Below, piece after piece: positions 1 through 64,000 of a stretch of 64,000 nt of DNA (position 1 is the first letter of the stretch; every line of letters starts with the position of its first letter). A program made the position numbers and the translations under genes. The notes below the pieces were generated by a model. The model did no database searches. It worked only from the letters and a program-made list of their open reading frames with translations, and was not told where the DNA came from. Origin of the DNA: Rhizophagus irregularis (Eukaryota > Glomeromycota > Glomeromycetes > Glomerales > Glomeraceae); NCBI RefSeq assembly GCF_026210795.1, contig NC_089431.1, positions 3,224,001 through 3,288,000 on the forward strand. The letters run 5' to 3'.

Positions 1-1800
1 AGGAGTAACAGTATATGCCATAATTTCTTCAGCTATGCCAGTATCTAGAATAAAGTTGCTTAAGGTAAATATAAATATTTTTTTTCCGTATATTCATATA
101 ATAAAATAAGGATACGGGTCCTTAATGATTGATGTTCAGATTGAAGTCCTCCTAGCTTATTAATAAATTCGCGAATCTGCATAACTGTCTTGGCTTGGTG
201 TCTCTCCTATTATTTAATGATAAAAAGTATATATATTAATTGCTATTGAGATTATAAAGATTAAGCTTTTGTCAGCGTACCTCGTAATTTTCATTAATTC
301 TTCTTGCGACTCTGTTAAGGACTCCGCCCACAACAGCAAAATTCATATCTCTCAATTGAACAAATAGTCTATCACTAGAATTGAGTGGAATTTTTTTTTT
401 TGGCGGGAGTGGAGGGTTGTGACGTTGTTGATGCGGCATTCGATGTTGATGTTGCTGCTGCTGGAGCTGATTTTTGTGAAGCAGGGCCAACAATAGCTGA
501 ATCAACTTCTACGTGTGAAGCTCTTATACCGAACACTTCATCTATCAACCCTTCGTAAGTTAACTGCGTGCAAAGAGGAGAAATGAGATCAACAGAGCGA
601 TCTAAGATAATTAAAGAATCTACGTTTTGAGATACTGATAATGTGGATGACGGGTCGTCAACAGCAACTTCTTTACGCATACGAAGCAACATGTCAGCTA
701 GGTGCTAGATTAACGAATAAGAATTAATATACTAATATGAATAATTTCAATCGAATAGATGTAATCTTTCTTACTTTAGCACAATCTCCTTTCCCAATAA
801 CTCTTGGAATAAGCCCGAACTTCGTCTGGAGCTTCATAAGTGCTCTTGCCGCATAATAAATTGAAGTATAATCACCATCCTATATTTAATTTTTTTTTTA
901 AAAAAATTCATAATTTTGTTCTAATATTACTTATAACCTTTGCTGTCATAAACAATAAAATACCAGATAGAGTTCTTTAAAGGTATTATCTAACTCTAAA
1001 GATAACAAATCATCTTCAAATGGTATTAAGTCAAGATGATATTCTCCGATCGTAATCTGTAAGAATCAACCCAGTTAAGGAAATTATTTGGCTTAATTAA
1101 GTTTTGAGATTTATAAAATTTTTATAAAGAAATATGAAATTGATGATTTGATTTAAAATAAGGATATCTCCAAAGACGCCAGCTTCTTCCAAGACTCTTT
1201 CACAAATCATAGTCCTTCGAGGGACAAAGAAAAGATTGTATTCATAATTTGATACAACATCTTTTTGATGATGAGCTATATGTTCTACGAAAACATAATG
1301 ATAAACAAAGTCAAAAAATTATGGTCGATATAGAAACAAAAATAAATATACGAAATTTATACCAGCAATATATTTCATATAATTCAGTTGCGGGCGACAT
1401 ATATAAATCAAACTTTTTAGCTCAGTCTCTAAAGGTCCTTGTTGAAGATAATGTACTTTTTCTACTCCATGTTCCTATTATTAGCATCTTATTAGTTTTA
1501 GAATTTCAAATTACAAATACAAATTTATGTAATTTCTTGAAAATAACTACTTTTAATAAAGAAAACCCAGCTATCAAACTTAAAGGCCCACTGATATTTG
1601 GATCTAGCACTAAACATTTTTTTCCTCTAACCTATTTATTTTTCCAAATATGTAGTTAATAAATAGGTCAATTTATTAAACAAAAGTTTTTTATTTTGAA
1701 AATAACATACTGAATCTAAAACATTAGTTAATTCTTTTCTCGCCAAATCTCTTAAAGAATTAACGTTCAAAGAAGAATGTGTATTTCCCAAGTGAGACAT
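1..1800 (-). CDS. vps33: Vps33, Sec1/Munc18-family subunit of HOPS/CORVET (3' end outside window)
   Basis: The Sec1/Munc18 protein of the HOPS and CORVET tethering complexes guides SNARE assembly at endosomes and the vacuole. Nine exons are readable: 1800-1711, 1631-1551, 1474-1363, 1284-1168, 1058-964, 879-775, 704-281, 206-116 and 44-1 (continuing out of the window). The start codon at 1800 gives MSHLGNTHSSLNVNSLRDLA. Recognisable Vps33 blocks follow: CLVLDPNISGPLSLIAGFS, FFVPRRTMICERVLEEAGVF, LDLIPFEDDLLSLE, the ILDRSVDLISPLCTQLTYEG signature, LRDMNFAVVGGVLN, and HTGIAEEIM at the window edge. Two introns (1059-1167 and 45-115) have U12-type signals; the others look U2-type. The long exon contains an 11-T run (391-401) that throws the frame by +1; with ten bases the frame continues, so this is probably an assembly or sequencing slip. 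The identity is secure from motif order; the exon ends come from splice sites and frame continuity. Confidence 0.93.
45..115 (-). other. U12-type GT-AG intron in vps33
   Basis: Read on the minus strand the intron starts with GTATCCTT, carries ACCTTAAG as branch-site candidate about 15 nt before the end, and ends in TTCTAG. Splicing gives LRT-HTGIAEEIM, which aligns with the conserved Vps33 HTSIAELI block. Length is 71 nt. The branch site is one base off the best consensus. Confidence 0.8.
1059..1167 (-). other. U12-type AT-AC intron in vps33
   Basis: Read on the minus strand the intron opens with ATATCCTT and closes with TTCTTAC. The sequence TTTCCTTAAC, a match to the minor-spliceosome branch site, lies with its branch A about 15 nt before the 3' end. 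Only an AC end restores the frame (GGA G|AG ATT, giving GVFGEITIGEYHLDL); using the nearby CAG end breaks it. Length is 109 nt. Confidence 0.88.
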
Positions 1801-1976
1801 TTTTCATATGTTCAAATTAATTCGCAAACAATAAATAATATAAATCTGGCTGGATCAACAAGATCTTATCATGATGGTGATTTGATTACTTTATTGGGAT
1901 TTTATTATAATAGAATTTACATAAAACAATACAAAAAAAAACAAAAAATAGAATAATGCAAAATCTAAAATTTAAT
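1801..1976. promoter_or_regulatory. short spacer: arb1 3' end / vps33 promoter
   Basis: This 176-bp gap separates the arb1 stop codon from the vps33 start codon; both genes run on the minus strand. It must hold both the arb1 polyadenylation signals and the vps33 promoter. I see no TATA box or other named motif that stands out. Confidence 0.4.
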
Positions 1977-3758
1977 TTAATCATCATCATCGGAATCATC
2001 TTCACAAGGTTGATAATATGAAGGATATACATTTGTTACTTTATCCCAATACCAAAATCCATTAGATAACTTATGAAAATCGGCAGTGATACGCATTCCG
2101 GGCATAGCATAAATTCCTAAATCTGAATTTACACAGATATAAAAAGGTTCCGCAGTAGACACATCAAATTCACGTAACTTTATTTTCTTGAGATCAGTTT
2201 CTTGCGTGTTGTGTAATTCATTAGAATTTTGAAGGGTTTCATCTGCGGAAGCCTCCGATATATCCCTTTGAAAAGGTTCAACTCCAATAATTTCACATAT
2301 CAAAGCGGTTTTAGAATCTTCTTTAACTCGGGTCAACTCTTCGACTGCATTAGCGCCAAATAACTCTCTAATGAGTTGTTTTCCTTCCCCCTTTGATATT
2401 CCAATCATTGACGCTACAATTTCTTCTCCATTCCAAGGATCATCAAGCATACCATATAATTCTCCTCCGAATAATAAAGAACACGCCTTGTTGAGTTTTC
2501 CTGGCGCATTCTGTGCGAGCGCTTTGCAATTTGGTAATTCTTCTTTTGCTTTGTTCGCGATTTGCAAAGCCGTTTGCATATCTTCTTCATACTCCGGACA
2601 TACCTTATGGTTATGTAAATAATTTAAAAATGATATCACAACCTGAGGTCCTTCGCGAAATTGGTCCATTTGAACATAACCAGATTTATCGATTAAAAAG
2701 CTAGACAAGTAGACGCGAACAATGTACGTGAAGTTTACTTCCATGTCATCTGCTTCATCGTCAATATAATCTGTTGCGCGGCGTGCAGCAATTTCTTCTG
2801 CGTCTGCGTCTGCGTTATCGAGTCCATCTTGACCTAAGAAAGACTTAGGACCAGTGCTAATTCCTCCGAAACGTAGATAAGAATTGAAAACCTGATTCCG
2901 AGTAGAAGTAAATTTACGGTTCTTTTTATATTTCTGAACAGCTATTTCCACGCGATGTGTTAGTGATTTCGATCTATTCAAAAATAAAGAACATCACTTT
3001 AAGGTTAGTTTAAAATTTATATGGCGGATTGAACAAAATTTTGCAATTTCAACGTACGGATCATAGAGTCTATTCTCATCTTCTTCAATTGGTCCAATAT
3101 CATGAAAATCTAAATTAGACTCATCATTTCCAGATTTCTTCTTCTTCTTCTTCTTCTTCTTCTTCTTCTGCTGAGGAATTGCTACGTCAACGGTCTCGCT
3201 GGTCGAAGCGGTAGAATTATTTGCATCATTTTTTGAATTCGTATCGTCTAAATTTTTATCTTCCGTATCTTCTTCTATTGTTACTTTGCGATCCACAGTT
3301 TTGTCAGTTGAAGGGGGATCATTTGTGCCATTAATCAAAGTTGTATCACTCTTGTTATCGTTTAAATTTTTATTTTCTTTTAACAAATTTCCTTCCGGAT
3401 TCTCGTCTTCCTTCATATTCACAATTTCACTGGTTGAAGAGGGATCGTTTGTGTCATTGACCAAAGTCGTATCACTTTTATTTTCGACCAAGTTTTTATT
3501 TTCTATTAATAAGTTTTTTTCCGGATTTTCGTCTTCCTTAGTTTCGCCAGTTGAAGAGGCCATGTCATTAATTGAATTCATATCAATTTTATTCTCTTCT
3601 GAATCTTTATTTTTTTCTAACAAGTTTTGCCCCGAATTTTCGTTTTCTATTGTTACTTTTTTATTCTCCACATTAACCTTTGACGTGTTTTGGCCTATAT
3701 CATTCGATTCTTTTGTGAGTGCATTTGTAAAAGCTTCTTGTTGACTTTGTTCTGTCAT
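1977..3758 (-). CDS. arb1: Arb1-like Argonaute siRNA chaperone (ARC) complex subunit
   Basis: In fission yeast Arb1 is part of the ARC complex, which holds Argonaute with duplex siRNA before passenger-strand removal and is needed for heterochromatic silencing. Exon 1 is 3758-3058, exon 2 is 2973-1977, with an 84-nt GT-AG intron. Splicing joins RLYDP to SKSLTHRVEIAVQKYKKNRK, rebuilding the Arb1 family block (lysine run, then LYDP-S, then a basic RxEIAxQKYxxxRKF helix followed by YLRFGGISTGPKSF). The N-terminal 190 residues are low-complexity, Asn/Glu/Ser-rich with repeated NPE-NLL-ENKNL segments, ending in an 11-Lys run encoded by a trinucleotide repeat. The C-terminus is acidic (DDSDDDD). Neighbours share strand but no operon is implied. 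The family call rests on remembered motif order. Confidence 0.8.
3138..3169. repeat. CTT trinucleotide microsatellite encoding poly-Lys in arb1
   Basis: About ten tandem CTT units on the plus strand (AAG on the coding strand) encode the 11-residue lysine run just before the Arb1 core domain. Such a tract is expected to vary in length between isolates. Confidence 0.85.
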
Positions 3759-4646
3759 GGTTGACTTTAAAAAATTATTTAATTAAATTATTAAAATATT
3801 TATGAAAAAATCGTTATAATTTACCTATTTTTATTTTATTTTGTTTTTAAGAAAAAAATACCAGTCAAAAAAGAGCTTGCTAAGGTTTATCAAAAAAAAG
3901 TATCCCGTTTTATAGGTTATCTAAGCCCAAATCAATAGTCACATGTAATTGCCTAAAACAACTATAAATTACCCGATACCCAGCTTACCCCAATTTACGG
4001 AGAACAATTACGCAATTACATAAACATCTATTGATAATACGAAAAAGGAATCCTTACAAAAACATAGGTTAACTGTTATTGTAGACAAATTAAGAATTTG
4101 TATTACTGCGGAAAATATCACTACGAATCTAATTGGTCACGCAATGACTTTATGGAAAAACATCACAAAGACAAAAATCGGTACTTTTTATGAGGAACAA
4201 TTGTCATAAATGAACAATTGCAAATTTATTAGTAATATTATTGGATAGGAATGTTTTTTCCTTGTCTTAATTTATTCTTCGACGTCTAAATTAGAAACTG
4301 AAAATCAATGTCGTCAAAGTCAATAACTTTGTCTCTGATGTATTTTGTTTGAGTATATATGTTCCGGAAAAATAAAATTCATATTATTTTCATTCACCGG
4401 ATGAAAAATCTAATACTAGATTCGTAATACGAGCCTTGTTAAATTTATAAATTAATAATTTCTATCGGAATGGGAAAACATTTTCTCATCAAAGATTTAC
4501 TTTTAAAATTTACGTGTAATCACGTGATTAGATTTTGTCTGTGCCTCATTCGCGACGCGAATGTGCGGTGGCAAAAGAGTGCTATTATAACCATAAGGAG
4601 AATAAAATTAGTATTGATGTATGATATACAATTATGACTCTATAAA
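3759..4646. other. intergenic region with a weak coding-like relic
   Basis: There is no intact gene here. On the plus strand about 60 codons are open up to the TAA ending near 4209 (they include KHRLTVIVDKLRICITAEN and MTLWKNITKTKIGTFYEEQL), preceded in frame by stops. This may be a decayed gene fragment, but the family is not recognised. The rest is AT-rich and includes the promoter of arb1 and the 3' flank of the WW-domain gene. Confidence 0.35.
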
Positions 4647-7600
4647 TTAATAGCTTACTTTGAATAGGTGCATTCCCTTGCCTCCACAAATGGATTTCAC
4701 TACCTCATATTCTTTTCTTGGATTCAAAAATTTCTTTTTGACCCCACCTTGATTCACTCTTGAACTTGCACGACGGAACAGGAAGATGGAGACCGGCTCA
4801 GTCTCGGCCGTTCCATATTCGACAGGTTCGTCTGACCGCCAAGTATCTTCGTCAGATTCTTCGTCAGCATTTTGTTCATTGAAGGTTTCATAACCTTGGC
4901 CGACTGTCGTTTGATTACCAGATTCCACTTCGTGATTATGAACTTCATTAGTGGGAAGTTCTTCCACTTTCATACTTTGCTCTTCACCGCAATACTGACG
5001 TTCTTCTTCGTGAACAGTTCTCACCCGAGGCTGAGTAAATGTTGGTAACTCACGTCCAACTCCAGAACGCCTACTTCCCGGTGAAACATTTTGTTCAATC
5101 CCAAACGAATTATACATTCCCGACCTATTTGAACGAATTGGAGACCCAGGAAATGTTGGTGTCAATCCATTGTTGTTATTACCGCTTGGACTAGAGATGT
5201 TACGTGGGTCACCGAGTGAACGACTAGAGATAAATTCATCATTGCGGAATCCGTCATTGCGATCGTATATATCAACAGAACCCCCCCGATTAAATGGACC
5301 TGGATTCGATCTTAAAGAAGACATTTGAGGAGAATGTGGTTGAGGTCCAACATAAGAACCTCTTCGTGGGCTTGATTGTATCCCATAATCAGAACTAAAT
5401 CGGCGCTCATTATATTCGGAAGAAATTGAACGATGTGGAGGTGAGAATGCCGCCGACGCTCCGGGAGAAGGTTGAGATTGTGGCAATGAGGGCGAAAACA
5501 AAAAAGTAGAGTTATTTCGAGGTAGTCTAGACGATAGCTCTGACTGTTGATCAAATGAAATTTCATCTTTTAAAGAAACTTCTTTATTAATAGAGTCATT
5601 TTCGTTAACGGTCGAAGTTTTATCTTCGTGCCCAATTTGAGGATTAATGTCTGAATTTGCCACGACACTCTCACCGTTTTCATTCAAACGGATCTTTTTA
5701 CGAGGCTCATCCTCATCTTTATGAGGATCATAATCGATGTTTTTGTTACCATCATTTTGAGTCTGCCGATTTTTCCCTGTTTCGGGATAGTTCCATTGAG
5801 ATTCACGAGTTTGTGTATTGAAATAATAATCTTTGTTCCTACTAGACTTGCATTTTATCCAGGGATGAGGAGGTAAAGAATCTTCATCCTCGTTTACTGG
5901 AACTCTTTTCGACTCCTTTATAAATTGGTCTTGAGGATCTCTATTTTTTTCTTCTTGCATATGTGCTTCTTGCGAATAATCCCGAATATTATCACGTTGA
6001 TTGTCCATGAGAGTTTGAGCAGGTCTCTCAGTATCAGAACGTCGCGTAGATTCAGACCTACTTGTACGAGGCACTGGATCATCTTCCATATCCCGTCTTT
6101 TTTCCAATTCTCGTTGATGGCGATCATACAAATGCTTTTGCGGATCCGTTCTCTCAACGGAGTTACTCCGACTTTCGTGGTCATCACGAACTCGATCTCT
6201 CATATCCCGATCATAATCAACACGATACTTATCAATGTTATAGTCTCTTTCGTACTCCCGAAGTGATCGACGATCAGGTTCTTTTAGATGGTCCGATAAA
6301 GGTCTATAATGGTCAGGTATACCGACATTACGATCATGGGTGGGCGACATTCGGTCTTCTTTACGATTCGTTAAATCTCTATCCTGATCTCTATTTACTA
6401 CAACTCGATTACCATCTTTAGAAGGATAATCTTCACGATGGCGTTGCTCTCTCTCTTTATCCCTGATACGATAGTCAGGAAGACGTTGATTGAAAGAATT
6501 TGCATCACCCCTTTGTTCCCGATCATAATAAGCCTTACGCTCATTAAGTTCGATGTCTTCCCTCTTTCTTTTATCAGGTCGATCATGTTCAGTAAGAACG
6601 TTAGGCTGGATATTTCGTTGTCTAGGTTCTTTATCTCGATTATCTTGGTAAACAGAATCATTTTGAGTTTCGTTCTTAGAGCGGACAGCTGGTTGCCGTT
6701 CATCTCTTCGAATTGGCTCTGGTCTTAAAGCTTGATCACGGTGGTAATGACCATCCTTCTCTCGATCGCGAGGTGGAGGATCTCTTGGATTTCTCTCAGG
6801 AATACCAACATTACGAGGATCATCGAGTCTACGAGCATTAGATATTCTTTCATCTGAACGCCGAAAAGTAACATCTATTTGGTCATTTCTGCGGAGATTT
6901 AATGAATCTCTATCTTGCACTTTAAGATCTCTAGAAGAGATTTCCTTTTCTTTTGACAAATCTCTGATCCTTGGATCGCGATCTCTATTAGACAAATCAT
7001 CACGCTGTCGGGATATTCGATCACGATCTCTTTGGAAATCTTGATGCGGTTGCCATTCGCGAACATCATCACGTGGCCGAAGTTCTCGATCTTCTCTCTT
7101 AATTCTTTCAGGTGATCGTGTTCTACTTGGAGGTTTGTCGGAGTCGCTTGGAGATCTACTTGTAGCGCCTCGGATAGTACTGTTTGAAGAAGTTTCAGCA
7201 TTAGGGGTTCGGCTACCATGATCATTTCGATTCCGTTCAAATTCGCGTTGAAATCGATCCCTTTCGTTTCGACGCGGAATATCCAAATGGGCTTTATCTT
7301 CCAACAAACTTTTATTATACCTATCTTGACGTTCTCTTTCTCGTCTATCTCGGTCGAAACTTCTGTCGTCATGCGCTCGATCAGTAGCTATTGCACGATT
7401 ATATCTTTCTTCTCTTTCGCGTTCACGAATATCTCTTTCATATAGTCGGGTTCTACGATCATCTACGTGAGACTGTTGAATAGAAGTTTCCCGGCTGGGA
7501 CGGTCATAGCTCCTATCAGAATTACGTCCATCGTCAGAATTTGTAGCACGATTACGAATTCTTGATGGTATTTCTTTGTTATCAATGTCCTTATTTCTTC

Positions 7601-8042
7601 CGTGTTCCTTTCTTTCACGATCTTTATATGAATCAGGAATAGGTGACATATTCCTATCACTACGTGAAGTAAAAAGTTGGTCTGATTCGCCAAATTCTTG
7701 ATCCGCAAATTGTTCACCCATAAACGAAGGGTCTTCTTGATCTTCGTCTTCAATGCCCATCAAATAATCATCATCAGCTTGGATCGATACGACATCTTCT
7801 TTTGCTATATCTGATTCATGATCAGATTGCGCTAACCCAGAAATATGTTCATATACAGCATTATTTTGTTGTTGTACAATAAACTCGGTCGAACCGACAA
7901 AATTCTCTGACGTTTCATCATTCCCACCATCTTTAATCTCGTTTAAGACTCGTTCGGCATTTTGAACATTGTATTCTGCAGGTGACTGTGGTGAAATATC
8001 AGCTTTGGGCATTTCCTGAAAAGTTTTTGTATTATCTTCCAT
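4647..8042 (-). CDS. large Arg/Asp-rich protein with one WW domain
   Basis: This is a single open reading frame of 1131 aa. Residues about 1-130 are acidic. Residues about 130-710 are very rich in RD, RE, DR and SR dipeptides, like the RS/RD domains of splicing and transcription-coupled factors. A WW domain follows at about residues 722-755 (HPWIKCKSS, then DYYFNTQTRESQWNYP), with both signature tryptophans and the YYF core. The C-terminal third is Ser/Pro/Gly-rich with many short SPG and SPR motifs. WW domains bind proline-rich ligands, and this architecture suggests a nuclear RNA-processing adaptor, but I cannot place it in a named family. The last 45 residues are basic and hydrophobic and could in principle read into an unspliced intron. 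The start at 8042 is the first in-frame ATG and gives an acidic N-terminus. Confidence 0.85.
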   Translation of the reverse strand: MEDNTKTFQEMPKADISPQSPAEYNVQNAERVLNEIKDGGNDETSENFVGSTEFIVQQQNNAVYEHISGLAQSDHESDIAKEDVVSIQADDDYLMGIEDEDQEDPSFMGEQFADQEFGESDQLFTSRSDRNMSPIPDSYKDRERKEHGRNKDIDNKEIPSRIRNRATNSDDGRNSDRSYDRPSRETSIQQSHVDDRRTRLYERDIREREREERYNRAIATDRAHDDRSFDRDRRERERQDRYNKSLLEDKAHLDIPRRNERDRFQREFERNRNDHGSRTPNAETSSNSTIRGATSRSPSDSDKPPSRTRSPERIKREDRELRPRDDVREWQPHQDFQRDRDRISRQRDDLSNRDRDPRIRDLSKEKEISSRDLKVQDRDSLNLRRNDQIDVTFRRSDERISNARRLDDPRNVGIPERNPRDPPPRDREKDGHYHRDQALRPEPIRRDERQPAVRSKNETQNDSVYQDNRDKEPRQRNIQPNVLTEHDRPDKRKREDIELNERKAYYDREQRGDANSFNQRLPDYRIRDKEREQRHREDYPSKDGNRVVVNRDQDRDLTNRKEDRMSPTHDRNVGIPDHYRPLSDHLKEPDRRSLREYERDYNIDKYRVDYDRDMRDRVRDDHESRSNSVERTDPQKHLYDRHQRELEKRRDMEDDPVPRTSRSESTRRSDTERPAQTLMDNQRDNIRDYSQEAHMQEEKNRDPQDQFIKESKRVPVNEDEDSLPPHPWIKCKSSRNKDYYFNTQTRESQWNYPETGKNRQTQNDGNKNIDYDPHKDEDEPRKKIRLNENGESVVANSDINPQIGHEDKTSTVNENDSINKEVSLKDEISFDQQSELSSRLPRNNSTFLFSPSLPQSQPSPGASAAFSPPHRSISSEYNERRFSSDYGIQSSPRRGSYVGPQPHSPQMSSLRSNPGPFNRGGSVDIYDRNDGFRNDEFISSRSLGDPRNISSPSGNNNNGLTPTFPGSPIRSNRSGMYNSFGIEQNVSPGSRRSGVGRELPTFTQPRVRTVHEEERQYCGEEQSMKVEELPTNEVHNHEVESGNQTTVGQGYETFNEQNADEESDEDTWRSDEPVEYGTAETEPVSIFLFRRASSRVNQGGVKKKFLNPRKEYEVVKSICGGKGMHLFKVSY

Positions 8043-8155
8043 TTCCTCTCTTTGTATGTCCCTTGCACTATTTATTTTTATTTTATTTTTTTTATTAAAT
8101 AATTAACGCATAATCAAATAACAATAAACCTTTAAATTATTTTGATCTACAACTC

Positions 8156-8792
8156 TTACTTTGAAGTTGAGGGAATTTCTGATTCCTGAAAGTCATCTTC
8201 CCCTACAGTTTGTTTTTGTTCAAGTTGTTTGTGTGAGTTTCTTCGTAGTGGTCTAGGTTCTTCACGCTTTCCACCTTTTACGGTATTATTGGGATTAATT
8301 TTAGAAATTGCCGTATTCCTCTTAGTACCACCCTCAGATTTATTCTTATCGTCCTGTGTTGATTCTTGTTTAGGTTCACCCTCTAACTGCTCACGTTCAG
8401 CCTTTAATATTTAAAGTAACAATCAATAAATTTGTGTCCAGCCAACATCCTACAATTATATGCCATTATACAGTCGTCATAATCACCTTCCGTGCGTCTG
8501 AAATTCTCCTTGATTTACGAGTTTCAATCCCAGACAGGTGTTCCTTAACTTCTTTTTTGATTGTGGGCTGTCTTGGTAAGGGCGCAGCGCCTGAATTTTT
8601 AGTGCCAAGGCGATCAAAAACTGATTGCCTAGGCACTTGTACCTGAGTAGTTTGTTCAACCGGTTGAATACGTTTTTTACGTTTGTTCGGAGGTTCAGTT
8701 GTTTGTATTTGAGTATTTGGTTGATATGTAGAAACACTGGCTTGAGTATGAGGTTGGTTATTTTTATTATTGTTTTTAGATCTGCGACCCAT
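8156..8792 (-). CDS. small basic protein with RQSVFDRLG motif, two exons
   Basis: Exon 1 is 8792-8487 and exon 2 is 8401-8156, with an 85-nt GT-AG intron between AAG and GCT in phase 0. The product is 184 aa. It starts MGRRSKNNNKNN, is Gln/Thr-rich, has KRKKRIQP (a nuclear localisation-like cluster) and the short motif RQSVFDRLG, then Lys/Glu-rich disorder ending STSK. VFDRLG-like motifs occur in several RNA-binding or mRNA-export adaptor proteins, but no assignment can be made from this alone. It lies head-to-tail upstream of the WW-domain gene, 114 bp from its start, so the two could form a nuclear RNA-related neighbourhood; that is inference. Confidence 0.65.
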
Positions 8793-9533
8793 ATTTACAA
8801 TTTCTTAGCGTAGAAAATACGAAATTATTTTTTAATAATAATATATAAATAGATAACAGATATTAAGATAACAACAGTACTTTGGAATTTTCATGAGTCG
8901 ATGTTCAAGTGAAGATCATACCTTAAGAAGCAAGAAAATAAACATGACCCCTCATTTAAATCATTTAAATCATGCAGGTTTAGGAGCAGGTTTAGGAGAA
9001 TATATATTACGTAATATTTTTTCTAGGCCGTGCAGCGCTGCGTATACTAAAGTCTTGTAACATATAAAAAAAATCTCATAATATCGAATTTTACTAATTA
9101 AATGCCGTTTAACGGAGTAAATTTTATAAACCGTATGCCCCTTTTTAACTTTTATAACGATTTTTTTTTTCGAAGATATTTTGTGTAACTTACGTTTTAC
9201 ATTATAAATTATATAATATACCATAATATATCAAAATTTTCCAGGTTATACCAGATTTTCCCATCATATTAACGAATAGTCCTATAACGAGACGCCCACT
9301 TCGTAATATTGAGTTGACTGTAGCTTTTCTTGAATAAGACCCCGTGTACTATATACAGATGCAGGTGAAAGCCCAAAAATTAAATTAAAATTCTTCCCTG
9401 TTTGATTTAATTTATTTTATGGCTAAAAGCGCCACAAATACGATATAATGAGGTCACTGCTCACAAACACTTATAAAATGAGCAAGAAATCCAAATAATT
9501 AAAATAAAACCTCTCTATAAAAAACAAAAAACA
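8793..9533. other. intergenic region with a MITE fragment
   Basis: There is no gene. The region is AT-rich and contains, at 9328-9360, a 33-bp stretch very similar to 57890-57922, the right end of the MITE at 57691-57929 (CTTGAATAAGACCC, then GTACTATATRCAG). It therefore looks like the relic of a second copy of that family lying in the promoter of the gene at 9534. TATAAAA occurs near 9472. Confidence 0.5.
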
Positions 9534-10174
9534 ATGCTTTCCGACAAATCAACTAGTGAATATATTAACGTCGTCGTCAAACTTGCTGAACCTACAAGTG
9601 TTTTTGAATTACATAAACTAGCTGCTCGATTGGCTGGAAAACCAGCTTTCATTTCTACAACCGATGAAAATCAAGATGTCTTTCTAGCAATCAAAGAAAG
9701 TACAACTTTCATTAAACAATACTGCCATCAACAATGGCTAAAAGAATTAAATTATCAATGGAATGGTGAAACTACACATCCTTCTGAATCATCGCAAGCT
9801 GGTGCTTTAGAAGACAGCATTCTTTATGATGCAGATATTACAAATTTCGATTTTGCTGGATATTTAAAGGTATAATGTTGTGTTTATATTTTCTAATTTT
9901 CGATAAAATCTTTCTAATTATTCTAATTATAATGTTTTAATAGACCAAGTTCGACAACTTAACTTTATCTTCTGCTGAAGTTGATCAGCTCATTAAAGGT
10001 ATTGTAGATCTTATCAAATCTGAAGGTTCTACCGTACATGACTCTTGGAAAGGACAATACAAGAAATTCGATTTACAAGACAAATGTTGTGATTTTTATT
10101 TCACTGACACCACAATTCCTGATAAAAATGGAACTCCAATTTTATTAATGTATTGGTGTGCTTGTTTCTATTAA
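9534..10174 (+). CDS. unknown cytosolic protein, two exons
   Basis: Exon 1 is 9534-9869 and exon 2 is 9944-10174, with a 74-nt intron (GTATAATG to TAATAG). The product is 188 aa. No signal peptide or membrane segment is seen. Exon 1 encodes a mixed alpha/beta-looking region (EYINVVVKLAEPTSVFELHK); exon 2 has SAEVDQLIKGIVDLIKSEGS and a Cys-rich aromatic end (DKCCDFYF, then MYWCACFY). I do not recognise the family. The codon use, short intron and A-rich leader before the ATG support a real, expressed gene. Confidence 0.75.
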
Positions 10175-10599
10175 ATTAAAAATTAAACGAGTAAAAAAAA
10201 AAATTAAATGATTAAACTTTTAACCCATTACCTGTTATACAATTTGGATCGGTGAACACGTATGACAATTTATAATTTAATTTACAATGTAAAAATTATA
10301 AATTATTTTAAAAAAAATGATTTTAATGAAAATAAAAAATATATATTTTTTTTTAATATTAAATTTACTTGCCTTTTTTTAAAATAAATGATTATATAAT
10401 ATAAAAAAACAATAAAAATTATTAAAATTATTTATCAGAAATCTTATTATATGTAATCCTATTGGTTAATAAATTAAGAAATAAGAAATAATACTAGTAT
10501 AAGACTATATAAATATCTTTTCATATAAACTAATAACATAGTAAAATTCGCATTTGTATCAACTACAATAATGGCTCCATGATCATCACATAAAATAGA

Positions 10600-10950
10600 A
10601 TTTAGATAATGCTTTACGAGTTTGATGAACTAAATAACACGTTTTGTCACACTCTTGACATTGTGAAAATGTGCATTCTCCAAATGCAATGATTAATACA
10701 ATCCACATGATCGGCAGTACATGGAAATTCAATCAATTTTCACATTTCATTCCATCAGGATAAGTGGCAGAAAAATTTTCCCAATATAACTTCAAGTCCT
10801 AAGCGTAAAGGAATAGGACAATATGTTTGTTTTTCGAATTTTTTCATTAGAAAAAATCCACCAGTCACGTAAATATGGACCATAATGGAGTTCTGGCACA
10901 ATACTACCAGTTGCAACAAGTTTTCCTGTAGTAATGTGGGATTTTGACAT
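10600..10950 (-). pseudogene. fragment of an unknown gene
   Basis: From an ATG at 10950 the minus strand reads MSKSHITTGKLVATGSIVPE, then HYGPYLRDWWIFSNEK, and stops at about 10793. Coding character continues in the other two frames (PIPLRLGLEV; then YWENFSATYPDGMKCEN and SQCQECDKTCYLVHQTRKAL), indicating frameshifts. The CQEC-DKTC pattern could be part of a zinc ribbon. The family is unknown. Confidence 0.4.
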
Positions 10951-11046
10951 GGGGAAAAAAGATTTCTAGACGCGTTTTTTTATTATTAAACATAACGCCG
11001 TAATTTACTATATCTGTTCTATCGATCACATGCGGATCGGCAATTA

Positions 11047-11292
11047 AGTGGTGATTCGTCTAAGAAGTAGAGAACTTTCTTATTTGTTTTCAGGGCGAGG
11101 AAAGTTCTTGCTTTTATCTTTTTTGCCTTTCATGAAGTTGAAAAGAAATAATTTCCCATTTCTTAAGATTCCGAATAGTAATTTCCCATTAGTTCTTCTT
11201 ATTCTATGCTATCTAGAACCCGAACATGCGTAAATGGATCCTGGATTCTAAAATGGAAATTTTTTTCTCTACTTTATTTGCGAATCACCACA
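11047..11292. mobile_element. 246-bp MITE with TA target duplication
   Basis: The left end GTGGTGATTCGTCTAAGAAG and the reverse complement of the right end (GTGGTGATTCGCAAATAAAG) match over about 27 bp with few changes, continuing into AGTAGAGAA. A TA flanks each side (11045-11046, 11293-11294). There is no coding capacity beyond a spurious short ORF. The ends and TA target suggest a non-autonomous Tc1/mariner-type element. Confidence 0.7.
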
Positions 11293-11461
11293 TAATAATT
11301 CAAGTGCGTAATAAAAAATATGCCAGAACTTTCGAGCATGACGCACTCTTGACCGGTTTATTAATACGCTAATAATAAATGACTGATACACAATCACATG
11401 CCCATATCTGTGAAATCAGCGACATAAAATCAATAGGTTCGTCTATATTTCCCATACTAGC

Positions 11462-12516
11462 ATGTCTGAAAGTGCTAATTTAACTTCATTCATCTGTAAA
11501 TGGTTAGGTACTCATTCAGATCCACAACACTTGGAAACTGAGGAGAAACTTAGAAATCATATCATTCAACACGACATCAATTCTTGCAAAAGATCAATTT
11601 CAGGAGACTCAATTTATATATGTCCGTGGAAAGGTTGCAATAAATATCAAAGTAGTATTATTAAACTAGAAGGTATAAAAATATGTCAAGTACTTTTTAG
11701 CTTTACTTGCTCCGTAGATTCTCTAGAATAATAATTATAATTTTATTTTGCAGAGCATTTACGTCAACACACCCAATAAAAACCATTCAAGGTAATCAAT
11801 ATTTTACCCGTTACCTTGTTTTATAAGTACAGAGGTGACTGAAATAATCGCGGTGACCTTTTTTTTTAGTGTCCAATTTGCAATTGTTTGCAATTTGGTT
11901 CTCCTGATGCGCTAAGTCAACACTTGATTATGAACCATATTGATAGCGTTGTAGACTTACCGATGATGAAAATGAAAAATTGAATTTAGGTATGTTACCA
12001 CAATTCGATTGTAGTTAGAATTTACATCGAAGATGAACTAAAACCACGTATCTTTAATTAATATCAAAATAATATCAGACTATTGAATTATATTTTCTCT
12101 TGTCCTAACATATTTTCTTTTCTTGTTAAAGAAAAAGTCAAGGATAAAAAACGATGTTTATGTGAAGAAAGAGATGAAAAATGAAATTATACCAATAATT
12201 AATACCAAAAATTATCTTATCATGATGTTCTTGTTAAAGGAAGAGTCAATGAAAATAAAAACACGGGGAATCTTAATTTTTACGAACGTGAAAAGATCCT
12301 GTGTGATTATTAGATAAAGGGTTCAAAATTATCTAATTATTACCGGAGAGCCCAGTTAGTGATTATGATTATGATGATTTACCCATTGCGCCACGGGGGG
12401 AGGGAATTGACTGAAGCGGACGAACTTATGTTGAAGACAGTTTGTAGATTTTACAAACATACAGAAGCTGGCGAATATTTTACTAAAGTCTTAGAAATGT
12501 TGGAAAGCGAATCTTG
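11462..12516 (+). pseudogene. C2H2 zinc-finger gene, decayed
   Basis: Exon 1 (11462-11672) encodes a first finger-like segment (CKWLGTHSDPQ, HIIQH) and CPWKGCNKYQSSIIKLE. Exon 2 starts at 11754 and completes the finger with EHLRQHTQ. A stop then replaces the expected linker residue before KPFK, and after another intron a second finger follows (CPICNCLQFGSPDALSQH, MNHID). An acidic stretch (DDENEKLNL) appears after a one-base shift. Further downstream, coding-like pieces run to EADELMLKTVCRFYKH and a final stop near 12516. C2H2 fingers bind DNA, so this was probably a transcription factor. At least one in-frame stop and two frame changes make it non-functional as read. Confidence 0.6.
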
Positions 12517-12616
12517 AGCATGGATATGTTATTATTTAGTCACATTTACAGCAAAATATTTTTAATGAATTTATTAGAGATAAAATATAAAAATTAGTTT
12601 CATCCATAAAATCATG

Positions 12617-13202
12617 TCATGCATTTTTCAAATGATCTCCAAAATCTTCCGGTTGATCGGGAGCTATCTGCAATAACCTGAGGGATCTATGCAACTTATG
12701 AAGTTGTCCTGTAGCTGTTCTTTTTAGTTTATTTTTATGGATTCTTTTATTTTGAATCGCTTTATATTGAACTAATAAATTTAAATCTTGCACACTCATC
12801 CCCTCATTTCCAAGTATATCAGAAAGTCATTTCTTAATTGTTTCATCATTAGATACTAGACTATACAATTTATAAAACTGTCAAATTTCCTATCTTCTGC
12901 TAATCCATCGTTGTAGCATTCTAATACGATATTGTACCATTCGCCAATAATATGGCAAATATCGTTTACTGCTTCGAACCCTTTCTCTATTAGGCAAAAA
13001 TATACATACTTTTTCTGAGAATTTTCAGAGCTAATTGCCTTGGTCCACGAATTTTGAGTAAGATTGGAATATTTGGTGGACGGACCTTGAACCTTATACC
13101 ATGTAACAGTGTCACCTGATTACTGTCAATACATTTACCGTTTGTTTTTTGATAAATCTCGCCATTTAATAATAAAAAAAAGGTATTAGAATAATTTATC
13201 AA
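12617..13202 (-). pseudogene. unknown gene relic
   Basis: The minus strand shows continuous coding character broken by frame changes: GEIYQKTNGKCIDSNQVTLL and IRFKVRPPNIPILLKI, then EKGFEAVNDICHIIGEWYNI, then MSVQDLNLLVQYKAIQNKRI with a basic end (HKNKLKRTATGQLHKLHRSL) and a stop at 12617. One in-frame stop and two frameshifts are apparent. The family is not recognised. Confidence 0.45.
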
Positions 13203-13611
13203 TAAAAATGGATCCCAGTTTTTAAGTTTTTAAAAACAATTAAACAAAGACAGTATTATCACACCTTCTGGATTTCTCATTTTTATAAGTATTCTAGGGA
13301 CTTAGAATGTGTGAAATCCTATTGTTTGGCATTATTACAATTATCTTTATTATTATTATAATCACTGGTTAACATATCAAAATCGGAAAAATTATACAAT
13401 TACTGTGCAGTACGCATAGCTGTATACGACATTTTTATTTATTACTCCTTACATATTTTTTTGAATGATCTCTTTTCCCAAACATCAATCCCAATTCCAT
13501 AATTTGATATATGTGGCGTAACTGCGGATTCACGCGCAGTGGGTAAATCGATAGTGTAATATTATAGGTAAATCCGTAAATGGCAAAAAAATAATTTTAT
13601 ATTACGCAATA

Positions 13612-13815
13612 TTGAATCTTCTTAATCGTCAGACGGATACTGCACCATATAAAATGTTAGAAGAGTTCTACAGTTCAAAAGTTGCCAAGGAGTCACCATC
13701 AAGACCAGTGACGCCATCCATAGAAGGGCCTAAATTTCCTCCTTCCTTTTCACAAAATGCGAATGTTACTAATGTTAATTATGGCGGCAGTTTAGAAGAA
13801 CAAAAGCAGAGTTAG
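13612..13815 (+). CDS. possible 3' exon of an unknown gene
   Basis: An open stretch of about 67 codons ends at 13815. It is hydrophilic and Pro/Ser-rich (KESPSRPVTPSIEGPKFPPS, then VNYGGSLEEQKQS). The first codon listed is TTG, not ATG, so this is not a complete gene; it may be the last exon of a gene or a relic. No upstream exon could be joined with confidence. Confidence 0.25.
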   Translation: MNLLNRQTDTAPYKMLEEFYSSKVAKESPSRPVTPSIEGPKFPPSFSQNANVTNVNYGGSLEEQKQS

Positions 13816-14491
13816 TCTGTTTTTAACATAGGATAGCGTTTTAAAATTTTAGTAAAATTTAGCATTATGAAAGCGCTGTTGAACTTGTCTATTATTTTTT
13901 TTTCATCTCTGTAAATGCTAAAATATATTCCCTGGTTATTATTCCTTGTAAAATACACACGTTTAAAAATTCGAAATAAAATCTTTATTTTTTTTTCGTA
14001 AAGTAATACATGAAAAAGAGCCTGCTGGCTAAGAAAAAATGAAAGTAAAAAATGATAGAATAGCAGGGTGTTTCAAGGGAGGAAAGGCATGAAAGGACAC
14101 GCCTGCTTGTTAAGCCTGCCCATATAGTGGCAGTTCCTTCCCCGCTACTCAGTGGTATATATCACATTAACATTAATCATAATATTCAGACATCTATTAA
14201 CCGGTTAAAAAAAAAAATAGTAGCTCCTATAACGTATATTTGGGCTTTACAAAATGTAATGTATAGTCTGTATACTGTACGACAATTCCTGACTGCCACT
14301 TAATTTGTTTCGAGGGGGTTGAATCAGGTCGGGTTAACACATTATGCACTTTAAAAAAAAAATTTTATTTCTTTATTATACTGATCTATTATAAGCTGTT
14401 AAACATAAATTCTATTTGTCTTTTTGCAATACAAATAAAACTAAGTAATTTTTAAAAATCCTGACCTAATAATGTCATGTACACATTTTTT
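13816..14491. other. intergenic, nothing recognised
   Basis: This is AT-rich with several A and T runs. No ORF, RNA gene or terminal repeat could be supported. It includes the 3' flank of the MFS transporter gene. Confidence 0.4.
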
Positions 14492-16032
14492 TTACGATCT
14501 CTCTTTTTCTCTCCATTCTTTTCCTTTAAAATATACTAAAATTAACAAACATAGTGTAAATAAATTTACTAAAATTAATATAGAAAATGTTAAACCAGTA
14601 CCAACAGAATGATCTATTGGAGAAGCAGCTATCAACATGCTCGGAGCTACTATACATTTACAAACATTTGACAAAGCAACAATTGAAGCACTACTTTTTG
14701 GATACGAATCAATTAAATATGTTTCACATGAATTTGTTGCAATTTGCGATACAAAAGCTCCTGTTAAATAAAAAATAAACATCAAATATATAATTATCGA
14801 GAATAAAATTAATTGTTCAACTTACCAATAAACATAGCAACGACAGGATAGACAATGAATACTTCATATTCAATGAACCAGCCAAAACAAAAATAACATA
14901 ATGGTATTAAGGAAGCACCCCACCAAGCTCCATGTAATCTCAATTCGGGATAATAACTACCATCACGTTTTTTAATATTCCGTTTAAGTAGAAAGTCTGA
15001 TACTCTACCTCCAGCAAAACTACCCAAAACTAGTCCAGCACCGGGAGCCAAAAAAATTAATCCAATTTCTGATGTAGCAGCTCCATAAATTAAGTGAAAT
15101 TTAGTTGGAATTAAGATATTAACCACGTAATGAATTGATATAATCCATATCCAATATAAAATCACTAATGTAACATTTGCATGACGTAATAATAAAATTG
15201 GTGCCAATGGATTGAAAACTGATTGAGAAGAATTTGTTGTACTAGATTTATTATATGTCTCAGGTAAAAAGATAAATATCAAGAAAAGTCTTATGGTCGC
15301 GAATATAGCAATAAACCAAAATAGCGATCTCCAACTTATATATTGAGTTAGAAATCCTCCTATCGGTGGTCCGATTACTAGACCAATAAAAAATCCGAGA
15401 TAAAATACTCCAATAGCATTTCCTCTTTCGGTTGTGTTGTATATATCAGTGAGTGTTCCAACGGAAAGACATTGAACGGCTGAGACAGAAAAAGATTGGA
15501 GCATACGAAATACTATCAACCAATAAATATTATTTGCAAATGCACACCCAATACTCGTTAATATTATTAAAAATGCATTAAATAAGAACACTTTTCTTCT
15601 TGTTCCTTGTAAATCAGAATATGACGCCCAAAATAATGGCTAAAATTTAATTAAAATTTTAGATTGCGATTTTAATCTAAGTTTATAAGATAATATTATT
15701 TACCGCGATTCCGTTAACGTACAGATATGATGCTACAGCCGTGTTTACTAGAGTTTCCGTGGTATTTAAATCTTCTCGTACCATCAATATTGCCGGATTA
15801 AATGATCTGAGAGCATAAGAAAAATAATTCTACATTAGATTAAAGGAATTTGTAAATTGTATCAATTCTTATAATGTGAAATTTACAAATTTCCTATAGA
15901 ACCAATTATACCGGTAGCCGATATGAGAATTAAAACATTTCTTTTTTTCTTCGCCGACCAATTTCTTGGGCTATCATCTACGAGCGATGCTGTTGAATCT
16001 GTAAGTAATACGTAATTAATATTTTCTTTCAT
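14492..16032 (-). CDS. MFS transporter, DHA1 (drug:H+ antiporter)-like
   Basis: Four exons: 16032-15887, 15806-15704, 15639-14826 and 14760-14492, joining in frame to 443 aa. The N-terminus is short and cytosolic, ending RNWSAKKKRN before helix 1 (VLILISATGIIGSIGNL). Helix 2 and the A-motif region read VASYLYVNGIAPLFWASYSD-LQGTRRKV. Motif C is present in helix 5 (FIGLVIGPPIGGFLTQYIS), and GGRVSDFLLKR follows helix 8. Hydrophobic segments fit about 12 helices with a central loop around residues 205-220. DHA1 carriers export drugs or metabolites by proton antiport at the plasma membrane. The A-motif is degenerate (SDLQGTRRK) but recognisable. The substrate is unknown. Confidence 0.88.
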
Positions 16033-17695
16033 AATTATTGTTAATTATTTGGTTTAAAAACTTGGTATTTTTTGCAAAAAAAGGACTATGTTTTAAATTA
16101 ATTTAGTCGCGGCCATGAACTTCAATTGTTACAAGTGAATCTTCATATCCCAATAAACATCATAAAATAAACAAATTAAAGCCTCAAAGTGGGCTGTAAT
16201 TATGTGACTAATCAAAAAAATGTCATTTTCTTAATAAATTATTTTAAGTGGCTTTACTACGATAAACAATATTCATGAATGGCGCAGGCGATAAACTTTT
16301 GTTATTTATACTAAGCCCTAAAGATACGCAATTCTTAAGATTGTTAAGTGACATTTTATTTATTTTTTTAGTTAATTTTAATCCATATGTGAATATTATT
16401 GTAAATTTATCTTTAGCTTTCTTTTTAATAATAATAAATATAGGAAAAATATAAGGAAATGTATATGTATGATGTTAAGATTTCGCATTCTGTAACAAAA
16501 AAGAAATTCTTAATATACAAACTTTTTTAAAAAATGTCTACTATGTGTATTTTCCCTACTTTGCAAGTTCACTTAAAGCAACAGTGATGGTTTTGAACAA
16601 AACTTTTTTTTCGGGAGTTTTTTCATTAAATCACGTGACGTATTTAATTCTGGCCAGAATCAAATGATCGTATACAAAATATCCTTTTTTGAAAAAAAGG
16701 CGAGATTTAAACATTACACATGGGGTGAGTAAAAATAAAAATTCTTCATTAGTATCTTCATTTTTGCATTTATTATTCTTTACTAATTTGATTCATAATG
16801 CAGATTTGTCTAAGAGAAGCTGTATAAATAGATTTGAATAATGGAATTGTTATATGAAGTTATATCATAAATAGATTTGAAATTAGTGGATTTGTTAAAA
16901 GTAATGAATCCATTATATGAGTGCTATATGCCTCCTAATATTTATACATAGAGTACTGTTAAAGAATAATAAGTGATTTGTAAATTAATGATATTAGAGT
17001 AGAATATAGTTTTTTACTTTATGTATAATTACTAATATTTACTTTAATAAATTTATAAATTTACTGCAATTAGCAAAAAAAAAAATAAAATAAAAGTTAA
17101 GTTGTTTATAAAATATATTTTTAGAAAAAATATTAATAATTTTTCTCTCAATATCAATTTTTTTTTAAGTATTTTTTATAAAATCTTTAAGCTAATGGTA
17201 ATAAGTTGCTTTACAATAATATAAATATATTTTTTAGATAAGTTAACAATAAGAAATAGAAAAAAAAATAAAAAAATAAGTAAGTATTTAGTATTATTGG
17301 TAAAAAATTTTATTATTTTATATATTTCTACTTTTAAAAAATCTATTAATTAGAATTTAATAATTAAATTCATCTTAATGAAAAAAATCTAATGATAGTA
17401 AAATTACATTTTTAGTATTAATATTATTATAAAAAATACATTTTATTAAAAGATATTTGAAATCCTATATATATAATGTATAAATAAAATATTTTATAAA
17501 ATTTACTTTAACTATTTAATTAAATAATAAATTCTGATATTCTTTTTGTTATTTTAATTTCAATTTATATTATTTCAAATCATTTTATTTTAATCTTTAA
17601 AAGTTATAATTTGTAATTTTATTTTTATGAAATATATTAGTAGTATATTGTTTACTTAAATTTAAATTTTATTGATAATAAGAATATTAATATTA
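16033..17695. other. AT-rich intergenic region
   Basis: There is no gene. The first part is the presumed promoter of the MFS gene. Around 16800-16960 a short diverged duplication (ATAAATAGATTTGAA twice) is visible. The remainder is low-complexity A/T sequence. Confidence 0.4.
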
Positions 17696-18283
17696 TAGTG
17701 CGCAAAAAAAATAATTATAATAAAAATTATATGTTGAAAATCTTTAATAATTCTTGCAATATACACATTCGGCAAATAATTTTACCTGGTTACACAGTAA
17801 ACATACTATATATATATGCTGATCATTTTTTATTTACATGTTCATTTATGTTTTACCCATAGCAAAATAGCATATAGAATTTTTACGCAATATCATACAA
17901 TGATAGCCACATTATAGGAAAATGGTACCCACAATGGTACAACGCTAAAAGTTTATACTCTTTAACCTCTATCCCATTCTTTACAATATACCACTATGGT
18001 GGTAAAAAAAAAATCAATTACTGTAGATATTTTCCAGTGTATAATTCGAAAAGAGTGGGAAGGAATTGAATTGGAGATTTTTATTAATTTAATTAAAAGT
18101 ATGCCATCAAGATTAGAACAAATAATTAAGGGTAATGGCAATAAGATAAATTATTAATTATGCATAGTCAAACTTTTTCGCAATATAATAAAGCATATAT
18201 GTTTAAATTTTTATGAATTTTCAATAAATATTTATTACACAAATAGATAAAATATTATTATAATTATTTTTTTTTGCGCACTG
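17696..18283 (+). mobile_element. Tc1/mariner-like element, internally deleted
   Basis: The ends are inverted repeats (left TAGTGCGCAAAAAAA, right complement CAGTGCGCAAAAAAAA, continuing ATAATTATAATAA) flanked by TA at 17694-17695 and 18284-18285. Near the 3' end a short frame reads IIRKEWEGIELEIFINLIKS then MPSRLEQIIKGNGNKINY, which is the C-terminal end typical of Tc1 transposases. Most of the transposase is missing, so the 588-bp copy is not autonomous. Confidence 0.78.
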
Positions 18284-19758
18284 TATATTAGAAATTTAAA
18301 TAATATATAAATAAACTAATTGTAAAAGTTGCTTATTAGTCATAAAATTTTTAGGCTTATATTTTTAAATAACCTATTAATCAGATTTTGGGTTCATCTT
18401 AATAAGAAGAATTTAATGATAATAAAATCACATTTCTATTGTTAATATTAACTAAATTATTATAAATTAAAAATTTGACTATATATTTACTGAATTAAAT
18501 GAGAAATAGTTAAATAAGAAATATTCAGAATCCTATTATATTCTTTAATATTTTTTATTAAAGAATTAGTAGTAATACTTGTAAATATTTTAAAGTAAAA
18601 TAAATATATAGTTGACAGTTAAACAAAAAAGAAAAAAAATTTGTAAAACCTATTATTACATAAATTAAATCAATTTGATAATCAATAATTTCATCATCAT
18701 ATAATTTTATAACTATAATTTTTTTACATATAACTGCACTTATAATAATAACAATTTTTAGATATATTAAAAAACCACTAAGTAGGAATATTAAATAAGC
18801 AAATAAAATATATAATGCTATTAAAAAAAAAAAAAGTATAAGTCTTAGTATTAAGTTATTTTTTTTGCTTTTTTGAATTTTTAATAAATTTTTACAGTTA
18901 ATTTATTTTAATTACTATTATTATTAATAATAAAATATTTTTATAAATATTAACTTTTTAAGTTTACTATAAGTTATATATGAATTATTTGTATTATTTA
19001 TTTCATGGGAAGTTGGAAATAATAGGGTTTTCTTTCTGAAGGGAAAAAAGCCCTATTGTTTTCCTTCCCAGAAAATAAATGGATAATCCCCTGAAGTATA
19101 TCACTCATTAATATTAACTATTTTAACTATTTTAAACTAAAATTAATAATTTCCTGGCTATCTATATGAGACTGGAAAATAACTAAACAAAGATTCCTGG
19201 TCATTTATAAACTCAGCTAATCACTCGCAATTTTTAAAAATTAGTATGAAGGTGATCATGAGTGACACATAGTGCGACAAAAGATTAAAATTTTAATATT
19301 ATACTATATTATTTTAATTTTTTTTTCTTTTAATTAATCAGCCAATAGAATTACAATAAAAAATAAGGTAAATTTTAAATATTAAAAATTTTATAGTAAT
19401 TTTTTTTAAAAATAAATAAAATTTTTTTAAAATACAAATGAAAAAATCTATAATTTATGTAATTTTACAGATTTTTAATAATTATTATTAAAGTTAAAAA
19501 TAATTGAAATTAGAATAAACTAAAAATAAAAAAAAATGAATTTATTTTTATTCCGATTATAGCCTTTGATATTTTTACTTTTAAATTGTAAATTATTAAA
19601 AATAATATTAAATAAATTTGTAAAGCAGATAAAATTACCTATAAATTATAATTTTAAAGGTTATATAAAATTTATATATTTAAAAGTTTTATTTTTTAAA
19701 AAAATTTTTTTTTATCAAAAATTATGTCACTTTTTTTTGAAATAATTAGTAAATGATT
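18284..19758. other. AT-rich intergenic region with one foldback
   Basis: There is no gene. It is mostly low-complexity A/T sequence. The only structure that stands out is the foldback at 19005-19081, listed separately. Confidence 0.4.
19005..19081. repeat. short foldback (imperfect hairpin)
   Basis: TATTTATTTCATGGGAAG and the following GGAAATAATAGGG pair with CCCTATTGTTTTCC, CTTCCCAG and AAAATAAAT on the other side. The arms are about 32 nt with a small loop. It could be a tiny MITE or a hairpin RNA source. Confidence 0.55.
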
Positions 19759-20167
19759 AGGGCAATGACAGATATTACCTAATATCAGTTTATTATAAGA
19801 GTTTACCCTCCCTCCCCCAGCCGTAAAGTTGCTGGGCGAAACTAAGTAGTTTAGACAATTGTTGAAATTGAAACTAGTTGAAACATTTTATTAAAAAATT
19901 AAAAATTTGTGAAACTGCGAAACTGATGAAACTGGTAAAACTGTAAAAGGTTTAGACATATTTTTACATAGTAATTAATAAAGTTTACCATTTATTATAA
20001 TAAATTATATAATTTAATATAAATTTAATCAGTTTTGCAATTATAAAAATTATAAAATTTAATATACATTATATTAATTATTTAAATCATTATATATATT
20101 AAAATATATAGTAAGTTTAATTAATAACCAGTTTTATAATTTTACTTTTTATATATTATTATTAGTA

Positions 20168-20364
20168 CAGTCAGATCTCTATATAGTTATTTAATCAATT
20201 CTATAAAAATTGGTAACTATATAGAGGCTTTTACTATGATGTAATTATATAAAGGTTTTTTTATATAATAAGTATATAAATTGGATTTTCTCAAAGATGT
20301 GATTATAAGGAGAAATTTTATATGATGTAATTATATAAAATGTTACTATATGGAAGTCTAACTA
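20168..20364. mobile_element. pogo/Tigger-type MITE
   Basis: The left end CAGTCAGATCTCTATATAGT and the complement of the right end TAGTTAGACTTCCATATAGT form diverged inverted repeats, each flanked by TA. CAGTxxxxCCTCxxTATA-like ends are typical of fungal pogo elements. The copy is 197 bp, non-coding, and ends only 4 bp before the target duplication of the MULE. Confidence 0.6.
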
Positions 20365-20377
20365 TATTTATTAATAA

Positions 20378-21036
20378 GAGAAAATTTATTCATCGCACGT
20401 GCGATGACATCGCTACCCCCCATTTTATTTATCACGTGATAAATCCAATTAAAATATAGCACGATTATTGTGTTACAATAAATATAAACAATTTTATAGC
20501 TTCGTCGATAGTTTTTTTTTCTAACACTCTTTTTAAATAAAAAAAACAACCTGTTTTTTTGCTTAAAAACGCGTTAAAGTTGCTTCTTAACATTTAAAAA
20601 TACTTTTATGTACTCAAAAACTTTAATTGTTCAATTATCATAAAGAAATTGGGTTACACAGCTCAAGAGTGATTCGTGAAACATGGAAAACGATAACACT
20701 CCACAGGTTAGTCAATTGCGCACATTTTTTTTTTGTGAAATACTACTGAAATACTATTGAAAGTGCTTAAAAAAAATTAATTTGGGGTAAACGGCATATG
20801 GTATAGAGTTTTAATAGTGTTAATTTCTTAACAATTAACATCAATAGCATTATTTATTAGTTAGATAGCGTTAAATGTACATTATTTATTAGTTAGGTGA
20901 CGTTAAATAGCGTTAGATATATATTAATTAACGTCACAAAGCATTATATTATTGCGCATTAATTTATTGGTATTAAATAGCATTACTTTAATGTGCTTAA
21001 CAGCTAACTTATTTATTAATCTATTAAATAGCAAGA
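20378..21036. repeat. left terminal inverted repeat of the MULE
   Basis: About 659 bp, mirrored at 24459-25120. It includes the palindromic CGCACGTGCG core near the tip, the transposase start codon at 20683, the 24-nt first exon and the whole first intron with its 3' splice site. Confidence 0.88.
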
Positions 21037-23663
21037 AATTGAAACTGAAGTTGAAATTCCCGTAGAAATTATTCTTGGTTCAGAATTAGAAAGTCTTGAC
21101 TCTACAAATTATCCTTCATTAACACATCCTATAGAATTATCTGTTAATTCAAAATTTAGTTCGTGGGAAATTGCTGAACATTATCTAAAGGAATATGGAA
21201 GGCAAAAGGGATTTGTAGTTAATAAATACCGAGTTGAATATATTCAATTATCAAACTCAACTGTTCAAATTCCCAGAAGAAGAACATTTGCTTGTGAATA
21301 TGCTGGAAAGTACAAACCTAACTATAAGTCTAAGCAAATTGATCAACAACGTAATAAAGGGTCAAAAAAAACTGATTGTAAATGGCGGGTTCACTTGAGT
21401 AAAACTATAAATAATAATTTCATTCATGTAACGTCTATCCATCTTGAACACAACCACAAAATACTTGCTGATAATACACAATTTGCTACAACATTCCGAA
21501 AATTTAATCAATCTATAATGAATGAAATTGAACATGCAGTTATACATGGACGTTGTGATGCATATACTATAAGAAATCTATTACAACCATTATTTCCCGA
21601 CCAGCTTTTTCTTACACAAGATCTTTCAAATGCAATTCAAAAAATTAAACGTGAAAAAAAAATAGCTAGAACGATGCTTCTCATTTGTTAAAATTTCTCC
21701 TTGAACGACAAAAAGAAGAACCTATGATGTTTGTTCAACCTTTAATAAATGCGGATAGTGATAGACTGTGTGGTATATTTTGGATAACGGAAAATCAAAT
21801 TATTTTGTGGACGCGTTATTCAGATGTTATTTTACACGATAATACCTCTAACTAATAGATATAACTGTCCATTATCTCTATTTATACTTGTTGATAATGA
21901 TGGTAAATCACGTTTAGGGAGGCACAAGCTTTTTTAAATGATGAAACTCAGGAAAGTTATGAGTGGATTTTACAACAAACGCTAAATGCAACAGGAATTG
22001 AACCAAAAGTTATAATCGCTGATATGGATCCTGCAATGGATGTGGCATGTCAAACTACGTACAAAAATGCGTATCACATACATTGCATTTGGCATATGAC
22101 CCAAAATTTACCTAAACGTCTCGAAAAATAAACTTGGTGCTGCAGATTTTAAGATATTTTTTCATGATTTTTGGAAAACTCGCAATTCACTATGTGCGAG
22201 GTTTTTGAACAACGATTTCAAGCTTTATTAAATAACTTTCCCAGTGGCAGTGATTATTTACATGACCCAATATATTCAACACGCCATTCATGGGCACGAG
22301 CATTTACAAACAGAATATTTACAGCTGGTATACAGTCAACACAGCGTGTGGAGTCAATAAATGCCATTATTCATAAAGTTGTTAATTCTAGCTCTACAAT
22401 GGCAGAAGTAGCTGAGGCATTAGATTCTCGAATGCAAAAAGAAGAAATAAACAAGAATTTTATAGCATGGAAATACAAATCAACAATATATCATCAGCCA
22501 TTTGTTGTGGAAAATTTTTTTAGTAACGTTAATAATATAGTTCAAAAATATTTTTCACCAAGAATTGTTGGGGAAATACATAAACAAATGTGCGAATCAA
22601 TAATTTACAAATGTGAAAAACTAGATATTAAAGATGCATTTGAGTTTATTGAGGATCAACTGGTGAGTAAAAAATTAAAATTATAGTAGAATGATATAAT
22701 AAATGTTTAACTAGTACTATTATGTATATATTTTTAGGATCAAAATGAAATTCCCGAAAATCAAGAAAGCCAAGGAACGTCAAATGATCAAGAAGAAACC
22801 AATAATATTGAAGATTATTACGATTTTCGCCAGACATACTTAAAATCATTGTTAAATTCAGTACCAAAAGAAATGATTAAAGAAGTATGGCGTATCATTC
22901 CATATATGGTGCCAAGTTCATATCAGCATATTATTATTCTTAACGATGGAACCCATTTATGTACATGCTTGTTATTGGTTTCATATGGAATTATTTGTCG
23001 TCATTATTTTAAATTAATGATTGAAAATCCAAACGCATTATTCCATATAATGCTAATGCCAACAAGATGGCTTCTGGATGACGCTTGGAATCACATTGAC
23101 TCTATTTTTAATGAAGCTTTTATCGGAACATCATCTAAAAATTTAAAGCCAATTCATGATGATAATATTGATCAAAGGATTTATCTTGTCCTGGCGTAAT
23201 GTCAACGTTCGAAGTAGAAATTCGTTATTATACGCGAAAAAAAGTAGATTATGGTCGAATTATGGGACATTTTAAGAAAGCACTAAACTATTCATTTGAT
23301 AATAACGATCAAAAAAATTTAGATGATATTATACTAGCTTACATTGCGGAAAAAGAAACTATTATGACTCAATTAGAAAGGGGAAATGTTCTTAAAGACA
23401 ATAATACAAATAATCAATTAAAGTTGTCTGATGGTCGTACATATGATGTAGATGATATTGGAAATCCATTAAAACGTCAAGGAAAAGGAGACCTGCTACT
23501 AAGCGATTAAAAGCTTGTAATGAACAAAAAAATAAGGCGAGTACGACACAAAAATCACAAAAAGAGAATGTACTATATGAAGAAAATATTGAAAATTCAA
23601 ATGGGCGTAAATGTGGTTTGTGTCGTAAAATGGGTCATTATGCTCCCAAAGTGTCCCAATAAG
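20683..23663 (+). pseudogene. MULE transposase (FAR1, MULE, SWIM, CCHC), broken
   Basis: Exon 1 (20683-20706) encodes MENDNTPQ; exon 2 starts at 21032 after an intron of about 325 nt. Then come a FAR1/WRKY-GCM1-like DNA-binding domain (RRRTFACEYAGKYKP, TDCKWRVHLS, HLEHNHK), the MULE catalytic core with candidate acidic residues in DVILHDN, IIADMDPAMD and TQRVESINAII, a further intron near 22664-22738, and a SWIM finger (HLCTCLLLVSYGIICRHYFK). A zinc knuckle closes the protein (CGLCRKMGHYAPK). The frame is disrupted about eight times, several times at A-runs (near 21660 and 23646) and once by an in-frame TAG, so no full transposase is made from this copy as read. It would cut and paste the element if intact. 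Confidence 0.88.
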
Positions 23664-24458
23664 AAAAACGTATAATATTTTAACAATTAAATAAAGTAAT
23701 AATTTTTACTGTGTATAAATAATAATTTTTTAGTACATGTAAGCTAATTTATTAAGAGTTGAACAATATACAAATACAATTCTGAATTTCTAATATTTAA
23801 ACTAACCTATAAAGGATATAATCCCACGAAAATCCTTATCATAAAACACTATTCATACCCTTCGTTGATTTATAAAATAGTGTGTTGAATTTCATTTTGT
23901 TTATTTCTGTATAAGCAAGGCTGTACGTCTAATCTTTACATTATGTTAATATCTAAATAAAAATTGGGCATTAGTTTGCGAGTTCAGAATTTCATTGCAA
24001 ATGCACAACCACGACTAAAATATTCATACTTGTTTGTATAAATACCTCTTTCTATACTCCTCTTTCAAACACTTCGGATGCAATAAAAGGTGGCTTATCT
24101 ATTATATGTGGTCGCACAGATCTGTTGTGCATTTATTCCAAAATAAATCTCAAAAATATCAAGCGTTTCCTGATGAAAAGTTTTGCCATTATCATATAAA
24201 AGAAAAGCAAAAACTAATTCTTTAAATTGAAGTATAAAAACGTATATACTTTTAATAAAAAAAAGAATTTGTTTGATTGCTACTTGATTAAACTAATGAA
24301 TTATATAAGAAAAATGATTAAAATCCAAGTTAATTTAAGTTATTAAAATTGATGAATAAAGAGAAATTTTACCTTCTTAAGCCACTGAAAAACACATCTA
24401 GATTCTTTAAAAGCAAAATCCATTAAAGATATTTGACAGAATTGCGTATCTTAGGAAA

Positions 24459-25120
24459 TTCTTGCTATTTAATAGATTAATAAATAAGTTAGCTGTTGAG
24501 CACAATAAAGTAATACTATTTAACACCAATAAACTAATGCGCAATAATATAATGCTTTGTGACGTTAATTAATATACATCTAACGCTATTTAACGTCACC
24601 TAACTAATAAATAATGTACATTTAACGCTATCTAACATCACCTAACTAATAAATAATGCTATTGACGTTAATTGTTAAGAAATTAACGCTATTAAAACTC
24701 CAAATTAATTTTTTTTAAGCACTTTCAATAGTATTTCAGTAGTATTTCACAAAAAAAAAATGTGCGCAATTGACTAACCTGTGGAGTGTTATCATTTTCC
24801 ATGTTTCACGGAATCGCTTGAGCCGCGTAACCCAATTTCTTTACGATAATTGAACAATTAAAGTTTTTGAACCTACTTTACTAAGACATAAAAGTATTTT
24901 TAAATGTTAAGAAGCAACTTTAACGTGCTTTTTAAGCAAAAAAACAGGTTGTTTTTTTTATTTAAAAAGAGTGTTAGAAAAAAAAACTATCGACGAAGCT
25001 ATAAAATTGTTTATATTTATTGTAACACAATAATCGTGCTATATTTTAATTGGATTTATCACGTGATAAATAAAATGGGGGGTAGCGATGTCATCGCACG
25101 TGCGATGAATAAATTTTCTC
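24459..25120. repeat. right terminal inverted repeat of the MULE
   Basis: This is the inverted copy of the left repeat, including an inward-facing copy of the start codon (around 24802, minus strand) and of intron 1. It lacks about 20 bp present in the left copy and carries scattered substitutions. Confidence 0.88.
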
Positions 25121-25616
25121 TATTAATAATTATATATTTATTTATAAAAAATTTATTTAAATATATATATAATGTATTAATAATTATTTATTTTAAATTT
25201 TATTAATTAGAAAGTTTAGACATAGTTTAGACATTTAGCTATTGTCGAAACCTTTTGTCATAGTTTAAACTATTACTAATTAAAGTTTAGACTTTTGTCA
25301 AAAGTTAAAATGAGTTTAGCCAAGCAACCAAGCGCCAGGTGCATATATTATATATGTAATTTCCTTATATAGTATATATGTAACCTAAGATTTTTAATTA
25401 CCTCCTCTCCCCCTAGAATATTAGATAATATCTGTCACTGCCCTTAGCATGATGTTATTTTTATATATTAAATTTAGAAAATAAAAAATTATTCAATAAG
25501 AAATAAATTTTTCAAAATAAAAATATATAAAATTAAATAAACTAAAATTATAAATAATAAATAATTAATTAAAATTAAAATAAATTAAAATCAATATAAA
25601 GTAAAAGTAAATTACA

Positions 25617-26039
25617 CTGGTAAAAAAATGATCTATCCTATACATATCTTACATATATCTTATACATATCAGATATTCAAAATGTAGAAAATCTTACACA
25701 AATAATACACATATCATACACACATCAGGTATTTATATATATCATATACCTATTAGGATATATATACAGTCAACTCTTGTTATAATGAACCCTAGATTCC
25801 AGACCTTAACTTTGCTATAGGGCTATAGTAAAGATTTTAAGAGATTTGATTGGTTAATTTGTTATAGCAAAGGGAAATTTATTATAGTTGTCTAAAAAAT
25901 TCACTATATCAAGGGTTCACTATATCAAGGTTTGACTGTATAAGTACTTAATATGTGTATGATATATGTATTATTTGTGTAAGATTTTCTACATTTTGAA
26001 TATATAAGATATGTATAAGATAGATTATTTTTTTACTAT
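25617..26039. mobile_element. palindromic MITE split by a pogo-type MITE
   Basis: The left arm starting TGGTAAAAAAATGATCTATC and the reverse complement of the right arm (TAGTAAAAAAATAATCTATC) stay similar for about 95 bp each (ACATATC, AATGTAGAAAATCTTACACA, AATAATAC). The centre is occupied by the separate element 25767-25939. There is no coding capacity. Confidence 0.65.
25767..25939. mobile_element. pogo/Tc1-type MITE with TA duplication
   Basis: The ends CAGTCAACTCTTGTTATAAT and (complement) CAGTCAAACCTTGATATAGT are inverted repeats of about 28 bp closing on GAACCC. TA flanks both sides (25765-25766, 25940-25941). It is 173 bp, non-coding, and sits in the middle of a palindromic MITE. Confidence 0.78.
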
Positions 26040-26880
26040 TATTACAAAATTAAAATATAAAAAAAATACAATTAAAATAAAAAAAAGTTAAAAGAAATTC
26101 AAAAATAATTTTAAAAAAACTCAAAGAAAAATTAAAAAAAAACAACCAAAAAATTTTAATAAAAAAAATTCAAAAAAAAATTTTTTTAAAAAAAAAATCA
26201 AGAATCAAAAAATTTCCAAGAAAAAAATCCAAAAAAAAATCCAAAAAAAAACTTAAAAAATTCAAATAAAAAATATAAAAAAACTGGTTAATTATTATAA
26301 AATGTAAAGAAACTAGATTTCTGAAATTCAAAATTATTTAAGAAAAAAAAAACAGTTAATTAAAATAAATATCTGTTAGTATCTAATAAACAAATAAATA
26401 TAATATATGGTTAAAAATTTTAATTTTAATTATAAAATTAGGTTAATTTTAGCCAATTTTCCATATTTTATATAATTATGATTTGTATTTTTTAATAGTG
26501 AATTTTTTCATATTTTTATAATATACTATTCTTTATAAGATATTTATTTTTGAAATTTATATTATTATTATTAATACAATTTATAATAAATAATTACTTT
26601 GTTTAATTTAAATATTTAAACAATTTTACAACTTATGCCTTTTTTTTATAATTTAAGAATCTAATATAAACAAAATATATAATTGGTTTTTTATTTAAAT
26701 TTTTTTTTTTTATTTATTAAACAAAATCCACTTAAAATTTTACAAAATCTTTTATTTTATAATATAGCAACTTAAATTTCAATTTAAATTTCAATATATT
26801 TATTTCACATTAATATAATCATCCTATTTCATATATATAATAACCATTCAAACTTCTTTTTTCATTATATTATAAATATT
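26040..26880. other. A-rich low-complexity intergenic region
   Basis: 26050-26290 is almost pure A with short TCC and TTC interruptions; the rest is AT-rich. No gene was seen. It forms the 3' flank of the F-box gene. Confidence 0.6.
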
Positions 26881-28482
26881 TCAAATGTTTTCAAAAGATT
26901 TCCCTTTAATAGCTGAATACTTTGATAAAATGTTCTTTCTAACAAAATTTTCAAAAACTTCATCATAATCTTCCTTTACTTCAATCATACCAACTAATTC
27001 CAAATGTAAAGGAATCCTTTCATTATTTTTCCACATATCCAAAAAATCCCAAAGATTATATTTAGTAATAAATAAAGGATTTTTTAAGTATAATTTAAAA
27101 AGAGGATCAGGGGATTGATCAGCCAATAATTCCATTATTTTAGTATATTTTCTTCTATTCCCCTCACCATCATCATATTCAATTTGAATTAAAGGTTCTT
27201 TAATAAATTCCAATTTTAATATTTTTAATCTATCACAATTTAGTAATAATTGTTCAAAATCTTCGTATATAGTATCTTTATAACAAATTCCAAGAAATTC
27301 TATTAAAGGACAAAATGTTGAGATAGTTTGAATATATGAATGAATATGAGTATCAGGATAAATTGAGAATTTTGAATCAATATCGATTTTTCTCAATGAA
27401 TTATTTCTTGTAGTTGAAATTAATTTTTGAAAAATGTGTAAAGGTTGAAGCCAAGGAACTGAAACATCATTATTATATTTGAGATAAAAATTTTCAAGAT
27501 TTGGTAGAAAAGAATCACTCAAAGCACGTAAAATATTTGTTGAAGATAAAACTTCATTTTCTTCCTTGTGATGCCTTATTCCGCATTCATGATTTAATTT
27601 CAAGCTAAGTGACTTTAAATGAATCAAAGATTCGAATGTATCTTTTGGTAATTTCACTTCTCCTTTAAAAGATAAATGAGTCAAAGAATTTGACTGTGAT
27701 CTTATTTCCTTAACAATATTGGTATAAATAACTCTCTCACTCATCACCATGTGAAATTCTTTTAAATTCTTTTGATTACTGATAAGATAAGCCAATCCTT
27801 CATTATCTCTATCAAATCTATCCACATTGATTTTTTGAATATTCCTACAAATTTTTGAAATATTTTTGTAAGTTGCTGTAACCAATTCCTGATCATATTT
27901 TTCTGAATTATCACAATCCAATTCAGTAATTCTTGAGAAAAACGTTTTTCCTATAACAAATAAATTAGTATCCAATTTGAACGGAACATTTTTGAATGAA
28001 ATAGGGGAAGAACAATGATATATAAACAATTTCCAAAGATCATTAATCAAAGAATGTGCATCATAATAATCATCCTTATGATGAATCCATTCTTCACTAG
28101 TAAATAATAAATGTGCCATCATTTCAATTTCTGTACTATTAAAACAACGTATATAACTAACATAATCGAATAAAGGAATTTTTAATTTTGGTAACGAATT
28201 AGCTAAAATTTTTTTAATATGTTTTTTAATTACAGTAGTATCTTTTAATAAAGAACAGGAAAGAATTATTTTACAAAGTAATTTTTTATTTTTATTATGT
28301 AAATTTGGGTTAATGAATGGATTTTTCCATAAAAATGGAGCGGCAAGTTCACACCATTGTCGATTTACTAATAAACATGAAAATAATGTTGTGTGAATTT
28401 CTTTACTTTTATGTGTATTTGTAATTATTTCAAATATTTGCCAAAGACAATCTTTGGATAGTTTTGGATTTGAAAAAGACAT
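26881..28482 (-). CDS. F-box/LRR-like protein
   Basis: A single exon encodes 533 aa. The N-terminus (residues about 8-55) has an F-box-like helical block: LSKDCLWQIFEIIT, LFSCLLVNRQWCELAAPFLW and KNPF. The remainder is built of leucine-rich repeat-like segments (LKEFHMVMSE, LTHLSFKGEV, LKSLSLKLN, LENFYLKYN, LKILKLEF). F-box proteins link substrates to SCF ubiquitin ligases through Skp1, while the repeats choose the substrate. Families of such genes are strongly expanded in Rhizophagus. The substrate is unknown. The start at 28482 is the first ATG and puts the F-box at the N-terminus. The gene converges with nothing close by. Confidence 0.85.
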   Translation of the reverse strand: MSFSNPKLSKDCLWQIFEIITNTHKSKEIHTTLFSCLLVNRQWCELAAPFLWKNPFINPNLHNKNKKLLCKIILSCSLLKDTTVIKKHIKKILANSLPKLKIPLFDYVSYIRCFNSTEIEMMAHLLFTSEEWIHHKDDYYDAHSLINDLWKLFIYHCSSPISFKNVPFKLDTNLFVIGKTFFSRITELDCDNSEKYDQELVTATYKNISKICRNIQKINVDRFDRDNEGLAYLISNQKNLKEFHMVMSERVIYTNIVKEIRSQSNSLTHLSFKGEVKLPKDTFESLIHLKSLSLKLNHECGIRHHKEENEVLSSTNILRALSDSFLPNLENFYLKYNNDVSVPWLQPLHIFQKLISTTRNNSLRKIDIDSKFSIYPDTHIHSYIQTISTFCPLIEFLGICYKDTIYEDFEQLLLNCDRLKILKLEFIKEPLIQIEYDDGEGNRRKYTKIMELLADQSPDPLFKLYLKNPLFITKYNLWDFLDMWKNNERIPLHLELVGMIEVKEDYDEVFENFVRKNILSKYSAIKGKSFENI

Positions 28483-29083
28483 TTTTTTTATTTTATTTTA
28501 TTTTATTTTTTTTCCTAAATAGTAAAGAAGCGAAGTAAAGAAAAAGGAGAAAAGGTTAAACAAACGATGAACAATTGAAAAAAAAAATCAAATTTATCTT
28601 TTTTTTCGTAATCTGTATATATATATGTATAATAATACGAATAAATGTTTGTTCATCTGATCTGTGATGTATTCATTGCTAATTTTGCCTAATTACTATA
28701 ATAGCCAATTTGCTAGCTAGTTTTGACATTCAATGATTTTCAATCGCTGCGGTAAATTCTGGTGATCATCTTTGGCGTCATATGCCTAATTATTTGATTC
28801 TTTTCAACTGATTGATATTTTTAAAACTTATAAAAACGATATAACTTTTTCGAGTTACAATCTCCTGAATTTATAATGTTGTCAATTTCTTATTCACATG
28901 ACAATTGGATGATCGTTTTTCCGGTTGATTATTAATTATTATATAATTCCAGGGGGTAATATCATGCGATTTTAATTAAAAAAAATGCAGTGTGACTGGT
29001 TACACAATAACAATAATTAAAAATAAACAATAAAAAATATTTTTCTCGCCTTATTCAGTTTTACCGTATTTTTGAGAAAAAAA
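28483..29083. other. divergent promoter region between F-box and BTB genes
   Basis: A 600-bp spacer lies between two divergently transcribed genes. It is AT-rich with T-runs near both start codons. No specific operator was seen. Confidence 0.45.
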
Positions 29084-30311
29084 ATGTATAATGAATTAAA
29101 TGAACGTATGAATAAAATGTCTGTTAATGAAGAAATTATTACAAAAAGTAATGATGGTTGTAATGCTAAAAGCTTAATCGAAGATCGAATCATTCTTAAC
29201 GTTGGTGGTATCAAGGTAACGAAGAAATAAAACAATCCTTTTTGTTAAAAATTAAAAAAAACTCTTCACCTTTTTAACTTATTTTTTAAAAATAAAGTAT
29301 GAAACGTTTATATCGACATTGACAGCATATCCTGATACATTACTTGGAATAATGTTTTCGGAACGGAATAAAGATATGGTACATTCAACGAATGGAAATG
29401 AATATTTTTTTGATCGAGATGGTTATTTATTTCGATATGTTCTTCAATATTATCGAACAGGAAAAGTTCATTGGCCAGAATTTCTATCATCAAATCAAAT
29501 GGAAAATAATTCATTTGTAGATAAAGGATTAAAACAACCCGCATCGCCAATAGAAGTAGCGGGAATAATATCATTAAATAACAAAGAAGGAGGAGTAGTG
29601 GATAATTTAACTGGATTAGGAGTAGGGAATTACGTATCATTACCATTCACAAGAGAAGAATTGGAACAAGAATTATTATTTTTTTTAATTCCAACAAGAT
29701 CAGATGAAGAATTAACTGAATCCATATTACAGGAAGAATCATTAAATGTTACTACACCATTATTAACATTTGCAAATAAAGCAGTGGTAGATAATGTTAA
29801 TGGATTTTTATATTCATTAAAAGAAGTGATGTATTCTTTGGCATCATTATTCGAGAAAAAAATCATGATAACATTTTATCACGATAGACGAGCGCCAGTA
29901 TTTAAATTAATACCACCAAATCCAAACATTATTATGAACGAATTAGCGCCCTTTAACGAAAAAATGAAAACCATTTTAACACCTTATGCGGGAGTTGGAT
30001 ATACTTTATTAATGAATTTTGAAAACGAAATCGAAGCTTGGATGATTGAAGAAATTAAAGAGTTGAGATGGTTTATGGAGAAACCCAGTGGGTTACCTAA
30101 TAGATTTGTTTTATATTTGAGTTTTAATGATAAATTTTTAAAACAGCAAATTTTAAAAAATAGTTTACTATCCAAAGTTGTGAATGGAGGTAATGCAAGT
30201 CAAAATTTAAATACAAATGTAAATGAGAATACTACGACATCATCTGCTACAAATGCAATGGGAGAAAGTTCTGGAGGTGATGCAATTGCAAATTCTTCAA
30301 CAACATCATGA
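29084..30311 (+). CDS. BTB/KCTD-type (T1 domain) protein
   Basis: Exon 1 is 29084-29215 and exon 2 is 29298-30311; the intron (GTAACG to AAAG) is 82 nt and splits the domain between IILNVGGIK and YETFISTLTAYPDTLLG. The product is 381 aa. Residues about 36-110 form a K+-channel-tetramerisation-type BTB fold: ILNVGGIKYETFISTL, LLGIMFSE, YFFDRDGYLFRYVLQYYRTG. Such proteins oligomerise and often act as Cullin-3 ubiquitin ligase adaptors; they are not channels without membrane segments, and none is seen here. The remainder (residues about 150-330) is a conserved-looking region of unknown function ending in a Ser/Asn/Thr-rich tail. Confidence 0.88.
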
Positions 30312-30535
30312 AATAAAGTAATATGTTGCAAAGGTAAGGTGAATTTAATAAAAAATATTTCAGATTCATTTACTTTTATAATATTAAATTTATTAATATA
30401 AATCGATCTATATAAATTAATCACTAATTAATTCAAATTAATTTTTCTTTATAATAAGATAAGTTTATTAAAATCTCTTGTAAAAATAATACAAAATAAA
30501 AAAAAAAAGAAACCTATTGTTAAAAGTGATATTAT

Positions 30536-32113
30536 TTAAAATGGAAATTCTTTGATCCATTTACCTGAATCAACAGTTAAAACATCATCTTTAATAAATT
30601 TATCAATAACAACTAAATAAGGATGCAAGTCTTCTTTTTCATTATCTTTGATTTTTAAAGTTAATTTAATATTTCTTGGTTTCCATAATTCCAAAAAATA
30701 AGATAATTCATGAGGTAATAACCACCAAAGATTACTTAAATATAAATAATTTAAATTGATAGAAGACCAAGCAATTAAAGCATCTAATAATGATTTAGTT
30801 TGCAATTCCCTTTCCATATTATAATCATAATTTTCATCATTTTGTACTTTTAAGAAATCAAATTCAATAGAATTTAAATATTCAGCACTAATTAATAATT
30901 GTTTAAAATCATTCAGTAAATCACTAATATACCAAATTTTTAAATGATTAATTAAAGGACAATGATTAATTATTGATTGAATGAATAATTGTAATCCAAT
31001 TATCTTTGAGGGAGGTCTTGTAGCATTAATTATTTCAAATTTCCGAAGCAAACCTTTTGTAGTTGAAATTAGTTTTGAAAAACAATCTAAAGAAATTTCA
31101 AAGGAATAATAATTTAAGTGAATAACAAAAAATTCCAACTTTGGCAAAACAGTTAAATTTAATAGACAATTAATATTGCTATATGTAGCAAATTTAATGT
31201 GTAATTGCTTTAAATTATGTAAAGAAGAGAGAAATGAATTTTGTGAAGAAAAATAAAAGTTTCCTTTGAATGATAATATTTCAAGTGAATTAGATTTAGT
31301 TGATAATGCCTGATTAATAAATCTTAAATTTTCTACATGTTGATTTGTAAATAAATGTATCTCTTCTAAATTATTCTGCGCTTTAATTAAAGTAGCCAAA
31401 CCTCTGTCATCTTTATCTAAAGGATTAATCCTAATTTTTGTTAAATTATGACAAATATTAGCCAATCCAATAAAATTTTTATTTATAGATTGATTCATTT
31501 CATTTCCAACTACACATTCCAATTCATTTAACCATCTTAAACATTGTTGAGATCCAGGTAATATACTAATATTAATATTTTGAGGTAATTTAAGATATTC
31601 AATATTATTACATTTTTTCATAAATAATCTCCAAATTTCTTCAAATAAAATATAACCAATATTTTCTTCGTGTTTTTTATCAAAAATAACATTTAATTCT
31701 CGTTTATTTTCAATTAGCATTCTAGTCACATTTTCAATATCTAGACAATTAATATGTCTACAATAACTTACATAATCAAATATTGGATCTTTCATGGGGT
31801 TTTCAAAAGAAATTAATCCAAAAATATCGGTCAAATTTTTGTCCTGTTGTTGTTCACGATGATATTGTAACAAACATGATAAAATTGTTCTCGCGATAGA
31901 AAGTTTTTTATTATAATTGTTTTTTGATTTATTTGAATTTGGATTCCACGGATTTCTCCATAATATTGGTATAGCATTTTGAAAAAATAATTTATTTACT
32001 AATATACATGAGTAAAGGTTTTTATGCGTTATATGAAGATATTCTGATGAATCAACGATATATTCAAATATTCGTCTTAAACAATCCGGGTATAATTGAA
32101 TTCGTGAATTCAT
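30536..32113 (-). CDS. F-box/LRR-like protein
   Basis: A single exon encodes 525 aa. The F-box-like N-terminus reads IQLYPDCLRRIFEYIVDSSE, NLYSCILVNKLFFQNAIPI and LWRNPW, at residues about 5-60. Leucine-rich repeat-like segments follow (LEEIHLFTN, LEILSFKGN, LKQLHIKF, LEFFVIHLN, LNSIEFDFL, LNYLYLSNL). It is similar in length and layout to the F-box gene at 26881-28482 but clearly diverged, so the pair is an old duplication at most. It converges with the BTB gene, leaving 224 bp between stops. The expected role is substrate choice for an SCF ubiquitin ligase. Confidence 0.83.
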   Translation of the reverse strand: MNSRIQLYPDCLRRIFEYIVDSSEYLHITHKNLYSCILVNKLFFQNAIPILWRNPWNPNSNKSKNNYNKKLSIARTILSCLLQYHREQQQDKNLTDIFGLISFENPMKDPIFDYVSYCRHINCLDIENVTRMLIENKRELNVIFDKKHEENIGYILFEEIWRLFMKKCNNIEYLKLPQNINISILPGSQQCLRWLNELECVVGNEMNQSINKNFIGLANICHNLTKIRINPLDKDDRGLATLIKAQNNLEEIHLFTNQHVENLRFINQALSTKSNSLEILSFKGNFYFSSQNSFLSSLHNLKQLHIKFATYSNINCLLNLTVLPKLEFFVIHLNYYSFEISLDCFSKLISTTKGLLRKFEIINATRPPSKIIGLQLFIQSIINHCPLINHLKIWYISDLLNDFKQLLISAEYLNSIEFDFLKVQNDENYDYNMERELQTKSLLDALIAWSSINLNYLYLSNLWWLLPHELSYFLELWKPRNIKLTLKIKDNEKEDLHPYLVVIDKFIKDDVLTVDSGKWIKEFPF

Positions 32114-32369
32114 AGTAAGAAATTTTTTTAAAATTTTTTTTTTTTACAATTTCTTGGAGAGAGAGGGAGAGGGAGAGAAAAAATGCCCACAATTGTTAAC
32201 GAAAGATAAAATAAATGATGATTTATTGTAATTTACGGATGTGTAAGATTTCACGTTTTTTGGGACTTTTAATAATGAAAAAGTATTCTGTTTGTATTAC
32301 AATGTGTTTGTAATTCTGCAACGTGTCACTGAATAACCCACGCGGTAAAACCGCAGTAAAAGTATTAGA

Positions 32370-33205
32370 AAATCGGCGCAAGACGAAAAAATGATTTGAT
32401 GATAGATAATATCGTGACATAATATTTGGACACTATTTATTTTCCACAATGTATATGTTAACTTTGTTTAAATTAATTATCAAAAAGCGACCATACTCTC
32501 TATGTTTCAATGAATATATTGAAATAACCAAACTAGGAGAACTTTATCGAACCCCGATATAACAATCGATTCCAATTTAGGTATGACGCAAGATGAAAAA
32601 TGATTTAATAACAGATAATATGACAAATGCACTATCCTATTTTTTTCACAATGCATATATTAACTTTGTTTAAACTCTATCTCTATGAAGTAACTAAATT
32701 AGGAATCGGACCAATATAATAATTTAGGTATGGTTCTTTTTTATAATTGTAGAAAATCGACGCAAGAAGTTTAATTATAACAAGTGCACTATCCAATTCA
32801 TTTTGTATAATAATATTTTGGACACTATTCATTTTTACAATGCATACATTAACTTTAATTATTAAAGGCGATCATAACTCTCTATGTCTATTGAAGTAAC
32901 CAAATTATGTCGAACCGAACAATCGATTCCAATTTAGGTATGATTCGACGCAAGATTTTAAATTATGACAAATGCACTATTTGTATAATATTATTTTGGA
33001 CACTATTTATTTTTTACAATGCATAGATTAACTTTGTTTAAATTAGTTATTAGAATTTTTTTTTTTTTAATATCCGAAATACATTTCAAGTCCAGAGAGA
33101 CCCTAAAAAAAACGCCTAAAAGAAAAAAAAACGAACTTTCTATCTCTATGAAGTAACCAAACCAGGAGATCTTAATCGGACCAATATAATAATCGATCCT
33201 TTAAG
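32370..33205. repeat. imperfect tandem repeat, about 4 units of 180-205 bp
   Basis: Recurring blocks appear in the same order: GGACACTATTTATTTTT, ACAATGCATAxATTAACTTT, CTCTATGxxTGAAGTAACCAA, CGATTCCAATTTAGGTATG, CGACGCAAGA, ACAAATGCACTAT. Unit starts are near 32429, 32636, 32818 and 32997, with indels between copies. It lies upstream of the F-box gene at 30536-32113 and is non-coding. Confidence 0.7.
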
Positions 33206-34572
33206 AGATTGGGAAATTGACGATAATGTTCGTCTTATTGTTAAATTTTAGGGTATATGATAATATGAGCAATATGGGCAATATCGAACTTTATGACAAC
33301 TGACAACTAAAACTTCTAGTATCGAAATTGTCATTGGAAAGTTTCTTGCCCACTGCGATTTTTAATATATATGATAATTATCGTATAAAATACCCCGGGT
33401 ATAAATAAACTTACCGGGGTATTTTATACGAAAAATGGCCTAATTCTCAGAATTAAATTTTTTAACCACCCTGGTGTGTTATAACGGGATACGCCGGGGT
33501 CTTTTAATCAGTACTACACGGTGTTTAAATTCCTTATTTTCATTAATTCATTAATATACGGCCGAGGAATTCGGTAAACTCAAATAGAATAATCTCGATC
33601 TCATATTCGGCCGGTTTGAAAGACAAACTTCGCCATCGGTATAGTTTTTCCGAACCGTGTTAATTTTGTCAATCACGTCAATCATGTCAATCATGTCAAT
33701 TAAGTTAATTTTATATGACGTACATAATTATTTTTAGGTTATCGACCGAATTAATGTTGTTGATTCTGCAGTACATCACCTTGCAGATGGATTTTTCTTA
33801 ATTCTTATTGGTTAATGTTAAATTGATAAAATATAAAACGGATTTTATTTTATTTTTTTTAAAAAATTTTTTTTTTTTTTTTTTCTGAAAGAAACACTGC
33901 AGATAATTTTGTTATATAAATAAACGCGTATTATTTATAAAAAAAAAAGAAAATTGAAATAACCGTGTGACGGAGTTGTAAAACATTTGCCGTAAGGTTG
34001 TTTGACTAGGATGTTTCCAAGAAAGAGCTAATTGAACAAAAAATTTTTTTTCTTCAACTATGAACCTTTAAGAGGGCTTAAATGCTTTCTATATGTAAAT
34101 TATAGAAATGATTGCCTTTTTTTATTATGATCTGTTAAATGCGTTCAATTACTCATTGAGTCATTGAATCAATTACGTATTTCTCGCGTCATATATAATA
34201 AAATAGGGTATATCATCATCTCGCAACAAAGTCCATCCGGTTTTTTTTTTCTTATTGTGATTTTAAGATTTGATTATCTGTTTTTTTAATCAACGAAAAA
34301 AAGATTTATTATCAATATTTGGTTAGTAAATAACTCCATAATTATTTTATAATGGAAGGAAGAATAAAGTTTATTTATTTTGTTCCCGAAAATGATAAAC
34401 TAGGCATTGAAAATTTATATATATTCTGCGACTAGATAATTGCCTAACCATTCCAATCTTCACTGATTAAACTAAATAATACTTCGGTAAGTGAATGATT
34501 TAACTTTTTGCATATTATTTTCAAAAAATAACCTATACATTTTATACATTCCTTGAATTACAAACAGCCTGT
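33206..34572. other. non-coding region upstream of the GATA gene
   Basis: It holds a perfect hairpin (33382-33430), a short array of GTCAATCAxG units (33667-33700), T-runs, and a possible 5' exon of the GATA gene: an ATG near 34352 opens MEGRIKFIYFVPENDKLGIE and then stops, and a good donor (GTAAGTG at 34491) and acceptor (ACAAACAG near 34568) follow. I could not join that exon in frame, so it is left out of the gene call. Confidence 0.4.
33382..33430. repeat. perfect 17-bp inverted repeat
   Basis: The arms CGTATAAAATACCCCGG (33382-33398) and their exact complement (33414-33430) are separated by 15 nt. The CCCCGG core recalls the interior of the MITE at 57691-57929 (ATACCCGGGGTAT), so it may be a remnant of a related element. 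Confidence 0.75.
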
Positions 34573-34836
34573 ATGGGAAGTATGGATTACTCTTCCACTG
34601 AAGTTTTCGGCACTGAATTAACGGAGATAGAAAATAAACCTTGGTTTTCATCTCTCTTTTATTTAGACCAATGTATTCCTACAACTTCTTGTATCATGGG
34701 AAGTATGGATTACTCCTCCACTGAAGTTTTCGGAATTTTGTATCAAGTTGGCACTGAATTAACGGAGATAGAAAATAAACCTTGGTTTTCATCTCTCTTT
34801 TATTTGGACAAATATATTCCTACAACTTCTTATATC
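34573..34836 (+). repeat. tandem duplication inside the GATA gene
   Basis: Unit 1 (34573-34695) and unit 2 (34696-34836) both start ATGGGAAGTATGGATTACTC and share about 95% of bases. Unit 2 has 18 extra bases (GAATTTTGTATCAAGTTG). Both stay in frame, encoding MGSMDYSSTEVFG, then TELTEIENKPWFSSLFYLD, then IPTTS. The high identity means a recent event. Confidence 0.85.
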
Positions 34837-35677
34837 AATCTGGTTATTAATGATGAAATTAGACCTACGTTTTTATATTTTCACGGTGAAGTAGAAATTT
34901 ATAAATTGTATTCAGTGTTTGCTTGCCTTCTACCAAACGAGTACATAAAGAATAGTACATTAAGCATTAAGAATGCCAGTGGTTTGGAAGTTGGATCGTG
35001 GAAAATATATGAGAATAATATTATCGACAATTATGGTTGGTATATAACAATCATTTTGCTACCTCTTTTACTTTTTTATATTAATTTTTCTTAATTCACT
35101 TAGATGTATCATGTGAATCAGTTGCACAGTCATTATCGTCATCCACAACACCAATATCGGCAACCACTCTTTTTTATCCTTCACCTCTTTCGGAAGCATC
35201 GACATCTCCAACAGCGTCACCAGATCCAAATACCGCATTGTTTTGTATTAATTGTGGAGTAAAAGAAACACCTTTATGGAGAAGAAAAAGAATGGAAAGA
35301 TATTGCAATGCGTGTTGTCTATAGTAAGTGTGTTAATAATGTTTACTTAATTGCAATTTCATTTAAAAAAATTAATATATTAATATGAATTTCGCTTGGA
35401 TTTCTTATTTAGTTTGAAAAGAAACGGAATCCATAGGAAATTGAATGGTAATAAAGTGCTTAGAAAAAAGAGGAAGAAAAAAAACCACTCTTGTGCAGAA
35501 TGTAATACAAATTATTCACCTATATGGAGACATTTTGACGATAAGATCTATTGTAATAAACACGGACTTGCAAAAAAAAAAGATTATTCCCTACCTATTA
35601 TAATAAAAACAATAAACACGGACTTGCAAAAAAAAAAGACAAACCCGATTATTCCCTACTTATCAATAAAAATTTAA
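34573..35677 (+). CDS. GATA-type zinc-finger protein, three exons
   Basis: Exons 34573-35035, 35104-35323 and 35413-35677 join in frame to 315 aa. The GATA finger spans the second junction: CINCGVKETPLWRRKRMERY, then CNACCLYLKRNGIHRK. It matches Cx2C-x17-18-Cx2C with the LWRR core, except that the usual CNACGLY reads CNACCLY. A second, degenerate finger follows (CAECNTNYSPIWRHF, YCNKHGLAKK). GATA factors bind (A/T)GATA(A/G). The N-terminus holds a tandem duplication of about 41 codons, listed separately. The 3' end repeats a NTDLQKKK block. The true start may lie further upstream, because a splice donor and acceptor precede the ATG used here. Confidence 0.8.
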
Positions 35678-36605
35678 AAAATTTAAAAAATTTTTAAATT
35701 TCTTCACACACATTTCTTTTCTTTCTTATTTTATATATATAATTTTTATATTCTATTATTAACAAATTTATATATGTTATATATGTTATATATGTATATA
35801 CAGTATATAAAGTTATCAATTATTTTATAATATATTCAAATTCGTTTATTGGCAAATATAAATATAACAAAATCATTTCTTTTATATCTTAAGCATATAT
35901 AAGCATATAAATTTTTATCTAAGACATCAAAATATCTTACTTTAAAATATGTTGATTTCAATATTAAGTTTAATATAAGATTTAAGAAAATTCTGATAAT
36001 TTAAAAAACTATTACGGTAAAACACAAACTCACTACTCACTAAGTCAATACCAATTAAACTCGAGAAATTTACATACAGTAAATTTATTATTTTATTTTA
36101 CTATTCACTTTTATCTTATGACTGACTCTATATAATATTGAGGTATCACCCGATTCTAACATATGTACCATATGTACATTAAAATTATTAAAATTTTATT
36201 TAATAAATATTTATTTCATGCACTGTAACGTATATCTGATATTGAAAAAATCGAAGTGCGTAAATAAACAACAATAAAAACAATTCAAATATTAGCCAAT
36301 ATATCTAACATATCAATAAATATGTCTAAAATTGTACTTCTGTACTTTCCAGCCCAAAATACAAATTATATCCACACTCGCGGCATTATTCTGTCTTGCG
36401 GAATATATCCAATAATCAATTTTATTCGCTTTTTTCTTTCAAAGTCTATATAATTTGTTTTAAATATTGTATATCTAAATATTGTTGTTTTACCATTTAA
36501 ATGAATCCTTTGAGGATATCTTTAACGGAATGATAAATCAATTTACATGGAAAAATTTCTTTAAATAAAAATATCCCAAATAAAAAAAGGGGGAGGAGAG
36601 GGGAT
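35678..36605. other. AT-rich intergenic region
   Basis: There is no gene. It includes a TATATGT/TATATGTTATA microsatellite-like stretch near 35770-35820. Nothing else is recognised. Confidence 0.45.
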
Positions 36606-36905
36606 TTATAATGAAGAGTTTTCTAAACTTAAATTTGAATACCCAAATTTATTCTCGCTTTTAAATATCTTATTTTTAAACCAATAAAATCCGCAACATT
36701 CATAAAAGAAAATAAATCCATCATAAAATACCACTTTATTTTCATTATAAATACTATAAGCGCATAATAATGTTAAAAGAAATACACTAGAGAGAATTAT
36801 TATAATTAAAATACAATGAGTTTTACATTGTTTTTCTTCTTGCAAATTATAATACCAAAATGATTCGTATTCATCATCCGTTGAAGATGTAGTTTGTAAA
36901 AACAT
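36606..36905 (-). CDS. small single-pass membrane protein
   Basis: A single exon encodes 99 aa. An acidic N-terminus (STDDEYESFWYYNLQEEKQ) precedes one strong transmembrane segment at residues about 31-52 (CILIIIILSSVFLLTLLCAY), followed by an aromatic, Cys-containing region (FFYECCGFYWFKNKIF). No family is recognised. The composition and the clear topology favour a real gene over chance, but there is no homology support. Confidence 0.5.
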   Translation of the reverse strand: MFLQTTSSTDDEYESFWYYNLQEEKQCKTHCILIIIILSSVFLLTLLCAYSIYNENKVVFYDGFIFFYECCGFYWFKNKIFKSENKFGYSNLSLENSSL

Positions 36906-37204
36906 TATTTTTAATGTGAAGATAATTTAATATTTATACGTTTGAAAGAAATAAAAAAATTTTATCTGAAATCAATTAATCGGATTACCCAAAACTTTAA
37001 TAGGCTGTGTCGAACTATCAAAGCCACTTAAGGGAGCCAACCAATCAATAGCACCAAAAAATGTATTAAATAGCTAGCTTAAAACATAATTTTATCCATT
37101 TTCTTACTGGGAGAAACTTGTAAAAAAGTATATGAAAAGATTAAAAAAATGTGTATAATGTGTATTAATATAAATAAGTTGATAGAAAACTAGTACAGGA
37201 CTTC

Positions 37205-39493
37205 TTAGTCTTGAATTAAATCACCAAACCAATAATCATTAGAGGGTCTTTTTCTTTTATCACCTAAAATTTCTTCAGATACTTTAGCTATTCTTAAAAG
37301 AGTGGCTTCATCGAACCATTTTGCAACAAATTGTAATCCAATAGGTAAATTATTATCATCATAACCTGCTGGTACCGATACTGCTGGTATACCGGAAAAA
37401 TTAGCGAAAGTAACATACATCATTACTTCTGATACTGTTTTTAAATCTGCTTCTCCATATTTTAATGAATTCGGATAAATTTTTGGTGCTGTAATTGCCG
37501 TACTTGGAGTTAAAATTAAATTTACTTGTTTATTAAATAGATTTGAAAGACTGCGCATTAAACGTGTACGTAATTGTTGCGAGATAACTAAATATTCAAA
37601 GGATTAACATTTTATCGCTTTCAAAAAGAAAAATTTAAAGGCAAAAGAAAACTTACTGTAATCCTAGAAAGAAAGATTGGATGATTTTTTTTAGTAAGCG
37701 AATACATGAAAAGTGAGTTTTGCAAATTTTACAAATAATAACTTACCGATGCTGTTGCAAAATGAAATAAACTCATATTTAATCTACTTTCACAATTATA
37801 TTTATGAAAATTTTCTTTATACTTTTTAGCAAACGTAGATATTTCCGAGCCAATAGTAAGTAAATGAGCTATACTTGCTTCTTCTAATTCGGGTATATCA
37901 ATTTCAACAAAGTTTGCTCCAAGTAGCTTTAACTTTTCAATAAAATTATTTAACGCTAGAGTTATGGTCGGATTATAAACTTGTTTATTCCATGCTGTAT
38001 ATATTCCAATTTTCAAATCTGATAAGTCTTTAGTGTTATATAGACCAGATAATGTCGGTTTGGGTTGGTAATAAGTATTGGGATCTTCTTCATCTTTTCC
38101 TGCCATCACATAATACGCTAATGCTAAATCATTTGCGCTTGCTGTCATAGGACCTGACACTGCTACCGTGGGGGCAAGTGGAACTAAATAAACATAAAAG
38201 TATAAATTATTAATTTACGTTTCAGAACCTTTTTAAAGTTACTTTTACATACGTTCTCCTTTTGAAGAAAATCTTCCAAACGTGGTTTTTAATCCGTAAA
38301 TACCACAAAAAGCAGAAGGAATTCTAATCGAACCACCACCATCACAACCAATCGCGATTGGACATAGCCCTGAAGCAACTGCAGAAGCACTACCGCTACT
38401 CGATCCACCAGTATAATGATCGATGTTATAAGGATTACGAGACGTGCACACACTTGGATTATTGCCTGTAATACTATTAAAAAGATGGATGAATTAATGA
38501 ATAGATGAATAGATGAATTAAACAAAAAATATATATATACAAATATTTTATGAATCTTACCCGATTCCAATTTCGTGCATAGAAGTTTTCCCGATAATAA
38601 TTGCACCTTTCTCTCTGAGCCTTTCAATAACAGTGGCATCCGTTTTAGCAATAAACCCTCGATTGATAAATGACGTACCAACATTTGTTTCGTATCCTTC
38701 CACATCTAATTCATCTTTAATTGCTATGGGTACTCCATCAAGTGGCCCTAAAGAACAATTATTTGCATATCGAGTAGTTGACGCAGTTGCTTGTTTTATA
38801 ATATCTTCTCGTTCGTATTTTATAATTGCGTTTAGAGATGGATTGCACTTAAGTGATCCTTCTAATTTTCCAATAAGAATTTCGCATATCTTTCATTTGA
38901 AAAAAAAAATTTAAAATTTATATGTGTATGTATAAATATTTTTTTTTTAAAAAAAATTGTTTTTACTTGAAGAGGGGTTGCCTTTTTTGTAAGATATGCT
39001 TTACGAAAATCACTTGAACACAAAAATCCAGAAGAATAATTTTGCTGTGCACTCTCATTTTCTTCGAAAATTTCCAATCCTTCTACCTTCTTTTTAAATT
39101 AAATCAAAAAAAAAAAAAATTTTATCATAAAAAAAAAAAACTTTGCAATATACTAATGATTAACATTTTAGGGTAGGATACTTTAGTTTCTTCAATTCCA
39201 AAATATTCTTTTGGTAGAGGAAGTGGAAAATTAGTAGGACATTCATCAAGATTAAGTTTTCTCAAAGCAGAAATTCTATCCCAAAATAAAAATGATGCAA
39301 GTCCTGGAACGTAATCTAATAAAAATATAAAAATTCGTAATGAAAAGCCGTTTATATACGGTCCTATCATTCGTTTGATAATCTAAAATAATATTTAAAG
39401 GAACACATTAATTTATTTATAATTTATAATATCAAAATAACTTAATATTAATTATATTTTATTTACCTCAGGGTTTTCATTTTCTGAAGGCAT
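37205..39493 (-). CDS. amidase (amidase signature family, FAAH/acetamidase-like)
   Basis: Eight exons (39493-39467, 39382-39182, 39089-38967, 38889-38561, 38473-38253, 38183-37747, 37663-37657, 37587-37205) join in frame to 575 aa. The Ser-cisSer-Lys triad is visible: Lys in [10 protein letters not shown], cis-Ser in [15 protein letters not shown], nucleophile Ser in [16 protein letters not shown]. The downstream [15 protein letters not shown] and [14 protein letters not shown] blocks are typical. The N-terminus has a hydrophobic segment ([20 protein letters not shown]) that could attach it to a membrane, as in fatty-acid amide hydrolases. The enzyme hydrolyses amides to acid and amine; the substrate is unknown. 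The seventh exon is only 7 nt but restores [12 protein letters not shown], a conserved amidase block. Confidence 0.92.
37657..37663 (-). other. 7-nt microexon of the amidase gene
   Basis: The bases GATTACA lie between CTAG and GTAAGT. The flanking introns are 83 nt (37664-37746) and 69 nt (37588-37656). Without it the frame is lost; with it HFATAS joins [13 protein letters not shown], and the whole gene totals an exact 576 codons. Confidence 0.85.
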
Positions 39494-39583
39494 TTTTTCT
39501 CAATCAAAAATTAATATTGTGCATCTTTTTTATAATTATTTAAATTGGAAATCTATAACCAAAAAAAAAAAATTATTGTGTGA

Positions 39584-39639
39584 ATTATCCATGTGAAGTT
39601 CATTCCGATGAATCATCCATGTGAAGTTCATTCCGATGA
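39584..39639. repeat. 28-bp tandem duplication
   Basis: Two copies of ATYATCCATGTGAAGTTCAT (each running on to TCCGATGA) lie head to tail, just upstream of the amidase start codon, in its promoter region. Confidence 0.75.
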
Positions 39640-39871
39640 ATACTTGGACATAGTGAGACTGATAATCATGTATTTTTCCTAAGAAAATTTCCGAAATTTT
39701 CGGAATCCCGTGCAATCCGAAAGTAAATAATTTTACCCCTGAGAATCACCCTTTTTGGATTTAAACTGTGGCTTGTGTATAGACAAACAGTTTAAGAGCT
39801 GATCCGCCTACGAACGACAGAAATTACTATATAAATTCGGGGCGAAGTTATTATAAAAATGCCAAAATTGG

Positions 39872-40702
39872 AGGTCGTCTAAAGCGGGGGCAAATCACGT
39901 GATTCGGTGTAATTTTAATTAGATTAATTTTTTATAAAGAAAGATTAATAGAAACTTTAAAATCATAATATAAGCGTATTTTTATCTGCTTTGCAAGTTT
40001 ACTTAAGGAAAAAAAGTGGATTATGAATATTGTTTTTGACTTTACATATGAATGAACGAAACTTTGCCGATCATATCCAAAAATGGAGGTCGTCTAAAGC
40101 AGGGGCAAATCACGTGACTTCGAAAAAAATTGTTTTCATAAAATAAAACTTTTTACCATATATTCAACCATTCTAAACACACATCCTAAATGCATTTTTG
40201 CCTGCTCTGCAAGTTTACTTAGAGCGCAGAGTAGGGTTTTGAATGCTGCTTTTGATTTATTTGACTTTTTCAATTTCGTTATCCATTTTTGGATATGATC
40301 GGCAAAGTTTCGTTCATTCATATGTAAAGTCAAAAACAATATTCATAATCCACTTTTTTTCCTTAAGTAAACTTGCAAAGCAGATAAAAATACGCTTATA
40401 TTATGATTTTAAAGTTTCTATTAATCTTTCTTTATAAAAAATTAATCTAATTAAAATTACACCGAATCACGTGATTTGCCCCCGCTTTAGACGACCTCCA
40501 AAAATGGATAACGAAATTGAAAAAGTCAAATAAATCAAAAGCAGCATTCAAAACCCTACTCTGTGCTCTAAGTAAACTTGCAGAGCAGGCAAAAATGCAT
40601 TTAGGATGTGTGTTTAGAATGGTTGAATATATGGTAAAAAGTTTTATTTTATGAAAACAATTTTTTTCAAAGTCACGTGATTTGCCCTGCTTTAGACGAC
40701 CT
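39872..40702. mobile_element. MITE (outer copy), interrupted by an inverted copy of itself
   Basis: The ends AGGTCGTCTAAAGCGGGGGC and the complement at the right (AGGTCGTCTAAAGCAGGGC) are inverted repeats, flanked by direct repeats CCAAAATTGG (39862-39871, 40703-40712). Removing the inner copy and one target repeat leaves 410 bp. The element carries CACGTGA near both ends and no transposase. Confidence 0.85.
40087..40497. mobile_element. MITE (inner copy), 411 bp
   Basis: Same family as the surrounding element, in opposite orientation and nearly identical along its length. It is flanked by direct repeats CCAAAAATGG (40077-40086, 40498-40507), which belong to the outer copy. High identity means both copies are young. 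Confidence 0.88.
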
Positions 40703-40712
40703 CCAAAATTGG

Positions 40713-41950
40713 CTAAATTTTATGGGCTATAAAAACCACAGATCATCATGCTGTGGCACCCAAAATTCACATGATGATTCCTTAAATGTCAAAGATAATT
40801 TATTTGTTACTTTGAGGCAGCGTCAGATTTGACAGGTATGTATATATATATATGCGAGAATTTCAAGTCATATATTACGTTATTTTAACAAATATGAACA
40901 CTTAAAATTATATTCTCATGTATTTTATACATTTAAAACTACTTGTTTTATATAATTCTAATATTTTCTCTTGCTTTTAGTTCACATGTTACTATGATCT
41001 CTTTCTATTTTCACAGAGTAACCTGTAAATTAATTTCAAATGGTGGAAGTTTTGGTATATATATTCTTATCTAGTTTTTCAATTTGAGTGCATCACACAA
41101 ACTCTTAGCGTTAGTTTGCAAATTATTATTAGCTTTTTGAAAGTGTTGTAACAATAATATAAAAAAAAATAACATACAATTACCAGAACAATAGGTAATA
41201 ATGGCTTTTTAGAAGGATTTATATAGCAGATAGGTTATTTTAAGTTAAATTTTTCATTTTTAGATCTTTTCTATTTGTACGTTAGTTACGCTTGTTTTTA
41301 GCCAAAAAACCATCACTTTGACAATAATATTTGAGTAATTTTCATGTGTGAAGCAATTTTTACTGAATAATGAATATTTAAGACATGGTAGGTGTCAGAT
41401 TTTAGTGTTTATTGTGAGTTTCTATGTGAAAATTTTTTTCTCGATATTTTTCTTGGCATTTTTAAGTTTCATCACATGACTTGGTACCACAACATGATTT
41501 GTGATGATTTTGATTGGCAAAATTTGCCTATTTAGTTTATTTTTTGCAATAAAATTTCCCCCAAATTTATATAGTAATTTTCTGTTGATTATAGGCAGAT
41601 CGGATCTTAAATAAAAAAAGCTGTACAACATATGAAGTAAAAAAAAAAAAAAAAAATTTTGGTCATGAGTTATTTACTTTTATTTAGTTTTATATATATT
41701 TATCGCCTTTTTCTTTTTAGTATGATTTAGCTTAAATAATAATTAAAAAAAGTGAATTTTAGAAATCTGTGATTACTAAGATTTTATTGTATTTTTAAAT
41801 AGAAAAGGTGCAAATACAAGCTGAAAATGCAATAAAATTTTAGTAATCAGAAGTTTTAAAGTAAGTTTACTTATAAGTAACTTTTAAAGTATAAATGTTA
41901 TACAAATTTTTAAGGAGTCACTTATAAGTAAACCTGAAACGTATGATCTA
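40713..41950. other. intergenic region, nothing certain
   Basis: This is AT-rich. It may include the 5' side of the decayed gene at 42480, but no exon can be supported. A 14-A tract lies near 41639. Confidence 0.4.
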
Positions 41951-42350
41951 TACATGTTGCCAAAATATTTCAGCTATTTCGCCCACATGACAAACTCTTC
42001 AAAGCAAAATCATCTGATTTCATAGATCTGGCTGAAATTAGACTTCAAATAGGTTAATCCGGGTCTAAAGAACCTATGAAAGAACTTTTGAGGAATTTTG
42101 ACCAACTTACATAATTTTGGCAGGATTCTGGAATTTCAGACAACCTATATTTAATATATGGCCAAAACTTTAAAGTCCAATTCAAAATTATTACATATTA
42201 TGCTGAAATTTTCTGAAGTCTGCTAAAAGTTGCTGCAGATCTGGCCCAAATTATCTGAGGTTTAAAAAAATTTATTGATATATTTACAAGTAGCTATATT
42301 TTGAAGCCAAAATGTGGCCGAAATTGAAAAAAAGTTTTGGCAACATGTAT
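41951..42350. mobile_element. MITE with TACATGTTGCC ends
   Basis: The left end TACATGTTGCCAAAATATTTC and the complement of the right end (TACATGTTGCCAAAACTTTT) are inverted repeats about 20 bp long, each bordered by TA. The interior is non-coding and rich in GGCC-AAA and CTGAAAT motifs. It is about 400 bp. Confidence 0.6.
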
Positions 42351-42479
42351 AATATGATCAGCTATTGTCTAAGCTCTCACCACCAATACGAAAAATGTGC
42401 TTGTATGTCTCGAAAGGCTCAGAAGAAGGAATTGAAAGAATCAGAAGTGGTTATCATCTTTACAATATCTGAATGCTAA

Positions 42480-42978
42480 TATAAATGACTTAATTATTTC
42501 CAAATCTTTTTTAGATACCGCCAGTGAGTTCAGTAGTATAAATGACCAAGCAATCAAGACGCTTGAATGGAAGGCTGATAAACCATCTAATTTTGCTATA
42601 AAGGGCAATTTCAAGCATATCACTAATTCATTAGAATGGTATACAGACGTGCCAGTTACCTTGAAGAATAAAGAAGATAAAATGGTCACAGTTATTGGAA
42701 ATTTTGTTCGTATTGATAATGGTGAAACAGAACCAATGCTATTTTTTGGTATGTCAAACATTTGAAAGGTTCAAGATGTCTCCAATCCAAATAAAAACCA
42801 GTTCCGCATAAAGTTACATGGAAAGGCATATATTATTCCAACTTTTAGCAAGTCTCCGGTAGTCAAGAATCTGCCAAAAAAGGATCAGGAATCATTATGC
42901 AAAGTGCCTCTTGACTTTCAGGTTTCAGCTAATTCTTCTAATCCAGAGAAAGACTTAAAAAAAGTGCATAAAGCTTAA
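42480..42978 (+). pseudogene. decayed gene of an uncharacterised family
   Basis: The frame reads LNANINDLIISKSFLD, TLEWKADKPSNFAIKGNF, SLEWYTDVPVTLKNKED, VTVIGNFVRIDNGETEP and MLFFGMSNI, then an in-frame TGA, then KVQDVSNPNKNQFRIKLHGK and AYIIPTFSKSP, ending VHKA at 42978. The composition is clearly coding. One stop interrupts it and the 5' end is not clear. I do not recognise the family; the repeated W-x-x-DxP pattern suggests a beta-rich domain. Confidence 0.5.
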
Positions 42979-43209
42979 AGAGCAACTATTAAAAACTGAG
43001 AAATGGCTTGACATGGCATTAAATGCAAGTAAAATTCTTGCAGAAAAATGCTCACAACTTATGGAGAAAAGATCAGATGTATAACAGTTTCTCTAGTAAT
43101 ATTTACTAATTTATTAAAATTAGATTCCTATTTAGATGTATTATCTTTAAAAAAATTGACCACTATGCTTTCAGTTTTTTTTGGAGAAGATTCACATTTT
43201 GGCTTTATA

Positions 43210-43650
43210 CTATCCTTTTTTTCTGATTAACTTTATCTTTTCACCCACTAGATGTTGTATTCAGACTATCAGAATTTATATAGGAATTTGGACCATTCTC
43301 ATCATTTGCATGATACTCTGTATGAATAATCCCATCTTCTTGTATATTAGTAGAGAAGGAAGTATCGTGTGAAGATTCCTGATTATTTTTCTTACAGTCT
43401 ATCAGCAAAATCTGGTCAGATATGCTAACAGATTTTAAGATTTTATGCCATTCTTCAGTAGGTTTAGGAGACCTCTAATTATTAATTATTTTTTGATATA
43501 TTATTAATCATATATGATATTTTTTGCACATAATATGCTGAGCATTTGGAATATTATTTTGAGTATTTCTAATTTCTTCGATAGCTTTAGATGTTATACG
43601 TCTGGCATCTAATCTAAGAAATTTACGAGTATGAGTTGTTTGTTTTTTGC
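43210..43650 (-). pseudogene. decayed gene fragment, unknown family
   Basis: The minus strand reads THTRKFLRLDARRITSKAIE, EIRNTQNNIPNAQHIM, then a stop and RSPKPTEEWHKILKSVSIS, DQILLIDCKKNNQESSHDTS and an acidic Ser/Asn-rich tail. The composition is coding but interrupted. No family is recognised. Confidence 0.4.
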
Positions 43651-43980
43651 TTATAGTTTACTAGAAATAAATCTGTATGATACTAATAAAAAACTTGTAA
43701 AAAATTTATTCAAAATTTATATGATATTGGACAAACATTAGTCTGGCATTAGTTTATTACATATATGATATATGTAGTTCGCTTTCTTTGCAGTATAGCA
43801 TGCTATAATCATGATTCAAATAAAAATAGGTTTAAAATATATATACTTCAAATATTATATTTGTTTGAAACTAGTTTGTTATTAGTTTTTTATTGATTTG
43901 ACATTAGTTTGATTCTAAATTCCCTTTTCCATATTCGAAAAAAAAAAATCATAAAAAACTTTGCCTTCAAATAAATTCAT

Positions 43981-44673
43981 ATGGCAAATATATATACGCT
44001 AAATGAAATAAATAATAGGACACCCTTGGTATCTGGCAATAAACTTGGAAATTCGCCATCTAATTGATATCCATTTAGCCAAACTGAGCTTGAGAACTAA
44101 CTTGCTTGTGTAAAACATGATCTAGATATCGCTTTAAGCTCAGGTATTTAGCTTGGCACTAGAAACATTCTTCTGATGAAAAATAATAAGAGTTTTTCAG
44201 AGCACATATGCCAGCTTGAAGATGAGGTGAGAGAACTTAAAAATCAGATCATCTATAAAGATATTTCTTGCTCAAAAGCTGAGAATGAGATCTCTACAAA
44301 ATTGAAAGAGATACAAGCTTTCCAATTAGAAATAAAAGAGTTGGAAATGAAGTATTTTTTAACTCAGAAAGATTTATCAGAAATGGATTCTCTTAGACGA
44401 GAGTTAGCACTGTCAAGGCAAAATGTTGAACTAAAGAATGTTAACTTACTAGATCTGAAGGAAGATGAATTAAGTGAAAAAAAGGGTGAATCAATGCGAT
44501 TAAGGGATGAATTGACCTTAACGCGAATAGAATTGATGGATAAAAAAGAAGAATTAATGCAAATGAGAGATAATTTGTCCTCAATACAAAAGACATTATT
44601 AGAGAAAGAGATCCTCCTTCAAGAAGCTAATGATCATTTAGCTGAGCATATACATGAAACCGAAATTGGTTAA
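43981..44673 (+). pseudogene. coiled-coil protein gene with 5' stops
   Basis: From an ATG at 43981 the frame (MANIYTLNEINNRTPLVSG) continues without frameshift to 44673 but meets three stops (TGA, TAA, TAG) in the first 60 codons. From the internal ATG at 44176 there are 165 open codons of long heptad-rich coiled coil (LEDEVRELKNQI, LRRELALSRQNVELK, RLRDELTLTRIELMDKKEEL). The open part may still be translated from 44176. The family is unknown; coiled coils mediate self-association. Confidence 0.5.
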
Positions 44674-44714
44674 TTTTGACATCTGAAATGGTCAAAATGG
44701 TCAAAATGATTTTG

Positions 44715-45445
44715 ACTTAGGCCCTTCTAAAAGTAACCGTTCATAATATTTTATTAAAAAAAAATAAAAAAAAAGATAAAGATTCGTACTTACGAATCTT
44801 TATCTTTGGGTTTTTGTTCTTCAGAAGCCCACCGAACCTAAAAAAATAAAGAAAGGAACAGTTAATAAACCGTTCCAAAATGATATAAAAAAAAAATAAA
44901 AAAATAAATTTATAAAGATTCATACTTACGAATCTTTATCATTGGGTTTTCATTCTTTGGAAGCCCACCGAACCTAAAAAAATAAAGAAAGGAACGATTA
45001 ATAAACCGTTCCAAAGTGATATAAAAAAAAAATAAAAAAAAAATTTTATAAAGATTTGTACTTACGAATCTTTATCTTTGGGTTTTCGTTCTTCAGAAGC
45101 CTACCGAACCTAAAAAATAAAGAAAAGAACAGTTATTAGTAACCGTTCATTAATAAAATTAAAAAAAAACAAAAAAAAATTAAAACCAAGATTTGTATAT
45201 ACTTATGAATCTTAGTTTTTTTCATTTTTCAGAACTCGGAAGTCCCACCCAAAAGCTGAACCTATAAAAAAGAAAGAAAAAAGAACAGTTAGTAACCGTT
45301 CATATTAAAAAATAAAATAAAACTCCAAAGTATTTGTACTTACGAATCTTTGGAGTTTCTGTACGAAGCCTACCCAAAAGCCTAACCTAATAAAAAAAAA
45401 AGTAAAAAAAGAACGGTTAGTAACCGTTCATATAAAAAAATAAAA
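44715..45445. repeat. tandem array of double-hairpin units
   Basis: Five units of about 110-145 bp. Each has (a) a near-perfect palindrome around GTACTTAC: unit 1 at 44772-44807 has 17-bp arms (AAAGATAAAGATTCGTA) with a 2-nt spacer; the others lie near 44915, 45050, 45187 and 45331; (b) a conserved linker with CAGAAGCCCACCGAACCT; (c) a second hairpin GAACRGTTA-TAAACCGTTC; (d) an A-rich spacer. The outer stem of (a) differs between units but remains complementary. The array is non-coding and starts about 40 bp after the coiled-coil reading frame ends. Confidence 0.85.
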
Positions 45446-45451
45446 AAAAAA

Positions 45452-45566
45452 CTAGAAAAAGTGAAAGGGGAAAGGGAAAAGAAGGAAAAGGGAAGGAAGG
45501 GAAAGGGAAGAAGGGAAACAGGAACAAAGTGAAAGGGGAACGAAGGAAGGGAAAGGGGAGGGGAAA
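45452..45566 (+). repeat. polypurine tract with G-runs
   Basis: About 115 bases are nearly all A and G on the plus strand, with repeated GGGAAAGGG, GGAAGGGAAAGGGAAG and AGGGGAGGGG motifs and only isolated interruptions (C, T). Such tracts can form triplex or G-quadruplex structures. It follows directly on the hairpin array. Confidence 0.85.
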
Positions 45567-45570
45567 TAAA

Positions 45571-45616
45571 AAAAGTTTAAAAAAGGATGTATAAGATGAT
45601 CCTTTTTTAAACTTTT
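45571..45616. repeat. perfect 18-bp inverted repeat closing the polypurine tract
   Basis: The arms AAAAGTTTAAAAAAGGAT and the exact complement ATCCTTTTTTAAACTTTT are separated by a 10-nt loop (GTATAAGATG). The stem is long, AT-rich and perfect. Confidence 0.88.
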
Positions 45617-45944
45617 AATACGCGTAATGCATAACGCATAACGTTTAATTAACAAAATTAATAAATCGACCATAAATCATATATATCGAAATTTGGCCGA
45701 TTTTTAATAATTTCCAAAATTTGGCCGAAATGTGTAACAGATCAGCCGATTTGTCACATAACCGAAAGTTTTGATTTCGACCAGTGTTAAAAACTATCCA
45801 GAAATCCATCCAAAACTCCAAGACTTTATATTATAGTTTCGGCTGAATGTAGAGATTAATTTTTATCATTTTTTAACTTAATTTTGATTTAAAGATGTGG
45901 CCAAAAATTACGTGAAAAGGTTTCGGCTACAAGTATATCTCATA

Positions 45945-46330
45945 TGGTTCAATACCTAGATCTAATTCTCTCCAATGTTTTTGTAATTTTATGTCCTATG
46001 TCTTAATACGCTCTCTTGATTTTCGAGCATTTGGACTGATCCAGTTTTTTGCTTCTTTCTCGGTAATGTAGTCGATACCAAGTATTGGAGTTTTTTTTTT
46101 AGATTTTAGCTCAGAAACTAAAGTTGGGAACTTGGGATTACCACATGTGGTCTCTTCTTGTTGCTCATATTTACACTAGAGCTTTCTACCTGTGCTTGGA
46201 TTTCGAAAACTTGGATAACCTGTTAACTAGCTTTTTGAATAGGCACTTGAATTGGCATTTGAATATAAGCTACTTTCTTTTGCTTTTGTAATGGTTTGCA
46301 TGGATTTTTTTACTTAAGATGCTTATGAAG
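45945..46330 (-). pseudogene. decayed gene fragment beside the 46.3-kb transposon
   Basis: The minus strand reads NPCKPLQKQKKVAYIQMPIQ, VFEIQAQVESSSVNMSNKKR and PHVVIPS, then in another frame GIDYITEKEAKNWISPNARK, SRERIKT, a stop, and HWRELDLGIEPYEIYL. It is coding in composition but broken by stops and a frameshift. It ends 13 bp before the transposon end, so the transposon may have cut into it. Confidence 0.4.
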
Positions 46331-47866
46331 TTTTTGGGATGTTAAAGAATCCCACTTACTTCTAATAGAGGTTACCGTAAAATTTTTAAGATTTATATGT
46401 AAATTTACCTTACTCCAAATTTTCTTTCTACTAAGTAATTTCGCCAATCTTCCAGTTACCTTTTTAAATTATATGTAATTTTACCTTATAAATTCAGAAA
46501 CATTAATAATTAAGTAATATTGTAAATTGACTTTATTGTATTTTTTAATTATTAGTAATTAGAAATATAACAAATTATCAGGTAATAGATTAATAAATGT
46601 GAATTATATTAATTATAAATTGTTTTTAAAATTTCAATTACCTCTTGCTGTTGAAAAAAGGAAAAAATCTTACTATCATTAATATCAAGTATAAGTATTT
46701 CATAATTAGTGGCATTAAAAGAAAATACCTTACCAAGATAATAAACAATATTTTTAAAGGATAAATACACAAATAAATTACCACCTGTAGATGATTGACA
46801 TGTAAAGTAACTTCCAGATAAATGATGATAAAGAATAACAGAAATAAATGAAAGAGAATCTACTGAATCTACACCAAAACATATATAAGCATGCCGATCA
46901 CTAATTTTTTGATATTTAGCTAGAATTCGGCCAATACAAAGTTTTTTACCTATATACACAATAACTAGTCCATAATCTTTTAATTGACATTCTTCAGATA
47001 CGCTAGCATCTCCGAGATGTTGAATTATTGTAATAAATATAATTAATACCAATTTTAAATAGAAAAAATAATGTATGTATAATTACCTGAAATTATTCTA
47101 GGAATATTAATATTTTCTACATGTTTTCTCATTTTCCAGCGTTTAAGTCTTAGTCAGCTTTCAACATAAGAATCATTTTCTTGAAGGCTATGCACAAGTT
47201 CATTTGCAGTATTTCTTTCAATTCTGTTTCATAAACTTTCATTCAAATTAAAAGCTGTTCTGTTTTGAATTCCACACAAACAATCAACTCTTGAAAATGC
47301 ATTATGAGATTCACGAATTATTAATACTTTTAATACATCCAGTTCATTATTATTATTGCATAAGAGCTCCTTAAGTTCAGCCAAAATTGTTGGTATTGTT
47401 GCACTTTTTTGGTGATTTAAAAGGTAGATAATCTCATTGGAATTGATTTTACCAAGATTATCCATCTGATCACTTGACCTAGATGCACATAATTCTGAAT
47501 CTTCATTTAAGCCATCTAATTCATCATATTCACCAAAGATATTATCATCGTTAATATAAAAACGAAGTTCTTCATGTTGATTAATGAATGACGTCTAAGC
47601 AACTTCTTTTGCTATATCACATAATTGATCATTTTCAGAAATTAATGGATTAAAATTAATTGCAGTATTTACTTCTGCATATTCCTGTTCGGCATCCAAA
47701 TGAGAATTATCAATATATACAAAAGAACATAGACTTGTTTTAGATTTTGATAAAGCAACCAATTATGCAAATTTTTCTGCATTCAAGTAGGTAATTCGAA
47801 TGGCACTATGAATTTCATCTTGTATTTGCCATTGGCGTAAAAATTTAAGCACTTTGGCACTCATGT

Positions 47867-48108
47867 AAGGTTGCTTGTCTAAACCTCTTCAAAATCCTAC
47901 GATTAGTTTCGTCAAAATTTTACTATAGATTTATTATAGTTTCGGCAAAGTTTCGGCAGTTTCAGCATTTATAATAAGTTTCAGCAGTTTCGCCTTTCTC
48001 CAAAGTTTCGCCAGTTTTTTAATATAACTTTAATATAGTTTCAGCAGAATTTCACTTTTCGGCGAAATGCCATCTTGCCTAAACCCTAGGTTTTGGCAAG
48101 CAACTTTA
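47867..48108. mobile_element. 242-bp MULE-type MITE with 9-bp target duplication
   Basis: The ends AAGGTTGCTTGTCTAAACC and (complement) TAAAGTTGCTTGCCAAAACC form inverted repeats. An exact 9-bp direct repeat CACTCATGT flanks it (47858-47866, 48109-48117). The interior is full of GTTTCGGC/GTTTCAGC motifs. It sits inside the large transposase gene. Confidence 0.8.
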
Positions 48109-50354
48109 CACTCATGTCATTTGAATTAAAATCGAAAATATATCCTGAACAATCAACAATATAATTTAGTTAGTCAAAACAGGTAATATCAAAATTCGAA
48201 ATGATTATTAAAAAATCGAACTAACCTGTTGCTGAAACTTTTTCTTTTTTTATTCCAAAATCTCCAGTTCGAAGAATTTTATCACAATACATAACCCGTC
48301 TGAGAATTTTAAAAAATTTATAAGCAGTAAAATCTGGCACTACTTGATGTGCAAGCCCAAACACATATTCTAAAGTTTCCGTTCTGTGCTCCTATGGTAG
48401 CAGCAGATAATCTTTATAATAATCATGATGTGAAATAATTAACAAGACTAAGGATTCAGCGAGACTTTTAAAAATATGATAACTTTGGATCGAAATGAAA
48501 CTTTTAGCTACGGAATACCATTCATTGGAAGTATTTTTACCAGTCTTTTTGATATGGGACTTCCAAAAGTCAAGGAAGAAGTAAGTACACATAACCATAA
48601 TTATTCTAGTTTTATAACTAATCTTACGATTCAAATAAGCATCAAAAAGTTCTCTTATAAAGAATATAATGTTTTAGCTAAGCTCATTTTAAAATAAAGT
48701 TTTTAATCTTTTTACCTAAAATAAACAGATACACAAATAAGCTGAGTTTGTCTGAATCGATTGCTCTATTATCTTGACACATTCTGAGCAATTGTGAATG
48801 AAATACGCGAAATGCTGCACTATCATCCTGTTTATCAATGTTATAAACATCACAGATATGAAGCAGAATTTTCCTTTTCTGCAAGATTGCAGAATTGATC
48901 GTAATGAACTGTACTGTTTCCAAATGTGAGTAATCATATTCCATAATAAATCTGGTTCCTAGCTATCTTTTTGGCATGCTTCATGTCTTGCATACGTATG
49001 ATTGGTCGATTGTCGAAGATTGGTACTTTAAAATTAATTCTATAAAGGGAAACTTTAAATTTGAGAACTCCATTTACTGAGGGATATTCCATTACTATTT
49101 GCTATGCTTTCATTTCTGTGATCGCACCATCTGCTCCAAAACTTACAAGATTAATATTGCAATGTGCTATCATTTCTATAATCATAAGCAAATGATTACT
49201 TATTTCCTTTGCTGTTGCATTACCTTTAATAGGTAATGCTGTGATCATGACTGATGGAATCTTAGATATTGGTATCTGGAATGTTTTATGAAATTTCAAC
49301 TTTGGAAGCTTATTTTGACATTGAATAATAATAAAAAACAAACCTTAAGCAAAAAAACATAAATTTGAGTAGCAACAGCATTTTGTTCTTTGATTTTTTT
49401 CATTGTTTAATGAATATCATCATATGTTTTACATTTCGTCTGGTTAGCTGATAAAATGGAACCTATTATACTGTCAAACTCTTATGAATAAACTACCTTT
49501 GGTTGTAGTTTTGTACAGTCTGTTATAAGAACTACTGGTCCTTTCCATTGCAGTTCATTAGCAACCTTTGCAAATCGAGCAATATTTTCAAAGGATATTT
49601 CAGAATTCGTTAAAATATCCTGATCTTTACTGCAAAACCGTCTGAAAATCAAAAGATCAACCTATTTATTATACTAATATATTATTAAGGTTTGTAATTA
49701 TAATGATATCTTGCCTAATTGAAGGTAAATTCGCACCAGCAAATGCTTGTCTAAATATTTCATATGTGCGAGATTTTTCAGAGATTAAGCTAAAAAATTG
49801 GAGTAAATGTTCACTATATCAGATTTCAGTTTTACGCTTTCTGGCTATTTCTAGTTCTTTTATTTGTACCATTAAATATGCTAATTCCTCAAAAGTCTTG
49901 TTCGTAGTAAAAGCTCTATTTCTTCTGAGTTCAGCCAGTTGAAGCCAAATTTCAGCTTCGTCAGAATTTGCAGATGCCTGGTACAATTTTCTCAGATTTT
50001 AGTTTTTAAACATTTTAATAAATTCAATATAAAATAACTATTTGGAATATATTTAGCTGTAATACTAGTATGCTGTTTCTGAAACATAATGAAATAAATA
50101 ATTAATGTATTTAATATTTATCTAATATATAAATATATTAACAAACAGTATTGCAAATATTTACCATGTTGATAGCATCTTTAAGTCAGAGGTTAGCTGT
50201 AAGAGCCAAACACTCATCACATATGCCAGATTCATTTGTAGTAAAACTTAAACATTTTACGCTAAATATAGCAAGAAGATCCTTATTGATTTTCCACTGA
50301 TAGTAAGCAAATAAATTTCTTTTAAGAATTAATTTTTAGGATTAATTTTATATT

Positions 50355-51575
50355 CACCAGTGGTTAATTTAAAATTAATTCACCAGGGGTGAATTTACCT
50401 CTGGTGAAATTCATCAGTAATATGATAATTTTAGTTTTATTTATATTAATTTTGTTTGTATTACATTTTACAATTTCATACACGTAAATAAAAATTTTTT
50501 TATGAATTTTTTTAAACTGTAACTTTTTTTCCAAACATACTAGTAAACCCATACAACTCAATTTCATAAATTAGAAATAAAATTTATAGAGAAATTTGTG
50601 TTTTTATAACATTACTAACTGTTTAACTTCTAAAGTTTTATATTTTTTATTTAATAACTTTAGAGTGTAATTTCACTACTTTAGTCAAATGAAATCAATT
50701 TCTTTTATTAATTAAAAGTTGTTCAATAGAGCCAAAACTACTTGTATATTATTTTTTATAAGTGTAGGTATAATACATATAAAGAAACCCATATTTTTCA
50801 TAATGATACTAACTTTTAAAATTGTTTTTTCATTTATTAACTTCAGAGCGTAATTTTACTACTTTAGCCAAATGAAATCAACTTTCTAAATTAATTGAAA
50901 ATTGTTCAGCAAGGTCGAAACTACGTGTATATTAATTTTCATGGGTGTAGGTATAATATATATGGAGAAACCAACATTTTTCATAATGGTACTAACTTTC
51001 GAATTTTTCTTTGTTCAGAAAGGTCAAAACTACTTGTATATTAATTTTCATGGGTGTAGGTAAAATATATATGGAGAAATCTACATTTTTCATAACGGTA
51101 CTAACTTTTGAATTTTTTTTTTCTGTTTATTAACTTCAGCGCGTAATTTCACCACTTTAGTCAAATGAAATTGACTTTCTAACTTAATTGAAAATTGTTC
51201 TGCAAGGTCGAAACTACTTATATATTAATTTTTATGGGTATAGATATAATATATATGGAGAAATCTACGTTTTTCATCATGGTACTAACTTTTGAATTTT
51301 TCTTTTTTCCATTTACTAACTTTAGAGTGTAATTTCACCACTTTAGTCAGATGAAATTTACTTCCTTTATTAATTGAAAGTTGTTTAGCAGTATAAAATC
51401 TACTTAATACTTGTAGGATTTATCTATTTTTTATAATAATACTAAATTATGAATTATTGTATAATATATTGTTATATTTAAACTATATATTTTATATAAA
51501 TATTTTTATTAATAAAATTATAATAAATTATGTAATATAGGTGAACTTTACCTTGGGTGAATTTCACCACTGGTG
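50355..51575. mobile_element. nested inverted-repeat element containing a satellite
   Basis: The ends CACCAGTGGTTAATTTAAAA (running on ATTCACCAGGGGTGAATTTACC) and the complement of the right end (CACCAGTGGTGAAATTCACC) are inverted repeats. It interrupts the transposase gene between its first and second coding blocks. There is no ORF. The interior is a tandem repeat. Confidence 0.65.
50655..51425. repeat. tandem repeat, period about 185 bp, four units
   Basis: The block AGxGYGTAATTTYACYACTT then AGYCAAATGAAAT recurs at about 50661, 50844, 51135 and 51321, followed each time by AATTGAAAATTGTTCxGCA, AAAACTACTTGTATATTA, GGTATAATATATATGGAGAA and TTTTTCATAATGGTACTAAC. One extra partial unit of about 110 bp lies between the second and third. 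Confidence 0.75.
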
Positions 51576-52504
51576 AGCATTAAAATCATTCTAATTTTTA
51601 ATCATCATTTAAAACACACCATGAATAATTTTTTTGATTTGGAAATTTTTCTGAAAATAGTTCATATACAACGATATCAGGTCGTCGGCCACCACCATAT
51701 TGTGAAGGACTTAAAAGAATATAATTGTGATACTTTTCATCTATTAAACCTGAACAAGCAGCACTGACACGTGGTAATTTGCTTGGTCTTTGTTCTTTTA
51801 ACTTTTGATTTTTCCAAAAAAATTCTAATATTGGTTGTTTTGTAGCGGTAAAATTGCACAAACTACTTTTTGAGTGACTATCTAGATTATGAGCATAATA
51901 AGATTTATCAAGTTTAACCTCTTTATTACATACACACCATACAGTTGTTTTATTAATAACTTCCAAAAAATGTGTGTGTTCTTTTAATTTTTTGTAATGT
52001 TCCAATTTATCACAATTTTTAAAGATAATGTCATCAAGTGTATAGACTATTTTAGGCTTTTTTATTACTGATTTGTTTGCGGTACATTTTTTATAATGTT
52101 TTTTAGATTTTCTCATATTTGTTTTATTTACATATAATTTTGTAAATAATTTACAACTTTATGCGTAAATAAAATAAAATAATATTTAAATAAACGCGCT
52201 AGATAATCTTAGTACCTTATTAATCGTATAAATATTTGAAATTTTACCTTATAAATAAATGTAACATCTTCAAAGAATACATAGATTTTACCTTATTAAT
52301 TATAAGTTACATTTTAAAAAAATGCATTCATTTTACCATATATTATCGGTTACATAAAAAAAATTTACCACAAAATTTCAGTTACATTTTTTAATGTTTA
52401 GTAAATTTACCTTATAAATTCAACCAGTTTTTTTTGATTTTTCTAAGTAATTTTTACCTTAAGCTTGTGAGTGACCTCTATTAGAAGTAAGCGGGATCCT
52501 CTAA

Positions 52505-53206
52505 ATACTATATAACAGAAAATTGTTTTTAGATATATTAGAATAAGTATAAAATATAAATGAATAATTAATTAAAAAAATACACTGATTTTAGAAATAG
52601 AATGATAAAACAGCATATAAGTTTTATATATTTTAAAAAATATCACTATTCTAATAATATAATTTTAAGTAGTAGATATAAAATGAATAAAATGTATAGA
52701 CTATAGACCTTTATTTTATATAATTCCTAAACTATATTTAGTTTCTTTTTAAATATACTGTAAATATTAATTTGCTTTTTTTATCTGTATTTTTAATTTG
52801 CAAAATTTTATCAGTTAATATTTTTTATATTCTTTGCAATTTTTTTACAATTTTTCTGTAATTATTAAATAACCATTTTATAAATATTTTATAACCATCT
52901 TGCAATTATTCAATGATATTTTTATAATTTTAATTATAATTTATAATTTTTATATTATTATGTTAAAAATATAAAATGGATAATATATTTCAGATTTTAT
53001 AACTGAAATAACTGAAATTCAGTTTAGTTTTTTAATTATAAAATTACTGCAGAAAGTAAAATAAGAATAAATAATTAAAAAGTAATAAATAAAAAATATT
53101 ATAAAATTTCAAAATAAGTAAATAATAAAAAGATAATAAAAAAAACTATAAAAGGGTAATATATGGTAATTAAATAGCAATTTATTTGAGCAATTTACTT
53201 GTAATT
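52505..53206. other. AT-rich region right of the transposon
   Basis: No gene, RNA or terminal repeat was recognised. It is very AT-rich. Confidence 0.45.
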
Positions 53207-53454
53207 AAAGTTGCTAAAAAAACTAAAGGATTTTGGCAAGTTTGTGAAATGCTAAAATAGCAAAACTTTGCCAAAATTATATAAAAGTCTTATTAATAAG
53301 TTGGTAAAACTTTAAAGAAAAGTGAAACTTAATAAAACTTACAATAAATACCAATGCAAAACTGCTAAAACTTTACCAAAACTATAATAAAACTATAGTA
53401 AAATCTTAAAGAAACTAATTGTAGGATTTGAAAAAGTTTAAATAAATATTTTTA
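53207..53454. mobile_element. second copy of the GTTGCT-type MITE, diverged
   Basis: The reverse complement of the right part (AAACTTTTTCAAATCCTA, GATTTTACTATAG, TTTATTATAGTTT) matches the left part of 47867-48108. The left end reads AAAGTTGCTAAAAAAACT. The direct repeat CTTGTAATT (53198-53206, 53455-53463) fits a 9-bp target duplication. It is about 248 bp. Confidence 0.65.
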
Positions 53455-55392
53455 CTTGTAATTAGGTAGCAATCTACTTATAAGTGATTATAACTAGATA
53501 ATAACTTATTATAGTAATTAAGTAACAGTATATATACTATTACCCAGTAGTCTATTTAAATATTATTAAATAAAAAAAATATTACTTGAAAATAAAATAT
53601 AAAACTTAATTTTAAATAATATATAATATAAAATGTTAAATAGCTATTATTTTAAATATAATTATTAAACCATCAAATTTTAAGTATACCATATAATCAT
53701 ATTCTTTAAGATTTAAAAAAAAAAAGGTTTAATTATAAAAATTATATATGAAATAATAAAAAGAAAGGTTTTATTAATAAGTTTATTAGTAATTTAAGAT
53801 TAATGTAAATGTACTTATAAGTTATAAGGGAGTTGTGATTATAATATAGAGAATGACTGTATTTGTTTAACTATTATATAATTTATAACTATTATTATAT
53901 ATTAAAAAAAATTCTATTTGGAATTAAAATATACAAATTAATATAGATTACATATATTTCACATTTGAGATTTGGAATTATAGTAGCCAAAAATGTACAA
54001 AATAATTTAGATTCTTAAAATTTTTGGTATATTTATTTTAAGGTATTAAAATTATCTAAATTTACATTGGCTTTACAAATCCTTCTTTAAAATTTAATTC
54101 GGCCAACATTAATTGATCGACATAAAATTTACCCTTTTTGAAAACACGTGTTTGAACCGGGTACGGATCGAAACTTCCAAAATAAACACCAATTAACAAT
54201 TTAATTTGTCTTTAACTATTAAAAGATTGTAATAAATTTTAAAGTTTATCCAAAGGTATAAGATGTGTACTTGAAGATTGAAAAGCTATTGAAACTACCA
54301 ATTCTTCCAATTCTTCTAATTCTAGACAGACCTTTAAATTTCATTTCCAATAGAATTTAAAAATTATTGGAAAGAAAGAATTTGGAATTGGAAAGGATTT
54401 GGAGAATGGGAAGATTGAATTCCAATAAAAATAGTTCATTGAAAGTTTCACGTATTATTTCAGCTTATACTTTAGATTAAAACGGATTGACCATTAAATT
54501 ATTATTATTTAAAAGTACAATATTAAAATTATGATATAAAAGATTGATTATAATCATGCAATTTTTTTTTATTTCTTTCTTTAATGATAATAACCAATTG
54601 TACAATTGTACGAAACTTTTTATTATTTTATTATTAATTTATGATTTGCTTCTACAAATAAAATTTCTCTTATACTATAATTTGTAACAATACCCAACTT
54701 TTATTTTTTTGAATCAGATTTAAAAAAAGAAAAAAATAATCAAAACAATTATCATCGTAATTTTTTTATTTATAGGTGAAATATTTTTTTTTGATTGTAA
54801 ACTTACAAATTTGGGATAATCTAATATTGCACGCGATAAATGATTTTACCTAGTTAAGAAAAAAGTATAAATGTATATTCCAGAAATATCCAAAATTTAC
54901 TGACATCAAAGAAAAAAAACTGCTTAATGACATAAAGTTTAATGAATAATGAAATTTGTGTAAGAATTATTAGTTTCTGCACGTTAAAAAAAAATTTACC
55001 TTTCTTGTAAAAATCCTTTAACTTAAAATTATTACTTTTTGACTTTAAAGTTTAAGTTCATGCAATTTAAAATTTCATTCTTATCCAATTATGGTCAATT
55101 TTAATAAAGAAGTCCTTTTTTAAATACCGAAAAAAACCTATAATCGTAGGACGAAATTACCTAATTACGATCATGAAAGAAAATCCTTGTCCTGGTGTTG
55201 ATTTACAATGCATAATGCATATATATATTACGAGCATCTTTTGATGGTATCACAAACAAAAATTGATTGGTAAATTAATCCGCAGAAAAAAAAAAAGAAA
55301 GACATCCTTGTAAAAATCTAATCAATTCGAAAATTTACAATTCAAAAGTTGATTTAATTGGTGTTATCATATCTTCTTTAAAAAAAATTTCT
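53455..55392. other. intergenic region upstream of the secreted repeat protein
   Basis: No gene is seen. 54290-54430 holds an imperfect inverted repeat (CCAATTCTTCCAATTCTTCT against GAATTTGGAATTGGAAAGGA). The part nearest 55.4 kb is the presumed promoter of the gene at 55551. Confidence 0.45.
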
Positions 55393-55400
55393 TATAAATA
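55393..55400 (+). promoter_or_regulatory. TATA box of the Kex2-repeat protein gene
   Basis: TATAAATA lies 158 bp before the start codon, followed by a pyrimidine-rich stretch (CTCCTTTTTTGCGC, TTTCCAG). The same arrangement occurs before the secreted-protein gene at 61858. Confidence 0.5.
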
Positions 55401-55550
55401 TGCTCCTTTTTTGCGCTTTTCCAGTTTTTCCTCAGAATAAACATTCATTCTTTCAGAATAATAACAAAAAGAAAGAACAATAAATACTTTATTCAATTTT
55501 AATCATTCTCCTTAAACAATTTCCTTAATCTCCCTTATTTTATCAACAAA

Positions 55551-56612
55551 ATGAAAGGAACCACTTTAATCTCTATTACTTTGGCAATTCTTTATTTGAC
55601 AACTCCATCAGTTTTGTCAACTCCCATCGGCAGAAGAGATGTAACTCCCCCAAACGCTGACTTGAATGTTCACGGAGTTCCTATTGTAAATGCTGAGGCT
55701 GGTACTAAACGAAAAGTAGGCGCTGGAGTAGATCCTGGCGTTAATTTAGGTACTAAAGTCGGTTCTAATGAAGAGAACGTGGATCCTAACGTTCAAGCAG
55801 GCACTAAACGAGATGTTGCCGTTAATGCAGATTCTAAGTTATTGAAAGCTAAAGTAACCAAGCCTGATTCTAAACGAGATGTTGCCGTTAATGCAGATTC
55901 TAAGTTATTGAAAGCTAAAGTAACTAAGCCTGATTCTAAACGAGACGTTGCCGTTAATGCAGATTCTAAGTTATTGAAAGCTAAAGTAACCAAGCCTGAT
56001 TCTAAACGAGATGTTGCCGTTAATGCAGATTCTAAGTTATTGAAAGCTAAAGTAACCAAGCCTGATTCTAAACGAGATGTTGCCGTTAATGCAGATTCTA
56101 AGTTATTGAAAGCTAAAGTAACTAAGCCTGATTCTAAACGAGATGTTGCCGTTAATGCAGATGCTGGCGTGTTGAAAGCTAATGTTGATGGTGAACAACC
56201 TAAGCCAGAATCTAAACGAGATGTTGGTGTTGATGCAAATACTGGCGTATTGAATGGTAAAATTGGCAGTTCAAAATCCAATCCTAATACTAAACGAGAT
56301 GTTGGTGTTGATGCAAATACTAACGTATTGAAAGCTAAAGTTAATGGTGCAAAACCCACCAAACGAGTTAATGTTGATGTAGATATTGGTGAACCAGCTA
56401 CTTCTGGTACTCCTCAAATTCCCCCTCAAATTCCTCCTGTAAAACCCACCAAACGAGCTAACGTTAATGTAAATATTGATGGACCAGCTACTGATGGAGC
56501 GAAACCTGGTACTCCTCAAATTCCTCCTCAAATTCCTCCTAAACCTACTAAACGACAAGTTAAAGTTGATGCAGTTACTAAAGTATTGGACGCTAAAGTT
56601 AATAGTAATTAA
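55551..56612 (+). CDS. secreted KR-punctuated repeat protein, putative Kex2-processed peptide precursor
   Basis: A single exon encodes 353 aa. It starts with a signal peptide (MKGTTLISITLAILYLTTPS, cut about residue 24, after VLS). From about residue 85 the chain is divided by Lys-Arg dipeptides: five near-identical 22-residue units (DVAVNADSKLLKAKV to PDSKR), then related units starting DVAVNADAGVLKANV, DVGVDANTGVLNGKI and DVGVDANTNVLKAKV, then VNVDVDIG and ANVNVNID units with TPQIPPQIPP linkers, and a last unit QVKVDAVTKVLDAKV. Kex2 cuts after KR in the Golgi, as in yeast alpha-factor, so many small similar peptides would be released. Repeat-containing Kex2-processed proteins are known from fungal secretomes, including arbuscular mycorrhizal fungi, as candidate signals or effectors. 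There is no Cys, Trp or Tyr in the repeats. Confidence 0.85.
   Translation: MKGTTLISITLAILYLTTPSVLSTPIGRRDVTPPNADLNVHGVPIVNAEAGTKRKVGAGVDPGVNLGTKVGSNEENVDPNVQAGTKRDVAVNADSKLLKAKVTKPDSKRDVAVNADSKLLKAKVTKPDSKRDVAVNADSKLLKAKVTKPDSKRDVAVNADSKLLKAKVTKPDSKRDVAVNADSKLLKAKVTKPDSKRDVAVNADAGVLKANVDGEQPKPESKRDVGVDANTGVLNGKIGSSKSNPNTKRDVGVDANTNVLKAKVNGAKPTKRVNVDVDIGEPATSGTPQIPPQIPPVKPTKRANVNVNIDGPATDGAKPGTPQIPPQIPPKPTKRQVKVDAVTKVLDAKVNSN
55799..56146 (+). repeat. 66-bp tandem repeat in the secreted precursor gene
   Basis: Five copies of a 66-bp unit (CGAGATGTTGCCGTTAATGC, ending GATTCTAAA) differ by only a few silent changes (C or T in ACC/ACT; GAT or GAC). The near-identity shows recent expansion or homogenisation; copy number is expected to vary between isolates. 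Confidence 0.9.
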
Positions 56613-57071
56613 AATGTAAAAAATCCTGGGACTAATACCGAAAAATACAGACCTGGATAATATTAGTTCAAATTGAAGTTAATTAACTGAAAGTAATAAA
56701 TTCATTTTTATTAATTATTATTATTCCTACAGAAACCCTTTACCCTAATATATATATACTCGACTTAAATTACCATAATAATATAAATATTATAAATAAA
56801 ATCAACGATAGAATTTTTATTAATTTTTCTTAAATGTATTTAATGTACTTTTTCTTTAATATTTTATATACATAGAATTTATATATATCATGTATTGTGA
56901 TGTATGTGTTTTTTTTTTAATTAACCTTTTTTAAAAAAATAAATCGTGTTCTTAAATAATAAACATATTTATATAAATTTATAATGATTTTTTTACATTT
57001 CAAAATAAAATGTGAATTAATACATTTTTTTCGTTTATAATCTTGAAATGTTTTAATAGTATACCATTGTA
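56613..57071. other. 3' flank, AT-rich
   Basis: This is the 3' untranslated and terminator region of the secreted repeat protein gene, followed by AT-rich sequence with T-runs. Nothing else is recognised. Confidence 0.45.
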
Positions 57072-58605
57072 CAGTCCCCGGTGAAAATAATGGCGGTCAG
57101 TTTTATATAACACATAAATTTTATAATGAAGTTATGAAATTTTTTTTTATTTTCGGAAAGAGGAACATGTAATTTATTATTTAATAGTTGACTTCTGAAT
57201 CAACACGTGATTCAATTTGATTTTGCATTCTATTATCTATTAACCTCGCAATTAATAACTATACTATTTACTATTTTCTTAAATTAAAGAAAATATTACT
57301 AGGAAACGGGAACCGTTGTAAGTCCGGAACGAAAAACTAAAATTTGCCGATTCATTGGGTGACGATCACGTGGCGGACAGAGAAACTCACGGGATCGATT
57401 TTTTTTCATAGTGCGTAAACATATATTGTCCTTCGCTTCGCTCCGGACAATTATTATTTTAGTTGTGGATTTTATATATTAAAAAAAAAAATTCTAAAAA
57501 GATTCTTACTTATTCTCAAAGAATTAAGAAATGGCTTATAAAATTGTTTCCTTTTTTTTTTGCATTACCATTTCTTAATATACTGCATCAAAAACAATCC
57601 AATGTTCTCATTAGAATTTGAGATATGGGCTTTTAAAAAAGAACAAGAAAAACTCATTATTGAAAGACATATATATATAATTTTTATATACTGTTGGCCA
57701 CTGCATATAGTATCCCCGAAAATAGTACCCCCATGATTAAGGCCCGGGTACCCATGCTACCTAGTTCTTGAATAATACCCGGGGTATAACCTCTAATAAT
57801 TTATCACTTTTCATATAATTTAATCCAAATATAGTACCCGGTTCCTCACGAGGTACCCGCGGGTACTATTCAATTTAAAATATCGAGTTCTTGAATAAGA
57901 CCCTGGGTACTATATGCAGTGGCCAACGGTACCACTTCAAAATTATGGAATTTGTTATTTTATAACTTCAACATAATAAAAAAAGCTCACCAATAATCTA
58001 AAAATTATTTGATCAGTCAAAAATACAAATATTTCAAAGTTTTCGCCAGAAAATCGGAATATTTGACAAACAATTTAAAAAAAAATGTGAAATAACCATC
58101 ATTTTGATTTTTGGTGGTATTTTTTTTTTTATAATATAGCTTTAATGTGGCATTTAGAATAAAAATATTTAAAAATTTTGGCATTTTTAATACATGTAGT
58201 AAGGAAGGGATATATTGGTTACAGGAATGCAAAAAAATTCCAGTTCAATTAGGAATTTCCTTAAAAATTTGATTTAAGAAAAAGTTACCAGTATTATAAA
58301 TAGATTTAAATGTAATGAAAGCTATTTTGGGTAATAAATTCAATATTTGAAATTACTTTTTATTGTAATAGAAACTATTTTGGGTAATAAATTAAAAATA
58401 ATGACCAGCTCTAAGGCCACATAAGTGATTGCCTTGGCCCTGAGAAAAATACTACAAAAAATTAAAAATAATGTCAATATTTGAAATTACTTTTTTTTTT
58501 TATTGTTTTTATAAATGAGCATTTCACTGTTCAATTTGATACTAAACAGAATAGTAATGAAGTTAAAAGCAGTATTCTTACCGCCATTCTTTTCGCCGGG
58601 GACTG
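57072..58605. mobile_element. 1.5-kb mariner-type element, non-autonomous
   Basis: The left end CAGTCCCCGGTGAAAATAAT then GGCGGT, and the complement of the right end CAGTCCCCGGCGAAAAGAAT then GGCGGT, are inverted repeats with two changes in 26 bp. TA borders both sides (57070-57071, 58606-58607). No transposase could be read. A different MITE (57691-57929) sits inside, and near the right end a 30-bp block (ACTATTTTGGGTAATAAATT) is duplicated. Confidence 0.75.
57691..57929. mobile_element. 239-bp MITE with TA duplication
   Basis: The ends CTGTTGGCCACTGCATATAG and (complement) CCGTTGGCCACTGCATATAG match at 21 of 22 positions. TA on each side (57689-57690, 57930-57931). The interior has several CCCGGGTAC/GGTACCC motifs. 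A fragment of the same family lies at 9328-9360. Confidence 0.85.
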
Positions 58606-59070
58606 TATGATTTAATATCGTATTCCCTACATATAATATATATGAAGGGCTTCGTAAAGCAAAAATAATTAAATTACTTGAGCCTGAAGGGTTTGAAAGG
58701 TTTAGAAAGGAGGATAACCCCTTCAAGGGAGAATATCCCATTCTTACTGGCGCAAGACCACTTCAGAGATGTTAGAGCCGTACAAGAATAAAGTTCGGCG
58801 CATCCACACGGATGGCGTAATATTGGCTAAAGCGTAATTCGATTATTCGAGCCAGTGTGCTTATTATCGATTTGTAATAAATAGTTATTGAATGGGGGAA
58901 TAGAGATATCTATCAGTCGAAGACCGATATCTCCCCATCCAATAACTAAGTTATAGACTCATAGTTCGATCACTAGGAATACTGCGGTGACGGGTGACCA
59001 ATAGGAATTAATGCTAATTTCAATAATATCAGTCAGTAAAATCCCGCATATTCCTAATCGACTGATTTAA
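58606..59070. other. coding-like relic and inverted repeats
   Basis: On the plus strand 58640-58772 reads KAKIIKLLEPEGFERFRKED and NPFKGEYPILTGARPLQRC before a stop: coding in character but too short to name. 58883-58947 folds back (AGTTATTGAATGGGGG against CCCCATCCAATAACT, with GATATC on both sides), and 58970-59060 has a second imperfect inverted repeat (AGGAATACTGCGG against CCCGCATATTCCT). Confidence 0.4.
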
Positions 59071-61692
59071 AAGGATGGAATTTATATACAAGAAATTCAA
59101 TAGTTTATTAAATTTACTTTCAACACTTAGAGAATCTGGACTACTATTAAAAAAGATGAAATCGTTAATTAATACAGTAATAAGATATAATTATGTTAAG
59201 ATTGTGTACGCTGACATAATTCGACTGAAGAAAATGACAATTTTTTTGAACAATGATCTTTCCCATATTCATTATTCAATACTTTTATCCGTTTATCTAA
59301 TGTTACTTTCTAATTGGAAAGAATCTGAATGGATACTCTAATATTATATTTGTGTTCTACAATTACAAAGTATTATTCCAATCGTAAATTGGCAAAAACT
59401 TCTCATGACAAAGTACAACTGTGAGAAAGTAAAAAGATGAATTAATAAGTACGAATATGCAAATCATTTAAACCCTAATTAAAATTAAAATATGATTTTT
59501 TTAAGGGATTTTTTTTTCCTGAAACCGCGTAACAGACCAACAAAGACACACGGTTGATATATAATTTACGTGTATGAATATTTAATAATTACACATAATC
59601 ACACATATTGAGCACAAGTGAAACAATGATATTCTCTGACATCAGACAAAATATGATATGTGACAAGAATTTATAAATCTCGAAGATGGATTATAATTGA
59701 AACTATATTTTTATTATAAATTTTTTAAAATGGTAAAAATCCAAATTGATCAAACAATTAACTATAAATAACTTTACTGCGAATATTCAATACATTTGGG
59801 TGGAGATGGCGTCAAAAAACTCAAACTTAATGTGTTTCCAGTTTTTCATGTCGAAATTTATAGTATTGGTTCTAATAAATTATTTGCATGTACCGTACAT
59901 GTATGTATGAATATAACGAAAATGCCAAGGATCGTGACAATCAAAAAAAATCCAAATGTTTAACCACATTTATTTTTTTCAAAACGCTAATACTTTAATG
60001 TACATAATTACTATTCCTACCGGAACGACCCTTTTTCGTACAAGTTTCAAAACCCTAAAGTTGGTACAGGTTTCAAGGGTATCCCTGATATACTCTGATT
60101 TAATTAAATTAATTGTCCATCATATTATGTAATTCGCTTATTTCATCTATCATTTTCTAATCATGTCAATCATGTAAAAATGAACTATACTTCTTTTTTC
60201 TATTCGATATTTACAACTTTTTTTTTTTTGCTTTTTTTTTGCGTACATTTGTTTAAAAAAATTTCAATGTTTTAAAATAAATGAAGGAAAGAATAACGTT
60301 GATTGATTGGATATAAAAATTCCAAGCTTTTTGTATCTGATTCCTCAAATTAATTAATTAAAATTCATTAAGATCATTGTGATACGAAATTTAAATTCCA
60401 TTATTCCATATAATGAAGTAAACAAATAATGTATGTAATATCTTTTTTTTTAAAAAAAATAAAAAATGTGTAAAAGAACGTGACTCGATCATTTATATAC
60501 AATGAGAAACACGCGAACAGCATTTTTTCCGAATTAAGTACAGAATACAGAATACAAACTTTCGATCTATTCCGATTTCCGATATCTTATAATATATATA
60601 GTAAAATATTCTTTTTTTGGATCTACGATGATTATAATAATAATAATAAATAACTCCGTTCTTTTTTTTAAAAAATAATTCAAGTTGTTTTCCCAATTAG
60701 TTAATAATCCCATTTTTCACCAAAAAGAAAAAAGAAAAAAAAATAAATTCCATGGAAATTAATTTCATAATATAATTCTGAAAAAAGACCCTTTTATGAC
60801 TTCATGTAGATTTTTTTTTAAAAAAACACACGATTGAAATACAAACAATATTAGTGTTACTCACATTATATGTGTTTTCGGGATACACGCTTACATATCA
60901 AAAAAAAAATAATAACGATTTCTTAAAAGTCACACCAACAAAATTAAACCGCAGAATCGTTTCAACTAAGCTCGGAAAAAAAAAACCATTTATAAAAGAT
61001 ATTATATAAAAAACAAAAAATTAATTAATAGGTCAATTGACAATTCTTTATTTTTTTGGGGGAGAATTCCCTTCAAAAATATTGGGTGTGTAACATTGTT
61101 TCGCTCCTTATGTCAAATGATAATATAATCTAGAAATAATTTAATTGCATTAAAATAAAATAAAAAAAAAAATTTTCAAAGAAAAAAAATATTAACATTT
61201 CTTTGTACTTATTAAAAATTAATTAAATAACTCCGTCATCACCCCGCTATTATTATAATTATATTATACTATTTTATGAATAACGTGTAACATTTTATCA
61301 TTTATCTTGAAACTGATTAAGGAACACAAAACAACCCTTTTAATTATTTTGTACCAATGAAAAATTGAATCTTTATTATTTTAAATAAGGAATTTTCTAA
61401 GATATCTGCAATTTGACGGTTAAAAAAAAACAAATAGGCCAATATAATTTATAATAATTATAAAACCTTTTCCCCTATAAATAAATATCATAATTAACTT
61501 TTTATATCAAACAGGGAATTTAAATGTTACACTTGTGAGATTTGTTTATATTATCCTAAATAATTATCCCAAGTAATTATCTATTCACGTGATATGATCG
61601 GCTCAAGTTTCGCCATTCGCTCATTACACCAATATGAAAAGGCTTATACAGTATATATAGTAATCTCATAGAAATTAATGATAAAAAAATTA
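59071..61692. other. long AT-rich gene-free stretch
   Basis: The only open frames are short and of non-coding composition (for example 59075-59341 and 60493-60696). There are many A and T runs. No terminal repeat, RNA gene or tandem repeat could be supported. Confidence 0.45.
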
Positions 61693-61700
61693 TATAAATA
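61693..61700 (+). promoter_or_regulatory. TATA box of the small secreted protein gene
   Basis: TATAAATA lies 165 bp before the start codon, followed by a pyrimidine-rich leader (CCACCTTCCCATTTTCTTC). This closely parallels the gene at 55551. Confidence 0.5.
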
Positions 61701-61857
61701 CTCCAAGTTTGCCACCTTCCCATTTTCTTCAAAAAAAAAACAGTTCTTCAAAAAAGATAACTTATCTCAATTAATTTACAAAGTAATTGTTTAACCGGCT
61801 TAAACAACACAAATTTCTATCCTTACCTTTAAACCTTCATTTTTTACATCAAACAAA

Positions 61858-62212
61858 ATGTTGAGCTCAAAAGTTATCTCATTTATCACCTTTTTCGTTG
61901 TTATAATCGCTGTTGTTCTTTCAGTTACCTCTGCCCCTGTAGCTGCTCCAGGTAATTTTTTATATTAATTAACTAAATGAGCAATTGATTTATCAAAAGT
62001 ACATTCTGATTTATTTTATTTTATCTTTTTTTATTATATTAGTTGATGCAGATGAAGCAAATGGTAATCAAACTATTTTACAATCCGATTCTGTCCCCGT
62101 CGCTTCTGATGGTGGTGACATTTCACTTTACAGTGATGATGATGCAAAGAAAATCCCTGAAGACGTTGTCGACAAGGGCAACTCTGCCAAAGGAGATGGC
62201 AAAGGACAATAA
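61858..62212 (+). CDS. small secreted protein, candidate effector
   Basis: Exon 1 is 61858-61951 and exon 2 is 62043-62212; the intron is 91 nt. The product is 87 aa. The signal peptide is strong (MLSSKVISFITFFVVIIAVV, then LSVTSAPVAAP, cut about residue 26-30). The mature part is about 57 residues, acidic and hydrophilic (DADEANGNQTILQSD, GGDISLYSDDDAKKIPED, KGNSAKGDGKGQ) with no cysteine. A KK pair at residues about 67-68 could be a processing site. Small secreted proteins of this size are candidate symbiosis effectors in mycorrhizal fungi, but nothing in the sequence proves that role. Confidence 0.75.
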
Positions 62213-62836
62213 GAATTTCTTACAGGAAGATAAACGCCATCCCTTATTATAATAACGACATAATTAATAATTACACATATAAATTAATTTAATAAATATT
62301 ATGTGGTTCTTTTTTTTCTGAAATTTTTTAATATAAAAGGTGTAATTTTATATTATTTGTAATTTATTTTTTTTTTCACCGTCCCTTAGAAATTTAGTTT
62401 TTAATAAAGGATCTTTGTTTTAGAAGTGTAAAAAAATTATATTTTTTAAGTCCCACTATATAAATCTAACTTTTTAATTATAATTTTCTGTTCAAATAAA
62501 TGATAAAATAAAAAATTTGAATAAAATAATATAAACCTTACATTTTATTTCTATTTGACCATTGTTGATGACGGGATTTATGTTGTTACACGATCATCTA
62601 AACATGTAATATTTTATTTTAAAAGTAATTTTTGTTCGTTTTTCGATAAAATTGGGTTTCGCTCCGCTTCCGCTCTGCAAAATTCTTTCAATGTTTATTC
62701 CGAGTTATTACTTTGTTATAATTACTTTGTTATAATAATTACTTTGTTCGGAAAAACTAATTGTAGTTAATAACACTTTACGTATTATTTCTTTTTATTT
62801 GTTCCAATTGGGCCAACAATGTGGCTTGGCGTTTTT
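62213..62836. other. 3' flank, AT-rich
   Basis: The presumed terminator region of the small secreted protein gene is followed by AT-rich sequence. There is a short GAGTTATTACTTTGTTATAA duplication near 62700-62740. No gene is seen. Confidence 0.4.
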
Positions 62837-63065
62837 GTAACACTATATACTAGCCTCATTAGTAAAATGATTATGATTATCTTAACACCTATTACAAACT
62901 ATATTAGCCTCATTGGTAAAATGATTACCTTTTTACGTACTTATATTAGCCCCATTGGTAAATGATTACTTTTTACGTCATCTACTTAACACCTATTACA
63001 AACTATATTAGTCTCATTAGTAAAATGATTGCTTTTTACGTGATCGTCTTAACACTTATTACAAA
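62837..63065. repeat. imperfect tandem repeat, four units
   Basis: The block ACTATATTAGYCTCATTRGT then AAAATGATTACTTTTTACGT recurs four times with variable filler (CTTAACACCTATTACAA). Period varies between about 50 and 70 bp. It is non-coding. Confidence 0.7.
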
Positions 63066-63526
63066 AAAGTACAATCAAATTAATTTCTACTAATTTTACT
63101 AATAATAGAGTTGATTTAATTGGGATTAGATCTACATTTTTTTTATCATACAAAATTTGGGAAACACGTTTAGGATTTGATTCAAAGGTATTCGGTATTC
63201 CGGATCTTCTTAAAATGCATCAACGGATGGTCAAGTAATGGTTAATTAGATTAACAAAATTTAAATTTTAAAGTTTCGAGTATATATTATATAATCACTC
63301 ACAATCACTCACATATATCTGAAACTCGGTAAAAACTTTTTTGAAACTTTTTTATGTGTAAAAAAATATTTACGTAAAATCGCGTTAATCAAATACGTCG
63401 ATAATAATCATATTACATAATTTAAAAAAAAAAAATACCCATGTATTTATTTATTTTACATATTGTTACTTAAGAAATTATATTATTTTTATTACAAAAA
63501 AAAATCAAAATCATTCATAACCCTCC
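63066..63526. other. 3' flank of the TLDc-like gene
   Basis: AT-rich sequence with no gene or repeat of note. Confidence 0.4.
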
Positions 63527-64000
63527 CTAATCACTATCGGATACTGCGGTATGATATTTTTCAACTAAAGTTAATCTTTTTTTACCACGTCGAAATTTTC
63601 TTTGATTAATAGATTTATAAGTATCAGTTCTACTAATACGAAATACTTCATATTCATCCACATTAAATCTAATATTATCATCAAAATTTGTTAAAGTAGT
63701 TGGTGAAGATGTAGTAACATTATTCGTAAGATTCCATTCATTTCCCCAAATATCATTTGAATTTGTTGAAGAAAATGATGCTCCTAAACCGAATGTAGTT
63801 GAACTCCATCTTTTTTCATCATTTGATGATGATTCCCCTGTTAAACTTTTTATAATAGTATCACAAATACCTTGTCTATAAGATTTTGAATTAGAAGAAC
63901 ATTGTTCATCTCTAGATAAATTTTCTACACACCATAAATCTCCATCTCCAAAACATGGTCCATAAGTAGCTGAATTCCAAATTGCTTTTTCAGGTTGTAA
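63527..64000 (-). CDS. TLDc-like domain protein, C-terminal part
   Basis: The frame is open from the window edge to a TAG at 63527 (157 codons). It reads AIWNSATYGPCFGDGDLWCV, then DDNIRFNVDEYEVFRISRTD. The GPCFGxxDLW block and the final VDEYEVF block are hallmarks of the TLDc domain, which in Rhizophagus is often fused to BTB in expanded families. An insertion of about 60 Ser/Asn-rich residues (SLTGESSSNDEKRWSS and so on) separates the two blocks. A basic tail (QRKFRRGKKRLTLVEKY) follows. TLDc proteins are linked to oxidative stress responses and V-ATPase regulation; this one's role is unknown. The N-terminal part lies outside the window. Confidence 0.7.
   Translation of the reverse strand, partial: LQPEKAIWNSATYGPCFGDGDLWCVENLSRDEQCSSNSKSYRQGICDTIIKSLTGESSSNDEKRWSSTTFGLGASFSSTNSNDIWGNEWNLTNNVTTSSPTTLTNFDDNIRFNVDEYEVFRISRTDTYKSINQRKFRRGKKRLTLVEKYHTAVSDSD

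What the first reader, a model, noticed from the sequence alone, without database searches (positions are those of the whole stretch)
45..1167. Two U12-type introns in one vps33 gene, one of them AT-AC
Introns 1059-1167 (ATATCCTT to TTCTTAC, branch TTTCCTTAAC) and 45-115 (GTATCCTT to TTCTAG, branch-like ACCTTAAG) carry minor-spliceosome signals, while the other six introns of the gene look U2-type. Frame continuity across each junction restores conserved Vps33 blocks, and for the first intron only an AC end works. Most fungi have lost U12 introns; some early-diverging Mucoromycota-related lineages keep them. A gene with two, of both subtypes, points to an active minor spliceosome in this fungus.
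Basis: partly seen in the sequence, partly recalled or inferred. Interest (0 to 1): 0.8.

Follow-up and report, generated by a model that had tools for sequence, protein, structure and literature searches.

The report
Two minor-spliceosome introns in fungal vps33
A vacuole-sorting gene of an arbuscular mycorrhizal fungus carries two introns of the rare kind cut out by the cell's second splicing machine, one with unusual AT-AC ends that most of the public gene models examined from related fungi appear to get wrong.

Summary
The window lies in an assembly that matches Rhizophagus irregularis DAOM197198. On its minus strand is vps33, with 13 exons and 12 introns; eight introns lie in the window. 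Introns 4 (1167-1059, AT-AC) and 8 (115-45, GT-AG) have perfect U12 donors (8/8); the ten others score 3-5/8. Intron 4 also has a perfect branch site; intron 8's (7/9) is no better than chance. Both splices align to solved Vps33 proteins. U11, U12, U4atac and U6atac genes and a U11-48K homologue are present. New here: an in-frame GT-AG decoy (1177-1057) flanks intron 4, so 'only AC works' holds only for the AT donor. The decoy would delete residues of a motif whose two glycines are kept in 100 of 100 other homologues. Yet 15 of 18 public Glomeromycotina Vps33 models lack residues exactly there, against 0 of 100 others. I read this as systematic mis-annotation of a conserved AT-AC intron. R. 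irregularis was reported in 2023 to have about 205 minor introns and all four snRNAs, so the main claim is not new. A genome-wide AT-AC count failed, and no RNA reads were available.

The parts
1711..1800 (-). vps33 exon 1 (start codon at 1800)
   Evidence: splice model; PDB alignment
1551..1631 (-). vps33 exon 2
1363..1474 (-). vps33 exon 3
1168..1284 (-). vps33 exon 4, ends in GVFG plus first base of a codon
1059..1167 (-). intron 4: AT-AC, U12-type, phase 1, 109 nt
   Evidence: donor 8/8, branch 9/9
1160..1167 (-). U12 donor ATATCCTT of intron 4
   Evidence: strongest predicted U11 and U6atac pairing of the 12 donors (U6atac tied with intron 8)
1074..1082 (-). U12 branch site TTCCTTAAC of intron 4
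1057..1177 (-). in-frame GT-AG decoy pair (GTCTTT ... TTACAG) that would delete VFGE; its product is seen in public models of R. irregularis (P0004, P0005) and R. clarus (P0002)
964..1058 (-). vps33 exon 5 (EITIGEYHLDLIPF...)
775..879 (-). vps33 exon 6
281..704 (-). vps33 exon 7; contains an A11 run (about 391-401) that shifts the frame in this assembly
116..206 (-). vps33 exon 8
45..115 (-). intron 8: GT-AG, U12-type, 71 nt; phase 1 once the exon 7 homopolymer shift is allowed for
   Evidence: donor 8/8, branch 7/9
108..115 (-). U12 donor GTATCCTT of intron 8
59..67 (-). weak branch-like site TACCTTAAG of intron 8
   Evidence: 25% of shuffles do as well
1..44 (-). vps33 exon 9, continues beyond the window into L006 with exons 10-13

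Best explanation
The vps33 gene of Rhizophagus irregularis has two U12-type introns removed by the minor spliceosome, one AT-AC (1167-1059) and one GT-AG (115-45), among ten U2-type introns. U11 and U11-48K, then U6atac, would recognise the donor RTATCCTT; U12 pairs with the branch site; cleavage at AC or AG restores the reading frame. Shown: the sequences, frame and protein continuity, and the presence of the snRNA genes. Inferred: that these introns are spliced this way in vivo, and that the AT-AC intron is shared by most or all Glomeromycotina.
For: Gene model and frames. Alignments across both junctions to solved Vps33 structures. Donors 8/8 against 3-5/8 for the other ten; intron 4 branch 9/9, reached by 0.15% of shuffles. 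Predicted donor pairing to this genome's own U6atac is -5.4 kcal/mol for introns 4 and 8, against -2.2 or weaker for the other ten and -2.8 for the decoy. U12, U6atac, U4atac and U11 genes above cut-off. U11-48K homologue at C28:665046. The public R. irregularis DAOM197198w protein P0001 has exactly these two junctions. At the intron 4 junction 15 of 18 covered Glomeromycotina models lack at least two of ten residues (16 of 19 before dropping P0037, whose model starts at the junction), against 0 of 100 other listed homologues; at the other eleven junctions the Glomeromycotina total is 11 of 199. R. irregularis is a published minor-intron-rich fungus.
Against: No RNA reads were available. Intron 8's branch site is weak (7/9); introns 1 and 3, with U2-type donors, also reach 7/9 and intron 11 reaches 8/9. 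Free pairing of intron ends with the U12 branch stretch did not separate the two introns from the others: intron 6 scored best. U11 pairing of donors 7 and 12 comes close to that of donor 8. Three public R. irregularis models (P0004, P0005, P0010) do not show the intron 4 junction. U4atac is only just above cut-off (55.0 against 53 bits). Searches for the AT-AC-linked proteins CENATAC and TXNL4B found neither. Residues near junctions 1 and 2 are also missing from 18 of 99 non-Glomeromycotina models each, and near junction 11 from 14 of 98, so gaps at a junction are not rare in themselves.
Confidence: 0.9

Rival explanations
1. Intron 4 is really a U2-type GT-AG intron at 1177-1057 (GTCTTT...TTACAG); the U12-like sequence inside is a relic of a converted intron, and the protein truly lacks VFGE.
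For: The pair is in frame and its exact product is seen in three public models: two of R. irregularis and one of R. clarus. Conversion of a U12 AT-AC intron by a shift of splice sites, moving it by three residues, is described for Trichinella / C. elegans (PMC2846911, passages).
Against: It removes residues of a G-V-x-G motif whose two glycines are kept in 100 of 100 listed non-Glomeromycotina homologues. The donor has C at +3, while all ten U2-type introns here have A. Donor and branch are still perfect U12 matches. For two species, R. irregularis and Gigaspora margarita, one public model keeps VFGE and another lacks it, which points to annotation rather than biology.
Confidence: 0.05
2. Intron 4 is U12-type, but intron 8 is a U2-type intron whose donor resembles RTATCCTT by chance, or is a U12 intron on its way to U2-type.
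For: Weak branch site (7/9, 25% of shuffles), matched or exceeded by three introns with U2-type donors (1, 3, 11); GT-AG ends fit both spliceosomes.
Against: A perfect 8-base donor at a fixed GT splice site has about 3e-4 chance; none of the ten other donors exceeds 5/8; predicted U6atac pairing equals that of intron 4.
Confidence: 0.12
3. The machinery is present but decayed, and these introns are retained or spliced poorly.
For: One of the two U11 loci looks degenerate at its 3' end; TXNL4B and CENATAC were not found.
Against: U12, U6atac, U4atac and one U11 match their families from end to end and keep their pairing stretches; the coding frame continues over the whole gene apart from one homopolymer shift; minor-intron splicing was measured from R. 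irregularis transcriptomes (PMC10639083, passages).
Confidence: 0.03

Closest known systems
Minor (U12-type) introns of Rhizophagus irregularis, Larue and Roy 2023 (PMC10639083; abstract, sections 13, 30, 34, 41 and passages read)
   Same: Same species; same four snRNAs; minor introns there follow the animal/plant consensus and favour phase 1; vesicle-mediated transport genes over-represented among the hosts (33 of 288 human-Rhizophagus orthologues, 2.57-fold).
   Different: I could not see whether these two vps33 introns are in their list. Their caller adjusts boundaries only when the annotated ones are non-canonical (section 13), so a GT-AG decoy model like those seen here would, I infer, hide the AT-AC intron.
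U12 introns of Phycomyces and Rhizopus (PMC2846911, passages read)
   Same: Mucoromycota-related fungi with both AT-AC and GT-AG U12 introns (Phycomyces 8-9 AT-AC and 8-12 GT-AG by two methods; Rhizopus 1 AT-AC, 2-3 GT-AG).
   Different: Far fewer introns; vps33 not named in the passages seen.
VPS33A / fungal Vps33 (Sec1/Munc18 family, HOPS subunit)
   Same: Alignment through both junctions, gapless in Chaetomium.
   Different: Intron positions in other species could not be compared; no DNA of other eukaryotes was at hand.

Membership tests
U12-type (minor) intron, intron 4 | Donor RTATCCTT at the splice site (consensus recalled; also stated in PMC2846911) | tested here: met
   8/8, ATATCCTT
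U12-type (minor) intron, intron 4 | Branch site TTCCTTRAY (recalled) close to the 3' end | tested here: met
   9/9, about 16 nt from the AC end
U12-type (minor) intron, intron 4 | AT-AC ends required by the reading frame | tested here: met
   AC end keeps frame and motif; with the AT donor the AG two bases further breaks the frame (sequence); a different donor with that AG is in frame but deletes conserved residues
U12-type (minor) intron, intron 8 | Donor RTATCCTT | tested here: met
   8/8, GTATCCTT
U12-type (minor) intron, intron 8 | Branch site TTCCTTRAY | tested here: inconclusive
   7/9 TACCTTAAG; 25% of shuffles reach it
U12-type (minor) intron, both | Splicing depends on U11/U12/U6atac in the cell | not testable with these tools
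   needs RNA and depletion
Organism with a minor spliceosome | U11, U12, U4atac, U6atac genes | tested here: met
   U12 68.9 bits, U6atac 79.9, U4atac 55.0 (cut-off 53), U11 71.9 and 55.5
Organism with a minor spliceosome | Minor-specific proteins | tested here: inconclusive
   U11-48K homologue found; SCNM1 zinc finger, CENATAC and TXNL4B not found by exon-wise searches without a positive control; ZMAT5, RNPC3, SNRNP35, SNRNP25 reported by PMC10639083, not re-tested
Vps33 (Sec1/Munc18) | Full-length similarity to Vps33 | tested here: met
   Two parts match 4jc8 at E 1.4e-69 and 3.5e-101; P0001 Vps33p of R. irregularis 100%

The most novel reading that the evidence does not exclude
AT-AC introns are widespread and old in Glomeromycotina but hidden from annotation because gene callers replace them with nearby in-frame GT-AG pairs. 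Published minor-intron counts for these fungi would then miss much of the AT-AC class. A bolder form: AT-AC splicing persists here without recognisable CENATAC/TXNL4B, which in humans are tied to AT-AN introns. Only this one site was tested.
Probability: 0.35. Interest if true: 0.55.

Novelty: new member of a known kind. Interest (0 to 1): 0.36.

Why it matters
It gives a concrete, checkable case of both minor-intron subtypes in one housekeeping gene of a model arbuscular mycorrhizal fungus. It also shows how gaps in public protein models can point to unannotated AT-AC introns. If the pattern is general, catalogues of minor introns in early-diverging fungi, and of the proteins they encode, need correction.

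Tried and rejected
A genome-wide count of AT-AC introns by a donor + branch pattern was sent 15 times and never answered ('busy'). After stated a limit on long patterns for this genome I stopped, so no count is given.

Free pairing of intron ends with the U12 branch stretch did not discriminate (intron 6 scored best) and is not used as evidence. The DIM1-family gene found is TXNL4A, not TXNL4B. CENATAC by Pfam profile and by protein, and SCNM1 by Pfam profile: nothing, but no control rang either. TXNL4B searches hit only the TXNL4A gene weakly. A protein database search with it named no fungus among the 120 best of 694 hits, most of them animals, so it says nothing about fungi. The zinc-finger profile that found the U11-48K gene also rang in one of 14 control genomes, Sulfolobus acidocaldarius; the identification rests. 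One extra junction, Funneliformis P0043 at intron 8, has four additional residues; left unexplained. P0037 was dropped from the recount because its model starts at the junction; with it the count is 16 of 19.

Literature: searches. One search (VPS33, minor intron, U12; 171 papers with at least two terms, 15 listed) listed one paper holding 'vps33'; its passages concern a Vps33b intron after the stop codon in mouse cells, not described as U12 (PMC5063418, passages). One search (U12 introns + arbuscular mycorrhizal) found no paper. PMC9887622 (passages) places TXNL4B as sister to TXNL4A and does not name Rhizophagus. Supplementary files and the intron database of PMC10639083 could not be read, so I cannot say whether these two introns are already listed.

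Full report
What the window is. The window is C3:3224001-3288000 of an assembly of 146,748,485 bases in 32 contigs. The length of contig C13, 5,085,394, equals the scaffold N50 given for the 32-chromosome nanopore assembly of Rhizophagus irregularis DAOM197198, GCA_026210795.1 (PMC10234402, passages and one section read). The total published there is 146,773,001 bases, about 24.5 kb more; I did not explain the difference. The Vps33 protein deduced here (its two parts joined over a homopolymer, see 'noticed') is 100% identical to Vps33p of R. irregularis DAOM 197198w (P0001). The fungus is therefore an arbuscular mycorrhizal one, Glomeromycotina.

Gene structure. vps33 lies on the minus strand, starts at 1800 and runs out of the window at position 1 into L006. 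I placed 12 introns by protein similarity; eight are in the window. Intron 4 is 1167-1059 (109 nt, AT-AC) and intron 8 is 115-45 (71 nt, GT-AG). Both fall after the first base of a codon; phases after exon 7 are counted in the frame that remains once the homopolymer shift is allowed for. The two parts of the protein match Chaetomium Vps33 (4jc8, E 1.4e-69 and 3.5e-101) and human VPS33A (4bx9, 5.4e-71 and 1.6e-82), with no gap at either junction in Chaetomium and one single-residue gap beside the first in human. A genome search with the first 301 residues finds no second vps33: eight matches, seven in this gene and one weak (29% identity, E 5.8e-4) on C28. The C-terminal part was not searched.

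Are these U12-type? Scored against RTATCCTT the donors of introns 4 and 8 are 8/8; the other ten are 3-5/8. By base composition, the chance that at least two of 12 placed donors carry ATCCTT is about 8e-6. Intron 4's branch site TTCCTTAAC is 9/9, reached by 0.15% of shuffles. Intron 8's TACCTTAAG is 7/9, reached by 25%; introns 1 and 3 also have 7/9 and intron 11 has 8/9 (4.5% of shuffles), so branch score alone would not single out intron 8. With this genome's own snRNAs, donors 4 and 8 have the best predicted U6atac pairing (-5.4 kcal/mol each; the other ten -2.2 or weaker) and the best U11 pairing (-8.2 and -6.7; next -6.3 and -5.1). Free pairing of intron ends to the U12 branch stretch does not separate them. 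A joint donor + branch + AC/AG scan of the window returns intron 4 only, with 0.2 expected from 20 simulations; it allowed one branch mismatch and so misses intron 8.

The machinery. One U12 (C19), one U6atac (C17), one U4atac (C13; 55.0 bits against a cut-off of 53) and two U11 loci (C20 and C30) pass Rfam's cut-offs. A CHHC zinc-finger gene on C28 contains REELLAEQRDYKRRRKSYRAKNIKITQRTPTQVHRDIIAAYMEDF in joined exons, which matches human U11-48K in the PDB at E 2.5e-11. The DIM1-family gene on C30 is TXNL4A. CENATAC, TXNL4B and SCNM1 were not detected; these searches look exon by exon and had no positive control, so they do not show absence. In human cells CENATAC loss causes retention of AT-AN minor introns in particular, and TXNL4B is its strongest interactor (PMC8280824, passages).

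The decoy, and a signal in public annotations. Ten bases upstream of intron 4 is a GT (GTCTTT), and directly after its AC end is an AG. The pair 1177-1057 is in frame and removes VFGE. At the intron 4 junction 19 of the 20 are covered and 16 lack at least two of ten residues; without P0037, whose model starts there, 15 of 18. Of the 100 others, 0 of 100 do (0 of 94 named) (Fisher 2e-16, ignoring relatedness). At the other eleven junctions the Glomeromycotina total is 11 of 199 without P0037, at most 4 of 18 at one junction. The others reach 18 of 99 at junctions 1 and 2 and 14 of 98 at junction 11. The three intact ones are P0001 (R. irregularis), P0003 (Glomus cerebriforme) and P0042 (Gigaspora margarita). 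The first and third species also have models that lack residues there (P0004, P0005, P0010; P0014). Eight of the 20 models show the decoy-type product EEAG|ITI, EEAG|ITL or EEEG|ITL, and others lose more residues. The affected set includes Geosiphon, Ambispora, Acaulospora and Paraglomus. The two glycines of G-V-x-G at this place are kept in 100 of 100 of the other homologues. The simplest reading is a conserved AT-AC intron at this site across the subphylum, which GT-AG-only gene callers mis-model. I saw no DNA from those species, so this is inference.

What is known. Larue and Roy 2023 (PMC10639083: abstract, sections 13, 30, 34, 41 and passages read) report 205 minor introns (0.272% of 75,377 annotated) and all four minor snRNAs in R. 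irregularis. They find a subset of minor introns at positions shared with other fungi, animals and plants, and enrichment of vesicle-mediated transport among host genes. The kind of thing is therefore published. Their program adjusts boundaries only when the annotated ends are non-canonical (section 13), so AT-AC introns hidden by a GT-AG decoy would, I infer, escape it. Whether these two introns are on their list I could not see.

Verdict. The added value is the decoy and the annotation gap, across the subphylum, at the AT-AC site.

Noticed in passing
window 391-401 (minus strand, vps33 exon 7): A run of 11 A shifts the frame and gives a stop shortly after; the DAOM197198w protein P0001 reads four lysines before IPLNSSD here, implying a longer run. 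Probably a homopolymer under-call of the nanopore assembly.
   Followed up: partly
L005 (G000:C30:407421-407547): Second U11 locus; 5' and middle parts match but the 3' stem is poor (55.5 bits), perhaps a degenerate copy.
   Followed up: no
window 1977-3782, minus strand: The neighbouring gene encodes Arb1, a subunit of the Argonaute siRNA chaperone complex (PF09692, E 1.1e-64 for 1980-2993); the open frame upstream (2994-3782), probably its first exon, has a long lysine run.
   Followed up: partly
window 4650-8054, minus strand: Long charged, arginine-rich open frame with one WW domain (PF00397, 27.0 bits against cut-off 26.9).
   Followed up: no
P0043 (Funneliformis caledonium Vps33 model), intron 8 junction: Four extra residues at the site of the GT-AG U12 intron, perhaps a misplaced splice site in that model.
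   Followed up: no
P0005, P0010 (R. irregularis Vps33 models): Both lack about 24 further residues of exon 7, so these models have more errors than the one at intron 4.
   Followed up: no
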